A stretch of 64,000 bases of DNA from Candidatus Saccharimonadota bacterium. GTDB taxonomy: Bacteria; Patescibacteriota; Saccharimonadia; Saccharimonadales; UBA4665. The stretch is taken from positions 124,001 to 188,000 of the forward strand of contig JAGXIT010000005.1 in NCBI GenBank assembly GCA_024635495.1, written 5' to 3'. Shown in pieces: positions 1-64,000 of this stretch (positions are counted from its first letter, which is position 1; every line of letters starts with the position of its first letter). A model generated the notes under the pieces. It ran no database searches. It was given only the letters and a program-made list of their open reading frames with translations, and was not told where the DNA came from. Made by a program: the position numbers and the translations under genes.

Positions 1-1
1 C

Positions 2-328
2 GTACTCTGTACAGATTTGATTGGTCTTGATCTTCAGCTATTTACGAGGAAACCTGGCTTACGTGGCTTACCAAAGATTAGACCAACTGAAGCAAGGGTG
101 CAGGATGAGCTTGTCCGAAAAAAATTCGACAAGATATGTAACGACCGGGTGCAATCCCGTATGCCGTTTGTATGGGTAAACGACAGGATAACTCGATCAG
201 TGCATGATAGTATCGAGACAATATTTGAATATGTACCGCACCTTACTATCCAAACGAATCCAAGAGTAGGGATGACGCGAGAACATCTCGAGAGAATAGA
301 AGATTTTGCGCAAGAAAATACTTCATAA
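2..328 (+). CDS. Hypothetical protein, 5' end outside window or TTG start
   Basis: The frame is open from the first bases of the window to a TAA stop. An in-frame TTG at 17 could start a 103-residue protein, but nothing rules out a start upstream of the window, so it is given as partial. The product is basic and soluble with no membrane segment or motif I recognise. The next gene has its own promoter, so this one ends a separate transcript. Function unknown. Confidence 0.4.
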   Translation, partial: VLCTDLIGLDLQLFTRKPGLRGLPKIRPTEARVQDELVRKKFDKICNDRVQSRMPFVWVNDRITRSVHDSIETIFEYVPHLTIQTNPRVGMTREHLERIEDFAQENTS

Positions 329-360
329 ATTAACTCTTTACTTCTGTTAATCACATCATA

Positions 361-396
361 AATACTAGTATATATACTAGATTTTATACTAGTATT
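361..396. promoter_or_regulatory. Cluster of ATACTAG palindromes, candidate operator
   Basis: Three ATACTAG units lie here, two of them inside the perfect palindrome ATACTAGTAT (362-371 and 386-395) and the middle one at 374-380. The array ends just upstream of the -10 element of the small AbrB-like gene, covering the position of a -35 box. Such placement suits a repressor site; autoregulation by the AbrB-like protein is an inference. A related pair of units occurs at 43691-43714. Confidence 0.45.
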
Positions 397-403
397 TCTA
401 GCG

Positions 404-412
404 TGCTACAAT
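404..412 (+). promoter_or_regulatory. Extended -10 promoter, leaderless
   Basis: TGC followed by TACAAT (407-412), then six bases, then the ATG at 419. A transcript starting about 7 nt after the -10 would begin at or next to the start codon. No good -35 is visible; that position is occupied by the palindrome cluster. Confidence 0.55.
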
Positions 413-418
413 GAGAGT

Positions 419-592
419 ATGGGTAGAAGAAAAGTAGGACAAGAAAGCATCCGCAGCGTCCAGAAAACGCACGGCACATACACCATCAGCATCCCAATCG
501 AGACGATGCGTGAGCTCGGCTGGCAAGAACGCCAGCGAGTCGTCGTCACGAAGTCTGGCACGAAGCTCGTTATCAGCGACTTCAAGGGTTAG
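419..592 (+). CDS. Small AbrB/SpoVT-type DNA-binding protein
   Basis: A 57-residue protein. The middle (residues about 20-35, with TYTISIPIETMRELGW) and the VVVTKSG segment near residue 45 match the swapped-hairpin AbrB fold, in which a short strand, a helix and two further strands form the DNA-binding dimer, as in antitoxins and AbrB-like regulators. The start is set by the promoter spacing (leaderless ATG at 419). No toxin gene follows; the glycosylase gene begins 15 bases after the stop and may share its transcript. The palindromic array just upstream is the obvious candidate binding site. Fold assignment is fairly good; regulatory role is inferred. Confidence 0.6.
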   Translation: MGRRKVGQESIRSVQKTHGTYTISIPIETMRELGWQERQRVVVTKSGTKLVISDFKG

Positions 593-607
593 TTTGCGAG
601 AGATTGT

Positions 608-1228
608 ATGAGTTTGCAGAGCGAAGGCGCGGCCTATCTCGCGGCACATGATGCCGTGCTCGCACCACTGGTGCAGCAATTCGGCACGCCCACGCCAGCA
701 GCACATGGCAATTATTATCAAGAGCTCGTCGAGAGCATCATTAGCCAGCAGCTGAGCGTGAAGGCTGGTGCGGCCATCACCCGCCGTTTTGTTGAACTAT
801 TTGGCAGCGAGTTCCCCTCACCTGCCCAAATCCTCGAGAAAGACGTCGAGACATTGCGCACCGCTGGTCTCAGCCGCGGCAAGGCGTCGTATATTCGTGA
901 TCTAGCACAGCACGTGCAGGATGGCAGTGTGAAATTCGACCACCTCGATAGCCTGTCGAATGATGAAATCATCGCTGAGCTCACTGCCGTCAAAGGCATT
1001 GGTGAGTGGACGGTGCACATGTTCCTCATGTTCTGCATGGGTCGGGCGGATGTGCTGGCCTGGGGTGATTTGGGTGTGCGCAATGGCATCAAGGCACTCT
1101 ACCGGCTCAAAGACATGCCAGACCGAGCGACAGTCGAAAAGATTGCAGCCAAAAACCACTGGCATCCGTACGAATCGTATGCCTGCTGGTACATCTGGAA
1201 ATCCCTCGACAACGAACCAAACTCATAA
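608..1228 (+). CDS. alkA: DNA-3-methyladenine glycosylase II (HhH-GPD)
   Basis: Base-excision repair enzyme that removes alkylated purines. The 206 residues contain the HhH-GPD layout: a helical start with SIISQQLS at 43-50, the helix-hairpin-helix VKGIGEWT at 128-135, and the catalytic aspartate D154 in GDLGVRNG. It lacks the N-terminal TATA-like domain of E. coli AlkA, so it resembles the short archaeal/Gram-positive type. No Fe-S cysteine cluster is present, arguing against endonuclease III or MutY. It follows the AbrB-like gene by 15 bases. Its 3' end (1156-1220) is repeated at 3001-3065 and in part near 3753-3782, flanking inserted genes. Confidence 0.85.
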   Translation: MSLQSEGAAYLAAHDAVLAPLVQQFGTPTPAAHGNYYQELVESIISQQLSVKAGAAITRRFVELFGSEFPSPAQILEKDVETLRTAGLSRGKASYIRDLAQHVQDGSVKFDHLDSLSNDEIIAELTAVKGIGEWTVHMFLMFCMGRADVLAWGDLGVRNGIKALYRLKDMPDRATVEKIAAKNHWHPYESYACWYIWKSLDNEPNS

Positions 1229-1277
1229 ATAATCCCGATATTATCCAGATCTACCCCTACGACTAATCGCAATTGGG

Positions 1278-1306
1278 TTGACGAAATAAGTTATTGGGTG
1301 TACGGT
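1278..1306 (+). promoter_or_regulatory. Candidate promoter of ATPase leader
   Basis: TTGACG at 1278-1283, a 17-base spacer, then TACGGT. The -35 is good and the -10 poor. It would give a leader of about 130 nt carrying a five-codon ORF and a hairpin before the ATPase gene. An alternative start signal (TTGGAC, 18 bases, TATTAT at 1423-1428) lies nearer the gene. Confidence 0.35.
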
Positions 1307-1365
1307 TTTAATGTAATTTAATCCCAGTTCTTGCGTATGGCACGTCGGAACAGAAGGAGCCCACC

Positions 1366-1383
1366 ATGAGTAATTCAACCTAG
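1366..1383 (+). CDS. Five-residue leader ORF (MSNST)
   Basis: ATG-AGT-AAT-TCA-ACC-TAG preceded by a strong Shine-Dalgarno AGAAGGAG (1352-1359) at a 6-nt distance. This is one of the best ribosome-binding sites in this stretch although the ORF is tiny, and it is followed within 10 bases by a terminator hairpin. That arrangement resembles attenuation leaders. It is not a proven gene. Confidence 0.35.
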   Translation: MSNST

Positions 1384-1390
1384 TCTTCTT

Positions 1391-1412
1391 TCGTCCTTTT
1401 GGACGATTTTTT
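1391..1412 (+). terminator. Rho-independent terminator or attenuator
   Basis: TCGTCC-TTTT-GGACGA forms a six-pair stem with a four-base loop, followed at once by six T residues. It sits between the mini-ORF and the ATPase gene, so it either ends the upstream transcript or attenuates the ATPase gene. Confidence 0.65.
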
Positions 1413-1443
1413 GTATTAATATTATTATTTTATGGAGACTTTT

Positions 1444-2892
1444 ATGAAAGATAACACACCTAACGCCGGCAAGCTCATCGAATCACTTAGGAGCACCGGC
1501 TATAGCAACTACTCGGCTATAGCCGATCTCGTTGATAACTCGTTGGATGCCCACGCAACGAACGTAAAAATCAAAATCGGTAACTCTACAAATAACGATT
1601 ATCTACTGACTATCAGTGATGACGGCGACGGCATGAATGAGGCCACCTTAGATCAGGCCTTACGTCTAGGTTCCGACATACCCAAAGACAACAATAGTGA
1701 TCTGGGTAAATTTGGAATGGGACTAATTACAGCTAGTATTTCTATCGGGCGCAAGCTAGTAGTCGTCACTAAACAGCACGGTCAATATCTAACGGCTATT
1801 CATGATGTAGACGAAATCATTGATAAAAAGGAATTCATAAAAGAGCTTCGCAGGTCTACAGAACAAGAAATGAATACATTCGCACTATACACCGGTGGCG
1901 CCATGCATGGTACGTTAGTATTAATCAGCAAGATCGATCATCTACAAAGCAAAAACCTGACACAGTTCACTGGTAAGTTAATGAATGACCTCGGCGAAAT
2001 CTTTAGGGAATACATAAACGCAAGCAAACACCTGTACGTAAATGATAAAGATGTCCTGGCCCGCGACCCTTTAATGCTAAATGATGTCGAAACTGACGTC
2101 ATGCTGGATGAAACGTTCGAGCTTGATATCGATGGAGATGGAGAGCCTGATGACATACGTCTGCGCATTGTCGCCTTACCAAGACTGTCCGAAACAGAAA
2201 GTGAGTCTATAAAGATCAACCAGTTTAACCAAGGCTTCTACATCATGCGCAATAACCGGCAGATCGCCCGCGCCGAAACTCTAGGAATATTTACAAAGCA
2301 CAACTACTCTAACCGGTTTAGGGCAGAGCTGTTCTTTTCTGGATCACTAGATGGAGCGCTCAGCGTGAACTTTACCAAAAATGGTATAGAGCTAAACGAT
2401 ACAGTTACTGGCTGGCTGAAACAAATGACCATGCCACAAATAACTACCATCAAGAACCAAGCCGTGAAAGCAGGAGCACGCAAAGCGAATGAAGGTAAAA
2501 CCCATAGAGGCGCTGAACGTATCGTTGAGACGAAAGGAAATGTACTACCTGATTTCAAGCCAGAAACTGTTGATGAGTCAGTCGATACAAGTTGGCGTGA
2601 GAACCATAAGAATGGCGTTGAGTTTAAGACTTCCGAGAATGGTCGCCTCGGTTCTTTGTTTGAGCACGAGTCTTACGGTCGCAAAATAACCGTCACGTAC
2701 AACATAGAGCACCCCTTTTACCAGGTATTCTTTGGAAATACTGAGAACAGCGATCTGATTGATGCTGTCGACTGCCTGGTGTATTCGATTGCTGTTGGTT
2801 TAACTAAGATAACCATAGGTCAAGACGAACAAAAACTAGCTGACATGTTCAGTGAAACTATGTCCTCTACACTACGAACTCTTTTGAACTAA
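1444..2892 (+). CDS. GHKL-type ATPase, Hsp90/MutL/MORC-like fold
   Basis: The N-terminal ATP-binding fold is clear: N box with D31-N32 in AIADLVDNSLDA (25-36), G1 box DDGDGM (59-64) and G2 box GKFGMG (88-93). The remaining 380 residues match no family I can name. An in-frame ATG at 1432 exists, but GGAG at 1434-1437 sits 6 nt before the ATG at 1444, so the latter is preferred (482 residues). The protein is soluble, with no kinase phosphoacceptor domain, so it is not an ordinary histidine kinase. It is enclosed by two copies of the alkA 3' end, so it is probably acquired. Such stand-alone ATPases often occur in defence islands, but no partner nuclease is next to it, so a defence role is only a possibility. 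Confidence 0.7.
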   Translation: MKDNTPNAGKLIESLRSTGYSNYSAIADLVDNSLDAHATNVKIKIGNSTNNDYLLTISDDGDGMNEATLDQALRLGSDIPKDNNSDLGKFGMGLITASISIGRKLVVVTKQHGQYLTAIHDVDEIIDKKEFIKELRRSTEQEMNTFALYTGGAMHGTLVLISKIDHLQSKNLTQFTGKLMNDLGEIFREYINASKHLYVNDKDVLARDPLMLNDVETDVMLDETFELDIDGDGEPDDIRLRIVALPRLSETESESIKINQFNQGFYIMRNNRQIARAETLGIFTKHNYSNRFRAELFFSGSLDGALSVNFTKNGIELNDTVTGWLKQMTMPQITTIKNQAVKAGARKANEGKTHRGAERIVETKGNVLPDFKPETVDESVDTSWRENHKNGVEFKTSENGRLGSLFEHESYGRKITVTYNIEHPFYQVFFGNTENSDLIDAVDCLVYSIAVGLTKITIGQDEQKLADMFSETMSSTLRTLLN

Positions 2893-3000
2893 AGCCAACT
2901 CGCTTAACTATGACAACCGTTACGAAGCCATAGTTAAGTGCATAGGCCATATAAACTTAAATTAAATCAACAAGCTAATCAATGCACAGAGTCTAGTGGG

Positions 3001-3079
3001 CCACTGGCACCCGTATGAATCATATGCCTGTTGGTATATTTGGAAATCCCTCGACAACGAACCAAAAATAACCGGTTAG
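3001..3079 (+). pseudogene. Displaced alkA 3' end, copy 2
   Basis: Bases 3001-3065 match 1156-1220 of alkA at 59 of 65 positions. All six differences are synonymous, so this piece evolved as coding DNA before being cut from its gene. The reading frame continues (3002-3079) to its own stop with the ending EPKITG instead of EPNS. No start or upstream gene body is present. Confidence 0.85.
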
Positions 3080-3687
3080 GCCCGAGCTCTTTTTTGCCGC
3101 TTTGAAGTATGTTTTATGCTACGTCGACTGATGATAATTGCCGTCATAGCGCCATCGAATACCGTTACATACAACGGGTAAATGAGAACGACAAAGCCTG
3201 CCTCCCCCACGGTAGCAACAGCTAGTGCGCCGGCAATAACCGACATAATCCAAGTGCTCAGCGTCTCTGTTTTTGGAGCTATCCATATCTTTGTAAGCGT
3301 GAGCCAGTATGCTGCTATGTCTACAGTCATAACAATGAGGATTGCAGCCAACGGGCTATCAGTCAGTTGCCATACCGCGATTCCTAGTCCCGCGATAAGT
3401 ATCGCTGCATAGTCACGAACAGTAAATTTGCCATAGCCGTATCGTAACGAAAGAACTGCAATAATGAGCAGGCTAATCGCTTCTCCGATCGTGAGTCCCA
3501 GCGACCAGGTAGCTCCGGCATCCCACTGAGCCCCTAAGAATACGAGACTGAGTACCGCCCAAATCCACCATGTAGCACGCTCTGGCTTTGTTTTACCGCG
3601 TAAAATATCTCGTACGTACGGGAACATACTAAAGAAACTGAGCAATCCAGCAGTAACCCCAAGTATGGCAAGTGTTTGTTCGTTCAT
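3076..3687 (-). CDS. Multi-pass membrane protein, PQ-loop-like
   Basis: A 203-residue protein with about seven predicted membrane segments. The first part (SMFPYVRDILRGKTKPE, about 20-36, then TWWIWAVLS) resembles PQ-loop/SemiSWEET transporters, where a proline-containing helix is followed by a short loop and a tryptophan-rich helix. The C terminus is strongly basic. It runs opposite to its neighbours and fills the gap between the second and third alkA tails; its stop codon overlaps the stop of tail 2. Substrate unknown; the family call is tentative. Confidence 0.5.
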   Translation of the reverse strand: MNEQTLAILGVTAGLLSFFSMFPYVRDILRGKTKPERATWWIWAVLSLVFLGAQWDAGATWSLGLTIGEAISLLIIAVLSLRYGYGKFTVRDYAAILIAGLGIAVWQLTDSPLAAILIVMTVDIAAYWLTLTKIWIAPKTETLSTWIMSVIAGALAVATVGEAGFVVLIYPLYVTVFDGAMTAIIISRRSIKHTSKRQKRARA

Positions 3688-3740
3688 CTGTCGGTGATTG
3701 TACTGGAAATCACTGCAACGAAGAAGAGCTTACTTTTCTC

Positions 3741-3796
3741 AGGCCGTCTAGGACATCTGGAAATCGCTCGACAACGAACCAATCCTTCAATCATAA
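3741..3796 (+). pseudogene. Displaced alkA 3' end, copy 3
   Basis: Bases 3753-3782 match alkA 1191-1220 at 29 of 30 positions, the one change being synonymous (TCC to TCG). Similarity fades upstream to about 3741. The frame runs to a TAA at 3794-3796 with the ending EPILQS, a third distinct C terminus. Confidence 0.75.
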
Positions 3797-3849
3797 AATA
3801 GTCTGTTCTATGCTAAGCTTTGATATATAAAACTATAAGTACAATAGTA

Positions 3850-3878
3850 TTGAAAATTTAAACAGTTTATGCTATAAT
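3850..3878 (+). promoter_or_regulatory. Sigma70-type promoter, leaderless
   Basis: TTGAAA (3850-3855), 17-base spacer, TATAAT (3873-3878). The ATG at 3886 is 7 bases after the -10, so transcription should start on the start codon. Confidence 0.8.
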
Positions 3879-3885
3879 CCTATTC

Positions 3886-4902
3886 ATGGAACGCTCTACT
3901 TTCACCCCAGTAGAACAAGACCCTCAAGAATTAAACTCTCTCGAGGATTCTTTTGAGTATAAATTGCTTTCCGGTCATAACCGTACTGATGGCAGTTTTA
4001 AGTCAACAGAAGAACTGAAGACAGAATATGTGCGGTTAACAGACGGCCTCGTCCATCAGATGACCCATGGTGTCGAAGTCGTGAATCATGATACGGGAGA
4101 GAAGGAACTACGTCGCCCAGATTATGTAGTCTGGCTCGATAAATCAGCCCGCCCACTTTCGTGGCTAACGCGCGATCTCTGGCCTACCCTTGCAGTAGAG
4201 CCAGATGGCACCGTGCCAAAGATGCCTGAGTCTCGTTTTGTGAACATAGACCGAGAACAATGGCTGTCCACAATAGACCCCCTCGACGAAGGAACAACTG
4301 ATGTTGGCCGCGTACACACCTCAATTATCCGTAGTCTTCGCTCAATCTTCTTGAAGCCTCAAAACAATATGCCAGAATCACTTGAGGATCCACGAATTGA
4401 CCGTATGAGTAGTGTGTTTGACGATAAGACCGTGCTAATTGTCGACGAAGTACGAGCTACTGGACGCACCCTAGAAATTGCTAAGAACTTCTTTGAACGT
4501 GCCTTTCCCCAGGCAAATATTGCCGCAACTCACTGGATGGGTGGTATTGCGATAAAGGGCGAAGCAACTGGTAATGCCGACCTCCCTGTTTGGTACCGTT
4601 CCGATACCATGCTTGGCCGCGGCGTTAGTGACCGTGACTATGCATTATCGAAAAGCTCAAAGAATCGGACACAGAGACTTGGGGCGTGGTTTTTGAGTAC
4701 ACCGCTACGACAACACGACTCCTCGAGCACCCAACTGCGCCAAGAGTTACACCAGCTTGCTGATGATGTTCGCGAACACAAAGTACTCGTAGTACCGGCG
4801 AAAGAACGTGATACCGATGACGCAATTGAACGAGCCCAGCGCATGAATGATATGACCATTGACCAGTACCGCACAGCGCGTGGCACCCAAACTCATAACT
4901 AA
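3886..4902 (+). CDS. Phosphoribosyltransferase-domain protein
   Basis: A 338-residue soluble protein. Residues 183-196 (VLIVDEVRATGRTL) form the PRPP-binding loop typical of type I phosphoribosyltransferases, with the paired acidic residues D186-E187. The first 180 residues carry WLDKSARPLSW (83-93) and no domain I recognise; the C terminus (about 280-338) is helical and charged. The start is fixed by the promoter, which leaves no room for a leader. The gene converges on aspS with a 12-base gap. It could be a salvage enzyme or a regulator reusing the PRTase fold; substrate cannot be told. Confidence 0.6.
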   Translation: MERSTFTPVEQDPQELNSLEDSFEYKLLSGHNRTDGSFKSTEELKTEYVRLTDGLVHQMTHGVEVVNHDTGEKELRRPDYVVWLDKSARPLSWLTRDLWPTLAVEPDGTVPKMPESRFVNIDREQWLSTIDPLDEGTTDVGRVHTSIIRSLRSIFLKPQNNMPESLEDPRIDRMSSVFDDKTVLIVDEVRATGRTLEIAKNFFERAFPQANIAATHWMGGIAIKGEATGNADLPVWYRSDTMLGRGVSDRDYALSKSSKNRTQRLGAWFLSTPLRQHDSSSTQLRQELHQLADDVREHKVLVVPAKERDTDDAIERAQRMNDMTIDQYRTARGTQTHN

Positions 4903-4914
4903 GCTAATTCAAAA

Positions 4915-6675
4915 TTAATCTTCTTTGACTTCGATGGAGAGGTCTTTGAGCTGCGCCGCGTCGATGTGCGCCGGTGAGCTCATCATGAGGTCGACGCCAC
5001 TACCGTTCTTCGGGAAGGCAACGATTTCGCGGATGTTGTCTTCGCCCATAAGCACCATGAATAGTCGATCGACACCGAAGGCACAGCCAGCGTGTGGTGG
5101 TGCGCCAAACTTAAAGGCACTGAGCATGGCGCCAAACTTCTCTTCCACATAGGCTTCATCATAGCCAAGCACGCCGAACACTTTGTAGAGGACTTCTGGA
5201 TTGTGGTTTCGCACGCCACCGCTACAAATCTCGTAGCCGTTGGCAACCATGTCGTATTGGTCGGCCAGGATTTCGAGCTTGTCTTCGCTACTCTCGAGTG
5301 CCTCGACGCCACCCTTCGGCATACTGAATGGATTGTGGCCGAAATCAATTTTGCCGGTTTTTTCATCGAGTTCGTAGAATGGGAAGTCTACAACCCAGGC
5401 GAGTGCCACAACATTTGGGTCTTTGAGTTCGAAGTGGTCGGCGAAGCTGACGCGCAGTCGGCCGAGCACTTTATTCACTGTCGTGCGTACATCTGCACCG
5501 AAGAATACGGCGTCGCCATCTGTCGCACCGGTTTGCTCCTGCACAGCTTGTAGCTCTGTTTCGGACATAAACTTAGCAATTGGCGATTGTACACCGCCCT
5601 CTTTGTATGTGAGGTACGCAAGACCACCAGCGCCTTCGGATTTAGCGATTTCGGTGAAATTATCTATCTGTGAGCGGCTGAGCGAAGCACCATCTTTGAC
5701 GCAAATAGCCTTGACGGCACCGCCAGCTGCAATCGCGTTTTTGAAGACGCCGAACTCTGACTCGGCAAATACATCAGATAGCTCGACGAGCTCCATGCCG
5801 TAGCGTAAGTCTGGCTTGTCGGAGCCGTAGCGTTCCATGGCGTCGGCGTACGTGATGCGTGGGACATCTTCGCTGAGCAGTGACTTACCGGCAAAATCTG
5901 TCACGAGCTGCTTCATGAGTGGATCCATGAGCTCACGGACTTCTTCGCCGTCTTCGACGAATGACATCTCGAGATCGAGCTGATAGAACTCGCCGTAGAG
6001 GCGATCGGCTCGAGGATCTTCGTCGCGGAAACAGGCTGCTAGCTGATAGTAGCGCGAGACGCCACCAACCATCAGGAGCTGTTTGAACTGCTGTGGTGCT
6101 TGCGGCAAAGCGTAAAACTGCCCAGGATGTAAGCGTGACGGGATGAGGAAATCTCGAGCCCCTTCTGGACTGCTATTAGCGAGAATCGGCGTCGCAACTT
6201 CAGTGAAATCACGCTCTTCAAGGAAACTTCGCATAACTTTGTAGTAGTCAGCCCGGCGCTGCAGCATGTGCTGCATCTTGGGGCGGCGCAAGTCGAGATA
6301 GCGATACTTGAGGCGAAGCTCTTCATTGGCTTGGGCTTCTGAGAATGGCTGGATTGGCAACGTATCGGCCTTATTGAGCACACGCAAGTTCTCGACCTTC
6401 AGCTCGATTGAGCCAGTTTCGAGATTCGGATTGCGCAAAGCCTCTTCACGTTCGACGATGACGCCAGTAGCTGCAATGACAAACTCATCGCGCAGGTCTT
6501 CGGCTATAGCGAAGGCGTCGGCTGTTTCCGGGTTGATGACGAGCTGCAAGAGACCGGCGTGGTCACGCAAGTCAACGAAAATTAATCCGCCGTGGTCACG
6601 TCGCGACTGCACCCAGCCCATGACGGTAGTCTGTTCGCCGATATGTGTTGTTGTTTCTGAGTTAAGTGTTCTCAT
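4915..6675 (-). CDS. aspS: Aspartate--tRNA ligase
   Basis: Class II synthetase that charges tRNA-Asp. The 586 residues show the bacterial plan: N-terminal OB-fold anticodon domain (MGWVQSRRDHGG near residue 19), catalytic domain with motif 2 (FRDEDPRADR, about 217), an inserted GAD domain (about 290-420) and motif 3 (GCAFGVDRLFMVL near 540). The length is normal for the bacterial type and distinct from the shorter archaeal form. Start ATG with AGGA 8 bases upstream. Whether it also charges tRNA-Asn cannot be read here. Confidence 0.95.
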   Translation of the reverse strand: MRTLNSETTTHIGEQTTVMGWVQSRRDHGGLIFVDLRDHAGLLQLVINPETADAFAIAEDLRDEFVIAATGVIVEREEALRNPNLETGSIELKVENLRVLNKADTLPIQPFSEAQANEELRLKYRYLDLRRPKMQHMLQRRADYYKVMRSFLEERDFTEVATPILANSSPEGARDFLIPSRLHPGQFYALPQAPQQFKQLLMVGGVSRYYQLAACFRDEDPRADRLYGEFYQLDLEMSFVEDGEEVRELMDPLMKQLVTDFAGKSLLSEDVPRITYADAMERYGSDKPDLRYGMELVELSDVFAESEFGVFKNAIAAGGAVKAICVKDGASLSRSQIDNFTEIAKSEGAGGLAYLTYKEGGVQSPIAKFMSETELQAVQEQTGATDGDAVFFGADVRTTVNKVLGRLRVSFADHFELKDPNVVALAWVVDFPFYELDEKTGKIDFGHNPFSMPKGGVEALESSEDKLEILADQYDMVANGYEICSGGVRNHNPEVLYKVFGVLGYDEAYVEEKFGAMLSAFKFGAPPHAGCAFGVDRLFMVLMGEDNIREIVAFPKNGSGVDLMMSSPAHIDAAQLKDLSIEVKED

Positions 6676-6728
6676 ATGTGTTCCTGGTTAAGTGATTTGG
6701 TGGCTACAAAAGTGGATTGAGTACGCAA

Positions 6729-6750
6729 CAAAAACGCCAGCTTAGCTGCC
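6729..6750 (-). terminator. Weak terminator after the CNNM-like gene
   Basis: On the minus strand a short imperfect hairpin (inner stem CAGC/GCTG, loop TAA) is followed by GTTTTTG. It lies between the end of the CNNM-like gene and the start of aspS. The stem is short, so this is tentative. Confidence 0.35.
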
Positions 6751-6794
6751 AATCCACGCATTACTATTGACCAAAATCACGTCTTTCATCGGTG

Positions 6795-7865
6795 TTATTG
6801 TACCACTTCTGCGGTTGCATCTGTAGGCTCTTCGGCTGGGGCATGTTGTTTGGCGTGTTTTTGGTGGTCTTTCTTCGCGGCAGCACTAGCGACAGCTCGA
6901 AGGTCATCATACTGATCGAATTCGTCGATAATAAGCTTGCCAATTACCCGCTCAAGCACATCTTCAATCGTGATTATACCGACGTACTCTTCAAAGCCAT
7001 TCACAACGACAAACAGATGTTGCTTGGTCTTGATAAAGGCCTGGAGTGTTTGGTAGAGGGTGAAGTCTTCGTGAACATACATCAGTTTGCTGCGCATGAC
7101 ATCACTCACCTTACCTGTTTGCTTGGAGGCGACAAGATCGTGCAGATACAAAATGCCGACGAGGTTATCTTTGCGCCGCTCGTAGACGGGGAATCGACTG
7201 TGTCCGCTATCGTGCAGCTCACCCATCAGAACCGGGCCGATTGATTCTTCGGCTGAGATTGCTTTGACGACTCGCTTCGGCACAAGCGCATCATTGACGG
7301 TCAAATCACCAAAGTTGAGTGCATGGGTTAGGAGGTCTATCTCGCCGGCTGGAATACGGTTGTCCGACTGTGATTTCTGCTGATTAAGTAGCTCGGCGAG
7401 ATCCGACTTCTCGTAGAGGCCGCTGTGCAAACGGAGTGGAAAGAAGTGTCGAACAAAACGAACGATACGATCGAATAATGGGTGTAACCGCTCGAGTAAC
7501 CACGCGAGGGCTGGCGAAATCTTCTTCGTCAACCAAAGCGAAACCTTGTTTGAGCCACCACCTGCTTCGACGAAAAATGCGCCAAGGAGCGCGATAGCGA
7601 GCAGCGTTGGTAATGCAAGCCAAGCACCAATGGCACTCTCTAGTAATACAAATGAAATGTACGCAGAAATGATAATGATAGTGCCGAGCACTAGCCTTAC
7701 GGACAGTCCGTACGAAGCCGAGCGGTACAGGAGTGCAGCGATTTCATCGCCCCCGCGGGCTCGTCGTTTTAGCTCCCGAAGTTTGACGTGACTCAGAGTA
7801 CGATAGAGCGCAATACTCAGCACAGCTACTATCGCAAAAAAGAGTCCAAAAATAAATGTCATCAT
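6795..7865 (-). CDS. CNNM/CorC-like membrane protein with CBS pair
   Basis: 356 residues from the ATG at 7865. Two or three membrane helices lie in the first 100 residues (TFIFGLFFAIVAVLSIAL at the start), followed by a cytosolic region with a pair of CBS motifs (about 195-320: VPKRVVKAISAEESI, DSGHSRFPVYE, GIITIEDVLERVIG). This is the arrangement of the HlyC/CorC and CNNM families linked to Mg2+ or Co2+ handling. The open frame extends further upstream, but the ATG-ATG pair at 7862-7865, ten bases after a TATAAT on the same strand, marks the start. The usual C-terminal transporter-associated domain is absent; the end is a charged low-complexity tail. Divergent from the DsbA-like gene. Confidence 0.75.
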   Translation of the reverse strand: MMTFIFGLFFAIVAVLSIALYRTLSHVKLRELKRRARGGDEIAALLYRSASYGLSVRLVLGTIIIISAYISFVLLESAIGAWLALPTLLAIALLGAFFVEAGGGSNKVSLWLTKKISPALAWLLERLHPLFDRIVRFVRHFFPLRLHSGLYEKSDLAELLNQQKSQSDNRIPAGEIDLLTHALNFGDLTVNDALVPKRVVKAISAEESIGPVLMGELHDSGHSRFPVYERRKDNLVGILYLHDLVASKQTGKVSDVMRSKLMYVHEDFTLYQTLQAFIKTKQHLFVVVNGFEEYVGIITIEDVLERVIGKLIIDEFDQYDDLRAVASAAAKKDHQKHAKQHAPAEEPTDATAEVVQ

Positions 7866-7995
7866 ACTGAGTTTGATTATATCGCAAATACATCCTTGGC
7901 GCACTCGTAAAGTTTGCGGTGACACATATCGCTTACGTATACGCGTGTAATCTGATGTGATATCATAGACTACAGATTTTAAGGGAGATATATAG

Positions 7996-8667
7996 ATGGA
8001 TAAACGCTTTTGGGCAATTATTGGTGTACTTATATTAGTGTTTGGTGGAATTTTGTTCGTCAACAACAAAAATACTGCAAGCGACTCAGGTGCCGTTTCT
8101 GCAACTGAACACCTACGAGGCAACCTCGATAGTGACGTCACTCTAGTAGAATATGGCGATTTCCAGTGTTCGGCCTGTGCCGTATTCTCAACAACCGTTG
8201 ATGAGGTGTATGCAAAGTATGAGGCAAAGGTACGGTTCCAATTCCGTCACCTCCCCCTAGCTTCTATTCACCAAAATGCGCTCGCTGCCGCCCGTGCGGC
8301 TGAAGCGGCTGATATACAAGGTAAATTCTGGGAAATGCACGACTTGCTGTACCAAAACCAAGACAGAGCTGGCCAGTCTGGCTGGGTTGTCAGTAAAGAG
8401 CCCCTCACGGAATATTTCGTCGGCTATGCCCAACAGATCAAACTTGATACGGACAAATTCAAGACTGATTTCGTGAGCGCTAAGGCAAACGACCGCATTA
8501 ATGCTGATAAGTCTGCCTTCGCGAAGACAGGCGCACAAGAAGCAACGCCTGCGTTCTTCATAAACGGCGAGCAAATACAAAACAGCGAGCTTACTGGGTC
8601 TGATGGACTTCCAAGTGTGGAAGCGTTCTCAAAGGTTATTGACCAAGCACTCGCTGATTCAAAATAG
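7996..8667 (+). CDS. DsbA-family thiol:disulfide oxidoreductase, membrane-anchored
   Basis: 223 residues: an N-terminal membrane anchor (about 6-23), then a thioredoxin-fold domain with the active-site pair C58-S-A-C61, an inserted helical domain, and a cis-proline segment (EATPAFFINGEQ) before the last strand. This matches the extracytoplasmic DsbA/BdbD-like group that oxidises secreted proteins. Start ATG with AAGGGAGA 9 bases upstream. No partner DsbB/VKOR is adjacent. Several secreted proteins here (30987 and 52967) contain paired cysteines, so they are plausible substrates. Confidence 0.85.
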   Translation: MDKRFWAIIGVLILVFGGILFVNNKNTASDSGAVSATEHLRGNLDSDVTLVEYGDFQCSACAVFSTTVDEVYAKYEAKVRFQFRHLPLASIHQNALAAARAAEAADIQGKFWEMHDLLYQNQDRAGQSGWVVSKEPLTEYFVGYAQQIKLDTDKFKTDFVSAKANDRINADKSAFAKTGAQEATPAFFINGEQIQNSELTGSDGLPSVEAFSKVIDQALADSK

Positions 8668-8686
8668 TATTACAGACACACTAGTT

Positions 8687-8779
8687 CTAGTAGTGGATAT
8701 ACTGCTGCCAACCTGGTCGACGCACGCGTACACGGACGAGTGACGGCGTATCGTGAGTAAGCTTTATGGGTATAGACAT
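8687..8779 (-). CDS. Possible 30-residue basic peptide
   Basis: ATG at 8779 with AGGAGG (8784-8789) four bases upstream, encoding 30 residues ending RRPGWQQYIHY. The ribosome site is strong, but the ORF is short and no promoter is clear. It lies in the 286-base gap between the DsbA-like gene and nadD, on the nadD strand. Confidence 0.3.
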   Translation of the reverse strand: MSIPIKLTHDTPSLVRVRVRRPGWQQYIHY

Positions 8780-8867
8780 ACATCCTCCTATACGCAATCT
8801 GTCGCAGCCTCGCATCCACGGCAAAAAGAGCATTCTTATTTTTATATTTAAAATTTTTGTCTCTACT

Positions 8868-8887
8868 TGCACGGTTTTTCGTGCAAA
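8868..8887. other. Hairpin in nadD/DsbA gap
   Basis: TTGCACG-GTTTTT-CGTGCAA, a perfect seven-pair stem. It lies past the nadD stop. No T-run follows on either strand, so it is not a standard terminator. The surrounding gap holds only this hairpin and the possible peptide ORF. Confidence 0.5.
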
Positions 8888-8953
8888 AGAACTACATTAA
8901 ATATAGCAATCCGGCTATGCTTTGGTCAAGTAAATCGTATTTTTCGCAACGAT

Positions 8954-9547
8954 TTATACGTAGAGCCATTCTTGTTTCGCGTACGCGACGACGCTCTGCA
9001 ATAACCCCTTCGCGCCCCGATTCAACCGCAGGGCGTCTCGCATCTTGGTCGAGCTGACCGCGCCGGCGTAACTTTTCACCGTCGTGACCGCCAGTGGGGC
9101 AGCAGGAAGCTTTGCTAGCATTCTCTCGGCACTTGCGGTTGACTCCCCTTCTCGGATGCCAATACACAGCTCGAATCGATTGAGTAGTCGACCGACATGC
9201 GGCCAACTCGGCATATGAGCAATAACATCGGTGCCACACAGCATAACGAATTGCGCACTCTTGAACTTACGCTCGAGGCGAGACTGCGTCCTGTATACCG
9301 TGAATGATCGGTCTTCTAGCTCGAGTACATCCATAGTTTGATACGGACGGAGCGCCCGACGAATCATCGCGACCCGATGGGCGTAATGCGTTACCTGTGG
9401 CTTTTGGCGCGGCAATCGCTCTGGGATGAAATAAACTACGTCAAGCTTGGCTGCATCTATCGCCTGCAACGCAAAGGCAATATGCCCCGCGTGGACGGGG
9501 TCAAAAGCTCCGGCATAGATACCTACTCTTCGTGGTTTAACTTTCAA
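8954..9547 (-). CDS. nadD: Nicotinate-nucleotide adenylyltransferase
   Basis: Transfers AMP from ATP to nicotinate mononucleotide in NAD synthesis. The 197 residues begin with the nucleotidyltransferase signature GAFDPVHAGH (H19, H22) and end with VSSTKMRDAL near residue 166, both typical of NadD. The start is a TTG at 9547, supported by AAGGGA on the minus strand 6-7 bases upstream. That ribosome site and start codon lie inside a displaced copy of the end of the upstream zinc-ribbon gene. Other NAD genes are not in the window, so dependence on imported nicotinate or nicotinamide is possible but not shown. Confidence 0.8.
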   Translation of the reverse strand: MKVKPRRVGIYAGAFDPVHAGHIAFALQAIDAAKLDVVYFIPERLPRQKPQVTHYAHRVAMIRRALRPYQTMDVLELEDRSFTVYRTQSRLERKFKSAQFVMLCGTDVIAHMPSWPHVGRLLNRFELCIGIREGESTASAERMLAKLPAAPLAVTTVKSYAGAVSSTKMRDALRLNRGAKGLLQSVVAYAKQEWLYV

Positions 9548-9570
9548 GAGGCATCCCTTCGCAGCATTTG
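9542..9570 (-). pseudogene. Displaced 3' end of the zinc-ribbon gene
   Basis: 29 bases matching 9670-9698 at 26 positions. In the frame of the zinc-ribbon gene this copy reads KCCEGMPLES-stop against KCCEGVPLET-stop in the intact gene. It provides the ribosome site and TTG start of nadD. Confidence 0.65.
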
Positions 9571-9664
9571 CGGCTTCGCCTTATGAGACAAACCTACGGT
9601 TTTTCTCATCGCGCAGAGACACGAAATGAATTCGTGTACGCTGGCTGCTCTTTTCCCTAATACA
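9571..9664. other. Insert with two hairpins between the gene-end copies
   Basis: The stretch between the intact zinc-ribbon gene and the displaced end has two small inverted repeats: ATGAGA/TCTCAT (about 9583-9610) and ACACGAA/TTCGTGT (about 9618-9638). No coding signal is evident. It may be a small non-autonomous insertion or relic. Confidence 0.4.
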
Positions 9665-9832
9665 TCATGTTTCAAGAGGCACTCCTTCGCAGCACTTGGT
9701 GATGTTTTTACATGATGGGCAAGCAAAATGCCCATGCACCGGCTCGATCGGATAATGACCGCAAACTTCACAGAAAAATTCTGGAGCCCGCTCCTTGACT
9801 AGTTCTTTGTATGGGTCGATAGCTTCTGTCAT
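9665..9832 (-). CDS. Small zinc-ribbon protein
   Basis: 55 residues. C21-x2-C24 (FCEVCGHY) and C38-x2-C41 (ACPSCKN) form a four-cysteine zinc ribbon of rubredoxin/RPB9-like spacing, followed by a further C47-C48 pair. The start ATG is 7 bases after a TACAAT, giving a leaderless transcript. Lies upstream of nadD on the same strand. Its last 29 coding bases are repeated at the nadD start. Function unknown. Confidence 0.6.
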   Translation of the reverse strand: MTEAIDPYKELVKERAPEFFCEVCGHYPIEPVHGHFACPSCKNITKCCEGVPLET

Positions 9833-9839
9833 GCCCTGT

Positions 9840-9845
9840 ATTGTA
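9840..9845 (-). promoter_or_regulatory. -10 element, leaderless
   Basis: TACAAT on the minus strand with 7 bases to the zinc-ribbon ATG at 9832. No convincing -35. Confidence 0.5.
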
Positions 9846-9877
9846 GCGCGAAAAAAGCGACTGTGCAGCCTTGAAGC

Positions 9878-10426
9878 TTACGCGGTATGTGTTAGTTTTT
9901 TCTCAGTTGCGAGATAGGTCACGAATGCATAAGCACCAAACAGTACTCCACTATAAAATAGGTCGCCCGTGAGTGTTCCTCGGAAAAACGGCAGTGCATT
10001 GACGTAGGAGTGGATGAGCCCGCCAGCATTCAATGGGTACATCATTCCCTGCGCCCACACAGCGAAGTTAGTGGCGATGAAGAAGAAAACTGAGGCAGAA
10101 ACGCTACCAAGCACCACTTTCGTCTTATTTACGTTGCCCAAAAAGCGGTGGCTTGCCAGTGCGATAAGCAAGAAACTACCCCAGGTAACAAACACGAGTG
10201 AGTGCATGCCAATGATGAGGTCGCTGGCTATCATAGCCGCAAGTGGTGCACTGAGCGCCCATTTGCGTGGCAATATTGCTCCGGCAAAAAGTGCAACTGC
10301 TGCAACCGGCGCAAAGTTGGCGGGGTGCGGCGCAGTGCGCGCTAGCACGACAAAGAGTACGAGCGCGACAACAACCGCTATTTTCAGATAGATGCTGCTT
10401 GAGTTATCGAGTCGCATCATCTTCAT
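9878..10426 (-). CDS. DUF6580-like membrane protein, putative cobalamin uptake component
   Basis: 182 residues with about five membrane helices, resembling the DUF6580 family, whose fold is like ECF-transporter S components. It follows the DUF4430-like gene with a TAATG overlap of one base, so the two are translationally coupled and share the cobalamin riboswitch upstream. This context suggests uptake of cobalamin or a precursor. The ECF energising genes (A, A', T) are not adjacent, so it would need a shared module elsewhere or act alone. Confidence 0.65.
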   Translation of the reverse strand: MKMMRLDNSSSIYLKIAVVVALVLFVVLARTAPHPANFAPVAAVALFAGAILPRKWALSAPLAAMIASDLIIGMHSLVFVTWGSFLLIALASHRFLGNVNKTKVVLGSVSASVFFFIATNFAVWAQGMMYPLNAGGLIHSYVNALPFFRGTLTGDLFYSGVLFGAYAFVTYLATEKKLTHTA

Positions 10427-10830
10427 TACTGAATATCCTCTAGTTTCCAGGTGAAGGTGTCACCATCTTTGGTCTTGTATGTGCCAGCACCTTCGTTTGC
10501 ATAGTCACCGTTGACATAAAATGCCCAGTAGTTCTTGTCTGTCTCTGAATTTACACCGTTGATACCAACGACCATGTCGCCATAACTTGAACTTTGAAGG
10601 TTTACCTCTGTCAAGGCTTGAAGATTTTCTAGGGCAGTCACGCCAGTCTTGCCGGTATATTCAACTGATTTACCATCAGCGCCATACGTAATAGTGCCCC
10701 CAATTGGTGTAGCTTGGCTCACTGTGTTGGTGGTATCTGCACCGGTATCACGGGTAAAGTAGGCATAGCTACCAAGACCGCCACCGACAGCTAGCACTGC
10801 TATCACAAGGGCTATTAGTTTGTTTTTCAT
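10426..10830 (-). CDS. Membrane-anchored DUF4430-like (transcobalamin-type) protein
   Basis: 134 residues from the ATG at 10830 (a GTG at 10842 is also possible). An N-terminal membrane helix (about 5-22) is followed by a domain with VTALENLQ, GDMVVGINGV and NYWAFYVNG. The last is the typical signature of the DUF4430 domain, related to the C-terminal domain of transcobalamin and intrinsic factor. It is probably held outside the cell and binds cobalamin or a corrinoid for the downstream membrane protein. Control by the riboswitch supports this. Confidence 0.75.
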   Translation of the reverse strand: MKNKLIALVIAVLAVGGGLGSYAYFTRDTGADTTNTVSQATPIGGTITYGADGKSVEYTGKTGVTALENLQALTEVNLQSSSYGDMVVGINGVNSETDKNYWAFYVNGDYANEGAGTYKTKDGDTFTWKLEDIQ

Positions 10831-10869
10831 TTTAGGACTCACTTTCTGAGCGCTTTTACTTGTCTTATA

Positions 10870-11030
10870 TAAAAAACCGCCACCGAATCGGTGACGCTTA
10901 TAAGAGTCAGTACCTGCTCGGGTATTACGCGTATGGCATAAAGATCTGACTTACCTGACTTACTGACAGGTTCACAGTTGCGGCACAGTGTCGGATTTTC
11001 ACCGAACTTCCAGTATGCAATACGATTTAA
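10870..11030 (-). promoter_or_regulatory. Cobalamin riboswitch
   Basis: On the minus strand the conserved core is nearly complete: GGAAGTTCGGTGAAAATCCG, then ACACTGTGCCGCAACTGTGA (core about 10972-11010). A divergent B12-box-like segment (GTCAG...ATGCC) follows, then a terminator hairpin 40 bases before the DUF4430-like gene. Binding of cobalamin would be expected to favour termination and shut off the two uptake genes. The exact 5' boundary is uncertain. Confidence 0.85.
10871..10898 (-). terminator. Riboswitch expression-platform terminator
   Basis: Minus strand CACCG-ATT-CGGTG extended by three further pairs (eight in all, one a G-T), followed by six T residues. It lies between the riboswitch core and the DUF4430-like gene. 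Confidence 0.8.
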
Positions 11031-11085
11031 TTGTTAATGCATTTAGAGCATAACATAGCTCTAGCTACGCTAGATATAGTAATTT

Positions 11086-11760
11086 TTACTTGAATTGTAT
11101 GCTACCGAGTATCGAGTATAGCGTCGTATAGTCAGGGGTGATGTTATTGTCGATATAGACGATAAATACGTTGTATACATCTGTCGTTTTGCCAATTGTC
11201 TTCACGGTATTGAGCCCGTTTTTTGATATTGTACCGACAACTGCTCGAGCATAATTCGCGGTATCGCAATAAAAATCTACATCCTGCCACTTGGCAAGCA
11301 CTCGGCCAGTATTGTCTGCCTTCTTCGCGTCAGTGAATTTAGTACAGTTTTCCGACACGACATCATAAGCGAGGCCGTTTCCTTGTGGGGTGACGACAAT
11401 TGCCTTATTCAACGCATAACGATCTGGCACAGGACCCAAGAATATATCGAGTAATTGTGCGTTTTTGCTTTCTGATTTGAAGCTGTACGTAGGCTCCTTA
11501 GTGCCAGGCAAGACTGTTTTTTCCGTCCAGCCAGCTGGAAGCTGCATAGTGAATTCGGGCTTTTTGATATCAACTTTTTTGGCTGAGTCCGGATCGTATT
11601 TGGAGCTAACCGGTGCAGCATTACGAATGTCTTGCTGAGGGTTTATGCGCAGCTGGAAGAGACCGTATATTAATCCTGAGAGTGTCAGTACGACAATTAT
11701 AAAAATCGTGGTGCGACGCGCTCGCCTGTGTCGATGTACTTTTTTATCTACATGATACAT
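11086..11760 (-). CDS. Membrane-anchored hypothetical protein
   Basis: 224 residues: a very basic N terminus (HRHRRARR, about 9-16), one membrane helix (about 18-36), then an extracytoplasmic domain of about 180 residues beginning with FTMQLPAGWTEK and containing one cysteine pair. The PAGW opening resembles small secreted beta-rich domains of the PsbP/Mog1 type, but I cannot assign it. It follows the LexA-like gene by 22 bases on the same strand. Function unknown. Confidence 0.6.
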   Translation of the reverse strand: MYHVDKKVHRHRRARRTTIFIIVVLTLSGLIYGLFQLRINPQQDIRNAAPVSSKYDPDSAKKVDIKKPEFTMQLPAGWTEKTVLPGTKEPTYSFKSESKNAQLLDIFLGPVPDRYALNKAIVVTPQGNGLAYDVVSENCTKFTDAKKADNTGRVLAKWQDVDFYCDTANYARAVVGTISKNGLNTVKTIGKTTDVYNVFIVYIDNNITPDYTTLYSILGSIQFK

Positions 11761-11782
11761 GCTTATGGCTTTCTACACCCTA

Positions 11783-12274
11783 CTATACAATACTCTCTGA
11801 AGATTTTCTAAGTTCGTTCAGGCGTGAGGTGAAACTCTGAGCTGCAGCTTCGAGGCCCAAAACTCGCAGCGCGGCTAGCACGACAGCGATGTCGTCGAGT
11901 TGTTGCGCTGAAATATGAGCGCCCATACTCAGATCTGCAAATAGTTTTTCGATACGTTCGACAAGCCATTTTTCTTCAGCTTCGGTAATCTGATTCGTCA
12001 GCAAACTCGGAGTTGTTACACCTTCTGGATGGACAACTTCGAGCGAACGAGCGCTGTGCTCGCGCTTGATGAGGTGGCCACGCTTGATGAGATTATTGAC
12101 GTGCAAAGCGACGGTTGCCACCGAAGTGTAGTTCAGGCCGTTCATGATTTCTCGGTAGCTTGGACTATAGCCGTGCTCTGAAATGAAGACTTCGATGAAG
12201 CCGAGCAGCTCTTTTTGCTTCTTGGTAGGGCGCACCGCTTGGGCTGCAGCAACGGGTGTTTGTTTTTCGTTCAT
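11783..12274 (-). CDS. LexA-type winged-helix protein lacking the peptidase
   Basis: 163 residues. The N-terminal part matches the LexA DNA-binding domain: TKKQKELLGFIEVFI (17-31), YSPSYREI (36-43), and the recognition helix region TSVATVALHVNNL (50-62) with R66 onward. After residue 80 there is no S24 peptidase: no Ala-Gly cleavage site and no Ser/Lys dyad. Instead there is a helical segment of about 70 residues. It therefore cannot be inactivated by RecA-stimulated self-cleavage. Leaderless start. Its -10 overlaps the stop codon of the upstream ligase gene. Confidence 0.7.
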   Translation of the reverse strand: MNEKQTPVAAAQAVRPTKKQKELLGFIEVFISEHGYSPSYREIMNGLNYTSVATVALHVNNLIKRGHLIKREHSARSLEVVHPEGVTTPSLLTNQITEAEEKWLVERIEKLFADLSMGAHISAQQLDDIAVVLAALRVLGLEAAAQSFTSRLNELRKSSESIV

Positions 12275-12280
12275 GTTTTT

Positions 12281-12289
12281 ATTGTATCA
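12281..12289 (-). promoter_or_regulatory. Extended -10 promoter, leaderless
   Basis: Minus strand TGA-TACAAT, six bases before the ATG at 12274. The TGA is also the stop codon of the ligase gene. Confidence 0.55.
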
Positions 12290-14047
12290 CTTTGCTGGCG
12301 AGCGGAATATCCAGTGCTTGTACCACAGCCATTTCCATACCGTGAAAAACAGTGATGAAACCCAGAGACCAATGAACGGCGAAATGCCAAGCCAATTCAG
12401 CCCACCGACAATCCCGTAGTCAATCAGTACATTGGCGAGACTAAATGGTATGAATTTCTTAAGCACCGCTTTGTGTCCCTGCCCTGCGGCCGATGTTCGA
12501 AAAGCTAAGTAGTGTTGCACAAGATAATTCAGCGACCACCCCACGAGATCTGCAATTAGCTTGGCAATCAGCCAGTGCCAACCCAGCACACCGTACAGTA
12601 ATACGAACACTGCATATCCTGCCACGAAAAACACCACTCCCCCGAGATTGAAATAGATAAACTGCACGAGGCCCTTTTTTGAGGGTTTGCGCCTCTGATA
12701 AATCTTCCTTAGTGGAGCCGTCATCTTCCAGAGCCAAGCCTGGAGGTGAGAAGCTCTGCGCTTTTGTGCTGGTATGGTGGCAACCGCGAGACCAGCAAGG
12801 CCCCACCAGAAGTAAACAAGCGTTGGGTCAGCCCAGGCATAGGAAAGCATATTGATAGCGCCAAGCCCGAGTAATGTAGCCAGGATGCCTCGACTTAACC
12901 TTGATGTGCCCTTGTACAGCACGCGCCCAAGCTGGATGAGGAACGCTAGAAATACACCAAGCCCGAGCCAGCCAAGTTCTTGCCCAATATTTAAGAAATA
13001 GCTTTCGCTATTGCGCGAGGTATCTCGTAGGTTGTAGACAGAGGCTGGTCCTGCAGTGCCTGGCCCTCGTCCGAGTGGCTCACTAGCGATATCGTCAAGG
13101 CTACTGCTCAGCGCATCAGCATGAGCCTGATTTGAGGTCTCTGTGGCAGTCGAGTTCTCATTGCTATGATATATAAGGTTTTGTAGGCCATCGTTATTAC
13201 GCAAGCTATACATCACCCCCGTAAACGCAAGCAAGGCCACCACACCGATAATAAACGTGCGCTTGAGCTGACGCTTCGATAGTAGCAAAACGGCAGTAAC
13301 TGCAGCGATAGCAAACATCCCCAGCCAAGCACTGCGTGAAAAGCTGACAAGCAGAGCTAGTAGGCTTGCAATCACAAGAATCATTTTACGTATACGAGGT
13401 ATAGCCATCACAAGTACCAGGCCAATGCCAATAGCCAAGTACGCGCCCAGTGGATTTGGGCCTCTGAGCGTAGACTGCGCCCTGATTGTGTCTGTATCTT
13501 GATTGATTGTTTGGGCTGGCACAATCGTCGCACCCGCCTCATAGCCAAAATGGCTCAGAAAATTACTCGGCAGGACGAGGAATTGCACGATTGCGAAGCT
13601 GGCGACGAGGAGCAGCGGCCAAGCCACGAGTTTTTGCCAATGGGACTTGAGCCAAGCAGAATCAATCGCAAACACCCATACAACTGCAAACCATATAACC
13701 GGCCTCGTGATAAGGAGCAGGCCGTAGAATAATGCCTTGATGCTTGCGTTATCCTGCCACCAACCATAGAGGCTCATGAGTACCGCTATGACCAGATACG
13801 CGAGGACGAGTTTGCCGAGGATACTACCTATCGTCTGCGTGCGTAGCACGCTACTGCGAGAAAGTCGCACGACAGCCCAGATGGCCAGCACCAGCAGGAT
13901 TGACTCTGGTACTAGTCGCAGCAGCGTATAGTGCCCCAAAAAGCTCGAAAACCAAACAGATAAAAACGCGTAAAACGGCGCCAATACGAGCACAGCCGCG
14001 ACGAGGCGTTCAGGAATTTTGTACCAGGACCAGTCATATCTGCTCAT
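12287..14047 (-). CDS. O-antigen ligase/polymerase-like protein fused to a GtrA domain
   Basis: 586 residues, almost entirely membrane helices. Residues about 1-420 resemble the O-antigen ligase/Wzy family (many helices with a large external loop at about 285-345 containing GRGPGTAG). Residues about 455-583 are a GtrA-like four-helix domain (FIYFNLGGVVFFVAGYAV, then LNYLVQHYLAF and a final WLWYKHWIFRS). GtrA proteins are usually separate and are thought to flip or help transfer polyprenyl-linked sugars. The fusion suggests linked polymerisation or ligation and lipid-sugar handling. Divergent from the sugar transferase gene. Confidence 0.75.
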   Translation of the reverse strand: MSRYDWSWYKIPERLVAAVLVLAPFYAFLSVWFSSFLGHYTLLRLVPESILLVLAIWAVVRLSRSSVLRTQTIGSILGKLVLAYLVIAVLMSLYGWWQDNASIKALFYGLLLITRPVIWFAVVWVFAIDSAWLKSHWQKLVAWPLLLVASFAIVQFLVLPSNFLSHFGYEAGATIVPAQTINQDTDTIRAQSTLRGPNPLGAYLAIGIGLVLVMAIPRIRKMILVIASLLALLVSFSRSAWLGMFAIAAVTAVLLLSKRQLKRTFIIGVVALLAFTGVMYSLRNNDGLQNLIYHSNENSTATETSNQAHADALSSSLDDIASEPLGRGPGTAGPASVYNLRDTSRNSESYFLNIGQELGWLGLGVFLAFLIQLGRVLYKGTSRLSRGILATLLGLGAINMLSYAWADPTLVYFWWGLAGLAVATIPAQKRRASHLQAWLWKMTAPLRKIYQRRKPSKKGLVQFIYFNLGGVVFFVAGYAVFVLLYGVLGWHWLIAKLIADLVGWSLNYLVQHYLAFRTSAAGQGHKAVLKKFIPFSLANVLIDYGIVGGLNWLGISPFIGLWVSSLFFTVWKWLWYKHWIFRSPAK

Positions 14048-14050
14048 AAG

Positions 14051-14059
14051 TGCTACAAT
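14051..14059 (+). promoter_or_regulatory. Extended -10 promoter
   Basis: TGC-TACAAT followed by 9 bases and the ATG at 14069, so at most two or three untranslated bases. It overlaps the divergent promoter region of the ligase gene. Confidence 0.5.
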
Positions 14060-14068
14060 TTAGTGTAC

Positions 14069-15514
14069 ATGAAGAGCAATGCATCGCTTGCCTACAATTT
14101 CTTTTTGGTCCTGGGTGATCTTTTTGCGTTGTTTATAAGCTTCGTCGCAGCCTTCGCTATACGAGCAGCTGCACCGGTTGCAGTAGCCCATCCGATGTCT
14201 GCATCAAACTATGCGCTCATACTGGCTAGCCTCTTGCCTTTCTGGCTACTCATATTTGCACTACTCGGTCTCTACAACGCAAATATTTATGAGCGACGCT
14301 TCGCTGAAGCCGGTCGGCTTTTCGTTGGTTCATTCATTGGCTTACTATTTTTGGTTTTTTGGGATTTCTTGAGCGTGACGCCGATATTCCCCGCAAAGCT
14401 CGTGCCGATATATGGCCTACTGCTCGGGTTTTTCACGCTCTTAGTATTCCGTAACCTCGTTCGGCTCGGGCGTACCAGCATGTTTGCATATGGTCGCGGC
14501 CTCAGCCGTATTGCGATTATTGGCAATACCCCGACCGCTCGCGAGCTTATAGACTCACTCAGAAATTCTAAGGCATCTGGCTACAAAATTATCGGTGTTA
14601 TTGGCTACCGCAAGAAACTTGCGTACGACGATATTCCACTATTTACTAATTTTGAGCAGTTTTTGGAGAGTAACCCGCAAGACTTACACGGTATCGTCCA
14701 AACCGAGTTGTATGCAAACGAGAAGCGCAATACCGAGGTGCTGTCCTATGCTCAAGAAAACCACGTAAGCTACCGTTTTGTGCCGGGCAACAGTGAGTTG
14801 TTCGTCGGTAATATCGATGTCGATCTCTTCCGTAATAGCATCCCGGTGATTCACGTGCATCACACTGCACTTTTTGGCTGGGGTCGAATATTTAAGCGCC
14901 TCACTGATATCATCTTCGGTGGTATTGCCCTACTGATAAGCCTACCCCTTTGGATACTCTGCATTATCGGCATCAAGCTCAGTGATCGAGGCCCGATATT
15001 TTATAAAGCGAAGCGATATAGCCGTTTCGGCTCGAAGATTAGTGTCTACAAATTCCGCTCGATGCGGTACGCCTACAATGGTATGTCGCCAGAAGCCGGC
15101 TTCGAGAAAATGGGCAAGCCAGAGCTTATCAAGCAGTATCGCGAGAATGGCGATCAGCTCGATGATGACCCGAGAATAACCAAATTTGGCAAGTTTATGC
15201 GGGCTACAAGTCTCGATGAGTTACCACAGATTTGGAATGTCATACACGGCGAAATTAGCCTGGTTGGGCCGCGAGCCCTCGACGTCTTTGAGATGGAAAA
15301 ATACGACAAGAAGAATCTGATTTTGAGCGTGAAGTCTGGCCTAACTGGGCTCGCGATTGTATCTGGGCGGCACGCCATTAGCTTCGACGAGCGGCGTAAG
15401 CTTGATTTGTATTACGTACAAAACTGGAGCTTTGGCCTCGATGTTATCATATTATTTAAGACTATTCGCGTCCTCGTTGAGCGACTATTCCGGCACGGCG
15501 CCCGCTACAAGTAG
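14069..15514 (+). CDS. Polyprenyl-phosphate sugar-1-phosphate transferase
   Basis: 481 residues. Four N-terminal membrane helices (about 5-115), a central Rossmann-like CoA-binding-3 domain (about 140-250, starting IAIIGNTPTARELI), another helix near 285, and a C-terminal bacterial sugar transferase domain (GPIFYKAKR, YKFRSM, LDELPQIWNV, SLVGPRAL). This is the WbaP/WcaJ/EpsL type that begins polysaccharide repeat-unit synthesis by loading the first sugar phosphate on undecaprenyl phosphate. A GTG at 14063 is an alternative start; the ATG fits the promoter better. Confidence 0.85.
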   Translation: MKSNASLAYNFFLVLGDLFALFISFVAAFAIRAAAPVAVAHPMSASNYALILASLLPFWLLIFALLGLYNANIYERRFAEAGRLFVGSFIGLLFLVFWDFLSVTPIFPAKLVPIYGLLLGFFTLLVFRNLVRLGRTSMFAYGRGLSRIAIIGNTPTARELIDSLRNSKASGYKIIGVIGYRKKLAYDDIPLFTNFEQFLESNPQDLHGIVQTELYANEKRNTEVLSYAQENHVSYRFVPGNSELFVGNIDVDLFRNSIPVIHVHHTALFGWGRIFKRLTDIIFGGIALLISLPLWILCIIGIKLSDRGPIFYKAKRYSRFGSKISVYKFRSMRYAYNGMSPEAGFEKMGKPELIKQYRENGDQLDDDPRITKFGKFMRATSLDELPQIWNVIHGEISLVGPRALDVFEMEKYDKKNLILSVKSGLTGLAIVSGRHAISFDERRKLDLYYVQNWSFGLDVIILFKTIRVLVERLFRHGARYK

Positions 15515-15515
15515 T

Positions 15516-16643
15516 ATGACTACGCAGAAAAAATCACAAACACCTCGCGTTGCCATTGTCCACGACTGGCTCTATGGGGGTGGCGCAGAACTGGTCGTCG
15601 AGCAACTCCACAAACTTTTTCCTGAGGCCCCCATTTACGTGACGTTTGCGACGAAAGAATGGCGCGACAGACTCGATGGCAAGGTCGTGACCGGCTACCT
15701 TGGCCGTTGGCCTTTCACTAAGATTCACAAGTTCACCAGCGTACTTCGCATCTGGTGGTACACACATCTCAAGTTCGACGGCTACGACCTCGTCATATCC
15801 AGCAGTGGCGCAGAAGCAAAGGGCATCAAAGTGCCAAAAAATGTCTTGCACGTGAATTATTGTCATGCGCCAACCCATTACTATTGGAGTCGCTACGATG
15901 AATACATGAAGCAACCGGGATTCGGCGTACTCAACCCGCTGGCGCGCATTGGATTGTGGCTACTCGTGAAGCCCTTGCGCCACTGGGATTACAAAGCCGC
16001 CCAACGACCAGACTTCTTGATTGCGAATTCGACCCATATTCAGCAGGAGATTCAGAAATACTACAAGCGGGATAGCACGGTCGTCTTCCCGCCCGTCAAT
16101 TTCGAGCGTTTCCAGAAACTGCAAAACCGCCATGCGAAACGAAAAGGCTTCATCATTTCAGGTAGACAGACCCCGTACAAGCGCTTCGATATTGCGGTAC
16201 GGGCCTGCACTAGACTCAAACTACCTCTGACTGTTATCGGTGATGGCCCGGACCATCATCGGCTTCGCAAACTAGCAGGCAAAACTATTACCTTTCTCGG
16301 CAAAGTCTCTGATGAGGTTCTCGAAGAAGAGTTTGCACGCGCCGAGGCACTGATATTCCCCGGGCTCGATGATTTCGGCATTACACCAGTTGAAGCCATG
16401 GCCAGCGGCACACCCGTCATCGCCTACAAAGCCGGTGGTGCACTCGACTATGTGCAGTCGGGCGTAACTGGTGAATATTTCACGAGGCAAACAGCCGACG
16501 CGCTCATAAAGGCGCTCCAAGACTTCGATAGCAAAGCCTACAACCCAGATACCATACGAGTGATAGCAGAGCGCTTCTCTGTTGCTACATTCCGCAAAAA
16601 TATCGTCCAATACACCCAAAAACTCGAGAAAAAATCAAAGTAA
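15516..16643 (+). CDS. Glycosyltransferase family 4
   Basis: 375 residues in the GT-B fold. N-terminal half with VAIVHDWLYGGGAE (12-25), and C-terminal half with SGRQTPYKR, VIGDGPD and the GT4 donor-site motif FPGLDDFGITPVEAMASG, whose glutamate binds the nucleotide-sugar. It resembles WbaZ-like mannosyltransferases. The frame is open further upstream, but the ATG at 15516 two bases after the previous stop is chosen, implying coupling to the sugar transferase. Confidence 0.85.
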   Translation: MTTQKKSQTPRVAIVHDWLYGGGAELVVEQLHKLFPEAPIYVTFATKEWRDRLDGKVVTGYLGRWPFTKIHKFTSVLRIWWYTHLKFDGYDLVISSSGAEAKGIKVPKNVLHVNYCHAPTHYYWSRYDEYMKQPGFGVLNPLARIGLWLLVKPLRHWDYKAAQRPDFLIANSTHIQQEIQKYYKRDSTVVFPPVNFERFQKLQNRHAKRKGFIISGRQTPYKRFDIAVRACTRLKLPLTVIGDGPDHHRLRKLAGKTITFLGKVSDEVLEEEFARAEALIFPGLDDFGITPVEAMASGTPVIAYKAGGALDYVQSGVTGEYFTRQTADALIKALQDFDSKAYNPDTIRVIAERFSVATFRKNIVQYTQKLEKKSK

Positions 16644-16739
16644 CTTGGTGTCAAAAAATTGTTGCCAGCCCTTGTAGGTAAACTACTTTGCTTGCTTCAT
16701 ACTCCTGACACTGATTGATATACAGAAAGGACCGAAATA

Positions 16740-18575
16740 ATGTGCGGAATTGTTGGTTACGTAGGGGCAAAAAATAAGGCGATAGACACGGTGCTTGAGG
16801 GACTCGAGACACTCGAATATCGCGGCTATGACTCGGCGGGCATTGCGTATATCGAGAAGGACACTATATCGGTACACAAAGCCATCGGGCGGGTGCAGGC
16901 ACTTCATGATGATTTGGGTCCAAACGTATCGAAAAACACCATAAGCATCGGCCATACCCGCTGGGCTACGCATGGTTCACCCACCGTATATAATGCCCAT
17001 CCTCACACCAATCAAGATGGCTCTATTGCGGTTGTGCACAACGGCATCATCGAAAACTACGAAGAACTCCGTGATTTCTTGAAAAAGAAAGGCTACAACT
17101 TCGTCAGCGAAACAGACTCAGAAGTTATTCCACATCTGCTCGACTACCATTTGCGAAAAACGAGAAGCTTCAGAGTGGCTTTCCTGCAGACACTGAAAGC
17201 CCTCAGCGGGACGTTTGGACTCGTCGTCATGACAACACACGAGCCTGATGTACTTTTTGCCGCCAGGCTTGGCAGCCCGCTCGTACTCGGCATCACCAAT
17301 ACAAATGCGATCATATTCGCCTCTGACCCTGCCGCCCTTATCGCGCACACCAAGAAAGTTGTATTCCTGAATGACTATGAGTATGTCATCGCCAAGCAGG
17401 ATGGCACCTACGCCCTGCATGACTTTATGAAAGATACCAAGGTAGTCCGTGACCCAGAAATACTCGCCTACGATGCCGAGGAGGCCCAGCTCGGTGATTT
17501 TGCGCATTTTATGCTGAAGGAGATATACGAAGTCCCGCAAACGATTCGCTCTGCAACCCTTGGCCGTATCAAGGCAGAGGAAGGCATCGTTAAGCTTGGT
17601 GGGCTTGAGGCTGTATCTGAGCAACTAAACTATATTGATCGAATCGTTATCGTCGCTTGTGGAACATCTTATTATGCTGGCTTGGTGGGTGAATATCTCA
17701 TCGAGGAAATCGCCGGCATCCCAGTCGAAGTCCAGTATGCGAGCGAGTTTAAGTATCGAGACGAGCCGTTTTCGCGCAGCACAGCTCTATTGGCAATTTC
17801 GCAGTCTGGTGAAACCGCTGATACCATAGCAGCTCTGAAAAAAGTTGAGGACTTCGGTGTCCTGCGGCTTGGCATCGTGAATGCAGTGGGCAGTACTATT
17901 GCCCGCATGACAGATGCGGGCGTCTACTGTCATGCTGGACCAGAACGTGCTGTCGCAAGTACCAAGGCGTTTGTGGCGCAAGTCACCGTGCTCGCGCAAA
18001 TGGCGTTGTATCTATCGAAAGGTAATAGCCCCCTGTATAAGCCGCTCCTCAAAGAGCTCGATGCCCTGCCACAAAAAGCCGAGCAGCTGCTTAAGCTCGA
18101 TGCAACTATTCAAAAAATGGCCAAGAAGTATGCCCACTACAATGATTTCCTCTTCATTGGGCGGAAATACGACTTCCCGAGCGCACTTGAAGGTGCCCTT
18201 AAATTAAAGGAGATCAGCTACATACATGCCGAGGGTTTTGCCGCCGGCGAAATGAAGCACGGGCCGCTCGCGATGATTGAGCCAGCGTTCCCGACCTTCG
18301 CCATCGCACCAAATGGGTCTCTGCTGCCAAAAACCGTCAGTAATATCGAGGAAATACGCGCCCGTAAAGGCAAGGTTGTCGCCATCGGCACACAAGGTAA
18401 TACGCAGCTCAAGCGCCTTGTGGATGACGTGCTATACATGCCCGACACACTCGAGCAGACAACCCCAATCCTCAGTGCTATCATTTTGCAGCTATTTGCC
18501 TACTATGTCGCCCTCGAGCGCGGCCACAATGTTGACAGACCACGAAACCTTGCGAAATCCGTCACCGTCGAGTAG
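16740..18575 (+). CDS. glmS: Glutamine--fructose-6-phosphate aminotransferase
   Basis: Makes glucosamine-6-phosphate for peptidoglycan and surface sugars. 611 residues: N-terminal glutaminase with the nucleophile C2 (MCGIVGYVG) and TRWATHG, then two SIS isomerase domains (VACGTSYYAG near 302, ISQSGETADT near 348) and the C-terminal RPRNLAKSVTVE. Length and motifs are complete. The AGAAAGGA ribosome site lies 8 bases upstream. The 96-base leader has no glmS ribozyme features. Converges on the manC-like gene. Confidence 0.95.
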   Translation: MCGIVGYVGAKNKAIDTVLEGLETLEYRGYDSAGIAYIEKDTISVHKAIGRVQALHDDLGPNVSKNTISIGHTRWATHGSPTVYNAHPHTNQDGSIAVVHNGIIENYEELRDFLKKKGYNFVSETDSEVIPHLLDYHLRKTRSFRVAFLQTLKALSGTFGLVVMTTHEPDVLFAARLGSPLVLGITNTNAIIFASDPAALIAHTKKVVFLNDYEYVIAKQDGTYALHDFMKDTKVVRDPEILAYDAEEAQLGDFAHFMLKEIYEVPQTIRSATLGRIKAEEGIVKLGGLEAVSEQLNYIDRIVIVACGTSYYAGLVGEYLIEEIAGIPVEVQYASEFKYRDEPFSRSTALLAISQSGETADTIAALKKVEDFGVLRLGIVNAVGSTIARMTDAGVYCHAGPERAVASTKAFVAQVTVLAQMALYLSKGNSPLYKPLLKELDALPQKAEQLLKLDATIQKMAKKYAHYNDFLFIGRKYDFPSALEGALKLKEISYIHAEGFAAGEMKHGPLAMIEPAFPTFAIAPNGSLLPKTVSNIEEIRARKGKVVAIGTQGNTQLKRLVDDVLYMPDTLEQTTPILSAIILQLFAYYVALERGHNVDRPRNLAKSVTVE

Positions 18576-18596
18576 GAATTCGAGAAATTTCAATTA

Positions 18597-19679
18597 TTAT
18601 AGATACTCTGATTTGTGCTCTTGTTGAAGCGCAGCCTGAATATCTTTTATCTTGTCTATTTTCTCTTTTGGTATGACGAGCAATACATCATCGGTATCAA
18701 CAATCACGAGATCTTTAAGCCCCGCCACGGCTATCAACTTATCTTTGTTGTTTGACTTCACGAGAGTACCGGTCGTATCAACGGTCACGATATTACCATC
18801 GAGATGGTTCTCGTCATCGTCAGCACTAAAATCGCGTACCGCTTCCCATGTGCCTACATCTGTATTGCGAAATGGCAATAGCAGCGCCACAGCCTTGCCG
18901 GAATCCATGAGGTGCCTTGTGACATCTTCTGTTGGCCCCTTCTCCATGTCTTCGTAGATTTCACGAATGGCTTCTTGCTCACCTGGCTTATCCATCACTG
19001 CCTTAATTTTCATGAGTGCATCGTACCAGTCGGGACGATATGTTTTATATGCCTCAATAATCTTTGCTGGGTACCAACACAAGTGATTCCAGTGAGCGAC
19101 AACACGAAAATTCTCTATAAGTTCACGCGTCTCCTTCACTGTGCCTTTACGATAGTGAAACTTGTCAACCACATAGGCTTCGACTCCATCGCCGTCTACC
19201 GCTTCGCCGAGCTCTAGATAGTCAGCCCCCATATTTGGCTCTGTCGCCTTGACGCCGCCCGTGATATAGACGCCTCTCTCAGTTACAATCTTTTCGGCCG
19301 CCCTGATCATCTCGATAAACTTCTCGGCTGGCTCTCGTACCATATCTGCCTGCACGTAAAATACTGGCTCTTTCGGAAATAACATCGATAATTTCAAAAA
19401 GGCTAGTCCCTCACCCGGGCCGCGATCTTTGGCAGCATCAGGCTCGACGATGTAATTTTTGAGTGGAATCAGCGGTGATTGCTCGGAAACGTATTTGATA
19501 AATTTGTGCTTGGTTGAAATAAATATGTCGTCTGGCGAGAATTCAGTCAGTAATGTCTCGATGGCGACTTGGTACGATGATTTGTCACCAATAATTGGCT
19601 GAAACTGCTTTGGCTTCTCTTGTCGACTATATGGCCATAGTTTTGTGCCCTGGCCTCCGGCTACGATAAGTATCTTCAT
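18597..19679 (-). CDS. manC: Mannose-1-phosphate guanylyltransferase-like protein
   Basis: Nucleotidyltransferase that would form GDP-mannose. 360 residues: N-terminal signature GGQGTKLWPYSR (8-19) with QEKPKQF, typical of mannose-1-phosphate guanylyltransferases, then the usual Rossmann domain and a short C-terminal left-handed helix region (KDLVIVDTDDVLLV). It lacks the isomerase domain of bifunctional ManC. The leaderless promoter puts the start at 19679 rather than the ATG at 19688, which overlaps the -10. Divergent from the phosphomannomutase gene, a natural pathway partner. Confidence 0.8.
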   Translation of the reverse strand: MKILIVAGGQGTKLWPYSRQEKPKQFQPIIGDKSSYQVAIETLLTEFSPDDIFISTKHKFIKYVSEQSPLIPLKNYIVEPDAAKDRGPGEGLAFLKLSMLFPKEPVFYVQADMVREPAEKFIEMIRAAEKIVTERGVYITGGVKATEPNMGADYLELGEAVDGDGVEAYVVDKFHYRKGTVKETRELIENFRVVAHWNHLCWYPAKIIEAYKTYRPDWYDALMKIKAVMDKPGEQEAIREIYEDMEKGPTEDVTRHLMDSGKAVALLLPFRNTDVGTWEAVRDFSADDDENHLDGNIVTVDTTGTLVKSNNKDKLIAVAGLKDLVIVDTDDVLLVIPKEKIDKIKDIQAALQQEHKSEYL

Positions 19680-19686
19680 GACTGCC

Positions 19687-19695
19687 ATTGTACCA
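19687..19695 (-). promoter_or_regulatory. Extended -10 promoter, leaderless
   Basis: Minus strand TGG-TACAAT, 7 bases before the ATG at 19679. Confidence 0.6.
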
Positions 19696-19745
19696 CCCAG
19701 TATTGAAATGGTGCGTTACAATGATAGAACATGAATGGAGGTTCT

Positions 19746-21092
19746 ATGATCGATTTGACTGCAATATTTAAAGCATATGATGTCCGAGGTAAGGTCGGCA
19801 GTGAGCTCACACCTGAGGTACTGATGGCAATCGGTCAGGCATTTGGCAGTTGGTTGCCAGAAACCGGCACGGTTGCAATCGGCCGTGATATGCGACCCGA
19901 TTCAGCAGAACTCGCTGCAGCGCTCGTGAGTGGCTTGCGCGCACAAGGTCGCGATGTTCTCGATATCGGAGAGGTCACCACAGATATGATCTACTTCGCC
20001 GTTGGGCACAACAAGCTTGCCGGTGGTGCAGTCGTGACTGCCAGTCATAATCCTGGAGAATACAACGGCATTAAGTTTTGCCGAGAAGATGCTAGGCCTG
20101 TTGGCGAGGAAAGCGGGCTTCTTGAAGTACGAGACTTAGCTCAGGCTAATGATTTTACCCCTGCCGCTACAGAGGGTGGGGTTACTGAGCAAGATATAAC
20201 CGAAGCCTGGATTGAGCACGTTCTATCATTTATCAAGCCAAAAGAGCTCAGTGAGCTAGCTATCGCGGTAGACGCTGGCAATGGCATGGCGGGCAAGATA
20301 TTCCCCGATATAGAGCCATTTGTGCCGTGGGATGTCACCGAGATGTACTTTGAGCTTGACGGTACTTTCCCGAACCACGAAGCCAACCCGCTGAAATTTG
20401 AGACCCTGCATGACATGATTGAAGTTATTCAGAAAAATAATCTCTATGGTGGCATCGCCTTCGACGGCGATGGTGACCGTGCCTTCCTCGTCGACGAAAC
20501 TGGCACCGTCCTGACCGGTGGTGTCATGTCAGCTATGCTTGCAGAATACTTCTTGGGGTTATATCCCGGTTCTAATATTGTGAGTGACGTACGTAATAGT
20601 CGCACCGTGCGAGATATCGTCTCAGAGAAGGGTGGCACACCGGTCACTAGCCGTGTGGGACATAGCTTCATCAAGCAGATGATGCGCGAACACGATGCGC
20701 CCTTCGGTGGTGAGGCTTCTGGGCACTTCTATTTCCGAGATAATTGGTACGCAGATAGTGGCATCATCGCCGCAGTCATCGGTATATATGTGGCAGGACT
20801 TTCGGGCAAGAAGCTTTCAGAGCTACGCGAGCAGTACACTCACTACGCCACCGTCCCTGAAACGAACTTCGTCGTCAGCGACAAAGCAGCTGCAATCAAG
20901 GCAGTGGAAACTAGCTTCCCAGAGGCGACTATTGATCATCTCGATGGCAGCACGCTCGAATTTACCGACGGTACCTGGCTAAACATTCGCGCAAGCAACA
21001 CAGAGCCAGTCCTCCGCCTGAATGCTGAGGCTCCAGACCAAGACAAGCTCGATGCTACCGTTGCCAAAATTACCGCCATGTTCACATCCTAA
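19746..21092 (+). CDS. manB: Phosphomannomutase/phosphoglucomutase
   Basis: Interconverts hexose-6- and hexose-1-phosphates, feeding GDP-mannose and dTDP/UDP-glucose routes. 448 residues with the alpha-D-phosphohexomutase plan: phosphoserine loop TASHNPGEYNG, metal loop FDGDGDRAF, sugar-specificity loop GGEASGHFYF, phosphate-binding loop RASNTEPVLRLN. The start at 19746 has GGAGG five bases upstream; the ATG at 19731 is less likely. Mannose versus glucose preference cannot be told from sequence alone. Confidence 0.88.
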   Translation: MIDLTAIFKAYDVRGKVGSELTPEVLMAIGQAFGSWLPETGTVAIGRDMRPDSAELAAALVSGLRAQGRDVLDIGEVTTDMIYFAVGHNKLAGGAVVTASHNPGEYNGIKFCREDARPVGEESGLLEVRDLAQANDFTPAATEGGVTEQDITEAWIEHVLSFIKPKELSELAIAVDAGNGMAGKIFPDIEPFVPWDVTEMYFELDGTFPNHEANPLKFETLHDMIEVIQKNNLYGGIAFDGDGDRAFLVDETGTVLTGGVMSAMLAEYFLGLYPGSNIVSDVRNSRTVRDIVSEKGGTPVTSRVGHSFIKQMMREHDAPFGGEASGHFYFRDNWYADSGIIAAVIGIYVAGLSGKKLSELREQYTHYATVPETNFVVSDKAAAIKAVETSFPEATIDHLDGSTLEFTDGTWLNIRASNTEPVLRLNAEAPDQDKLDATVAKITAMFTS

Positions 21093-22121
<1,029 letters not shown>

Positions 22122-22153
22122 TATAGTGATACTAGATAATTACGAGAGGTGTT

Positions 22154-22723
22154 GTGGTGTTTAATCCAGATAATTACAATGAATTGACAGTTACCGAGAC
22201 GCCTATCCCCGGCTTTTATGTGGTAAGACTACCTGTTCACGGTGATAACAGGGGCTGGTTCAAAGAAAATTATCAAAAAGAAAAGATGGAAGCGCTTGGG
22301 CTGCCCGCTTTTGACGTAATCCAAAACAATTTCAGCTTCAACGAAAAAAAGGGCGTGACGCGAGGCCTACACGCTGAGCCGTGGGAAAAATACATTTCTG
22401 TCGCAAACGGTACTGTCTTCGGTGCCTGGGTGGACTTGCGTAAAGGCCCGAGCTTTGGGCAAACGTTTAGTGTAGAAATTAATCCGGGTATCGCCGTTTT
22501 TGTACCCCGCGGTGTTGCAAATGGCTATCAAACACTCGAAGATAACGTGACATACACGTATTTAGTGAATGAACACTGGTCACCAGAGGCGAAATACACC
22601 TTCGTCAATCTATTTGACCCCGCCCTAGAAATCAGCTGGCCAATCACCCAAGATGAGGCGATCGTATCCGAAAAAGATACCACTCAACCATTGCTCGCAG
22701 ACATAACTCCATTGGAGGCGTAA
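22154..22723 (+). CDS. rmlC: dTDP-4-dehydrorhamnose 3,5-epimerase-like
   Basis: Cupin-fold epimerase. 189 residues with QNNFSFNEKKGVTRGLH containing the catalytic histidine, a lysine in PWEKYI, and the late YTYLVNEHWSPEAKY segment with the active-site tyrosine. It differs from classical RmlC (RGLHAEP in place of RGLHYQ), so it is a divergent member. Tandem GTG codons at 22154 and 22157 both could start it, with GAGAGG just upstream. Position between rmlB and rmlD supports the call. Confidence 0.82.
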   Translation: MVFNPDNYNELTVTETPIPGFYVVRLPVHGDNRGWFKENYQKEKMEALGLPAFDVIQNNFSFNEKKGVTRGLHAEPWEKYISVANGTVFGAWVDLRKGPSFGQTFSVEINPGIAVFVPRGVANGYQTLEDNVTYTYLVNEHWSPEAKYTFVNLFDPALEISWPITQDEAIVSEKDTTQPLLADITPLEA

Positions 22724-22728
22724 CTCAT

Positions 22729-23592
22729 ATGAAAGAATCATCTATCTTTATCGTCGGGGCAAATGGCCAGCTCGGCACCGCCCTACGCGCGCACTATTCG
22801 GGGGCACAATACGCCGATGTCGGTGAACTTGATATCACAAACCGAGAGTCGGTCGAATCATTCGACTGGTCGGGCATCGAGGTTATCCTCAATGCTGCGG
22901 CATTCACCAATGTCGATGGAGCCGAGACAGCAGAAGGCAGAATTGCCGCCTGGAATGTAAATGCGAGCGCCGTGGCGAACCTTGCCCGTGTCTGCCAAAT
23001 GCACGAAATAACACTTTTTCATATATCAAGTGATTATGTATTCGACGGTATGCATGAACCACATACAGAAGATGAGCCGTTTAGCCCCCTTGGCGTGTAC
23101 GGTCAAAGTAAGGCTGCTGGTGACATTGCTGTAAGCCTTATACCGCAGCATTACATCCTACGTGCAACCTGGGTTATTGGCGAGGGCAAAAACTTCGTCC
23201 GCACCATGCTTGGTTTGGCGGAAAAAGGCGTTTCGCCAACGGTGGTTGCAGACCAGATTGGTCGGCTCACCTTCACGAGCGAACTCGTGCGCATCATCGA
23301 CCATCTGCTCACGAACAAAGCCCCGTTTGGCACCTACAATGCTACCAACAGCGGCAACCTTGCCAGCTGGGCAGAGATTACCCGGATAATTTTCTCAATT
23401 ACTGGATACAAAGATTTAACAGTGACAGATACTTCAACCGCTGAATACTTCGCGGGCAAAGACGGCATAGCCCCCCGGCCGTTAGGGAGTAATATGGATT
23501 TATCGAAACTACAGAGCACGGGCTTTACGAGTCGAGATTGGAAAGAAGATTTGCAAGATTATATTGCTAAAGAAAAGGAGACCATCATATGA
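22729..23592 (+). CDS. rmlD: dTDP-4-dehydrorhamnose reductase
   Basis: Last step of dTDP-L-rhamnose synthesis. 287-residue SDR protein with [10 protein letters not shown] (9-18), SSDYVFDG and YGQSKAAGD (active-site Tyr and Lys). The GGAGG ribosome site is inside the end of rmlC, so the two are coupled; the stop overlaps the rmlA start. Confidence 0.92.
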
Positions 23593-24434
23593 AAGGCATA
23601 ATACTCGCCGGCGGTTCTGGCACACGTTTGTGGCCTATTACAAAAGGCATCAGCAAACAACTCATGCCAGTGTACGACAAGCCAATGGTTTACTATCCTC
23701 TCAGTACACTTATGCAGTCTGGCATTACAGATATCCTTATCATTACGACACCAGAAGATCAGTCACAATTCCAGCGTCTTCTTGGTGATGGCTCACAATT
23801 AGGGATTACACTTAGCTATGCTACTCAACCATCGCCAGACGGTTTGGCGCAGGCATTCATTATCGGCGAGGAGTTCATCGGTGACGACAAGGTTGCACTC
23901 GTACTCGGTGACAATATATTCCACGGCAATGAGCTCGACACCTCACTACAAGCCTGTACTAACCCAGATGGCGGCATCGTTTTTGCGTACGAGGTTTCTG
24001 ACCCAGAGCGATACGGCGTCGTTGAGTTTGACGACGATATGCATGCAATCTCGATCGAAGAAAAACCCAAAAATCCTAAATCTGACTTTGCGGTAGTTGG
24101 GCTCTACTTTTATGACAATGACGTAATAGAAATCGCAAAAAACGTGCTGCCTAGCGAGCGCGGAGAGTTAGAGATTACTGCAGTAAATGCAGAATATCTA
24201 CGTAGAGGTAAGCTCAAAGTTACGACGCTGGAGAGTGGTGATGTCTGGCTCGATACTGGCACGATAGATAGCCTCACCGACGCAAGTGATTATGTGCGGG
24301 TCATGCAGAAGCGCACCGGGCAAATTATTGGCTCACCTGAAAAAGTTGCGTTTGAACAAGGTTTCATCACGCGAGTACAGCTCGACGAGCACGCCGAGCC
24401 ACTCAAAAAATCAGGCTACGGCACGTATTTATAG
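23589..24434 (+). CDS. rmlA: Glucose-1-phosphate thymidylyltransferase
   Basis: First step of the dTDP-rhamnose pathway. 281 residues with GGSGTRLWP (8-16), [11 protein letters not shown] and LGDNIFHG. Start ATG overlaps the rmlD stop (ATGA). With rmlB, rmlC and rmlD this gives a full pathway, so rhamnose is very probably a component of the surface glycan. Confidence 0.94.
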
Positions 24435-24515
24435 TTGTCCGATGATACACTATAGCTATGACATTCGCTTGAGTTTTTGTAGAATGTATCTCTGAATTAA
24501 CGCAAAAGGAGCTGT

Positions 24516-25865
24516 ATGACAATTACGATTCTCGGTACTGGCTACGTCGGCCTCACGACCGCAACATTACTTGCCCACTGCGGGCACACCGTCTATGCTG
24601 TGGAGCCAAACAAAGAGCGGCTTGATGTCATCAAGACTGGCCGGTCATTTTTCTACGAGGAAGGCCTCGATGACCTCGTGAAACATGTCGTCGACAGCGG
24701 CGCACTCATCCCGACCGACTCGTATGAAGAAAGTGTCCCTTCGAGTGATATCGTGTTCTCAAGCGTCGGCACGCCCGACAAGCCAGATGGCAGTAGTAAT
24801 CTCGACTATGTGTTCGGTGCAGCCGAAGAGGCGGCCAAACTACTCAAAGACGGCACTATCTACGTGCAGAAGAGTACCGTGCCAGTCGGCACCGGCACGA
24901 AAGTTCGTGCTATCTTCGATGGCCTCGGCAAGCAGATTGCCTACGTATCGAACCCTGAATTCCTCCGCGAAGGCACTGCCCTGGCTGATACGCTCTGGTT
25001 TGACCGCATCGTGGTCGGCTCTGATAATAAAAATGCTGCGGAGAAAGTACTAAGCCTCTACCGAGAACTAGCTGCCCAGCGCGACACTATCGCAGCCCTC
25101 ACGGCACTTACCAAGCCAGCCAAGATTCCTGATGGCGAATACATCGCCACGAGTCAAAATAGCGCAGAACTCATCAAGGTCACGGCCAATGCATTTCTCG
25201 CACTCAAAATCACCTTCGCCAATTCGATAGCTATACTGGCAGACAAAACCGGCGCAAATGTAAAAGAAGTCATGGATGCCGTCGGTGCAGATAAGCGTAT
25301 TGGCCGAGCGTTCCTCAATGCTGGGCGTGGCTATGGCGGGGGTTGTTTCCCGAAGGATGTCAGTGGGCTTATCGCCAGCGCGGAAGAATTTGGCGCCGAG
25401 AACCTAATCATGCAAGCAGCTGCAGAAGTAAATGCGGGCATGGCCGCCTACGTCGTCGAGAAGATACAAGCAGGACTAGACGGAGAGCTCGAGGGCAAAA
25501 AAGTTGCGGTGCTTGGTCTCGCCTTCAAGGCGGGTACGAGCGATTCACGCAAGTCCCCTGCTATCAAGATAGCGAATCTACTTGTCGATGCTGGTGCGAT
25601 AGTATCGGCCTACGACCCGAAGGCTATCGAGGAAGCCAAGGAGACCCTGAGCCCCGAAGTCACAACTCATGAAATGGTTATCGATGCTATTACTGGTGTA
25701 GATGCCGTCTGTCTTGCAACTGACTGGCCAGAGATCGTTAGCTACGATGCCGCGGAACTTGCAAGGGCGATGAAAGGCAATCTATTCGTCGATGCTATGA
25801 ATGCGTATGATGCGGAGCGAGCAAAAGCAGCTAAGCTAAACTACATCGGTATCGGCCGAAGCTAA
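24516..25865 (+). CDS. ugd: UDP-glucose 6-dehydrogenase
   Basis: Oxidises UDP-glucose to UDP-glucuronate. 449 residues with the NAD loop GTGYVGL (7-13), the catalytic cysteine in GGGCFPKD near 276, and three domains of normal length. AAAGGAG lies 5 bases before the ATG. Supplies an acidic sugar for the glycan or a precursor of other sugars. Confidence 0.92.
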   Translation: MTITILGTGYVGLTTATLLAHCGHTVYAVEPNKERLDVIKTGRSFFYEEGLDDLVKHVVDSGALIPTDSYEESVPSSDIVFSSVGTPDKPDGSSNLDYVFGAAEEAAKLLKDGTIYVQKSTVPVGTGTKVRAIFDGLGKQIAYVSNPEFLREGTALADTLWFDRIVVGSDNKNAAEKVLSLYRELAAQRDTIAALTALTKPAKIPDGEYIATSQNSAELIKVTANAFLALKITFANSIAILADKTGANVKEVMDAVGADKRIGRAFLNAGRGYGGGCFPKDVSGLIASAEEFGAENLIMQAAAEVNAGMAAYVVEKIQAGLDGELEGKKVAVLGLAFKAGTSDSRKSPAIKIANLLVDAGAIVSAYDPKAIEEAKETLSPEVTTHEMVIDAITGVDAVCLATDWPEIVSYDAAELARAMKGNLFVDAMNAYDAERAKAAKLNYIGIGRS

Positions 25866-25891
25866 ACTATTTAAGGTTCTTTATATACACC

Positions 25892-27151
25892 ATGAAAAAA
25901 CAGCAGCTCTCCGTCCTCTTCACCACTTCAACCCTGCCCGCTAGCGCGGATGACCCGGTGCCAGCCTTCGTCCGAGACGAAGCGATTGCGATGAAGGGTG
26001 CCTACCCTGAACTCAAGATAGCAATCTTAGCTCCGCATAATGGTCACGGCGAAACAAAAGCCTACATGTCACAGGCTGCCTACGATGAATATCGGTTTCA
26101 CTATTTCTGGCCGTTCCGGCTTGAGCTCCTGACTGGTCGAGGCATACAGCCAGCCCTGAAGAAGAACCCATGGTTATATCTTCAACTACCTGGCTTATTC
26201 TTCTTCGAGACGATTGCCACTATACGACTCGCGCGCAAAATCCGCCCAGATGTCATATATGCACACTGGTTTACCCCGCAAGCAATCACTGGCTGGCTAG
26301 CATCACTCGCTACCGGCATACCACTTGTCTTCGACACCCAAGCCTCGGATGCTATCGTGCTCAAAAAGGTGCCATTTGCCAATAATTTGGTGGCTGCAGT
26401 GGTACACCGCGCGGTCGCATACACCGTACCTTCTCAACAGACACTCGATAAACTGCTTTATTTTTCAACACCCAAAACTATCGATATGTTCAAAAGCAAA
26501 ATGACTATGGTACCGTATGGCACATCGCTGCCCGAGATTGATATTGCAGCCGTCCATCGCGCAGAGAAAACCTACGGGCTCCGCGGCAAAAAGCTCTTCT
26601 ATTTCATCGGGCGGCTTGTCGATAGAAAAGGCGTAGATATCCTCATCGAGGCCTTTGCCCGCTACCATGCAAACGACCCCGATTCTGCACTCATCGTCGT
26701 CGGCGATGGCCAAGAGCGAGACGCCTACGAGAAGCTCGCCGCAGGCACTGCTGCGAAAGAGTCGATTATCTTTACTGGCTTCTTAAGTGGCGAAGTGCGC
26801 TATGCACTGCTCGCTCGTGCAGATGTATGCGTGATACCGTCTATCAATGTAGGCGATCAATCAGAGGGTCTACCGGTCGTATTTATGGAGGCGCTGCTGT
26901 ATGGCAAGACGGCTGTGATTAGCGACGAGACGGGTGCTCATGAGGTAGCTGAGGATGGTGTGAATGCATTTATCGTCCGGGCGGGCTCGGTCGACGCCCT
27001 GCAAAACGGCCTCCAGTCAGCGACAATCATGACCCCTACTCAGCAAATACAATTCTCAAAAGGCATTGCGAAACTGGCAAAAACATTTGAGTGGGAATCT
27101 GTCGCACGACGACGCTACGATGCTCTTTTGAAGCCATTCACAGAAAACTAA
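25892..27151 (+). CDS. Glycosyltransferase family 4
   Basis: 419 residues, GT-B fold. The N-terminal domain has a donor/acceptor region with YAHWFTPQAITG, and the C-terminal domain has FIGRLVDRKGVDILIEAF, VVGDGQER and EGLPVVFMEALLYG with the donor-site glutamate. Follows ugd by 26 bases. Its last bases overlap the stop of the convergent epimerase. Acceptor unknown. Confidence 0.85.
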   Translation: MKKQQLSVLFTTSTLPASADDPVPAFVRDEAIAMKGAYPELKIAILAPHNGHGETKAYMSQAAYDEYRFHYFWPFRLELLTGRGIQPALKKNPWLYLQLPGLFFFETIATIRLARKIRPDVIYAHWFTPQAITGWLASLATGIPLVFDTQASDAIVLKKVPFANNLVAAVVHRAVAYTVPSQQTLDKLLYFSTPKTIDMFKSKMTMVPYGTSLPEIDIAAVHRAEKTYGLRGKKLFYFIGRLVDRKGVDILIEAFARYHANDPDSALIVVGDGQERDAYEKLAAGTAAKESIIFTGFLSGEVRYALLARADVCVIPSINVGDQSEGLPVVFMEALLYGKTAVISDETGAHEVAEDGVNAFIVRAGSVDALQNGLQSATIMTPTQQIQFSKGIAKLAKTFEWESVARRRYDALLKPFTEN

Positions 27152-28053
27152 CTTTCAATAGTTCGGCGAATGCCATCACTGAGTGAAGTAAACGTCATCG
27201 GACCAAATTCGTTCTCATAGCGACTTATGTCGAGCGTAATGTCTTGCGTGTAGGTTTTCGGCTGAGCGATGTGTTCTATATTTGCCTGTATATGTAAGGA
27301 TGTTTCTATTTCTGCGATTAGCTCAAGTATCGAAGCGCCGGTGCCCGTACCGATATTGTAGAGCGTCTGCTCCGCCTTCTTATACGACGAGACAATCATG
27401 TCGACTGCATCGTCGATGAAGATATAGTCCCTTGTCATAGAACCGTCTCCCATGACGGTGATCGGCTCATCGGAGCGTATTTGATCAATAAAGGTCGGAA
27501 TAGCACCAAAGCCAGCTTTTGCTACCTGTCCTGGTCCGTACGGATTTGCAATTCTATATGTCACACACTCAAGCCCAAACTTGTGCTGAAAATAATGCAG
27601 ATAGTTCTCTATTGTAAGCTTCCCAATTGCATAGGGAGAAACTGGCATCGGCACCGTATCTTCTGTGGTAAACTTGTGGCTATTTGTCCCATAAATAGCT
27701 CCACCAGTTGAGGTAAACACCAGCTTCTTGACCCCGCTACTCAATGCGGCTTTTAGTAGTGCGACGGTTGGCTCCACATTTTGCCGTAGATCAATCGTCG
27801 TATCATTTTCGGCTGAAGCAGGTGTCGTCGCGGATATGAGATGGAATACTACATCAATCCCTACAAGTGCCTTTGTGATGTCTGATTCAGAATGGAAGCT
27901 TCCTTGCAGTGTTTTGATGCCGATTTCGTCGAAGTATTCCGTGCCATGACCAAACCTATCAAAAGCAACGACAGTATCGCCTGCTTCGTGCAGTTTGCGC
28001 GACAAATGTCGCCCAATAAACCCATCCGCACCTAAAACTAGAATATTTTGCAT
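27148..28053 (-). CDS. NAD-dependent sugar epimerase/dehydratase (SDR)
   Basis: 301 residues. NAD loop LGADGFIGRHL near the start, TSTGGAIYG, and SPYAIGKLTIEN with the catalytic Tyr and Lys. It resembles UDP-glucose 4-epimerases and related 4,6-modifying enzymes. The promoter sets the start at the second methionine (28053), not 28065. Exact substrate unknown. Confidence 0.8.
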   Translation of the reverse strand: MQNILVLGADGFIGRHLSRKLHEAGDTVVAFDRFGHGTEYFDEIGIKTLQGSFHSESDITKALVGIDVVFHLISATTPASAENDTTIDLRQNVEPTVALLKAALSSGVKKLVFTSTGGAIYGTNSHKFTTEDTVPMPVSPYAIGKLTIENYLHYFQHKFGLECVTYRIANPYGPGQVAKAGFGAIPTFIDQIRSDEPITVMGDGSMTRDYIFIDDAVDMIVSSYKKAEQTLYNIGTGTGASILELIAEIETSLHIQANIEHIAQPKTYTQDITLDISRYENEFGPMTFTSLSDGIRRTIES

Positions 28054-28060
28054 TACTTGT

Positions 28061-28088
28061 ATCATAACAGGCCGCAGAGCTTGGTCAA
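28061..28088 (-). promoter_or_regulatory. Sigma70-type promoter, leaderless
   Basis: Minus strand TTGACC, 16-base spacer, TATGAT, then 7 bases to the epimerase ATG. Confidence 0.7.
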
Positions 28089-28206
28089 AAAGCCTAGGGG
28101 GATTTGCCTATCCATCAAAAGGGGCTATAAATGACTGCAAGCAAAAACTTGCCTTCCGGTAACAGAATCATATGTTGCAGTTCAAGATAAAAACAGCTTC
28201 AAGATA

Positions 28207-28215
28207 TGCTAAAAT
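28207..28215 (+). promoter_or_regulatory. Extended -10 promoter, leaderless
   Basis: TGC-TAAAAT, 6 bases before the GTG start at 28222. No clear -35. Confidence 0.5.
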
Positions 28216-28221
28216 TCTCTT

Positions 28222-30246
28222 GTGAAGGCCAAGAATAAAATGGACAGCAAACCACTAGACAAACTATACTTGGTGTTTTCCATGATATTAAGGAAACTAA
28301 CCTATTTCGCCAGGGAGTCTCCACATTTCTTCCCAACACTTTCTATCTCAATCTTCGTGGCATTAAGCCTTCTCGGCATCCATAGCTCCTCTATCGGGCA
28401 ATTTTATGGCTTTATGAATAATGGCCCCGATAGTAGTCTGGTAGCTGGAAGAGAAAGGGGCATTCGATCTGATGAATGGTCTAATTTTAGTTTTCTTACG
28501 GTTGGCCAGATTGAAAATAATTTCGACAAGATAAATAAAAATATCGGCCCAGGCATAAACTATGCTCTTCAGCCAGATATACCCACAAACGACTGGTCTA
28601 CAATATTCAGACCACACAACTGGCTGTTTTTTGTTGCGCCATTCGATGTAGCCTTCGCCTTTAAATGGTGGATGCCGGTCTGTTTATTGCTTGTGTCTTC
28701 GTACTATTTCAGTCTCAGAAAACTTGGCAAGAGAGGCTTAGCGACACTTGCAAGCTTGGCATTTACTGCAAGTCCCTTTATCCTCTGGTGGTCACAAACG
28801 AGCGTGTGGGCAATTTTGGGATACGCATTGATCATTATTATGCTATTCGAAGATATAATTAGAGGCAGAAAAAGATTCGGGAGAGCGAGCATTGCGGTAA
28901 ATAGTCTTCTACTCTCGTTCTCTATGTCTGCTTTTTTGCTTCATTTCTATCCACCATTTCAGATCCCCATTATTTTAGTTTCCGCTGCATATCTACTTGG
29001 GTACTTGCTTAATAACTATTCCGGCATACCGGGTGTTGGTCTACTACGAAAAACAAAGGTATTTCTGCCTGTCGCTATTTCAATTCTGCTAGTTCTAGGT
29101 CTTGGGGCGATGTTCGTGCACCAAAACCAAGATACCCTCACGAGGCTAACCGATTCAGTCTACCCAGGTCATCGTGTCATAAGCGGTGGCACGCTACCAC
29201 TGATTAACCTTGCCGATGGTTTCCTTATGCCGATATTGCAATCAGGGCATCGCGCCGCGAATTTCTTCACGAACCAAAGTGAAGCCTCAAACTTCATATT
29301 GGTTGCTCCGTTCCTTTTGCTACCCTCTTTTGCACTGCTTTATGCAAAATATCGCCAGTCACGGATAATTGACTATGCTTTTCTTACTATAAACTTATGT
29401 ATTGTGTTCTTTCTACTCCGTGACTTCACTACTATTGTCGACCCAGTTGCACACTTACTGCTTCTTGATAAAGTCCCGAACACTCGGCTAACCTATGGTG
29501 TTGGGTTTGCTGGCTTCATTCAACTTTTGCTATTTATTAAGATTATCTCGAGTGTTAAACTCAAGCGCTCAAAACTACTACTTACTTCGGCTTCAGGCTA
29601 CGCTGCGGCTTGCCTTGCAATAATCATGTTAGTTGGAGCACGCGTAACTTCACAGTACCCCCTCTTTATTCACAATAAACTTGTGGTACTTTGTCTGGCA
29701 CTTGGATTTACCTCGATTATATTTTTTGCAGTCAGCGGAAGGGCGAAGCTAACACTGCTTGCTCTTGCTGGGTTCACTATTATAAGCTCTGCGGCAATCC
29801 ATCCGCTTTACAGAGGCACAAGTGTTCTTACGACCAACAAATTAGTTACTGCCATGGACGCCGTATCGGATAAGCGCGTGACTTGGGCGACGGTTGATTC
29901 AGTGATATTCTCGGGTTTTGGAGCACTCGCAGGTGACAATACTGTAACCGGAATTTATAGCAACCCAAGACCTGACTATTGGGATCCTGTCTTTGGCGAA
30001 CAATATTCTGAAATATTTGACCGTCAAGCTCATGTGATAATGACGACCAAAAGATACGCCGACAATCAGCCTATCTACTTAGAAGCAAACAGCACCTTTT
30101 CTATAGATTACTCGTGTGAAAATCTAAGAAAACTTAAGGTAGACTATATTCTATCTAAAAGCCTAGAAAATCCTAGTTGCACAACACTAATAAAGACGGT
30201 GAAACTTCAGAAATCAACTTTATATATTTTGAAATTTATTACTTAG
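28222..30246 (+). CDS. Large multi-pass membrane protein, GT-C/YfhO-like
   Basis: 674 residues with about 12 membrane helices and a C-terminal soluble portion of about 130 residues. The first external loop (about 60-140) holds RSDEWSNFSFL and PHNWLFF, acidic-aromatic features seen in GT-C type lipid-linked sugar transferases, and the helix pattern resembles YfhO-like proteins. GTG start placed by the promoter. The region is AT-richer than 12-27 kb. A role in adding sugars outside the membrane is plausible, not shown. Confidence 0.55.
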   Translation: MKAKNKMDSKPLDKLYLVFSMILRKLTYFARESPHFFPTLSISIFVALSLLGIHSSSIGQFYGFMNNGPDSSLVAGRERGIRSDEWSNFSFLTVGQIENNFDKINKNIGPGINYALQPDIPTNDWSTIFRPHNWLFFVAPFDVAFAFKWWMPVCLLLVSSYYFSLRKLGKRGLATLASLAFTASPFILWWSQTSVWAILGYALIIIMLFEDIIRGRKRFGRASIAVNSLLLSFSMSAFLLHFYPPFQIPIILVSAAYLLGYLLNNYSGIPGVGLLRKTKVFLPVAISILLVLGLGAMFVHQNQDTLTRLTDSVYPGHRVISGGTLPLINLADGFLMPILQSGHRAANFFTNQSEASNFILVAPFLLLPSFALLYAKYRQSRIIDYAFLTINLCIVFFLLRDFTTIVDPVAHLLLLDKVPNTRLTYGVGFAGFIQLLLFIKIISSVKLKRSKLLLTSASGYAAACLAIIMLVGARVTSQYPLFIHNKLVVLCLALGFTSIIFFAVSGRAKLTLLALAGFTIISSAAIHPLYRGTSVLTTNKLVTAMDAVSDKRVTWATVDSVIFSGFGALAGDNTVTGIYSNPRPDYWDPVFGEQYSEIFDRQAHVIMTTKRYADNQPIYLEANSTFSIDYSCENLRKLKVDYILSKSLENPSCTTLIKTVKLQKSTLYILKFIT

Positions 30247-30324
30247 CTAAATATACTTATGGTGGCATTCGTTAGGCGTAGCCAACAAAGATTATAAACT
30301 CAGTTATTGTTCAGTTGTTTAAAC

Positions 30325-30353
30325 TTGCTTTTTATTGTGCTTGCGGTTATAAT
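30325..30353 (+). promoter_or_regulatory. Sigma70-type promoter
   Basis: TTGCTT (30325-30330), 17-base spacer, TATAAT (30348-30353). Leader of about 23 bases before the ATG at 30383. Confidence 0.7.
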
Positions 30354-30382
30354 AATGCCTGTAATTTCCTTAATAAAAAGCT

Positions 30383-30982
30383 ATGTCAAAGTCTCTCTCT
30401 CGCAACACCGGTCACTTCCCCAAGACACTCGCTCTCATCGCAGCGATTGTATTGCTCGTATTAGCAGTGTTTTTTGCGCTCGAGAAATTCAATATCACGA
30501 ACCTGACGAATGTATCTACTGGCTCAAAGTCCGATACTACCACTGGGGGTAATACTGGCCCTACGAAAGAAGAGCAAGCCGCTCAAGCCCAATCGGATGC
30601 TACACAGAAGCAAGACTACTTAGACACCACGACCAAGACAGATACGAGCACGCCATCGGACACCACAAATGATACAAGCCAGAGCTCGACAGACTCCACA
30701 ACCCCAACACTTGCGCTTTCTGCTAGTCAAGATGGGGGCTCAGTCACAGTGCTTACACGCATACAAAATATTCCAGAAGGCTTGTGTAAGTTAAGCGTGA
30801 AGAATGGTAGCAAGTCTACGAGCCAGACTGCACAGATTATTTATCAGACTCAGTTCTCATCTTGTGCAGGCTTCAGCGTACCCGTCTCGAGCGTCGGTAC
30901 TGGTACGTGGGCCATATCTCTCACTGCTACTTCTAAGTCAGGAAGCGAAATAACAAAATATATTACACTTGAGGTGAAATAG
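30383..30982 (+). CDS. Membrane-anchored surface protein with Ser/Thr-rich stalk
   Basis: 199 residues: a membrane helix (about 17-34), a low-complexity stalk rich in T, S, D and Q (about 45-105), then a beta-rich domain (about 108-199) with two cysteines (CKLSV, SSCAGF) that may form a disulfide. No enzyme motif. Only 4 bases separate it from the following surface lytic protein, so the two are probably co-expressed and may act together at the cell surface. Confidence 0.65.
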   Translation: MSKSLSRNTGHFPKTLALIAAIVLLVLAVFFALEKFNITNLTNVSTGSKSDTTTGGNTGPTKEEQAAQAQSDATQKQDYLDTTTKTDTSTPSDTTNDTSQSSTDSTTPTLALSASQDGGSVTVLTRIQNIPEGLCKLSVKNGSKSTSQTAQIIYQTQFSSCAGFSVPVSSVGTGTWAISLTATSKSGSEITKYITLEVK

Positions 30983-30986
30983 GCAT

Positions 30987-33056
30987 ATGACTATGCGATG
31001 GCTCGGCCGCATCACCGCACTCATCCTACTTGTGAGTGCTATCATGCCGCCGCTACTTCAAGGCAATTCTGTAGCTGCCATCACAGCTTCTGACTGGAGA
31101 GCTGGCCGTATCATCGACGATAGTGTTTTCACAAATGCAGATAATATGTCAGTTAGTGATATCCAGGCCTTTTTAAATAGCAAAGTGCCTAGTTGTGACA
31201 CAAATGGCACCAAGCCTGCCACCGAATTCGGACGCTCAGACCTTACCCACGCACAGTATGCTGCTACCAGAGGCTGGGCTGCCCCACCGTACATTTGCCT
31301 GCGCAATTACTACGAGGTACCGAAGACAGATCCAGGCCCCGGCATACCGGCAAATAACTACAGCGGCTCTATCCCGAGTGGCGCCATTAGCGCTGCACAG
31401 ATGATTTACAATGCTGCCCAGAAATACAGCATCAACCCCAAAGTTTTGCTGGTAATGATACAGAAGGAGTCTGCCGGGCCACTTACCACCGACACCTGGC
31501 CGCTACCCGGCCAATACACCTATGCTATGGGCGCTCACTGCCCAGATAGTGGCCCTGGTGGTAGCGCAAACTGTGATGCAAACTACGCAGGCTTCTCGCT
31601 GCAGATATCTGAGTCTGCCGCACTTCTGCGCTGGTACCTCGATAGCATGGATCAGTCCTGGTGGCAGTACAAGAAGCCCTTCCAGACGAATAGTATCCTC
31701 TGGAATGTTGCCCAGACTGGCTGTGGAGCTGGCAATGTCTACATAGAGTCAAAAGCCACTGCAGCCCTCTATACCTACACCCCTTACCAGCCAAACGCGG
31801 CAGCACTCGCAAATATGTATGGCACTGGAGACGGATGTAGCGCTTACGGCAACCGAAACTTCTGGCGTATATACAGCGACTGGTTCGGCCCAACATATGG
31901 CGTTAAAATCACGGCAGTCCCTTACGACTCAACTACAGACAAGACCGGTGACCAGGCCGTGATAGGCTTCAAATTAAGCAGTAAACCTTCGGCAGATGTA
32001 TATATCAAATACACTGTCAGCAGCTCCTTAAACGCCAGGTTACTTGGTCGTGATACTGTAAAAATCACTCCCGAATCATGGGATAAGCCAGAAGAAAATA
32101 TACTTAAAGTAATTGGCCTGAACAATCCAGATTTAATAGGCACACTCAAATATTGGCTTAGCCCGGTAAAGATAACTTCAAACGATTATAAATATAATGG
32201 CATCAGCCCTGATTATATCGGCTCGGTCTCCTTACTCCAGCAAGATAATTACAATCCTCCAGAGGTTTACCGACTCGCAAATTCTTCGAGTCGCCAATAC
32301 TCATTTACTGCAAGCCCCGCCCAAAGAGACGAATTAGTAGCTAATGGTTGGGTGAATGAGGGGTTAAAATTCTACTACTGCTACACTGGGGAACAAATTA
32401 TTTATAAGTTCATTAAGGGCGACGAGCAAAGATTAGTTGTCGCTGGGTCGCAAGATCAAACGGATGCAGTGGCGGCTGGTTTTGCCTTGACCGATATAGC
32501 CCTTAGCGCCAGCAGCCAAGGGAACGTTCCGGTATATTGGCAATATAACAAGACAGAAGGAAGAACATTCTACTCAACAAATCCAAACGAAGGAACGGCT
32601 GCAGGCTTTACAAGTATGGGGGTAGCCTTCTATAGTTGTCAGCCAAATCAACAAACCGTTTACCGAGTCGTGGATCCCTCTAGTGGCACACGACTTTACA
32701 CAACTGCGACCAATGAACGAGATTATACGGTAAATAATTTAGGTTTTAGGTACGAAGGCCTCTCTTTCTATGCTTGTATGGACGGAGAAATCCCTGTCTA
32801 CCGCCTGGTCAGCAAGACAAAAGGGGATAGACTTTATACGGTTTCCGCCTCCGAAAGAGACCGTGCTGTAGCGCAATATAACTACAGAGATGAAGGTATT
32901 GAATTTAAAACGTGTACTGACGGCACAAGACCTGTCTACCGCCTAGTTAGCAAGACGAATGGTGATAGGCTTTACACAGTATCATCGTCCGAGAGGGACC
33001 GTGCTGTTGCTAATTACAATTACCGTGATGAGGGCACAGCCTTTTACGCGCAGTAG
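30987..33056 (+). CDS. Secreted lysozyme-like protein with DUF5648-type repeats
   Basis: 689 residues. Signal peptide (about 1-32). A cysteine-containing domain follows, then a lysozyme/transglycosylase-like region (about 130-300) with NPKVLLVMIQKES, where E161 is the likely catalytic residue, and QISESAALLRWYLD. A beta-rich linker (about 300-420) leads to about six repeats of roughly 45 residues (about 425-688) with the pattern VYRLV...GDRLYT...ERD...GIEFY, as in DUF5648. Start ATG 9 bases after GAGGTGA. Probably acts on wall glycan of self or host; the repeats may bind carbohydrate or the host surface. Confidence 0.7.
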   Translation: MTMRWLGRITALILLVSAIMPPLLQGNSVAAITASDWRAGRIIDDSVFTNADNMSVSDIQAFLNSKVPSCDTNGTKPATEFGRSDLTHAQYAATRGWAAPPYICLRNYYEVPKTDPGPGIPANNYSGSIPSGAISAAQMIYNAAQKYSINPKVLLVMIQKESAGPLTTDTWPLPGQYTYAMGAHCPDSGPGGSANCDANYAGFSLQISESAALLRWYLDSMDQSWWQYKKPFQTNSILWNVAQTGCGAGNVYIESKATAALYTYTPYQPNAAALANMYGTGDGCSAYGNRNFWRIYSDWFGPTYGVKITAVPYDSTTDKTGDQAVIGFKLSSKPSADVYIKYTVSSSLNARLLGRDTVKITPESWDKPEENILKVIGLNNPDLIGTLKYWLSPVKITSNDYKYNGISPDYIGSVSLLQQDNYNPPEVYRLANSSSRQYSFTASPAQRDELVANGWVNEGLKFYYCYTGEQIIYKFIKGDEQRLVVAGSQDQTDAVAAGFALTDIALSASSQGNVPVYWQYNKTEGRTFYSTNPNEGTAAGFTSMGVAFYSCQPNQQTVYRVVDPSSGTRLYTTATNERDYTVNNLGFRYEGLSFYACMDGEIPVYRLVSKTKGDRLYTVSASERDRAVAQYNYRDEGIEFKTCTDGTRPVYRLVSKTNGDRLYTVSSSERDRAVANYNYRDEGTAFYAQ
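32262..33056 (+). repeat. Tandem DUF5648-like coding repeats
   Basis: About six consecutive repeats in the 3' third of the surface protein gene. The last two begin near 32793 and 32931 (period 138 bases, 46 codons) and are almost identical in protein but differ at many third positions, so the duplication is old enough for silent changes while the amino acids are kept. Confidence 0.75.
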
Positions 33057-33069
33057 GTGGGCTTTGGCA

Positions 33070-33078
33070 TGTTATAAT
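33070..33078 (+). promoter_or_regulatory. Extended -10 promoter
   Basis: TGT-TATAAT. Transcription would start near 33085, seven bases before a TTG (33092) and 25 before an ATG (33110). Confidence 0.5.
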
Positions 33079-33109
33079 TCAATCTGATTCATTGAGTTTT
33101 TATACGCAT

Positions 33110-35155
33110 ATGCCAAACCTAAAAAAAGTCATTACCAGATTCCCCGAATTATTCACCGATAAGAAGTTCCGTGAGGACGTATTGGGTCGTATTACGAATG
33201 TCGTAAAAGTTCAGACCAAAAATGCTAAAAGATATATCCACAGGCTGTTATCTAAAGCTGATAGATACACCCACAAGACCCTTGATGAGGTCGACATACT
33301 GGTCGCCTCCAATCTCTATAAGGATGCCGATGAGCTATTGCTCGCGTCGACTGCACGCTATCCAGAAGGAAATAGGTCAGTAAATCAATCAACTCTATTC
33401 ACATGGCTCGCTTTTTCAGACAAAAGAGCACATGTTAGTATCCAGGATAGGATTTATAACTATAAGTTATATTTAGAAAAAATAGAAAGCTATAAAAACG
33501 AAGTTTCTTTGAGACCAGCGAAAGCACTAAAAATTGCAGTTATAACTGCAATATCCGGTGGCTATGACTCGCATAAGATTCCGTCAATCTTAGACGCACG
33601 ATTTGATTACTATTTATTTACTGACGTACCTACAAAAGAAGTTGGAGTAGTTAAGATACAGCCCCTACCTTACGTAGATGGTGATCAAACGAGAAGCGCT
33701 AGATTCGTCAAAACAAACGCACACCGCCTTTTACCAGAATATGACTTTATAGTTTGGGTTGATGCAAACTTAATGATTGTGGGAGATATTTATCCTTTCA
33801 TCGAAAAAGTTATGTTGAATAATACGGATATTGGAGTTATGCGACACCCTTTGCGTGGAAGCCTGTACGAAGAGGGTGAGGCTTGCATAAAACATGGTCG
33901 AGGTGACGTCCCTGCTATTGAAAGTCAGCTCAACTACTATAGATCTGTAGGATATAAGCCGACAGAATTATTCGAAACGAATGTCTTGGTATATAACCTA
34001 AAACATAAAAAAACTCATACTTTTTTGAACATGTGGTGGAACGAGATAGACAAAAGAAGTGAGCGTGATCAATTAAGCGTAAATTATTGCATAGACACTA
34101 CCGAAATTACATGGTCTGCAATTATGGATTGGCCTACGACTGCACGCAACCACCCTTCTTTTGCACTTACGCGCCACGGGAAACACAGCAACGACTCCTT
34201 GCTACTCAATAAGATGCTCAAAAAACTTCCTGGGGAAACTGTCGACCCCTACGAGAAGAGTGGCTATGAAGCCATCCATAACGAAGACCCTACTCACAAA
34301 AGTATTGATATCATTTACTGCGTATACAATGCACTCCCTGATATAAAGAAATGTCTCAAGTCGGTCGAAGACTATATCCAAGCAGGCCAAAAACTAATCA
34401 TTATTGATGATGGTTCAGACGAACCAACGAAAAAATACCTTGAAAACTTTCACAGTCGAAACAGCTCCTGGACAACGCTACATCGTTCGGAGACGCCAAG
34501 TGGCTACACAAAAGCTGCAAATCGTGGCTTAAAGCTTTCAACAGCTGATTTTTCTCTACTTTTGAATAGTGACACAATTGTAACAAAAGGCTGGCTAAAC
34601 AAGCTCGTGGGCGCAGCATACGCTCACAATGATGTTGGTATTGTTGGTCCTCTATCTTCAGCAGCAAGCCAACAATCAATACCAGACTCAAAAAATCAGG
34701 ATAAACAAACAGCAACAAATTCACTCCCAAAAGGCATAACTCCTGATAAAATGAATGGTCTTTGTGAGGATGAATCAAGAAACGAATTAATGCCTAGAGT
34801 ACCCTTGATACATGGTTTTTGCTTTGGCATAAAGCGTGAAGTCATAGATAAGATTGGGTATTTTGACGAGGAGAGCTTCCCTCGGGGTTACGGTGAAGAA
34901 AATGACTACTGTTTCCGCGCTGCAGATGCTGGTTTCGGCTTGCTAGTTGCAACAAATACATACATCTACCATGCGAAGTCAAAAAGCTATGTTGGGCCTG
35001 AGCGAATTGCCCTTATGGACGCAGGCATGAAAGCCCTCGTCAAGAAACATGGCCAGCATCGTATAAGTAGATCCGTGGTAACTATGGAAAAAAACCCTTA
35101 CCTAAAGCATTTTCGAGAAATTGCTGCTAAATTTTATTCCGAAAACCAAAAATAA
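33110..35155 (+). CDS. DUF616-type hexosyltransferase fused to GT2 glycosyltransferase
   Basis: 681 residues from the ATG (687 from the TTG at 33092). A helical N-terminal segment (about 1-135) precedes a DUF616-like domain (about 138-355) with ITAISGGYDS, DYDFIVWVDANLMI, and RHGRG/HPLRGSLYEEG. After it comes a GT2 domain (about 395-655) with YCVYNALPDIKKCL, IIDDGSDEPT, LLNSDTIVTKGW and GYGEENDYCFR, the last holding the catalytic base region. Two sugar transfers by one polypeptide are implied. In an AT-rich stretch, converging on the WsaF-like gene with a 3-base gap. Confidence 0.72.
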   Translation: MPNLKKVITRFPELFTDKKFREDVLGRITNVVKVQTKNAKRYIHRLLSKADRYTHKTLDEVDILVASNLYKDADELLLASTARYPEGNRSVNQSTLFTWLAFSDKRAHVSIQDRIYNYKLYLEKIESYKNEVSLRPAKALKIAVITAISGGYDSHKIPSILDARFDYYLFTDVPTKEVGVVKIQPLPYVDGDQTRSARFVKTNAHRLLPEYDFIVWVDANLMIVGDIYPFIEKVMLNNTDIGVMRHPLRGSLYEEGEACIKHGRGDVPAIESQLNYYRSVGYKPTELFETNVLVYNLKHKKTHTFLNMWWNEIDKRSERDQLSVNYCIDTTEITWSAIMDWPTTARNHPSFALTRHGKHSNDSLLLNKMLKKLPGETVDPYEKSGYEAIHNEDPTHKSIDIIYCVYNALPDIKKCLKSVEDYIQAGQKLIIIDDGSDEPTKKYLENFHSRNSSWTTLHRSETPSGYTKAANRGLKLSTADFSLLLNSDTIVTKGWLNKLVGAAYAHNDVGIVGPLSSAASQQSIPDSKNQDKQTATNSLPKGITPDKMNGLCEDESRNELMPRVPLIHGFCFGIKREVIDKIGYFDEESFPRGYGEENDYCFRAADAGFGLLVATNTYIYHAKSKSYVGPERIALMDAGMKALVKKHGQHRISRSVVTMEKNPYLKHFREIAAKFYSENQK

Positions 35156-35158
35156 AAA

Positions 35159-36469
35159 CTAAATTATTTTTGATATTTTATCTATTGGACCTTTAAGCGC
35201 CTCAATCCAATTCTTGTTTATGTTTGCTGTCGAGGCATTTTTTAGCTTCGTTTTTTCATTCATTTTTGAAGCTTGGATCAAACCTAAACTCATCGATTTA
35301 TAATCAGGCTCCGTTGTGATTATATTTTTTGAGTAGCCACTTAAGTCTTGTTTGAGATTGTACTTGGTGGTAACAACTGCCGCACCAACGCTTGCAAGTT
35401 CTAGCGTAGGATAGTTCGGGTGGGGTGCCATCATCGGCGTCAGTGCGATATCAACAGTGGAGGTAAAGTCATAGTACTCACCCATACTCATCTTGCCAAG
35501 ATTCTTAATTGTAATACCTGAGCTAAGTTTTATTTCAGGCACATCATCTTGGCCAGCGGCAAAAACTTCCCATTCATCTGGGTTAAGCCCACCTGATGCA
35601 AAAACATCATCAATGGCCATAAGCGCATTATAGTAGAGATTTCTTTTTACTCTAGGACGGGCATACACAAACATTCTTTTTTTATTTTTATTTAATTTAT
35701 TACTTGTCTTGTCCTGATGAGAGACTGCTGGCTCAAACCACGTGCCCTCTTTCACGTTGTCATGCCCCATAAAGAGCATGTGATCATACATGAGCTTTGT
35801 ATTACATAGTGCGACGTAATTATCGTTTGCGTAGGTGTATTCGGCTAGTACTCGCTCGTCGCTATTACTGAAGAATATTGGCTCATAGTCCTGCATGAGA
35901 TATACAAATTTTCTTTTGAGCGGAAGAAGCTCAAGCACATATGCATCTGGCCAAGCAGATGCCATATATATATCTTCTGGGTGGATATCCAACTCCCTAT
36001 GATTGAAGTTATCTACTACGGAAATATTTAAGAGCTCAATCTCACCATTGAATACAATGCCATTACCAGCAAGAAACGATTTAATGTCAGCATGCCCACC
36101 TTTAAATGTTGCGACAACTCTTAAGTTGAAGTTTTTTTGCTTTGCTAGCAGTGAAGCTGAAATAATCGCTGTCGCGACTCCACCAAAGAATAAGTTCTTA
36201 TTCACTGTCGGCAAAAGTAATGTCACGGTCGGTTTTCTGCCAGTAGCGGGGAGCATTGGTTTAATTGGGGTTATTTGGGGTAAGTTTTCCAGCAAAAGCT
36301 CGTCAATTGATGTAGTCCTTTGAGCGCCAACATTTAAGCTTTTTTGACCACTTATTATTTGTGTCGCCCTGTGTTCTACTCTCTTTGAATATCTTGAGAG
36401 TTTTAGAGAGGACTTATGGCTCAGGTGTGCTGATTTTCTAACGGCTCGAACTATTAGTTTTTTATACAT
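35159..36469 (-). CDS. WsaF-like glycosyltransferase
   Basis: 436 residues, GT-B fold. A basic N-terminal tail (about 1-75), then TVTLLLPTVNKNLFFGGVAT, VYLMQDYEPIFF, VKEGTWFEPA, MFVYARPRVKRN and HPNYPTLELASVGA. The QDYEP and YARP motifs are typical of the WsaF rhamnosyltransferase group. Start overlaps the end of the preceding GT2 gene by 8 bases, placing it in the leftward operon 41430-35159. A dTDP-rhamnose donor would fit the rml genes nearby. Confidence 0.72.
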   Translation of the reverse strand: MYKKLIVRAVRKSAHLSHKSSLKLSRYSKRVEHRATQIISGQKSLNVGAQRTTSIDELLLENLPQITPIKPMLPATGRKPTVTLLLPTVNKNLFFGGVATAIISASLLAKQKNFNLRVVATFKGGHADIKSFLAGNGIVFNGEIELLNISVVDNFNHRELDIHPEDIYMASAWPDAYVLELLPLKRKFVYLMQDYEPIFFSNSDERVLAEYTYANDNYVALCNTKLMYDHMLFMGHDNVKEGTWFEPAVSHQDKTSNKLNKNKKRMFVYARPRVKRNLYYNALMAIDDVFASGGLNPDEWEVFAAGQDDVPEIKLSSGITIKNLGKMSMGEYYDFTSTVDIALTPMMAPHPNYPTLELASVGAAVVTTKYNLKQDLSGYSKNIITTEPDYKSMSLGLIQASKMNEKTKLKNASTANINKNWIEALKGPIDKISKII

Positions 36470-37283
36470 TTATAGATCCCCTTTCATGCTTAAATGGCAG
36501 GAATTTATCTCCCGTTTTGAAGTCGTATGCATTTATGTAGGATTCGTAGGATTTAAGATAATCGATGTAGGGTATTTTCGAACCAGATCTTGTTGTACTT
36601 TCTTTATGTAGAATGTACTTGCAACCCCCTGAGACATACCAAGCGCCATAACCTTTATCGTTTAACCGAATACAAAGATCAACGTCACCGCCACAGACTA
36701 TAAACTCTTCATCAAAACCACCTACCTTTTTGAACTTTGACTTCTCGACCATTAAGGCGGCTGCCGTGACTGCGGTAACTCTTCTGTCCTTAACGAGCGG
36801 GTATGCAACACCTTCTTTTACGTCATCTAGTGTACGGTGAATATATAGGTGCTCCGCCCCACCACCAGAAACTAATCGTACACCGGCATGCTGTACATGC
36901 CTTGCATCTCCATAGAGCAATAGACAGCCGACTGCGCCTACTTCTTCTTCTATAGCCTTTTTTATCATGTCATCCAATAACCCCCGGCTCTGTTTGACGA
37001 GCTCAGTATCGTTATTCAAGAATAGAAGTATCCGCCCCGTTGCTTGCTCTGCCCCCCAATTGTTAATCTTTTGAAAATTAAATGGGTTGTTATACTCAAG
37101 CACCTTTGTATTACTATACCGATCGACTCCATGAACTACCTTTTGAAGCTCTTCCTTTGATGAATTATTACTGATCAACAGCACTTCAATGTTATTTTCT
37201 GGTGGGTAAGAATAAAGTGAGTTAACACAATCAAGTGTCATTTCTGCCTTGTCCTTAAATGGTATAATTATGCTAATTTTCAC
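36462..37283 (-). CDS. Glycosyltransferase family 2
   Basis: 273 residues, GT-A fold: ISIIIPFKDKAEMTLDCVNSL at the start, LLFLNNDTELV (DxD-like), VGGFDEEFIVCGGDVDLCIRL (acidic catalytic region). Rhamnosyltransferase-like. Start overlaps the upstream gene by 11 bases. Confidence 0.82.
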   Translation of the reverse strand: MKISIIIPFKDKAEMTLDCVNSLYSYPPENNIEVLLISNNSSKEELQKVVHGVDRYSNTKVLEYNNPFNFQKINNWGAEQATGRILLFLNNDTELVKQSRGLLDDMIKKAIEEEVGAVGCLLLYGDARHVQHAGVRLVSGGGAEHLYIHRTLDDVKEGVAYPLVKDRRVTAVTAAALMVEKSKFKKVGGFDEEFIVCGGDVDLCIRLNDKGYGAWYVSGGCKYILHKESTTRSGSKIPYIDYLKSYESYINAYDFKTGDKFLPFKHERGSINV

Positions 37284-38535
37284 GGCTGCTACCTGATCTG
37301 GTTAGCTTTCGGATAATACGCCAGGATTTTGATTCGTGGATTGCATCTAGCTTTTTTTGTAACATTTTAGTCTGTGCTTGCGCTTCGTTTCGTTCATGGT
37401 GAAAATTCTCGTTTTGTGACTTTAAGATTTGTATATCTTCTAGCGCACTTCTGTATTTGGTCTGAGCATTTTGGCTATCTTTAAAATATCTACTTCTTAT
37501 AGAAAGTTGTTGACTATATGCGGCATATTGTTCGGTTGGTATTGTTATTTCTCCTGTGGAGCTCCTGTGGTCTTCTGATAGCTGAAGGACTACTTCCATC
37601 GCGTTCGGCAAATTATAGATATTTTTATCAAAGTTATTGGGTAAGCCTTTTTTTGATGACTTCAAGAAGTCGCTGATTTCTTTTGTGATTTCTGAAGCAT
37701 CTTTCCTCCTATAGCCTCGCCCTGAAAAATTATGGTACATTACTTTGTCTAAGTTGGTATCGTCAATAATGCCCGGGCCACCAAAATAATCATAACAATA
37801 AACTGGTACGCCCATCGCGAGTGAATACTGAACTGTTTTACCTATGGTAATTACCATATCCGCCGAAGCTAAATCTTGGGGAGTAATTCTTTTTGGTTGA
37901 AATTTTACACCCTTACTACCCCTATATATCACCCCTACACCTTGTTTCTCCAGCTCAGTAAGCGCCTCATCTAGCTCTTGTGGGGGATGATTAGATACAA
38001 CAAGAATTGATTTATTTTTGTTTGCTTTTTTTTGCGTAGACCAAAATATTTGTGGGGCTGGGTTTGGAAAGATCCTCTCTACAGACTCAAAATTGAAACC
38101 TATCTTGTGAATTTCTTCTTGTGTTTCTGGCGAGTTATAGAGAACTATGTCGGCCAACTCTCTTTCTACGCGCACGCTAAGGGGGGTCTCAAGAGCGATC
38201 TGGTACGACATATGGTTGTAGATTATCTTTGGCTTTATGCCCCCTTCGATAATGTTCCTTAAAACATCGAGAGGGATAAGACTATGATGGACCCAGACGA
38301 CATCGTACTGGTTCTGTGTATTTAGTTCTAAGTTATCATTTAGTTCAATAATTTTAACATTTTTAAGTTTTGAAAAATCACTCTTTATTGGTTCTCCATA
38401 AAGATTTGTTGCAATTGTTACTTGGGCACCAATTCCAGAAAAGTATTCTGCTAATTCTAGCGTCACAATTTCTGAGCCTGCATAATTTACAAGTTGGTTT
38501 TGGGTTATGAGAACGTTTTTAATCGTATTCACCAT
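37273..38535 (-). CDS. GT-B glycosyltransferase with C-terminal coiled coil
   Basis: 420 residues. The first 300 follow the GT-B plan (NQLVNYAGSEIVTLELAEYF, VVWVHHSLI, SILVVSNHPPQE, GKTVQYSLAMGVPVYCYDYFGGPG). The last 100 are strongly helical and heptad-like (about 335-410, QILKSQNENFHHERNEAQ), a likely coiled coil for partner binding. Part of the leftward glycan operon. Confidence 0.68.
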   Translation of the reverse strand: MVNTIKNVLITQNQLVNYAGSEIVTLELAEYFSGIGAQVTIATNLYGEPIKSDFSKLKNVKIIELNDNLELNTQNQYDVVWVHHSLIPLDVLRNIIEGGIKPKIIYNHMSYQIALETPLSVRVERELADIVLYNSPETQEEIHKIGFNFESVERIFPNPAPQIFWSTQKKANKNKSILVVSNHPPQELDEALTELEKQGVGVIYRGSKGVKFQPKRITPQDLASADMVITIGKTVQYSLAMGVPVYCYDYFGGPGIIDDTNLDKVMYHNFSGRGYRRKDASEITKEISDFLKSSKKGLPNNFDKNIYNLPNAMEVVLQLSEDHRSSTGEITIPTEQYAAYSQQLSIRSRYFKDSQNAQTKYRSALEDIQILKSQNENFHHERNEAQAQTKMLQKKLDAIHESKSWRIIRKLTRSGSSREN

Positions 38536-38542
38536 AATTAAC

Positions 38543-39394
38543 CTACGATATGGGGTCTTTCTTTACTTCTTTCCATAGCATCAGCTCTGTACCAAAGTCA
38601 GTTTCATTATGTATAGCCTTGCCTAGCCGTTCGCGCCATTTTTCGCTATATTTCGGAAAATAGTTCATGTAATAGCGACAAGTCTCATCCCAGTGTTCTA
38701 CTGAAAGAGATTTTCCGTAATGCTGGCAGTAGAATTTTGTAATAATCTCTGGCTGAACATTTTGCGGTGGGCGCGCATCGGATACTAGAAAATCTACACC
38801 GGTCATATTTCTCCATATCATTAAGATATCTCTTTTCTCTCTGCCGAAATATTGCCTAAAGTCAAAAAGCTTATCACCCCGCCTGATGGGTTTCATATCA
38901 TTCTTTGTTATATATGCATCAAATAAAGAGATTTTAATACCGTTTACGTCTGTGGGGCACTCGTGTAACAAATAATTGCGGATATTACCCTCAAACCTCT
39001 CATCAGCATCGCAATAGAACAACCATTCTGGGTTATATTCCTTGGCGGCCGCCAGTAACATGTGACGGTTTGCAGTCTCTTCCCATGCGCGATTACTGTT
39101 TTTCCATTTTTTATTTTCAATTACCTCTATGACTTTGGGGTGTGCTCGTGCAATTTCTATGCTATCGTCGGTACTGCAGTCGTCGAAAACAATAATTGCA
39201 TCCACAGTTTTTCCTAAATGGTCTAGGCTATCCTTAAGGATTAGCGATTCGTTTCTCTCTCTCATGAGACCTACTATTTGATATGTCTGCTCAACATTGT
39301 GATTTTTATGAATCTTGTAAAAAAAGGGTAAGCACCTAATGCGAACAAAAAGTATGTATGATATTTTTTGTTTTATTCGCGTAATCAAGCTCAT
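38543..39394 (-). CDS. Glycosyltransferase family 2
   Basis: 283 residues. GLMRERNESLILKDSL, IVFDDCSTDDSIEIA and LFYCDADERFEGN give the GT-A nucleotide-sugar site and DxD motif. Shorter than the GT2 genes next to it; the C-terminal half (RRGDKLFDFRQYFG, HYGKSLSVEHW) resembles the group of GT2 proteins with a terminal His/Trp-rich part. Its start overlaps the Wzt stop by 4 bases. Confidence 0.75.
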   Translation of the reverse strand: MSLITRIKQKISYILFVRIRCLPFFYKIHKNHNVEQTYQIVGLMRERNESLILKDSLDHLGKTVDAIIVFDDCSTDDSIEIARAHPKVIEVIENKKWKNSNRAWEETANRHMLLAAAKEYNPEWLFYCDADERFEGNIRNYLLHECPTDVNGIKISLFDAYITKNDMKPIRRGDKLFDFRQYFGREKRDILMIWRNMTGVDFLVSDARPPQNVQPEIITKFYCQHYGKSLSVEHWDETCRYYMNYFPKYSEKWRERLGKAIHNETDFGTELMLWKEVKKDPIS

Positions 39395-40611
39395 AATGAT
39401 TCAACTTCCGTTTTGTAATCCGGGTGAAAAAGGCTATGGGCGTGCATAATAATTCCCTTTACTTGGAATTCTGTTATGCCCTTACAACGAATCAGAACCT
39501 TATCGTCGGTGCTACCTTCATTTACTACATGAGCATCGACCGTATAGTTGCCATTTGTGTAGTAGTTATCGATTGTAATCTTAATTTTTTTCTTTTCGCC
39601 ATTTCTGAGAGCAATCTCCCCGACCTTCATTCTTGTGTCGGTAGAGAATACAACTCTTTCCAAATCATCCCTAATATTTATACCTATGTTCGCACTATCG
39701 AGATTAACCTTACTAACTAGTTCAAGATTGATGGTAAACCTTTTATTTGCTGCAACTGCAGTAACTTTTTTGTCATCTAGCGTAATGTACGCGTCAAGTG
39801 CTATCTTTGCATTTGAATTCTGCTTTGAGCTTTTAGTATTTTGACTGCTCTTTTTATTTGCATCGTCAAGAAATAGACTTTCGTACAGTTCTGCAATTTC
39901 TACGCTTGAGCCCATTTTGACTATTTTGCCCTGCTCGAGCAAAAGAGCTCTGTCACAAAACCTTTCGACTGAAGCCATACCGTGGGACACAAGTATAACT
40001 GTCTTCTTTTCCCTTTTAAGTTGGTTAAAGTAGTTTAGACATTTTTGCTGGAAGGCGGAGTCTCCAACAGCTAACACTTCGTCCAACAGCAAGATGTCGC
40101 CCTCGGCCCGTATTGCGATAGAGAAAGCGAGTCGTACTTGCATGCCAGAGCTGTAGTTCTTGAGCTTTTGATCCATAAACCGTTCTAGCTCAGCAAACTC
40201 AACAATAGCATCATATTTTGCTTCCATGTCTTTCCTTGAAAATCCCAACAACGATCCGCTAAGATAAATGTTTTCCCGTCCAGTAAGTTCTGGGTTAAAG
40301 CCAACGCCTAGCTCAATAAATGGCACTAATGTGCCGTTCACTGTAATCCCACCGCGTTCGGGAGAATATATGCCTGCCATTAATTTAAGAAGAGTACTTT
40401 TACCGCTTCCATTACGGCCAACTATCCCAAAGAACTCTCCTTTTTGTATATCAAAGGAAATGTCATTGAGAACCTCTTGCGTCTCGAAACCCTTGCCCCT
40501 CTTGTGATTCAGGGCTCGTTGCTTTAAACCAGAGTAACGCTCGTGTGGAAGCCGAAAAGACTTACTCACGTGATTGATGTTAATTGCTACATTATTCTTT
40601 TTTGTAGACAT
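39391..40611 (-). CDS. wzt: Polysaccharide ABC exporter ATPase (Wzt-type)
   Basis: 406 residues. Nucleotide-binding domain (1-245) with Walker A GRNGSGKST, signature YSSGMQVRLAFS, Walker B DILLLDE and an H-loop histidine in VSHG. The C-terminal 140 residues form a beta-rich domain resembling Wzt_C, which in O-antigen exporters recognises the finished glycan end. Pairs with the permease gene upstream (no gap). Confidence 0.88.
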   Translation of the reverse strand: MSTKKNNVAININHVSKSFRLPHERYSGLKQRALNHKRGKGFETQEVLNDISFDIQKGEFFGIVGRNGSGKSTLLKLMAGIYSPERGGITVNGTLVPFIELGVGFNPELTGRENIYLSGSLLGFSRKDMEAKYDAIVEFAELERFMDQKLKNYSSGMQVRLAFSIAIRAEGDILLLDEVLAVGDSAFQQKCLNYFNQLKREKKTVILVSHGMASVERFCDRALLLEQGKIVKMGSSVEIAELYESLFLDDANKKSSQNTKSSKQNSNAKIALDAYITLDDKKVTAVAANKRFTINLELVSKVNLDSANIGINIRDDLERVVFSTDTRMKVGEIALRNGEKKKIKITIDNYYTNGNYTVDAHVVNEGSTDDKVLIRCKGITEFQVKGIIMHAHSLFHPDYKTEVESL

Positions 40612-41430
40612 CTATAAGTCCTCTGTAAAATACTTTGATTTTTTCTTGAAAAATCGGCCAAATATTATTAATGATGAGATGACTATTATTATAGGCACAA
40701 GGTAGTACATCCCACTACCAAATACATGCCCCATTGTTAAACTCTGATCAGTTGTTAGTAGGTATCTAGCATCTTGAATAACCTGAGCAACCGGATTCAG
40801 TAAAAGGATTTTCGCGACACCGGGATGATAATCGGCAACGACTTGAAGAGGATATATAATTGGGGTAGCGTAAAATCCTGCCTGTAGGACAACATCCCAT
40901 ATATGACTAACGTCTCTGTACTTTACGTTTACCGCCGAAAGGTAGAAAGATATAGCTAAGGAGAAGAGATATAGCTCAACAAACAATACCGGAATCAATA
41001 CAACCGCTAGGGGTTTTACCTCTGAGCCTATTATTATTATGAAGATGATTACAATAATAAGATTCAGGATTAGGTTTATTAAAGCAGATATAGTTGCCGA
41101 AAAAACCACAATGTATTTAGGAAGTTTGACTTTTCTTAATAAATCACCCCTGCTAACGATGGATGACATTCCTTGTCGAGTCGCCTCGCCGAAGAAATTC
41201 CATAACATAACACCCAAAAGCAAGTACACAGGATAGTACGGTATGCCTTTACTTATTTTTAGTATTACGTCAAAAACGACGAAAAGTATTCCGAACAAAA
41301 ATAGTGGCTTTAATAGCGACCACAGGTAGCCAAGTACTGAGTCCTGATAGCGGAGCTTAAAATCTGTTCGCACGAGCTCAACTAAAAGGGCTCGGTTCTT
41401 CTTAGAGAAGACTCTTTTCAATCGTTCCAT
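40612..41430 (-). CDS. wzm: Polysaccharide ABC exporter permease (Wzm-type)
   Basis: 272 residues with six membrane helices and the ABC-2 pattern (FKLRYQDSVLGYLWSLLKPLFLF near 25; DVVLQAGFYATPIIYPL near 185). First gene of the leftward operon; its -10 lies 12 bases upstream. With Wzt it exports the completed glycan across the cytoplasmic membrane. Confidence 0.88.
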   Translation of the reverse strand: MERLKRVFSKKNRALLVELVRTDFKLRYQDSVLGYLWSLLKPLFLFGILFVVFDVILKISKGIPYYPVYLLLGVMLWNFFGEATRQGMSSIVSRGDLLRKVKLPKYIVVFSATISALINLILNLIIVIIFIIIIGSEVKPLAVVLIPVLFVELYLFSLAISFYLSAVNVKYRDVSHIWDVVLQAGFYATPIIYPLQVVADYHPGVAKILLLNPVAQVIQDARYLLTTDQSLTMGHVFGSGMYYLVPIIIVISSLIIFGRFFKKKSKYFTEDL

Positions 41431-41442
41431 TGCTAGTAGGGT

Positions 41443-41451
41443 ATTATAACA
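41443..41451 (-). promoter_or_regulatory. Extended -10 promoter of wzm operon
   Basis: Minus strand TGT-TATAAT, 12 bases before the wzm ATG, predicting a leader of about 5 bases without a ribosome site. Confidence 0.6.
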
Positions 41452-41544
41452 GCTCGAGTGAGCCGTTGAAACGGGCTGTACTCAATAAGTATGAACTTCG
41501 TTCCTTCTTGTTTCCGTTCCTACGTTATAGAATAAGGTGAGCAT

Positions 41545-42570
41545 ATGAGAAAGTCGACGCAAAAGCCTGTTGTAGTTATTCCTAACTTGAATGGTGGAGA
41601 GGCGCTTTTGGCTGCCATCGAATCACTCGAGAAGCAAACGCTCAAGCCGCACATCATCGTCGTAGACAATGCTAGCACTGACGGCTCGGGGCAAAAAGCA
41701 CAAGCTAAACACCCTGAGGTTGAACTCATCTGGCACAAACGCAACAAAGGCTACGCGGGTGGAGTGAACCCGGGTTTCAAGCGCGCAATCGAGCTGGAGG
41801 CAGATTATGTTGCACCGTTTAATGACGATGCCGTAGCTGACAAAGATTGGCTCAGGCATCTTGTGGCCTTCATGGAAAACAACCCAGAATATGGCTCGGT
41901 GAGCTGCAAGGTGCTCAAAGACGACGGCAAGCATATCGACAGCACTGGCGATTTCCTAACTATCTGGGGTTTGCCCTACCCCCGCGGTCGCGACGAAGTA
42001 GATGAGGGTCAATATGACAACCTAACAGAGATATTCGCCGCCAGCGGCGCCGCCAGCCTCTACCGCGTCGAGACGCTCAAGCAAGTCGGCTTGCTCGACG
42101 AAGCATTTTTCGCCTACTACGAAGATGTCGATCTCGGATTCCGCATGCAAAACCAGGGCTGGAAGGTTGGCTTTGTACCCGAAGCCAAGGTGTATCATGC
42201 CATCGGTATGACGAGTGGCCGCATGAAGGGTTTCACTACCTACCACGCTGCGAAGAACCAGCCATTACTTCTCTGGAAGAACCTACCATTTTCTTTGCTC
42301 TTCCGGGTACTACCTAGATTCTATCTCGCCTACAGCCTTGCATTTGCTCGGGCATTCACCAGGGGCCACGGCTGGTACGCGAGCAAAGGGCTCATTATGT
42401 CAGTGGTGTTACTTTTCTGGAAGTTGCCAGAGATTGCGCTGCTTGATATGCGCCGCACACTCAAAGCACGCGAGGTGCGAGCACTCCTCGTCAACGACTT
42501 GCCACCCAACGCCAAAGCACTTCGGGCTTTGCGCAAAAAGTGGTGGAAGCTAAGGAGGAAAACTGTATGA
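41545..42570 (+). CDS. Glycosyltransferase family 2, rhamnosyltransferase-like
   Basis: 341 residues: VVVIPNLNGGEALLAAIESL, VVDNASTDGS, VAPFNDDAVADKDWL (DDA in the DxD position), AFFAYYEDVDLGFRM. Resembles WbbL-type rhamnosyltransferases. A C-terminal membrane-associated part (about 245-300) is present. AAGGTGAG lies 6 bases before the ATG. The region is richer in GC than the preceding 13 kb, marking the end of the AT-rich island. Confidence 0.85.
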   Translation: MRKSTQKPVVVIPNLNGGEALLAAIESLEKQTLKPHIIVVDNASTDGSGQKAQAKHPEVELIWHKRNKGYAGGVNPGFKRAIELEADYVAPFNDDAVADKDWLRHLVAFMENNPEYGSVSCKVLKDDGKHIDSTGDFLTIWGLPYPRGRDEVDEGQYDNLTEIFAASGAASLYRVETLKQVGLLDEAFFAYYEDVDLGFRMQNQGWKVGFVPEAKVYHAIGMTSGRMKGFTTYHAAKNQPLLLWKNLPFSLLFRVLPRFYLAYSLAFARAFTRGHGWYASKGLIMSVVLLFWKLPEIALLDMRRTLKAREVRALLVNDLPPNAKALRALRKKWWKLRRKTV

Positions 42571-43655
42571 GACATATAGTGATTGATGCGAGAAGTATCG
42601 GTGGATCGACGGGGCGCTACGTCGAGCGGCTCCTGCACTACCTGCAGCAGCTGGACGCCGAGAACAAGTACAGCGTGCTGATTTATCCAAAAGACCTCGC
42701 CAAATGGGCGCCATCAAGCAAGAACTTCGCCAAAGTGACCTGCCCGCACAAAGAGTTTACCTTCGACGAGCAGCTCGGCCTCCGCAAGCAGCTAAAAGGG
42801 CTCAAGCCAGACCTCATCCACTTCACTATGGTGCAGCAGCCTATTCTCTATCGTGGCACCGTGGTCACGACCATGCAGGATCTCACCACCGTCCGCTTCC
42901 TCGACCCGACCAAAAACCAAGTCATATATACCATCAAGCAGCAGGTATACAAATGGCTCAACAAGCGAGTTGCCCACAAATCTGCCCACATCATCACACC
43001 GACGGAGTTTGTGCGAGAAGATGTCGCCCACTACACGGGCATCTCGACAGACAAGATTACCGTGACACTCGAGAGTGCCGATGAGCTGCCAAAAGGTGCT
43101 GAACCTATCAAGGAGCTCGAGGGCGGCGAATTCATCATGTACGTCGGTCGGCCGACACCGCACAAAAATCTAGAGCGTCTCATCGATAGCTTCGTCGAGC
43201 TCAAAAAGACGCGTCCCGAGCTCAAGCTCGTCCTAGCCGGCAAACTCGACGCTAACTATGCGAGCCATGCTGAGCGCGTTGAGCGCGAAGGTATCAATGA
43301 CGTCATATTCACTGGTTTTATCCCTGATGCGCAGCTACGCTGGCTGTACGAGCACTGTGCGGCATATATATTCCCATCACTGAGCGAAGGCTTCGGTTTG
43401 CCGGGGCTTGAGGCGATGCGCTGCAAAGCGCCAGTCGTCAGCAGTAATGCGACGTGCTTGCCAGAAGTCTACGGCGATGCGGCGCATTATTTCGATCCAC
43501 TCGATGTCGCCGACATGGCGCGCGCAATCGACAAGGTGCTGACCGACGCCCAGCTCCGCGCCAAGCTCATCGCGGCTGGCACGAAGCAGGTTGAGAAGTA
43601 CTCATGGAAGCGTATGGCCGAGCAAACGCTCGCCGTTTACAAAAAAGTTTTGTAA
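42567..43655 (+). CDS. Glycosyltransferase family 4
   Basis: 362 residues: DARSIGGSTGRYVERLL at the start, YVGRPTPHKNLERLIDSF, FTGFIPDAQLRWLYEHC, and the donor motif FPSLSEGFGLPGLEAMRC with the catalytic glutamate. Start ATG overlaps the previous stop (ATGA) with AAGGAGG 9 bases upstream, so the longer open frame from 42540 is not used. Mannosyltransferase-like. Confidence 0.87.
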   Translation: MRHIVIDARSIGGSTGRYVERLLHYLQQLDAENKYSVLIYPKDLAKWAPSSKNFAKVTCPHKEFTFDEQLGLRKQLKGLKPDLIHFTMVQQPILYRGTVVTTMQDLTTVRFLDPTKNQVIYTIKQQVYKWLNKRVAHKSAHIITPTEFVREDVAHYTGISTDKITVTLESADELPKGAEPIKELEGGEFIMYVGRPTPHKNLERLIDSFVELKKTRPELKLVLAGKLDANYASHAERVEREGINDVIFTGFIPDAQLRWLYEHCAAYIFPSLSEGFGLPGLEAMRCKAPVVSSNATCLPEVYGDAAHYFDPLDVADMARAIDKVLTDAQLRAKLIAAGTKQVEKYSWKRMAEQTLAVYKKVL

Positions 43656-43690
43656 CTTCCTCCAAATCCACCTCTGTAAAATCCCAAAAG

Positions 43691-43714
43691 AATACTAGAT
43701 TAAATACTAGTATT
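43691..43714. repeat. ATACTAG palindrome pair
   Basis: AATACTAGATT followed by the perfect 12-base palindrome AATACTAGTATT (43703-43714). The same units form the array upstream of the AbrB-like gene near 361-396. Here no start codon follows closely, so this is either a stray operator or a site acting on structure. Confidence 0.45.
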
Positions 43715-43741
43715 CTTTACTTTAGAAATATTTAGGTTTCA

Positions 43742-43771
43742 ATAAAAAACACCCCCGGTAAAAGGAGTGTT
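43742..43771 (-). terminator. Terminator of the DUF3800-like gene
   Basis: Minus strand AACACTCC...GGGGTGTT (eight pairs with one G-T), followed by a T-rich run of TTTTTTATT. It lies 120 bases past the DUF3800-like stop codon. Confidence 0.7.
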
Positions 43772-43889
43772 CCAAGATAGCCGACGTATTTATAATACGT
43801 TTAATCTTACGATCGGTTTTACCTTGTAAACAGTGCATAAATGCCTGTGACCTAATGTTATCACTTGCGTAGAACAATGGTCAAGCTGC

Positions 43890-44594
43890 CTATGGTAATC
43901 GAACTATGTGTAATTTTTGTAATTGTCGCAATTCCGGCAATGAAAAATTAAAACTTGTATACATTCTATTAGCTAGTATGTCGGAAGCCTGTATAAGGTA
44001 GTTGCCTGCTGAATCGCAGAACTTTACTTTTATATCAACCTGTCCCGTAAAAAGCGGAGGATGAAATGATCCATAGTCAAGATTATGAATACCATTTACA
44101 AACTCTTCCCTTATAGATTCTTCTAGATTGTAAAAACCATCGCTTGACGTATGTTGTTCATCAATAAATATGTTGAGTCCCGTATGCTTAGAGGCGTCAA
44201 TATGACCAGTATTTACAAGTGCTTCGAGCTTGCGTTTTATCATAATTTTAAGAGCATAATCTTTGTAACGATGTATTGATAGTTTATTGACCATAATTGA
44301 TGGTTTTATGCTTGGCAAGGTAATGACACATGCTAAACTCTCGTAGTTTTTCAATACTTTAACGAGAGCACGCTTATGTTTCGTCCCCGTTAAGTGCGTT
44401 GCTTTAAGCTCGCCGGTATGATTAATTTCCTTGCGAATATTATCCGATAATGTTCTATACTCGCGGTTTGCGTCATCCCTAACCAAATCTCCTACAAAAA
44501 CATATCCTGCATAAACGAAATACTTATCTTGACCCTCAGCGAATACTCCAGAATCATCCAAGAATACGTTTATTATCTGTTTTTCCTCATTCAC
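43890..44594 (-). CDS. DUF3800-like protein
   Basis: 234 residues. N-terminal FLDDSG (11-16), central FIDEQ (about 145) and late IQASDILANRMY match the DUF3800 family, which has an RNase H-like fold with conserved acidic residues. GTG start 9 bases after an extended -10. AT-rich, alone between a glycosyltransferase and the origin region, with its own promoter and terminator, as for an acquired gene. Family members occur in mobile and defence contexts; the function is unknown. Confidence 0.7.
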   Translation of the reverse strand: MNEEKQIINVFLDDSGVFAEGQDKYFVYAGYVFVGDLVRDDANREYRTLSDNIRKEINHTGELKATHLTGTKHKRALVKVLKNYESLACVITLPSIKPSIMVNKLSIHRYKDYALKIMIKRKLEALVNTGHIDASKHTGLNIFIDEQHTSSDGFYNLEESIREEFVNGIHNLDYGSFHPPLFTGQVDIKVKFCDSAGNYLIQASDILANRMYTSFNFSLPELRQLQKLHIVRLP

Positions 44595-44603
44595 AATCTG
44601 TTA

Positions 44604-44612
44604 ATTATATCA
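44604..44612 (-). promoter_or_regulatory. Extended -10 promoter
   Basis: Minus strand TGA-TATAAT, 9 bases before the GTG at 44594. Confidence 0.55.
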
Positions 44613-44699
44613 CTTTTGAGTAGCTATTTATGTCTTAATAACGTGTAGCTTTTTTGGCACTAGTATATTTGACGTACTCTGTGGGTGCTGAGCTTCAGC

Positions 44700-44750
44700 C
44701 TATTCCTCGGCGGGTTTCAGGACGACGCGGCGGTCGCGGCCCTCGCCTGC
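44700..44750 (-). pseudogene. Displaced jag 3' end
   Basis: Bases 44701-44750 match 45746-45795 of jag at 48 of 50 positions. In the jag frame it reads AGEGRDRRVVLKPAEE-stop (TAG instead of TAA). It abuts the yvcK stop codon with a single base between them. No other part of jag is present. Confidence 0.88.
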
Positions 44751-44751
44751 A

Positions 44752-45741
44752 CTATTCATTCTCGAGTAAATCGGCGATGGCGGCTTTGACGCGCTGTGGG
44801 TCGTGGCGAATAAGAGTTCTTCGTATCGTCGTGTCGGCTGGATCTTGAGCGGTTATCTCTTTATTTACGAGTTGCCCTGCTACTATTTTTGCCTTGATTT
44901 TTGCAAGTCGCTTCGTCTCGATATCAACTGGGAATTCTCCGTCTGCTGCATACCGCTTGAGTAACTGGCTCGCAATCGGCTGATTATTGTACAAGACTGT
45001 GTCGATACGATTCTCGCCGATGTAGTGCTCCATGGCTTCTATGTAGTCAATGACATGCCAGCCGTCTGTCTGTGTTGGCTTATTCACAAGGTTTGCGACC
45101 ATAACTAGCTGACCCCTTGCCTGTTGTAGCGTCTCTCGCATATCTGGGACTGAAAAAATGGGCAGGAGGGATGTATAGAGGCTGCCGGGTGAAATCACAA
45201 TCATATCGGCTTCAGTTATTGCCTTTTTTGCCCGTGGATTGAGTGCGCTAACCGGAGTAAGTCGCACGCTTATGTTTTTGGTTTGTATGTGATAATCATC
45301 GATTCTATGCTCTCCGGTGACGACCATGTCCCCATCGGTGAGTTCAAGCGTATGGTTACCCAGCACCACCGGGAGGACTTCTCCGCGAATACGCAAAATA
45401 GTCGATGCTACTTCGACAGCCTTTTCGAAACTGCCTTGCTGGAGCTCTAACCCCGACAAGATAAGATTGCCAAGCGACTGTCCTTCGAACCGCCCTTCGG
45501 CGAATCGATAGTCAAATAGCTCTCGGATCTCGGGTGTTTCGCTGAGCGCGACGAGACACTGGCGAGCGTCGCCGGGTGGCAACACGCCAAGTTCATCACG
45601 CAAGACGCCGCTAGAACCACCATCGTCACACATATTTACCACCGCTGTTATGTGCGGTGTGAGCTCCTTGAGCGACTGTAGTATCGTGAAGCTGCCGGTG
45701 CCTCCACCGATTACGACAAGTTTAGGTGGCTGCATGGCCAT
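44752..45741 (-). CDS. yvcK: YvcK/CofD-like protein
   Basis: 329 residues of the UPF0052/CofD-like family: VVIGGGTGSFTILQSL (9-24), NMCDDGGSSGVLRDELG, PPGDARQCL, GNLILSGLE, VISPGSLYTSLLP. Family members bind UDP-sugars and are needed for cell shape and growth on gluconeogenic carbon in Bacillus. The start lies 4 bases after the jag stop and its ribosome site (GAGGAA) is inside the jag end. The gene is bracketed exactly by the intact jag end and a displaced jag end, so it seems to have been inserted as a one-gene unit. Confidence 0.87.
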   Translation of the reverse strand: MAMQPPKLVVIGGGTGSFTILQSLKELTPHITAVVNMCDDGGSSGVLRDELGVLPPGDARQCLVALSETPEIRELFDYRFAEGRFEGQSLGNLILSGLELQQGSFEKAVEVASTILRIRGEVLPVVLGNHTLELTDGDMVVTGEHRIDDYHIQTKNISVRLTPVSALNPRAKKAITEADMIVISPGSLYTSLLPIFSVPDMRETLQQARGQLVMVANLVNKPTQTDGWHVIDYIEAMEHYIGENRIDTVLYNNQPIASQLLKRYAADGEFPVDIETKRLAKIKAKIVAGQLVNKEITAQDPADTTIRRTLIRHDPQRVKAAIADLLENE

Positions 45742-45744
45742 AGT

Positions 45745-46215
45745 TTATTCCTCGGCGGGTTTCAGGACGACGTGGCGGTCTCGGCCCTCGCCTGCTGAGT
45801 CGCTGGCTAGTCCAGCATCACCAGCGACACGGTGTATCGTGCGGCGGTCTGCGGCATTCATAGGGTTGAGTGCGTATGGTTCGCCCGTGTCTTTGACCTT
45901 CTTGATCCACTCCTGGGCAGTTTCGGCGAGATGGTCTGCGCGCTGCTTCTTGTAGTCTGCAACATCTACGTTCACGCGGTTGTGTGTGAAGTTTTGGTTC
46001 TTAAGCGCATTGCTCACGAGGAATTGGAGCGCCCGGACGGTGTCGCCATGCTGGCCAATCAAAAAGCCGTTCATGTGCGTCGAGGGAACATTCACCTCTA
46101 TCACCTCTTCGTCTTCGCTCGTCGCGTAGACATCAGTATTAAGCCCAAAAAACGAGAGCAAGTCCTCTATGTATTTCTTGGTGTATAGGATTGCGTCTTC
46201 GAGTGATTCGTTCAT
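45745..46215 (-). CDS. jag: Jag/KhpB-like KH-R3H RNA-binding protein
   Basis: 156 residues. KH-II domain (about 30-95) with GFLIGQHGDTVRAL, then an R3H domain (about 95-150) with ADRRTIHRVAGD. The Jag-N domain found in Bacillus and Streptococcus homologues is absent, so this is the short form. It follows yidC by 5 bases in the usual rpmH-rnpA-yidC-jag order. Its last 50 bases are repeated past yvcK. Confidence 0.88.
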   Translation of the reverse strand: MNESLEDAILYTKKYIEDLLSFFGLNTDVYATSEDEEVIEVNVPSTHMNGFLIGQHGDTVRALQFLVSNALKNQNFTHNRVNVDVADYKKQRADHLAETAQEWIKKVKDTGEPYALNPMNAADRRTIHRVAGDAGLASDSAGEGRDRHVVLKPAEE

Positions 46216-46220
46216 GCTAA

Positions 46221-47186
46221 CTACCTCCTTTTTTTCTTACCTGACTTGGACTTAGGAGATTTTTTGGTTGGTTTCTTTTTGGGAGTAGTTGGAGAGGCGA
46301 CGACTTCGCCTTCAGGGATACCATCGATACTAATCTTGCTGCCGCGCTCACCGGTACGAGGTTTGTCGGCTTCCTTGTCCATATCCTCTGCGTCTTCCTT
46401 GAGCGCTGCTCGCTGCTGGATATATGCCACCAAACCACCGATAAACCAGTAGAGGCTGAGCGCTGAGGCGATACGTATCGTGAAGAGCAGAATCATAACC
46501 GGCAAAATGTATTGCATACTGCGGCCCATTGCTGCGCTGACCTCTGATTGATCGGCTTGTTTGCCGTCACCAGCATCGCGAAGGATGTGGCGAAGCTTGC
46601 GACCATCTTTGTCTATTGGCATCAACTGACGACTCGAGATAAACTGGGTAGCTGCGCTGAGGAAGACGAGGATAAGCGCGGGTATGTAGACGCCAGCTGA
46701 GCCCAGCGCTGCGCGAGACAAGTCCATAAAGCCGAAGAGTGTGTTGTCGAAGGCTTGAATATTCTCAGAGATGTGTTGCATCCAGCCGAGGTTCTGGATT
46801 GGGCCGTAAGCAAACGCGACAATCTGGTGTGGATCGTTTATAACCTTAATGAGTCCAGAGTAGAGGCCGATGAGCACTATCATCTGGATAATAAGCACTG
46901 GGAAGGTGGCGAATGGATTAACGCCGCGCTCTTTGTAGAGCTCCATCATCATGCGAGATTCTTTTTGCTTGTCACCTCTAGCTTCTTTTTTGATGCGCTT
47001 GAGCTCTGGCTGCAATTTACGAGTAAGTTTGGTCTGGTGGAGCTGCTTTTTGACGAGCGGCCATAGTATAAGTCGAATAATTATCGTAAAGATAATAATA
47101 GCCAAACCGAAGTTGTGACCTGGAATCAATGCATAAATCAATGCAAGCAAATTGAATATCGGCTGTACGACAAATGTAGTAAACAT
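46221..47186 (-). CDS. yidC: Membrane protein insertase YidC/Oxa1
   Basis: 321 residues with about five membrane helices: FGLAIIIFTIIIRLILWPLVKKQ near 25-47, a charged cytosolic hairpin (about 48-85), ATFPVLIIQMIVLIGLY, and IRIASALSLYWFIGG near 235. Ends in a lysine-rich tail (about 290-321) that can bind ribosomes. No large periplasmic domain, as in Gram-positive types. Follows rnpA by 3 bases. Confidence 0.9.
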   Translation of the reverse strand: MFTTFVVQPIFNLLALIYALIPGHNFGLAIIIFTIIIRLILWPLVKKQLHQTKLTRKLQPELKRIKKEARGDKQKESRMMMELYKERGVNPFATFPVLIIQMIVLIGLYSGLIKVINDPHQIVAFAYGPIQNLGWMQHISENIQAFDNTLFGFMDLSRAALGSAGVYIPALILVFLSAATQFISSRQLMPIDKDGRKLRHILRDAGDGKQADQSEVSAAMGRSMQYILPVMILLFTIRIASALSLYWFIGGLVAYIQQRAALKEDAEDMDKEADKPRTGERGSKISIDGIPEGEVVASPTTPKKKPTKKSPKSKSGKKKRR

Positions 47187-47189
47187 CTA

Positions 47190-47573
47190 TTACTCCTCTT
47201 TCTCTACTATAGCATGTTTATTGTGCTGCTTGAGGCTGGAGTGCGCTTTTGACAACAGATTGGTAAGCTCGGTTTTGAGCGTGTCGTAGGGCATGCCCGC
47301 AAAATCGGTGCTGTACACCATAACAGCTATGTCTAGGCCACTCGTTTTACTGGGGTCGGCCAAGCGGATAACTTCGTATATTCGCCGGCGAATGCGATTA
47401 CGCACCACGGCCGACTTATGGACTTTCTTACTGACAACGACTGCCGCTCGATATGTCTCATCTTTTCTCGCCTGATACCGCACCGCTAGTGATTTGCCAC
47501 GAATAACCGACCCACTTTTATACAGTGGGCGAAGTGCAGATAAACCATGAAATCTGTGAGTCTGCGCAAGCAT
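47190..47573 (-). CDS. rnpA: Ribonuclease P protein component
   Basis: 127 residues. RYQARKDETYRAAVVVSKKV and the basic signature SAVVRNRIRRRIYEVIR identify RNase P protein. It lies 20 bases after rpmH, the standard order. The N-terminal part (HRFHG) is the expected substrate-contact region. Confidence 0.9.
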   Translation of the reverse strand: MLAQTHRFHGLSALRPLYKSGSVIRGKSLAVRYQARKDETYRAAVVVSKKVHKSAVVRNRIRRRIYEVIRLADPSKTSGLDIAVMVYSTDFAGMPYDTLKTELTNLLSKAHSSLKQHNKHAIVEKEE

Positions 47574-47593
47574 TAGCTTGGCTCCGATCGTAT

Positions 47594-47731
47594 CTAGCGT
47601 GAAAGCATCTTACGGCCCTTGTTGCGGCGACGTGCTAACACGGCGCGCCCGGCACGGCTGCTCATTCGTTTCATAAATCCGTGCACTCTTGAACGGTGAC
47701 GTTTCTTTGGTTGGAAGGTTCGCTTTGGCAT
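47594..47731 (-). CDS. rpmH: Ribosomal protein bL34
   Basis: 45 residues: [19 protein letters not shown], then [20 protein letters not shown]. Complete and canonical. Too short for most ORF lists but unmistakable. First gene of the leftward origin-side operon. Confidence 0.96.
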
Positions 47732-47859
47732 TCTCTAATTAACCTCTTAGTTTCTAGGTCAGAAGTATAGCACAGGAGGCCTAGTTTAGACGACTTATTG
47801 TCCTTCTGATATTGACAATCAGCTAGGAGTATAGCAAGGTTATCCCCCTTTTACTAGTT

Positions 47860-47900
47860 TTATCCACAACTCTACAGGGGTAGAAATGAGCTGTGGATAA
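47860..47900. other. DnaA boxes upstream of dnaA, oriC candidate
   Basis: Two perfect DnaA boxes in opposite orientation: TTATCCACA (47860-47868) and TGTGGATAA (47892-47900). A partial box TTATCCCCC lies near 47840. They are in the 278-base gap between rpmH and dnaA, the usual origin position. The gap otherwise holds AT-rich sequence and the dnaA leader. Confidence 0.75.
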
Positions 47901-48009
47901 CTCTACCCTTGTTCGTCATGCTTTTGCTTGAAGAATATGGTTGTATAAATTATTGTGGAAAACTTACTACCATCTGCGGTATAGTTGTACACATACCAAG
48001 GGAGGTGTG

Positions 48010-49401
48010 GTGCAAACAATTCAGGAAGACAAACTATGGCAGGCAGTTTTGGGTGATATTGAGATTTCACTTTCGCGTGCTAATTTTTTGACCTGGTTTA
48101 AGAATACTGCCATCGCAACCTCTGATGAATCCGGTGTAACTATCGCCGTTCCAAATGTATTCATCAAGCAGCAACTCGAGCGCAAGTACAGTCAACTTAT
48201 CCTTGATACGCTGCATAAAAATGGTGTCAGCGTCGATACCCTTGCCTTCAAAACCCAAGTATTTACTCGGCCCCAAGTAGATGAGATACCAGAACCTGCT
48301 GAAGTTCAACGATCTATGGAATCATCAAACAAAACCACTTCCAAACAATCCCGCCAGACAACTAACCCGCTTTCACATAATTATCGCCAGGGCTTAAATG
48401 AGAAGTATACATTTGATAATTTTGTGGTTGGGGCCGGAAATGAACTAGCTTACGCAGCATGTCAGGCGGTTTCTGGACAAATTGGCACCAAATACAACCC
48501 ATTGTTTCTCTATGGTGGCGCCGGTATCGGTAAAACACACCTTATTCAAGCTGTTGGTAATTCTGTGCTCGCTAAGCGACCGGGTTCGAGAGTAGTCTAC
48601 ATCACTAGTGAGCAGTTCGTACAAGAGTTTGTCGATGCGCTGCGCTTCAAGCGCAACACTGATTTTGCCGATTTTTATCGCAGTGCAGATGTACTTATCA
48701 TTGATGACGTACAGTTTTTTGCGGGCAAAGAAAAGATTCAGGAAGAATTCTTTCATACCTTCAACGCCCTTCACCAGGCTAACAAACAGATGATAATCAG
48801 CAGTGATAAGCCGCCACGCGATATTCCAACCCTCGAGGAGCGACTTCGAAGCCGTTTTGTGTGGGGTATGAGTATAGATATGCAAAACCCCGATTTTGAG
48901 ACTCGCTGCGCTATCATTCAGGCAAAAGCCGAGAATAAAGGTGTGCGCTTGCCGGCAGATGTGGTTGATTTGCTTGCTACTCAATTCCAGACAAATATCC
49001 GCGAGCTTGAAGGGGCGCTCAATCAAGTACTCGCCTTTTGTGAGATGCGCGAGCTCGAGCCAAATCTGGCCATTGTTTCTGGTTTGCTCGGTAGCCAAGC
49101 GACTCGACCAAAACATCTCAGCTCAAAGCAGATTATTGAACGCACAGCTCGATACTATCAAATCTCACTTGAAGATATACTGAGTCCGAAGCGTGATAAA
49201 GACATAGTCTTCCCTCGGCAAGTGGCGATGTATTTACTCCGTAGCGAGCTACACTTGAGTTTTCCAAAGATTGCTGTTGAGCTTGGTCGCAAAGACCACA
49301 CTACAGCTATCCATTCGGTTGAGAAAATCGAGAAAGAATACAATCTAAACCCCGAAGTTCGTACCGCGGTTACCGACATAAAGGAACGTTTGTATGCGTA
49401 G
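48010..49401 (+). CDS. dnaA: Chromosomal replication initiator DnaA
   Basis: 463 residues from a GTG at 48010, preceded by AAGGGAGG; an in-frame ATG at 47941 would add 23 residues unlike any DnaA. Domain I (about 1-75, EDKLWQAVLGDIE), a short linker, AAA+ domain with Walker A GGAGIGKTH and Walker B LIIDDVQFF, and the C-terminal HTH with KDHTTAIHSVEKIEKE, the DnaA-box-binding signature. Normal bacterial length. Confidence 0.95.
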   Translation: MQTIQEDKLWQAVLGDIEISLSRANFLTWFKNTAIATSDESGVTIAVPNVFIKQQLERKYSQLILDTLHKNGVSVDTLAFKTQVFTRPQVDEIPEPAEVQRSMESSNKTTSKQSRQTTNPLSHNYRQGLNEKYTFDNFVVGAGNELAYAACQAVSGQIGTKYNPLFLYGGAGIGKTHLIQAVGNSVLAKRPGSRVVYITSEQFVQEFVDALRFKRNTDFADFYRSADVLIIDDVQFFAGKEKIQEEFFHTFNALHQANKQMIISSDKPPRDIPTLEERLRSRFVWGMSIDMQNPDFETRCAIIQAKAENKGVRLPADVVDLLATQFQTNIRELEGALNQVLAFCEMRELEPNLAIVSGLLGSQATRPKHLSSKQIIERTARYYQISLEDILSPKRDKDIVFPRQVAMYLLRSELHLSFPKIAVELGRKDHTTAIHSVEKIEKEYNLNPEVRTAVTDIKERLYA

Positions 49402-49683
49402 TGTTTTTATAGTTTCGGGGCTGTGTAGTGACTGTGTAAAAACTGTTTGTTTGTTTGTGCAAAATACTAAGTTATACCCCCACCACGTTTTTTTTGCTCA
49501 TATGCCTGCGTATAAGGTACTCGGTTTTACCCAGGTTATTGCACAACTTTACTACTCAGTAATTCACAGTTTATTTATGCAATTTGTATCTGTTAAGGGT
49601 GTAGTTACCCACAGTATCCACAAGACCTATAACTACCTACTACTCTTCAAAATGAATATTCAAGTAATAAGAATGGGGACAAT
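49402..49683. other. dnaA-dnaN intergenic region with DnaA-box-like sites
   Basis: 282 bases without a convincing gene. Two directly adjacent near-consensus boxes, TTACCCACA (49605-49613) and GTATCCACA (49614-49622), each have one mismatch. Further weak sites include TTATTGCACA near 49538 and AATTCACAG near 49561. AT-rich stretches surround them. It is a second origin candidate; a small ORF spanning it has no ribosome site and is not supported. Confidence 0.6.
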
Positions 49684-50775
49684 ATGAAACTGAAAGTCAC
49701 ACAAGAAAACCTTACTAAAGCACTAAACTATGTTGCCCGAGTAGCAAGCACACGCGGGACCTTACCAGTACTTGCAAACGTACTACTTAGTGTGGAGGAT
49801 AATCGATTACGTCTCGCTGCCACTAACCTAGATATAGCGATATCGTGCCATATCGGTGCACAAATCCAAACAGGCGGCTCCCTGACTGTCCCGGCTCGTT
49901 TATTACAAGATCTTATTAGTAGTCTACCGGCAGGGGTTATTGAGCTTGAGCAAGATGATATGCGGCTCAAGATTCGAACAGATCATTATAAATCGGTCAT
50001 AAATGGAGTGAGCGCAGAAGAATTCCCTGTTATGCCAGCAATAGAAAAAGGAATCCACTGGTCAATCCCTGCTCAAACATTCAAAGAATCACTCCAACAA
50101 GTCATATTAGCCGCTTCAAATGATGAGAGTCGCCCGGTACTCACTGGCCTGTATATACATGTGATTGATGGCAAGTTATATATAGCAAGTACAGATAGCT
50201 ACCGCTTGGCCGAGAAGCGCCTCACGAAAACTGATAAAGATATAACCCTCCTTATTCCAGCTTCTGCTCTCCAGGATTTACTCCGAGTATTGTCTGACAA
50301 GAGTGGAGAATTAGAAATCGTATGTGACCAGCAACAGGTTTTATTTAAAATCGCCGATATTGAGCTTGTCGCCCGACTTATCGAAGGTAAATACCCAGAC
50401 TACCGCAAACTCATTCCGCAAAATTTCTCAACTACCGCAATACTCTCTCGTGCAGAATTCACTAACGTCACGAAGGTAACGAGCCTTTTTGCTCGCGAAA
50501 GCGCTGGCAGTGTCGTCGTGAGTGCAGATGAATCAAGTGGTAGTGTTTGGGTGCGTGCCGTAGCTTCACAGCTCGGCGAGAACGATGCCTCTGCAACCGC
50601 AAAAGTAAGTGGTGGTGGTGAAATAACCCTCAACTCACGCTATCTTATTGAAGCCCTACAAGTTATCGATAGTGATGAAGTGAAACTAGCCTTTAATGGC
50701 AAACTCGAACCAGTGGTGATTACCGCGGTAGAAGATGATGGGTATCTCCATCTCATCATGCCCCTGAAGAGCTAG
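49684..50775 (+). CDS. dnaN: DNA polymerase III beta sliding clamp
   Basis: 363 residues in three clamp domains of about 120 each. MKLKVTQENLTKALNYVARV at the start, SNDESRPVLTGLYI between domains, and LKS ending after YLHLIMPL, as in other clamps (LPMRL-like end). GGGGAC ribosome site 6 bases upstream. Confidence 0.94.
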   Translation: MKLKVTQENLTKALNYVARVASTRGTLPVLANVLLSVEDNRLRLAATNLDIAISCHIGAQIQTGGSLTVPARLLQDLISSLPAGVIELEQDDMRLKIRTDHYKSVINGVSAEEFPVMPAIEKGIHWSIPAQTFKESLQQVILAASNDESRPVLTGLYIHVIDGKLYIASTDSYRLAEKRLTKTDKDITLLIPASALQDLLRVLSDKSGELEIVCDQQQVLFKIADIELVARLIEGKYPDYRKLIPQNFSTTAILSRAEFTNVTKVTSLFARESAGSVVVSADESSGSVWVRAVASQLGENDASATAKVSGGGEITLNSRYLIEALQVIDSDEVKLAFNGKLEPVVITAVEDDGYLHLIMPLKS

Positions 50776-50795
50776 GGGTAGGTACACGAGTACTC

Positions 50796-50801
50796 TATAC
50801 T
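50796..50801 (+). promoter_or_regulatory. -10 element before recF
   Basis: TATACT, 8 bases before the recF ATG, so a near-leaderless recF transcript is possible in addition to read-through from dnaN. Confidence 0.4.
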
Positions 50802-50809
50802 AAACTAGT

Positions 50810-51862
50810 ATGATTGCTGATATTCATTTGCAACAGTTTCGCTCCTATCACGATGCCCTGTTTGAGTTTGGTTCTGGGGTAAATATTATCGTTGGGCCGA
50901 ATGCGAGCGGTAAAACGAATCTAATTGAAGCTCTACTCGTGCTGGCAAAAGGATCATCGTATCGAGTGTCTGACCAAGAGCTTGTTGAGTTCGAGCAACC
51001 CTGGTTTCGACTCGCCGCGACGGACGAAGCTGGCGAAACGCGAGTATTGAAATACGTAGCCGAACCAAAAGAAAAAATCCTGGTCATTGCAGATAAAGAA
51101 TACCGTCGCTGGCCAAAAGAACGAGTGTTGCCAATCGTATTATTTGAGCCAAATCATTTGCAATTACTCCATGGTTCACCAGAGTTACGCCGGACGTATC
51201 TCGATGATATTCTCGAGCAGATTTTACCTAACTACGCAGCAACCCGAAAGCATTACAAACGAGCCTTATTTCAGCGCAATACCCTCCTTAAGCGAGCGCA
51301 TCACCCGAGTAAACAAGAGTTGTTCCCGTGGGACTTGCGACTCAGTGAACTTGGCGCGGTGATGAGTCGCGCACGAGCCGGACTTGTAGAAGAATTGAGT
51401 CCTCAACTCGAGAGGTTGTACGAGGCGCTTTCCGAAACAAATACCAAAGTATCGATGACGTATCGCACACAGTTCCCTATCGATGGGTATGAAACAACCA
51501 TGCTACACACACTTGAGCAAAAAATACACGATGACTCGACACGGGGTTTCACGAGCACCGGCCCTCACCGCGAAGACATGGAAGTAACATTTAATGATTC
51601 ACCAGCGGATCAAGTGGCTTCACGCGGCGAAACACGCACACTTATACTTGCTCTAAAGGTGTTAGAACTTGAGAAACTTGAAGATAGCCAAAACATTCGA
51701 CCCATATTACTACTCGATGACGTCTTTAGTGAGCTCGATGGTGCCCGGCGCCGGGCACTGACAGCCCATCTCCAACAGTATCAAACATTCTTAACGACTA
51801 CCGATGCAGATATTGCCACGAAACACTTCGTCGATAGCACGATCATCCCCGTAAATCGCTAA
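50810..51862 (+). CDS. recF: DNA replication and repair protein RecF
   Basis: 350 residues, SMC-like ATPase that loads RecA at gaps. Walker A GPNASGKTNL (about 29-38), FRSY near 11, signature TRGFTSTGPHREDM, Walker B ILLLDDVFSELD. Normal length. Third gene of the dnaA-dnaN-recF order; converges on the secretion cluster with an 8-base gap. Confidence 0.94.
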   Translation: MIADIHLQQFRSYHDALFEFGSGVNIIVGPNASGKTNLIEALLVLAKGSSYRVSDQELVEFEQPWFRLAATDEAGETRVLKYVAEPKEKILVIADKEYRRWPKERVLPIVLFEPNHLQLLHGSPELRRTYLDDILEQILPNYAATRKHYKRALFQRNTLLKRAHHPSKQELFPWDLRLSELGAVMSRARAGLVEELSPQLERLYEALSETNTKVSMTYRTQFPIDGYETTMLHTLEQKIHDDSTRGFTSTGPHREDMEVTFNDSPADQVASRGETRTLILALKVLELEKLEDSQNIRPILLLDDVFSELDGARRRALTAHLQQYQTFLTTTDADIATKHFVDSTIIPVNR

Positions 51863-51870
51863 ACCGAAAA

Positions 51871-52533
51871 CTAATCACCTCTCACAGGGAGTGCATTTGA
51901 GAAAACGGTTTTTCCGGTTTTATCTTTGAGATTGAGTTCGACGTATTCAAAGCCGCTATATTTTAAACTGGCAGAGTACTTCGTTGAATCAATAGAACAA
52001 TCAAAACTTATATTGAATAATACCCCATCTCTAGCCCCGGGCTGGACGCTCGATGGTGTAATCGCAACTGTCTGAGCGTCTTTTTTGTAGGAATGAAACA
52101 GAGTTTTAATGTTACTCACCTGGGAAGAAGAAAGACCATTATTTATAAGTTCATCAAAACCTGTAAATGTGAGAGCTTGTGGTGTTGAAACCCCGTTATT
52201 ATTATCCGAGAGGGTTAATGAAAAGTCAGTCACCTCCCCTTCTTTGACTTGAATGGTCTTACTATTGGTCTGTCCACTAACCTGACCCATAATGAAATAA
52301 CTACCCGGCTTTAGTCTTATGGAGACACTACCTACACCGATTCTTGCCGCAACGGTGTCAGTTTGGCTTATGGTGAGCACCGCGCTTTCATCGTTAGTCG
52401 CGATATGTACTGGAATTGTATCGTTATATAACGACAATGAGCTCAGCAAGTTCGCAACAAACATAACTACAACCAAAATATTTACCCCAACTAGGAGTAA
52501 AACTAGTCGTCGAATATTAAAAAACTGGATCAT
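51871..52533 (-). CDS. Membrane-anchored hypothetical protein of the secretion cluster
   Basis: 220 residues: one membrane helix (about 10-30) and an extracytoplasmic beta-rich part with a PEGA-like opening (VSIRLKPGSYFIMGQVSG, about 70-87), then a domain of about 100 residues with SSSQVSNIKTLFHSY. Its start overlaps the end of the next upstream gene by 17 bases. It is the last gene of the leftward cluster. Function unknown. Confidence 0.6.
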   Translation of the reverse strand: MIQFFNIRRLVLLLVGVNILVVVMFVANLLSSLSLYNDTIPVHIATNDESAVLTISQTDTVAARIGVGSVSIRLKPGSYFIMGQVSGQTNSKTIQVKEGEVTDFSLTLSDNNNGVSTPQALTFTGFDELINNGLSSSQVSNIKTLFHSYKKDAQTVAITPSSVQPGARDGVLFNISFDCSIDSTKYSASLKYSGFEYVELNLKDKTGKTVFSNALPVRGD

Positions 52534-52963
52534 ATACTACCCCATTGTTTTTTATATACAAACTCACACTACTCGGTAGTTGGTCGACGCTATAGGAGTC
52601 AAATGCTGTGCCAGGACCGAGCACTATATCAAATATCCCATCGGTTTCTTTCAGCACAACCATACCACCCCCACTGGAATCATCGAGTGTCTTTATATTG
52701 GTGACGACCCACGTGCCATTCTCGAAATACGTAGTGCTCAGAAGTGTAAAATCACGGCCTGGGGTTGGTGGATTACCGCCATTGTTTGGGGTAAGTGCTT
52801 GAGATATGCGGCCAACGAGCGGGTCGCTTTTTTGGAGCTGATATGGTTTTGTTTCACCGAACAGTATCGGTCTAGTTAATAAAACTGCACCTAATAAAAT
52901 ACCCAATAAAATTAGCAGAAATACGACAGGTTTAGTTGATTGCTGTTTTTGGTCCATCTGCAT
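52517..52963 (-). CDS. Small membrane-anchored protein of the secretion cluster
   Basis: 148 residues: one membrane helix (about 12-30), then an extracytoplasmic domain with a proline-glycine-rich stretch (about 58-70) and beta strands (FTLLSTTYFENGTWVVTNI). The fold may resemble small accessory T4SS proteins, but no family is recognised. Three bases from the hydrolase gene upstream. Confidence 0.6.
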   Translation of the reverse strand: MQMDQKQQSTKPVVFLLILLGILLGAVLLTRPILFGETKPYQLQKSDPLVGRISQALTPNNGGNPPTPGRDFTLLSTTYFENGTWVVTNIKTLDDSSGGGMVVLKETDGIFDIVLGPGTAFDSYSVDQLPSSVSLYIKNNGVVYDPVF

Positions 52964-52966
52964 CTA

Positions 52967-54139
52967 TTATAACCCCGGCCCAATGTAGTGATAGTATGTT
53001 ATGCCTGGCTGATCAGTATACTGCGAAGGGCCAACCTGGTCTTCTTGTGGCGCGCTCGAGGTGTGAGCTCCGAAGGTAAATATCTTGGTTCCTTCTGTGT
53101 GGTCAATTATCTCAACATGGTTAATACCACCAGCATCAGCAGGTATTTTTACAAGTAAATCACCAGACTGAATTTCATCATACGTCACTTTTTGCCAGTA
53201 TTGTGGCTCGTTTGGAATATCAGCAACTGGTCCTCGTCTGTCCACACTACCACCAGTTAGGTCGTAGAGAGCCATATTAACCAAACCGCTACAATCGAGA
53301 TAGCAGTCTGGGCCAATCGTAGAACATGATTCGTGCCAGGCTGCGCCACCTTGATGACCACCCTTTATTCCTATGAAATAACTTGTGGTGTCATAAGCTT
53401 TAGCGGCGCAAAGTATTTTAGCGGTTCCTGTCGCAGTAATACAATCAGGACTAACAAACGAGCCCGTACACCCTGTTGTTCCCGAAGAAGCGGTAATACC
53501 AGAGGGGCTGCCGCCATATCGAGCCAAAGCTTGTTGAGCAAAAGTGATACGAGTTTCCATACGTGGATCGCCAGCCGCTTCGTATTTGTTTGCAAAGTAT
53601 GCGGTGGCTTCCTCCAGGGTTGAGGTGTTTGTAAAGTTTTCCATGAAATTAGTCGCACCTGCTGGTGTTGTACCGTTCATCTCAGCCCAAATAACTTGAA
53701 GTTGTGTCGAGAGTTCGTTGATTGAACCAGTTACATTATATTCGCTGGCCGTCGTGAGCACCTTTGACCCCGGCGTCCATTGTACTAACCCCCAACCTCC
53801 CGGATCGGCGACTACTGGATCGTTAGATGTGCCACCTTTTTGCATAATAGTTGGGTTAAAGCCGGATTCTTGTTGAATATTCCCCATAACAGCCGCAATA
53901 TGAGCATCGTCCATGCCTTGCGTCTTGAAGTAGTTCCAGATTTTTTCCGGATTATCTTTGCCATATAGTGTGCTGTTTGCGGTCGCAGAACAAGCATCGA
54001 TATCATAATATAAGATACCCTGCTTGTAGAGGTTAATCTGGGCTTGTGATATCGCAAACGCAGGCGTAAGAGGAACATAAATTGCCATAAACAGAATCAT
54101 CGCCAAGAAGCCAAAAGATCTTATTAGATATGCTTTCAT
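52967..54139 (-). CDS. Secreted two-domain peptidoglycan hydrolase (tail-lysozyme and NlpC/P60)
   Basis: 390 residues. Signal peptide (about 1-29, ending PAFA). A phage tail lysozyme-like domain (about 62-215) has GNIQQESGFNP with E91 as likely catalyst and GGWGLVQWTPG. An NlpC/P60 or CHAP-type domain follows (about 260-390) with the catalytic pair C283 (DCSGLV) and H341 (INHVEI). It would cut both glycan strands and peptide stems. The two-domain plan is like VirB1/TcpG-type T4SS hydrolases that open the wall for the channel. Two bases from the VanY-containing gene. Confidence 0.83.
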   Translation of the reverse strand: MKAYLIRSFGFLAMILFMAIYVPLTPAFAISQAQINLYKQGILYYDIDACSATANSTLYGKDNPEKIWNYFKTQGMDDAHIAAVMGNIQQESGFNPTIMQKGGTSNDPVVADPGGWGLVQWTPGSKVLTTASEYNVTGSINELSTQLQVIWAEMNGTTPAGATNFMENFTNTSTLEEATAYFANKYEAAGDPRMETRITFAQQALARYGGSPSGITASSGTTGCTGSFVSPDCITATGTAKILCAAKAYDTTSYFIGIKGGHQGGAAWHESCSTIGPDCYLDCSGLVNMALYDLTGGSVDRRGPVADIPNEPQYWQKVTYDEIQSGDLLVKIPADAGGINHVEIIDHTEGTKIFTFGAHTSSAPQEDQVGPSQYTDQPGITYYHYIGPGL

Positions 54140-54141
54140 CT

Positions 54142-57114
54142 TTAGGTACCATCCCCTCCGCAGTTATAACTTGCAATAACTGGGTCCCAATGCCAAGCTT
54201 CTTTAGTTAATTGCCTAAAACCAAAACTTGCCGCATTGTTATTCATCCAGGTCCAGTAATTACTACTTGGGTTTGTGACTCTGTCGGCACATGTCCTAGC
54301 GCTAATATTCTTGCCCGACATCCCCTGAAGGTCAATTGCTAAGCCTGTCTGATGGTTTGATGTGCCAGGCACGCCAGCTATACCCGGATTGCTGGCGTAT
54401 AATGCATTCTGGTGTGCCATACTTCTAAAACCACTTGATGCACCGAATGTTATTCCATCCTTTTTTGCAGCGTTGAATAGTGATAGCCACGCTCCAGAAA
54501 CTCTTGAATTTACAATCACATTTCCATTAGCCCCGGCTATTGAATAACGGTTACCGGGTTGGCTTTCACTCCCATTACTTTTAAAACCTGGGATTGCACA
54601 AATACGAATCTTTACCAGCGTTCCCTTCACGTAGCCATCCTGAATTCCTAAATCGTCTGTGCCGTTAGCACAAGAAACGTTCGTCGAATCTTTTTGTAAT
54701 TGAGTGACATCTAATCCGCTTGCTGTAGTAGCCGTATCGTTACTAACCGTACCATATCCACTATTCGCACAAGCTGTATCGTCGCCCTGAAGGCATGCCC
54801 AGCTTTCCATCACGGCGGTGTCGGCGATAAATGCTCGTATACGGAGCCAATCTGGGTCGGTAGAAGAAGGCGTGCTACAGACAGGGTCTTGGGAGCCTTT
54901 CTCGGCATAAATGCTCTTAAACGCATCTGAACTTAGATTTGAGGTAACTCCCCAGTTTCCGTCTACTCGAGTAATGTTCACGTCGTAGCATTTCTTTGCG
55001 CGCTCTATGTACTCTGGCGCCTTCGAGCCTTCTGTGTTGATTGTATCCAATATATTTTTTGCTACATAGTCAGAGTTTTCGTACGGGTTGTCTATGAGGG
55101 GGTTGTTTTGGTCTTCTAGGCTGAAGCCAAGCGTTGGCAAGCCATAGTCATAGCTACTCGCAGCAAATACATTTGAAGGCGAAAATATATTTGAGAAAGT
55201 CTTCGATAATAACGAAGAAGGACTAACTAGCCCATTGCGTATTGAAGCCACGGTATTTTTTATGTCAAAAATATGTGTATCGATAATTTGGCCAACAAAA
55301 GAATGCGAATCTTTTGCATCAAACAATCGCGCTAATAAGCTTTTATCGTGAAACTCATTTCTTTGATAGGCTTCAGTTTGTTGATTTAGCGCCGCAATCT
55401 CAGTTGTTGTTAGGGCGTTTCCGGCATACTGCATTGACTGTGCGTCAGCCGCCAGCTTCACTCCGTAGTCTGATTGCCCTCCCCACTGAGCGCCGACTGC
55501 AGCCTCAACGGCGTCACCTGACACCATATCGCTCACTTTGTTTAAAACTACCTGGGTAGCTACGCCGCTACCAATCGCGCCGGCGATCGTCGTAAAGACG
55601 CCACCCGTAATTACACCGACAGTTACCCCGACGGCACCAGCAACAACTTGACCGGTCGTGCTACAAAGTCTTGAAACACCAGCGTTATCTGTCCACTGAA
55701 GCCAGTCAGGAAGACCGGGCTGCAGGTCTGATCTTGAAGATAACTCAATTCCTCCGGTTCCGCCGTTGTTATAGGTAATACTTTTTGCCATAGAGAAATC
55801 GTCAAGTATCTTTCCGTCGCTATCACGGTGTACGAGCTGCTCAGCATAATAATTCAGCTGGGTCATATCGACATCTTCTCCAGCTGTGATTTGGCTGCTC
55901 AATGCCACAACTTCCATACCGGTTCTAATGAGGGGTTGAATGATTTGTACGTACTTAAAGTCATCGTAGTTATTTGCCACTTCATGAGCTACGCAGACGG
56001 CACCTAGTCCGAGTAAAGCCGCGCCACCTATCTTTCCGGGCGTTGAACTTGCAGCAGCTTTTATAGACTCACCTACTTTCCCTGGTGAAAGTGGAGTTTT
56101 TGTTCCGCCCTCAACTGGTGTTGTTTTGCCGTCAGCTGACTCGCTCAGGGCTTTGGTCGAATCTACTGTAACGGCTACTTTACCTGTCTTTAGCGCCGCC
56201 TCGCGCCTAGCTTTCCAGTCCTCAAAGGCTTTTGATGTTTTGTCGACAACCCAAGAGTTTACCTTTTGATCAAGTTTATGCATTGGGCTAAAAGCGAAAT
56301 CAAAGGCCTGACCAAGAATTCGAGCTCTCATCGCAGATGTTACTTTTGAATACCCAGCTTGCCGACTAAGTGCGTAGGTTGATTTTACTTCTGCCGCAAA
56401 CCCTTTTGGTTGTATATATACTTTACCGTTCCCCTGTGCGGTTACTTTTATTTTAGGGTTATCACCAAAAGTATTTTTAGCCCAAGAGTTTACCTGCTCT
56501 TTTGTCATTCCCTCTATAGGAGATCCTTTTATCGTAGTATCAAGCTGCCAGGCTTTTAAATAATCATTACCGAGGCCACGGAGGTCTGTATCGGTTATAG
56601 GTCTGAAGCCAACCTTTTCCATGGAATTTAAGATGCGACCCTTATAAGCACGTTCTAGTAGACCGAGGCGTGTATCAGCAACACTCCCTGTTCTGGCGTA
56701 TATAAAGGCCCTACCAAGCCGTGAATCGGTAAAATTCTGAGTGGCAGAAAAATGCGGAATAGCGATAGATTCGGCAGCGTGCAAAAACGACAGTGGGCCC
56801 GACAGGAAACTACCGAGACCCAAAACACCCATGATACTACCAAGTAAACCACCAGTTATAGCCGCCCTTTTTCGATTGAAAAAGCCACCACTCCCCCCGG
56901 CCTTTTTTTTGCCGTCGCCTGTGAAGCCTTGGCCAACTTGGTCGTCGGCCGCACTTTCGTTTTTATTATTCTGTGAGTTAGTATCGGCAGCTGGTTTACG
57001 AAAAGCAGCTTCAAGATCATCAATTTCTTCTTGGCGATCCTTGTTGCTAAGCGTCGGGTCGCGTTCTCGCTGTTCGAGTTCTGTTCTGGTGTCCTGGTCG
57101 TCGTAAACTGGCAT
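54142..57114 (-). CDS. Large T4SS-associated membrane protein with C-terminal VanY-like peptidase
   Basis: 990 residues. A charged soluble N terminus (1-75), a membrane helix near 84-108, a long soluble region, hydrophobic segments near 350-375 and 485-530, and a second long region. The last 130 residues are a VanY/M15 D-Ala-D-Ala carboxypeptidase-like domain with zinc ligands H921 and D928 (SNHQTGLAID) and H975 (EAWHWD), plus E972. Placement between VirB4 and the lytic protein suggests an envelope-spanning secretion component that trims wall peptides. I know no standard T4SS subunit with this length and ending. Confidence 0.72.
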   Translation of the reverse strand: MPVYDDQDTRTELEQRERDPTLSNKDRQEEIDDLEAAFRKPAADTNSQNNKNESAADDQVGQGFTGDGKKKAGGSGGFFNRKRAAITGGLLGSIMGVLGLGSFLSGPLSFLHAAESIAIPHFSATQNFTDSRLGRAFIYARTGSVADTRLGLLERAYKGRILNSMEKVGFRPITDTDLRGLGNDYLKAWQLDTTIKGSPIEGMTKEQVNSWAKNTFGDNPKIKVTAQGNGKVYIQPKGFAAEVKSTYALSRQAGYSKVTSAMRARILGQAFDFAFSPMHKLDQKVNSWVVDKTSKAFEDWKARREAALKTGKVAVTVDSTKALSESADGKTTPVEGGTKTPLSPGKVGESIKAAASSTPGKIGGAALLGLGAVCVAHEVANNYDDFKYVQIIQPLIRTGMEVVALSSQITAGEDVDMTQLNYYAEQLVHRDSDGKILDDFSMAKSITYNNGGTGGIELSSRSDLQPGLPDWLQWTDNAGVSRLCSTTGQVVAGAVGVTVGVITGGVFTTIAGAIGSGVATQVVLNKVSDMVSGDAVEAAVGAQWGGQSDYGVKLAADAQSMQYAGNALTTTEIAALNQQTEAYQRNEFHDKSLLARLFDAKDSHSFVGQIIDTHIFDIKNTVASIRNGLVSPSSLLSKTFSNIFSPSNVFAASSYDYGLPTLGFSLEDQNNPLIDNPYENSDYVAKNILDTINTEGSKAPEYIERAKKCYDVNITRVDGNWGVTSNLSSDAFKSIYAEKGSQDPVCSTPSSTDPDWLRIRAFIADTAVMESWACLQGDDTACANSGYGTVSNDTATTASGLDVTQLQKDSTNVSCANGTDDLGIQDGYVKGTLVKIRICAIPGFKSNGSESQPGNRYSIAGANGNVIVNSRVSGAWLSLFNAAKKDGITFGASSGFRSMAHQNALYASNPGIAGVPGTSNHQTGLAIDLQGMSGKNISARTCADRVTNPSSNYWTWMNNNAASFGFRQLTKEAWHWDPVIASYNCGGDGT

Positions 57115-57125
57115 GTTTTCGCTAC

Positions 57126-59039
57126 CTAGAAGTTATTTGTGCTGCCTGGGGTCAGCTGGTTTTGGAGGTCGATAGTGCCACCCTGCTTTCCCATGTCACC
57201 CTGCTTGATTGCTTCGACCTGCTGAGGGTTTGTCGTGATGAGGCCGGTCTCTGTCGGGCTGGCTATGATCTGCAGATGGACGTGATTTTGTCCGGCGAAG
57301 AAGAGGCCTTGTCCGACTGGGAACTGACCGAGACGCTTCTTCTCCTCGCTAGTGAGCTTGAAGGTGTCAGCTAGGACGTCAATTGCACTGGCTGATTGTT
57401 TGAGGAGTAGCTGCATACTCGCGTTATTCACAATCGCCCGACCCATACGTGAACCCATGAAGTCCTCGACATCTTGCGTGATAGTGGTAATGCCGAGATT
57501 ATATTTACGCGCGCGTTTCGCAAGACTGAAGAGGAAGTTGGCACTGTCTTCGTATTTCATGAGTTGCCAAGCCTCATCGACGATGAGGAGACGCTTCTTT
57601 TGATCGCTCTTAGTTTTGTTCCAAATGAAGTTGAGTACGATATACATAGCAACCGGCCGCAGTTCGTCCTCGAGGTCACGTACGTTGAATACAACAAGTG
57701 GGTTATCTATATTAATATTGCTCGGCTGGCTGAAGATACCGGCGAAGGTTCCAGTGGTGTATTTACGAAGCCGCTGAGCAAGTTGAGGGCCGCTGCCACC
57801 CATATGCAAGAGGGTGTCATACAAATCAGCAATAGTTGGCGGTGGTGAGGTGTGCGTGAGAGGATCTTGTGTTATACCGGCCTTGGCATAGGTGTCGATA
57901 AGTGCTGAATCGAGATCAGACTCTTCTGCTGGAGATAGGGCCGGCACGAGAGTAGTATTGCCGCCCATCATCTGTGCTTGTGCGCCACCCATCATGAGAC
58001 GGAGTAAGCCATGCAGTGTTATGAGGTTACTGCGCAATGCATTATCAGATTCGTCGGTATCAACAACTTTCGGTAAATCGAAGGGGTTAATACGGGTTGT
58101 TGAATTCAAGCTCAGTCGGACATACGAGCCGGCCACAGCGTCACACATGCGCTCGTACTCATTCTCTGGGTCGATGATGAATATCTCAGTGCCAAACATG
58201 AGACTACGAAGTGCTTCGAGTTTAACCGCGAATGATTTACCGGCTCCAGACTTTGCGAATACAACCGAGTTGCCATTCTCTAGGCTGAAGCGATCAAATA
58301 TAACGAGTCCAGAGTTGTGCATATTGATGCCGTAGAGGATGCCATTGTCTTGGCTGAGGTCAGCGCTCGTGAACGGGAAGCTGGTACTGATAGCGCCCGT
58401 ACTCATGTTGCGACGAATTTGTAGCTGGTCAAGCATCTGTGGCACGACGCTATTCATACCCTGCTCTTGCTGGGAGGTTGCCGCCTTGCTGTAGACGAGC
58501 TGCTGCCCGAGCATAGACTCGACTTTGTGGCTGACAAATTCAAGCTCATCGATGCTATTGCCGTAGACGGTGAAATATAAACCGAAACGGAAGAAGCGCT
58601 CTTCGCCGACCTGAAGTTTGTCGCGCATCTCTTCGGCATCGAGGATTTGGGCTTGCTTGGCTGGGTCGCGGACACGACCTTTTTCGGAATCAATCTGTAT
58701 ACCAGCCTCAAGCTGAGTGACTTTTTTGCGCAAGTTTTCGAGCACTACCTGGCTTTCGACCGGATAGACATACATCGAGATATCAATAATTTCATCGAGA
58801 TTTATAAGTCCGCTCAGCCAACCAGTATAAATCTGCCGAGGGTACCCATATACGTAGTATGTGCGAGCGTAGCGGGTGCCGATTTGGAAGTACGTGCTCG
58901 AGAACTCAATACTGCTCGGCGCGATGAAATCACGAAGTGCTGTGACGCCCTTTTGGAAGGCGGCAGTTACCTCAGTTTGTTCACGGGCTTTTTGGGCTTG
59001 CGCGAGCGCAACTGGATCGAGGGGTTGTTTCTTGGCCAT
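57126..59039 (-). CDS. virB4: VirB4/TraC-type T4SS ATPase
   Basis: 637 residues. An N-terminal domain (about 40-220) of the CagE/TraC type is followed by the ATPase domain with Walker A AKSGAGKS (262-269), EIFIIDPENEYE, Walker B LLIVDEAWQLM near 485 and a C-terminal TQDVEDF region. It powers substrate transfer or pilus assembly. ATG overlaps the stop of the preceding gene (TAATG), implying coupled translation. Confidence 0.9.
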   Translation of the reverse strand: MAKKQPLDPVALAQAQKAREQTEVTAAFQKGVTALRDFIAPSSIEFSSTYFQIGTRYARTYYVYGYPRQIYTGWLSGLINLDEIIDISMYVYPVESQVVLENLRKKVTQLEAGIQIDSEKGRVRDPAKQAQILDAEEMRDKLQVGEERFFRFGLYFTVYGNSIDELEFVSHKVESMLGQQLVYSKAATSQQEQGMNSVVPQMLDQLQIRRNMSTGAISTSFPFTSADLSQDNGILYGINMHNSGLVIFDRFSLENGNSVVFAKSGAGKSFAVKLEALRSLMFGTEIFIIDPENEYERMCDAVAGSYVRLSLNSTTRINPFDLPKVVDTDESDNALRSNLITLHGLLRLMMGGAQAQMMGGNTTLVPALSPAEESDLDSALIDTYAKAGITQDPLTHTSPPPTIADLYDTLLHMGGSGPQLAQRLRKYTTGTFAGIFSQPSNINIDNPLVVFNVRDLEDELRPVAMYIVLNFIWNKTKSDQKKRLLIVDEAWQLMKYEDSANFLFSLAKRARKYNLGITTITQDVEDFMGSRMGRAIVNNASMQLLLKQSASAIDVLADTFKLTSEEKKRLGQFPVGQGLFFAGQNHVHLQIIASPTETGLITTNPQQVEAIKQGDMGKQGGTIDLQNQLTPGSTNNF

Positions 59040-59956
59040 TATGAGTCCAACTCCCGCTGCATGTGAGCTTGTGGCGCCATGCCCTGACCTTTTTGTACGA
59101 CATCAGCGTTGAGATCACCGAAGTTTTTGAGTTGCTGTCGGGTGGCGGTGTCTGGGTTGTAGGTGTCGTAGTAGAGCTCGATAAGTTCTTGGGTATCGAG
59201 AGGAAGGCCTTGGACGCCACACTGTTGTAGGCCACCCAGTACTGCTTGGACTCGGTTTCGAAGTTCTTCTTTTGCTTTTGTGAGCTCAGCCTCATTTATC
59301 ACGACGTGATCCTCATGTGTATTGAACATATCTGCGAGTCCAGAAAAGAAGTTCTTGCCCTCTGTGAGAGCCTTCTTGGTGCTAGCTGTCTCTGCCGAAT
59401 ACGGGATTACGATATAGAATTTCTTGTCCATAATATTTGTCTGTGTGGCGAGGTTGTCGATATAAGTGATGTAGTCATCCATAAGCAACGCGAGGAGCAT
59501 ATTGTCGTGTTCGGTACGGATTTTGTCGAGCTTCTCGATGTATGGTTGCAGATCTACTCGCTGTGAGCGAATAAATATCTGGATGTCGAAGTACAGCGAG
59601 TTTAAAAACCCCTGGTAGCCATACTCAGCACTTTCTTGTTCTTCTGGGCTCATGAGATCGAAGTTGATGCTCTTCGCCATAACGACAGCCCGGAAGGTGC
59701 CATCATTCATGATAACGATGCCGTCTCTGATCTCGGCGATGTTTAGGGCGTTCTGGGTGCTGTTTGTCTTACCTTGGGGCGAGGCCGAGACACCACCAGC
59801 ACTTGGTTGACTCGAAACGGGCGCTGTGAGCGTAGGTTGAGGAACTCCCTGCGGATATGCTTGCTGGGGCGGCAAGTTAGGCTGCACTGGTGTACCTTGC
59901 GGTTGTTGTGTTGGATATGCTTGTTGATTTGGATCCATAGGTTTGAAGCTGCCCAC
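59039..59956 (-). CDS. VirB4 N-terminal-like (TraC-like) T4SS protein
   Basis: 305 residues (GTG at 59956; an ATG at 59938 is possible). The first 75 residues are Pro/Gln-rich. The rest begins IRDGIVIMNDGTFRAVVMAK and continues SAEYGYQGFLNSLYFDIQIFIRSQRVD, resembling the first part of VirB4-like proteins, but there is no Walker motif. It is coupled to virB4 by a one-base overlap, so the two may form a split VirB4. Confidence 0.7.
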   Translation of the reverse strand: MGSFKPMDPNQQAYPTQQPQGTPVQPNLPPQQAYPQGVPQPTLTAPVSSQPSAGGVSASPQGKTNSTQNALNIAEIRDGIVIMNDGTFRAVVMAKSINFDLMSPEEQESAEYGYQGFLNSLYFDIQIFIRSQRVDLQPYIEKLDKIRTEHDNMLLALLMDDYITYIDNLATQTNIMDKKFYIVIPYSAETASTKKALTEGKNFFSGLADMFNTHEDHVVINEAELTKAKEELRNRVQAVLGGLQQCGVQGLPLDTQELIELYYDTYNPDTATRQQLKNFGDLNADVVQKGQGMAPQAHMQRELDS

Positions 59957-59982
59957 CTAACGCTTATGCTCTTTTCGTCAAA

Positions 59983-61143
59983 CTATCGGAGCGATATGAC
60001 GACTTCACCATCGTCGCCCCGAGACCCTTTTTGGGCTTGTCTTGCGAGTGTTGCCACATCCAGGTCGTCGTTGCTTGCTAGGTTCATTATAACAGCACGC
60101 TTATCTGATGTCACTTGTGCTTTTCGTGCATTTTCAGCTGTTTTTTGGGCCTGCGCCATTGCTTGTTGCTGTTGTTGCTGCTGGGCATCGGCGGCGAGCT
60201 CCTCGGGTGTTTTGATGTGCTTGAGATGGTCAGAGGCGGCTACCTGTTGGCTATTGGCCGCTTTGAGCTGTGCGGCCAGGGTCGCTTCTTCGTCTGTCGG
60301 GTTAGCGGCTTGTGGTAGCATCGGCGTTCCCTCTGTAGTATTCGATCCGGGTGTAATCACTGAGCTTGTCTGGAAGGTTGCCTGCCCGGGTACCGGAGCC
60401 GGCTGCTGTTGCATAAACCAGAAGTTATCAGGGGCGGATTGAGGCTGCTGGCCTGTCTGGGGGGCTGGGGCTGTCTGCTGGGGCGCCTGAGCTGGTTGTT
60501 TGAGTTGATCGAGTAGCTTCTGTCGCTGGTTTGTTGCTGCATTTGATATCAAAGAATCGAAATGTTGTGCGACAGGATTAGCCTGAGCGTCCAAAATGTC
60601 ATCATCCGCACGAATATCGAGATTACTCACTTCGCGCGGCAGTGTAGAGCTGATGTCTACCAGCCTGTCGGAGCTGTTGTAGCTGCCACCAAGACCGGTG
60701 TTCATATTCACATTCACGTTCTTTACCGCCCAGCCACGACTATCGATAGTGTTGGCAAGCGCGTGCAGACGACTGCGCACCTCGGTTTGGCTTAGGCCAT
60801 CGGTCTGGCGGCGTTCAACAGTCTTTGGTACTGTAATCGTGACGAGCTCTTTTGCCCCACTCTGATTCCAGATACGCTTACGGGGTTTGATATAGAACCG
60901 TAGCTTTGCGAGCGCCCAGACTTCTGTCGGCTGATCGCCGTGCCATGGGACGGCCAAGAAGCCCGAGAATAATGCCGGCGGCAAAAAGATTAGCAGAAGA
61001 AACGCTGCACCTTTGGTGACGCTGATAAAGCTTAGCCAGAGGAATAGAACCGAAATAGCCGCATAAATAAATTGCCTGAGACTCAGCGCCCCGACAAGTT
61101 TATCTTCTGCTTCAATATCCTGGAGTACTTTATACGTCGACAT
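59983..61143 (-). CDS. PrgI-family T4SS protein with long Gln-rich tail
   Basis: 386 residues. The first 110 match the PrgI family: YKVLQDIEAEDKLVGALSLRQF, two membrane helices (about 28-65), and WALAKLRFYIKPRKRIW. A middle region of about 90 residues follows, then a low-complexity Q/A/P-rich tail (about 215-350) and a charged end. Known PrgI proteins are about 100-130 residues, so the tail is an extension. First gene of this run, 26 bases before the VirB4-N-like gene. Confidence 0.78.
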   Translation of the reverse strand: MSTYKVLQDIEAEDKLVGALSLRQFIYAAISVLFLWLSFISVTKGAAFLLLIFLPPALFSGFLAVPWHGDQPTEVWALAKLRFYIKPRKRIWNQSGAKELVTITVPKTVERRQTDGLSQTEVRSRLHALANTIDSRGWAVKNVNVNMNTGLGGSYNSSDRLVDISSTLPREVSNLDIRADDDILDAQANPVAQHFDSLISNAATNQRQKLLDQLKQPAQAPQQTAPAPQTGQQPQSAPDNFWFMQQQPAPVPGQATFQTSSVITPGSNTTEGTPMLPQAANPTDEEATLAAQLKAANSQQVAASDHLKHIKTPEELAADAQQQQQQQAMAQAQKTAENARKAQVTSDKRAVIMNLASNDDLDVATLARQAQKGSRGDDGEVVISLR

Positions 61144-61190
61144 CTATCCACAAGTATACCGCAAAATACCGCAAAGGATAAGGAGTATAC

Positions 61191-61219
61191 TTGCAAAAAC
61201 TGCACATATAGTGTATAGT
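61191..61219 (+). promoter_or_regulatory. Sigma70-type promoter, leaderless
   Basis: TTGCAA (61191-61196), 17-base spacer, TATAGT (61214-61219), then 6 bases to the ATG at 61226. Confidence 0.7.
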
Positions 61220-61225
61220 ACAAGC

Positions 61226-62050
61226 ATGAGCGAAAAACATTCACATTCTTCTACCGGCGCACCTGTTCCTTCACCAAGTGAGGTATTTGGCGCTGGTCGT
61301 AAGTCGCAAGCCCCACAAGCTCCAAATGCTTCACCCGAGGTACCCCACGAGGCTGACGCTATAGAAGCCCAACCTCAAGTTGCCCCAGAGGCCCTACAGG
61401 TGGCTATAGCCGCCCTGGAGCATTTAGGTCTTGGAAATCCTTCACGCGCCGCGCGTTCACCACGCGGTACGAAGCAAGGTGAAAAAACCCCTCCAGAGAA
61501 ATCAGAGGCTTGGAAATTTTTATTTGGGGGAAATGATCACAGGAGAACAAGCGAATATCAGGAATCACTTCCGCCTACGGAAGGTACTTACGGTGGCACG
61601 CTTGAGCGCTGGGATTCTACGCATCGCGTAGTCAAGCCACAAGTAGGATTTCCCTTCGTGCCAACAAAGGTTCTCAATGGAGATGGCAGAGGGGTTTCTA
61701 CCCTACACGTACCAAAAAGCTTATCTGATACAGCCGAGCATCCACCGCTTGACCAAGTTAATCCCGATAACCGTATTTCATTAACGAGACTCAATCCAGC
61801 AACTGGGAAAGAAGAACAAATCGTGACCGGTAATAAGTATGCAGAAGCCGTAGAACTTATCAGTAGGATAAATATACTCAGGACTCTGTATGGTGAATCG
61901 ATAGCTGATTCTAATAAAGTTGAGGATTTTCTGTACCGACATCGGAAAGAATATTCGAGGAGTGAAACACGTCTTATGCGCAAGGCTACAAAAGAAGTTA
62001 TTCACGCACAAGGTATATTACGAGGCTGGGGAGTAGAGATCCCCGAGTAG
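61226..62050 (+). CDS. Hypothetical soluble protein inside the T4SS cluster
   Basis: 274 residues, ATG placed by the promoter (a GTG at 61211 lies upstream of the -10). The first 90 residues are low-complexity (His/Ser, then Pro/Glu/Ala-rich); the last 100 are helical (AVELISRINILRTLYGESI, RHRKEYSRSETRLMRKATKE). No signal peptide or membrane segment. It runs opposite to the secretion genes on both sides. It could be a substrate or a regulator; neither is shown. Confidence 0.6.
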   Translation: MSEKHSHSSTGAPVPSPSEVFGAGRKSQAPQAPNASPEVPHEADAIEAQPQVAPEALQVAIAALEHLGLGNPSRAARSPRGTKQGEKTPPEKSEAWKFLFGGNDHRRTSEYQESLPPTEGTYGGTLERWDSTHRVVKPQVGFPFVPTKVLNGDGRGVSTLHVPKSLSDTAEHPPLDQVNPDNRISLTRLNPATGKEEQIVTGNKYAEAVELISRINILRTLYGESIADSNKVEDFLYRHRKEYSRSETRLMRKATKEVIHAQGILRGWGVEIPE

Positions 62051-62105
62051 GGTATAGGTGTTTGGTGTTGTTGAGGGGGGGTAATTGCTATTGAACCGCA
62101 GAAAC

Positions 62106-64000
62106 CTAATGGGGTGCTTGCTGGGGTCTCACGCCGCCAGCAGGTTCGATGAATTGAGGTGAAGCCTCGTCACGATCAATTTCAGCACGCAGAGACTTCT
62201 TCCGGTTGTGATATTCGGGTGCGTTTTCGTAGCTCGAGCTACTTAACCGGGTAATCATCTGCTGAATTGTCTCTGTGCTTCCTTCGAGTCTTTGACCCAT
62301 TACTGCATTCGCGTATGCACTAGCATTTGCTGGAGAAGACTGCCCCATGGCTTCGTAGACGCCATCCATCGCGCCTAACATAGCGTGGAGATCTTCCTGT
62401 GTTGCGACGCGCCTAATCTCTTCACCGCGTTCGTTTCTACCAACTACTACTGCTTCATTAGTGTTCATACTTCTGTTGATGTCTTGTATACGGTTGAAGC
62501 TCTCAGTTGCCATAGCTGCGGCGCTCGACGGCTTGCCGTGAAGTGCGTAGCTTGGTGAAGCGGTGTCAATCGCACCACCCATTACCCGTCTCTGTACATC
62601 GACGTCGCTTGAACCTGCTCCTCCTGTCCTGCGAGCAGACAATGCACCCGCCCAATCACCGAAACCAGCCTGTCCAGCAATTTGTCCTGCCCCCACTAGA
62701 GAGTTACGCATTTCAGCCAGAGCTCGCTCGGAACCAGTTCTATCATCCCCGTAGGCGCTATTAATATCATCGAGCATCATACCGACATTAAATGCGCCAT
62801 TAGCATCCTGGTATCCTGTGCCGGTCTTCGCTTGTGCGCGGACTCGAGCACGCTGGAAAGTAGCACCATTGGTTGCACGCTGGGCACGTAGAATTTGGTT
62901 CGTCGCATCATTTCGTGCACGGGCATTCGCTTCACCAGCAAACCTGCCAGGGTCTCGTTGAGCTAAAGCATTGCTAATTCGAGTCCTGTCTGTATGCTGT
63001 GAGGCCCAGACTTTTGCATCATCTCCAAATATAGCAGCTCCTTCCGGAGATTTCTCACCAAATTCACTGGCTGCATCATGTGCTTGATCCTCCATGGTTG
63101 TGCGTAGTCTATTTCTCCACTGCCTTGGGTTATAGCCAAGATTATCCGCGTTTATGCTGGCAGCCCCACGGGTGCCCTGGTTAAAAGCATGACCGAGGCG
63201 ACTACCGTCCCCAAACCTAGTGCCCTGCTTCATGCGTTCCATATTTGCCGCTGATCTGCCCTGGCGATATTTGCTAAGACGGTCGAATGCCCCTCTGTTT
63301 TTATCATTTGCTATAGAGAAGATTGTGCCCATAAGCCCGCCGGTCATTTTGAATGCAAAAGGTAGCATAAAGAAAGGCGCAAAATATATGATAAGTGCGA
63401 GCATACTACTCTGAATTCCTACTGTAGGGTTCTCTGGGTTTGTAGTTGAGGCGATGAGATAGGCCATGGCAGCACCCGCCCCAATGAAGGCCATGATAAG
63501 GGGATACATAAAGAGCGCAGTGAGTAAGGAGTTTTTCCAGAAGCCCCATAATTTTTGACCACCCGGTATGACGCTAGCAGCAATCGCAAGGGGGGCCATA
63601 ATGACGGCGATGAATATGATGAGCTGTCGAACGCTCAGGACTAATAGCCCGATGAGTATTCCAAGCAAGAAAGTTGCGAACAACGATAGCGCACCCGACG
63701 GCCCAAGGAAAGCAAATATTCCAAGACCTACTCCAACAACTCCAATCCCCCCTAATACCTCTCCAACACCCGTACCAATATCAGCCGAGCTTCCGGTCGC
63801 GCCTGCTGCCTCAGGGATTGAAAGGAGTACGCTATAAATCAGGCCACCAAGATCATTTGTAAGTGTGACCACTATCCTCAAGATAGGAAACGCCAGGGCT
63901 ATCCCGATGAGGGCTACTCCGAGGCGTGGCATCAGCTTCCGCACTGTATATGCATCGAGAAACTCAAATCCAAGCGCTTGACTGATGACCATAAAGAGTC
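62106..64000 (-). CDS. VirB6/TrbL-like polytopic T4SS protein, 5' end outside window
   Basis: At least 628 residues; the frame is open to the window edge, so the true start is probably outside. Residues about 20-235 of the visible part hold six or seven hydrophobic helices (LGVALIGIALAFPILRIVV, LIIFIAVIMAPLAIAAS), as in VirB6/TrbL channel proteins. The last 390 residues are hydrophilic, rich in Ala, Arg, Asn and Gly, and probably cytosolic. It completes a VirB6-PrgI-VirB4 set. Confidence 0.7.
   Translation of the reverse strand, partial: LFMVISQALGFEFLDAYTVRKLMPRLGVALIGIALAFPILRIVVTLTNDLGGLIYSVLLSIPEAAGATGSSADIGTGVGEVLGGIGVVGVGLGIFAFLGPSGALSLFATFLLGILIGLLVLSVRQLIIFIAVIMAPLAIAASVIPGGQKLWGFWKNSLLTALFMYPLIMAFIGAGAAMAYLIASTTNPENPTVGIQSSMLALIIYFAPFFMLPFAFKMTGGLMGTIFSIANDKNRGAFDRLSKYRQGRSAANMERMKQGTRFGDGSRLGHAFNQGTRGAASINADNLGYNPRQWRNRLRTTMEDQAHDAASEFGEKSPEGAAIFGDDAKVWASQHTDRTRISNALAQRDPGRFAGEANARARNDATNQILRAQRATNGATFQRARVRAQAKTGTGYQDANGAFNVGMMLDDINSAYGDDRTGSERALAEMRNSLVGAGQIAGQAGFGDWAGALSARRTGGAGSSDVDVQRRVMGGAIDTASPSYALHGKPSSAAAMATESFNRIQDINRSMNTNEAVVVGRNERGEEIRRVATQEDLHAMLGAMDGVYEAMGQSSPANASAYANAVMGQRLEGSTETIQQMITRLSSSSYENAPEYHNRKKSLRAEIDRDEASPQFIEPAGGVRPQQAPH

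Follow-up and report, generated by a model that had tools for sequence, protein, structure and literature searches.

In the genome of a Candidatus Saccharimonadota bacterium (assembly GCA_024635495.1, here G000), the end of jag occurs a second time behind the neighbouring gene yvcK, and this jag–yvcK–tail arrangement is best read as an instance of an already known type of event rather than as a novel single-gene cassette. On balance, it seems likely that the layout is a recombination scar, in which two haplotypes of the region downstream of jag were fused. The DNA analysed, referred to as the window, is a stretch of 64,000 nt from contig JAGXIT010000005.1, and the features of the locus are collected in Table 1. 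The assembly consists of 5 contigs and is 99.8% complete and 0.4% contaminated.

Table 1. Features at and behind jag, in window coordinates
Feature	Position	Strand	Evidence
jag (KhpB/EloR-type R3H protein), intact	45745..46215	-	Pfam R3H and KH_KhpA-B; NCBIfam Jag_EloR below cut-off
yvcK (glmR/CofD-like), intact, 3 nt behind jag	44752..45741	-	Pfam CofD, 2.7e-79; TIGR01826 above cut-off
Stranded jag-end copy with its own stop	44700..44750	-	48/51 identical to 45745-45795
DUF3800 gene, AT-rich, behind the stranded jag tail	43890..44594	-	Pfam DUF3800, 2.6e-15
DUF3800-I RNA, directly after the DUF3800 gene	43737..43855	-	Rfam RF02969, 87.2 bits (cut-off 44.2)
Convergent glycosyltransferase, far edge of the variable gap	42540..43655	+	Pfam Glycos_transf_1

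The sequence confirmed the order given in the original prediction: jag, three bases, yvcK, one base and a jag end carrying a stop codon of its own. On the minus strand, the jag stop codon (45745-45747) and the yvcK ATG at 45741 are separated by a 3-base spacer, and the single base 44751 lies between the yvcK stop codon (44752-44754) and the copy, which corresponds to the final 51 nt of jag. With the stop codon counted in, the two segments are identical at 48 of 51 positions (blastn, 96% over 50 nt, E = 1e-14). The best other ungapped match to the jag-end 51-mer, on both strands of 256 kb of contig, reached 30/51, so the repeat is not due to chance and the tail is indeed a genuine displaced gene end. 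When the whole genome was searched with the copy, only two places were found, the jag end and the copy itself. The direct repeats lie 1045 nt apart, with yvcK as the sole gene between them. Truncation of yvcK by the junction was ruled out, as its C-terminus has the usual length.

Three differences distinguish the copy from jag, namely CGA>CGC (Arg, silent), CAC>CGC (His>Arg) and TAA>TAG (stop, silent), and an arginine at the second of these positions is also found in the jag of G065, a genome of another genus. All three are compatible with a working jag end, and the displaced copy is thus a plausible one. Within the repeated jag end, GAGGA stands 7 nt ahead of the yvcK ATG; co-translation of yvcK from the jag end is probable, with GAGGA as the predicted ribosome site. 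The stranded tail itself is most likely without function. A 19-codon frame opens at an ATG that overlaps the stop of yvcK (ATGAATAG), runs across the tail (MNSAGEGRDRRVVLKPAEE) and is probably without meaning.

We searched 93 genomes of the family, relatives here meaning Saccharibacteria, and detected jag in 66 and yvcK in 45 of them. yvcK is therefore accessory in this family and not the core-type gene that it had been taken for. Among the congeners, the jag locus could be read in five (G017, G018, G020, G021 and G022), and G019 gave no jag match. yvcK follows jag directly, with no tail copy, in two of these five, G018 and G020, and also in G065. In G017, G021 and G022 jag is followed by a large gene of surface type that carries a GDSL domain, and yvcK is absent; in G018 and G020 a large gene related to this one comes after jag and yvcK. 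The order in G000 is jag, yvcK, jag tail, DUF3800 gene and glycosyltransferase. The congeners have one jag end each, but are themselves only about 75% identical and carry differing genes behind jag. The pairing of jag with yvcK is patchy across the family.

In the yvcK tree, G000 and G020 are sisters with a support of 98/84. Monophyly of all four jag-adjacent yvcK genes was supported at 90/94 in the first tree, but once three taxa had been added it was neither established nor rejected (AU p 0.43). For YidC, G000 is sister to G021, a genome without yvcK. The tail-less pairs in G018, G020 and G065, together with the sisterhood of the G000 and G020 yvcK genes, indicate that the jag–yvcK pair is older than the jag-tail copy and separate from it. 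The same observations speak against the claim that yvcK was inserted as an exact single-gene cassette. The prediction had named yvcK in this place in all relatives, with no tail, as one finding that would refute it; the missing tail was indeed found in three of the four jag–yvcK genomes, but yvcK is not there in all relatives, as three congeners lack it.

No stranded jag end was seen in the relatives among 60 jag loci examined, and G000 alone has one. Either G000 copy is identical to the jag end of any other genome at 43 of 51 positions at most, and the two are thus far nearer to each other than to the rest, from which it follows that the duplication event is recent. The jag tail is specific to G000. 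Composition, considered as proof of a recent import of yvcK, was uninformative, with codon usage at the 39th percentile. High GC3 was found in jag, the glycosyltransferase and alkA and might be a sign of import, but the GC3 of jag varies equally among the congeners. In G107 (L242 1211-1333), an inverted yvcK fragment of about 100 nt lies just upstream of an intact yvcK.

The GC content of the DUF3800 gene, 0.363, is the minimum among the 205 genes of the contig, and within the family this gene has a relative in G018 only. There, the pair of DUF3800 gene and DUF3800-I RNA recurs at an unrelated place (L264 9046-9919), which gives it the look of a travelling module; we regard the module as foreign-looking. 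The end of the glycosyltransferase lies at most 150 bp from the jag stop in 31 of the 60 jag loci of the relatives, and in the others 0.2 to 7 kb separate the two genes. The gap between jag and the glycosyltransferase is a variable site across the family. Around the DUF3800 gene, neither a third jag tail nor a copy of the glycosyltransferase end was present, just a 14-nt match slightly above shuffled sequences, and in the stretches of G000 that were read, nothing was left of the surface-type gene that stands behind jag in congeners. Elsewhere in the window, positions 10908-11038 (minus strand) match the AdoCbl (cobalamin) riboswitch family at 62 bits.

A scan for stranded gene ends covered 1.66 Mb and 1628 ORFs and yielded three stranded 3' ends, all in G000, one of jag and two of alkA. 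For 5' ends no equivalent pattern was seen, one contig-edge case excepted. G000 was read in stretches amounting to about 586 kb of 820 kb, and further scars may exist. At the alkA locus (window 608-3783, plus strand), alkA is followed by a gene for an MzaB-like HSP90-type ATPase and a 66-nt alkA tail, and beyond this by a 203-aa gene on the opposite strand and a third tail of 30 nt. All six codon differences in the 66-nt tail are silent, with a chance of about 5e-5, and the locus can be upheld as a related case, as had been proposed. In addition, the final 45 nt of a uvrD/pcrA helicase gene are repeated 131 nt downstream (L244 3165-3340, contig C2 of G000); here the copies differ in one Leu codon alone, at two of its bases (CTA/TTG). 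Since the alkA and uvrD differences are silent, the copies at these loci evolved as functional gene ends in separate lineages, and DNA of a relative was therefore involved. For the jag tail alone the silent-change test is weak, with two of three differences silent (p about 0.2). The exact fit of the cargo, 1 nt from the tail at jag and yvcK, did not hold as a rule, as cargo and tail stand 108 nt apart at alkA and the uvrD tails enclose 86 nt without any gene.

The scar could have arisen as follows. Two haplotypes behind jag would have existed among close relatives, one with the jag–yvcK arrangement found elsewhere in the genus, the other with jag followed by the DUF3800 gene, the DUF3800-I RNA and the glycosyltransferase. 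During uptake of a relative's DNA, homologous pairing would have taken place at one end, and the other end would have been joined without homology, the end of yvcK being linked illegitimately to the other jag 51 nt ahead of its stop. The product would be jag, yvcK, the stranded jag end and the DUF3800 gene, with the second jag end left over. We infer the two-haplotype origin for jag itself, the uptake by competence and the order of events. The scar reading is favoured by the tail-less jag–yvcK pairs, the sister yvcK genes of G000 and G020 and the tail being unique among 60 jag loci, by the closeness of the two G000 copies and by differences that suit a working jag end, and also by the low-GC DUF3800 gene, the recurrence of its pair with the RNA in G018, the variable gap before the glycosyltransferase and the alkA and uvrD tails, which indicate two alleles. 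Saccharibacteria are naturally transformable via comEC (PMC10633639), and matches to comEC and recA above the cut-off show that genes for uptake and recombination are present in G000. A point against the scar is that homology-facilitated illegitimate recombination deletes more often than it duplicates (PMC3240628). The join merely 1 nt past the yvcK stop also counts against it, as a mild coincidence.

The tail may instead have been made within G000, with jag–yvcK passed down as a pair and the terminal 51 nt of jag copied behind yvcK, for example by template switching in repair or by tandem duplication of jag and yvcK and subsequent deletion, with the three differences as later mutations. This agrees with the presence of the pair in congeners and with copies that differ at three sites only, one of them changing an amino acid, so the tail need not be of foreign origin. 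However, silent differences only, as in the alkA and uvrD tails, would be unexpected for decaying copies, and the jag tail adjoins the foreign-looking DUF3800 module; we therefore consider such local copying unlikely, if still the foremost of the alternatives. A merging of two strain variants of the jag region into one contig during assembly might account for several such scars in the single genome G000, but the copies are 1045 nt apart and the join has no shared sequence, unlike a false overlap, and the genome is nearly complete in few contigs with little contamination, which makes an artefact very improbable.

We also doubt that yvcK and the jag tail entered as one mobile unit by site-specific or tail-to-tail recombination, with the tail as attachment site. 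The geometry of gene, cargo and tail does resemble that of elements integrating at gene ends, alkA shows the same geometry twice in succession, and yvcK stops 1 nt before the tail. On the other hand, three relatives carry jag and yvcK without a tail, and the search for the jag-tail pattern in viral contigs gave no match. The segments enclosed by the copies at jag and at alkA contained no integrase gene, and the only tyrosine-recombinase match of the genome lies on another contig. This, together with the varying length (30-66 nt), spacing and cargo of the tails, argues against a fixed attachment site. Very little probability is likewise given to the reading in which cassettes of a single gene plus a host 3' end spread among Saccharibacteria strains by tail recombination without a dedicated integrase, each directed by its tail to the matching gene, so that housekeeping genes such as jag and alkA serve as landing sites.

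The nearest known counterpart is a class named from Helicobacter pylori, insertion with long, variable target duplication (Nobusato et al. 2000, cited in PMC1643837 and PMC3031569). As the citing papers describe it, the class came to light when related genomes of a naturally transformable species were compared, and it has, as here, one or a few genes between long direct repeats of variable length at specific sites. In G000, too, a long direct repeat derived from the target stands on either side of the insert, and the repeat length varies (30, 45, 51 and 66 nt). The H. pylori cargo, in the same descriptions, consists mostly of restriction-modification genes, whereas here it is yvcK, or the MzaB-like ATPase gene at alkA; also unlike that class as described there, a housekeeping gene supplies the repeat with its 3' end, and the event is read from one genome, not from comparison with a pre-insertion strain. 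The jag–yvcK–tail layout may best be filed as a further example of this class in which a gene end forms the repeat.

In homology-facilitated illegitimate recombination during transformation, one homologous and one non-homologous join, the latter at a microhomology of 3-10 bp, place foreign DNA beside the anchor, and a single-crossover variant yielded partial gene duplications of 109-950 bp (PMC3240628). The classic product is accompanied by a deletion of similar size, whereas here the anchor end is kept twice. A similar mechanism has been proposed for type VI arrays of Vibrio with displaced ends of effector and immunity genes (PMC5361080). There, new material beside the anchor shifts the old gene end downstream and leaves strings of orphan 3' ends, comparable with alkA, but the anchor is a variable effector gene, while the anchors here are housekeeping genes that remain intact. 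Genomic islands inserted at gene 3' ends by tyrosine recombinases also duplicate the host gene end and leave the gene intact. The jag–yvcK unit differs from them in having a single-gene cargo, no integrase and no constant core, the tail differing in sequence and length from locus to locus.

If the scar reading is right, stranded gene ends would be a readable record of single-gene gain from close relatives in streamlined epibiotic bacteria, in which the tails mark the joins and silent differences in them reveal the meeting of two alleles. A scan for stranded 3' ends could then map recent gene gain across Patescibacteria.

Two further duplications were noticed. On contig C5 of G000 (L254 7261-10189), a 91-nt repeat lies directly behind a kwaB-like gene, with its second copy 6 nt behind a PIF1-like helicase gene. 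In the sister genome G021 (L271 15400-17721), the dnaJ promoter and gene head are duplicated around two genes of unknown family that lie between dnaK and dnaJ; five of the seven codon differences in the head are silent.
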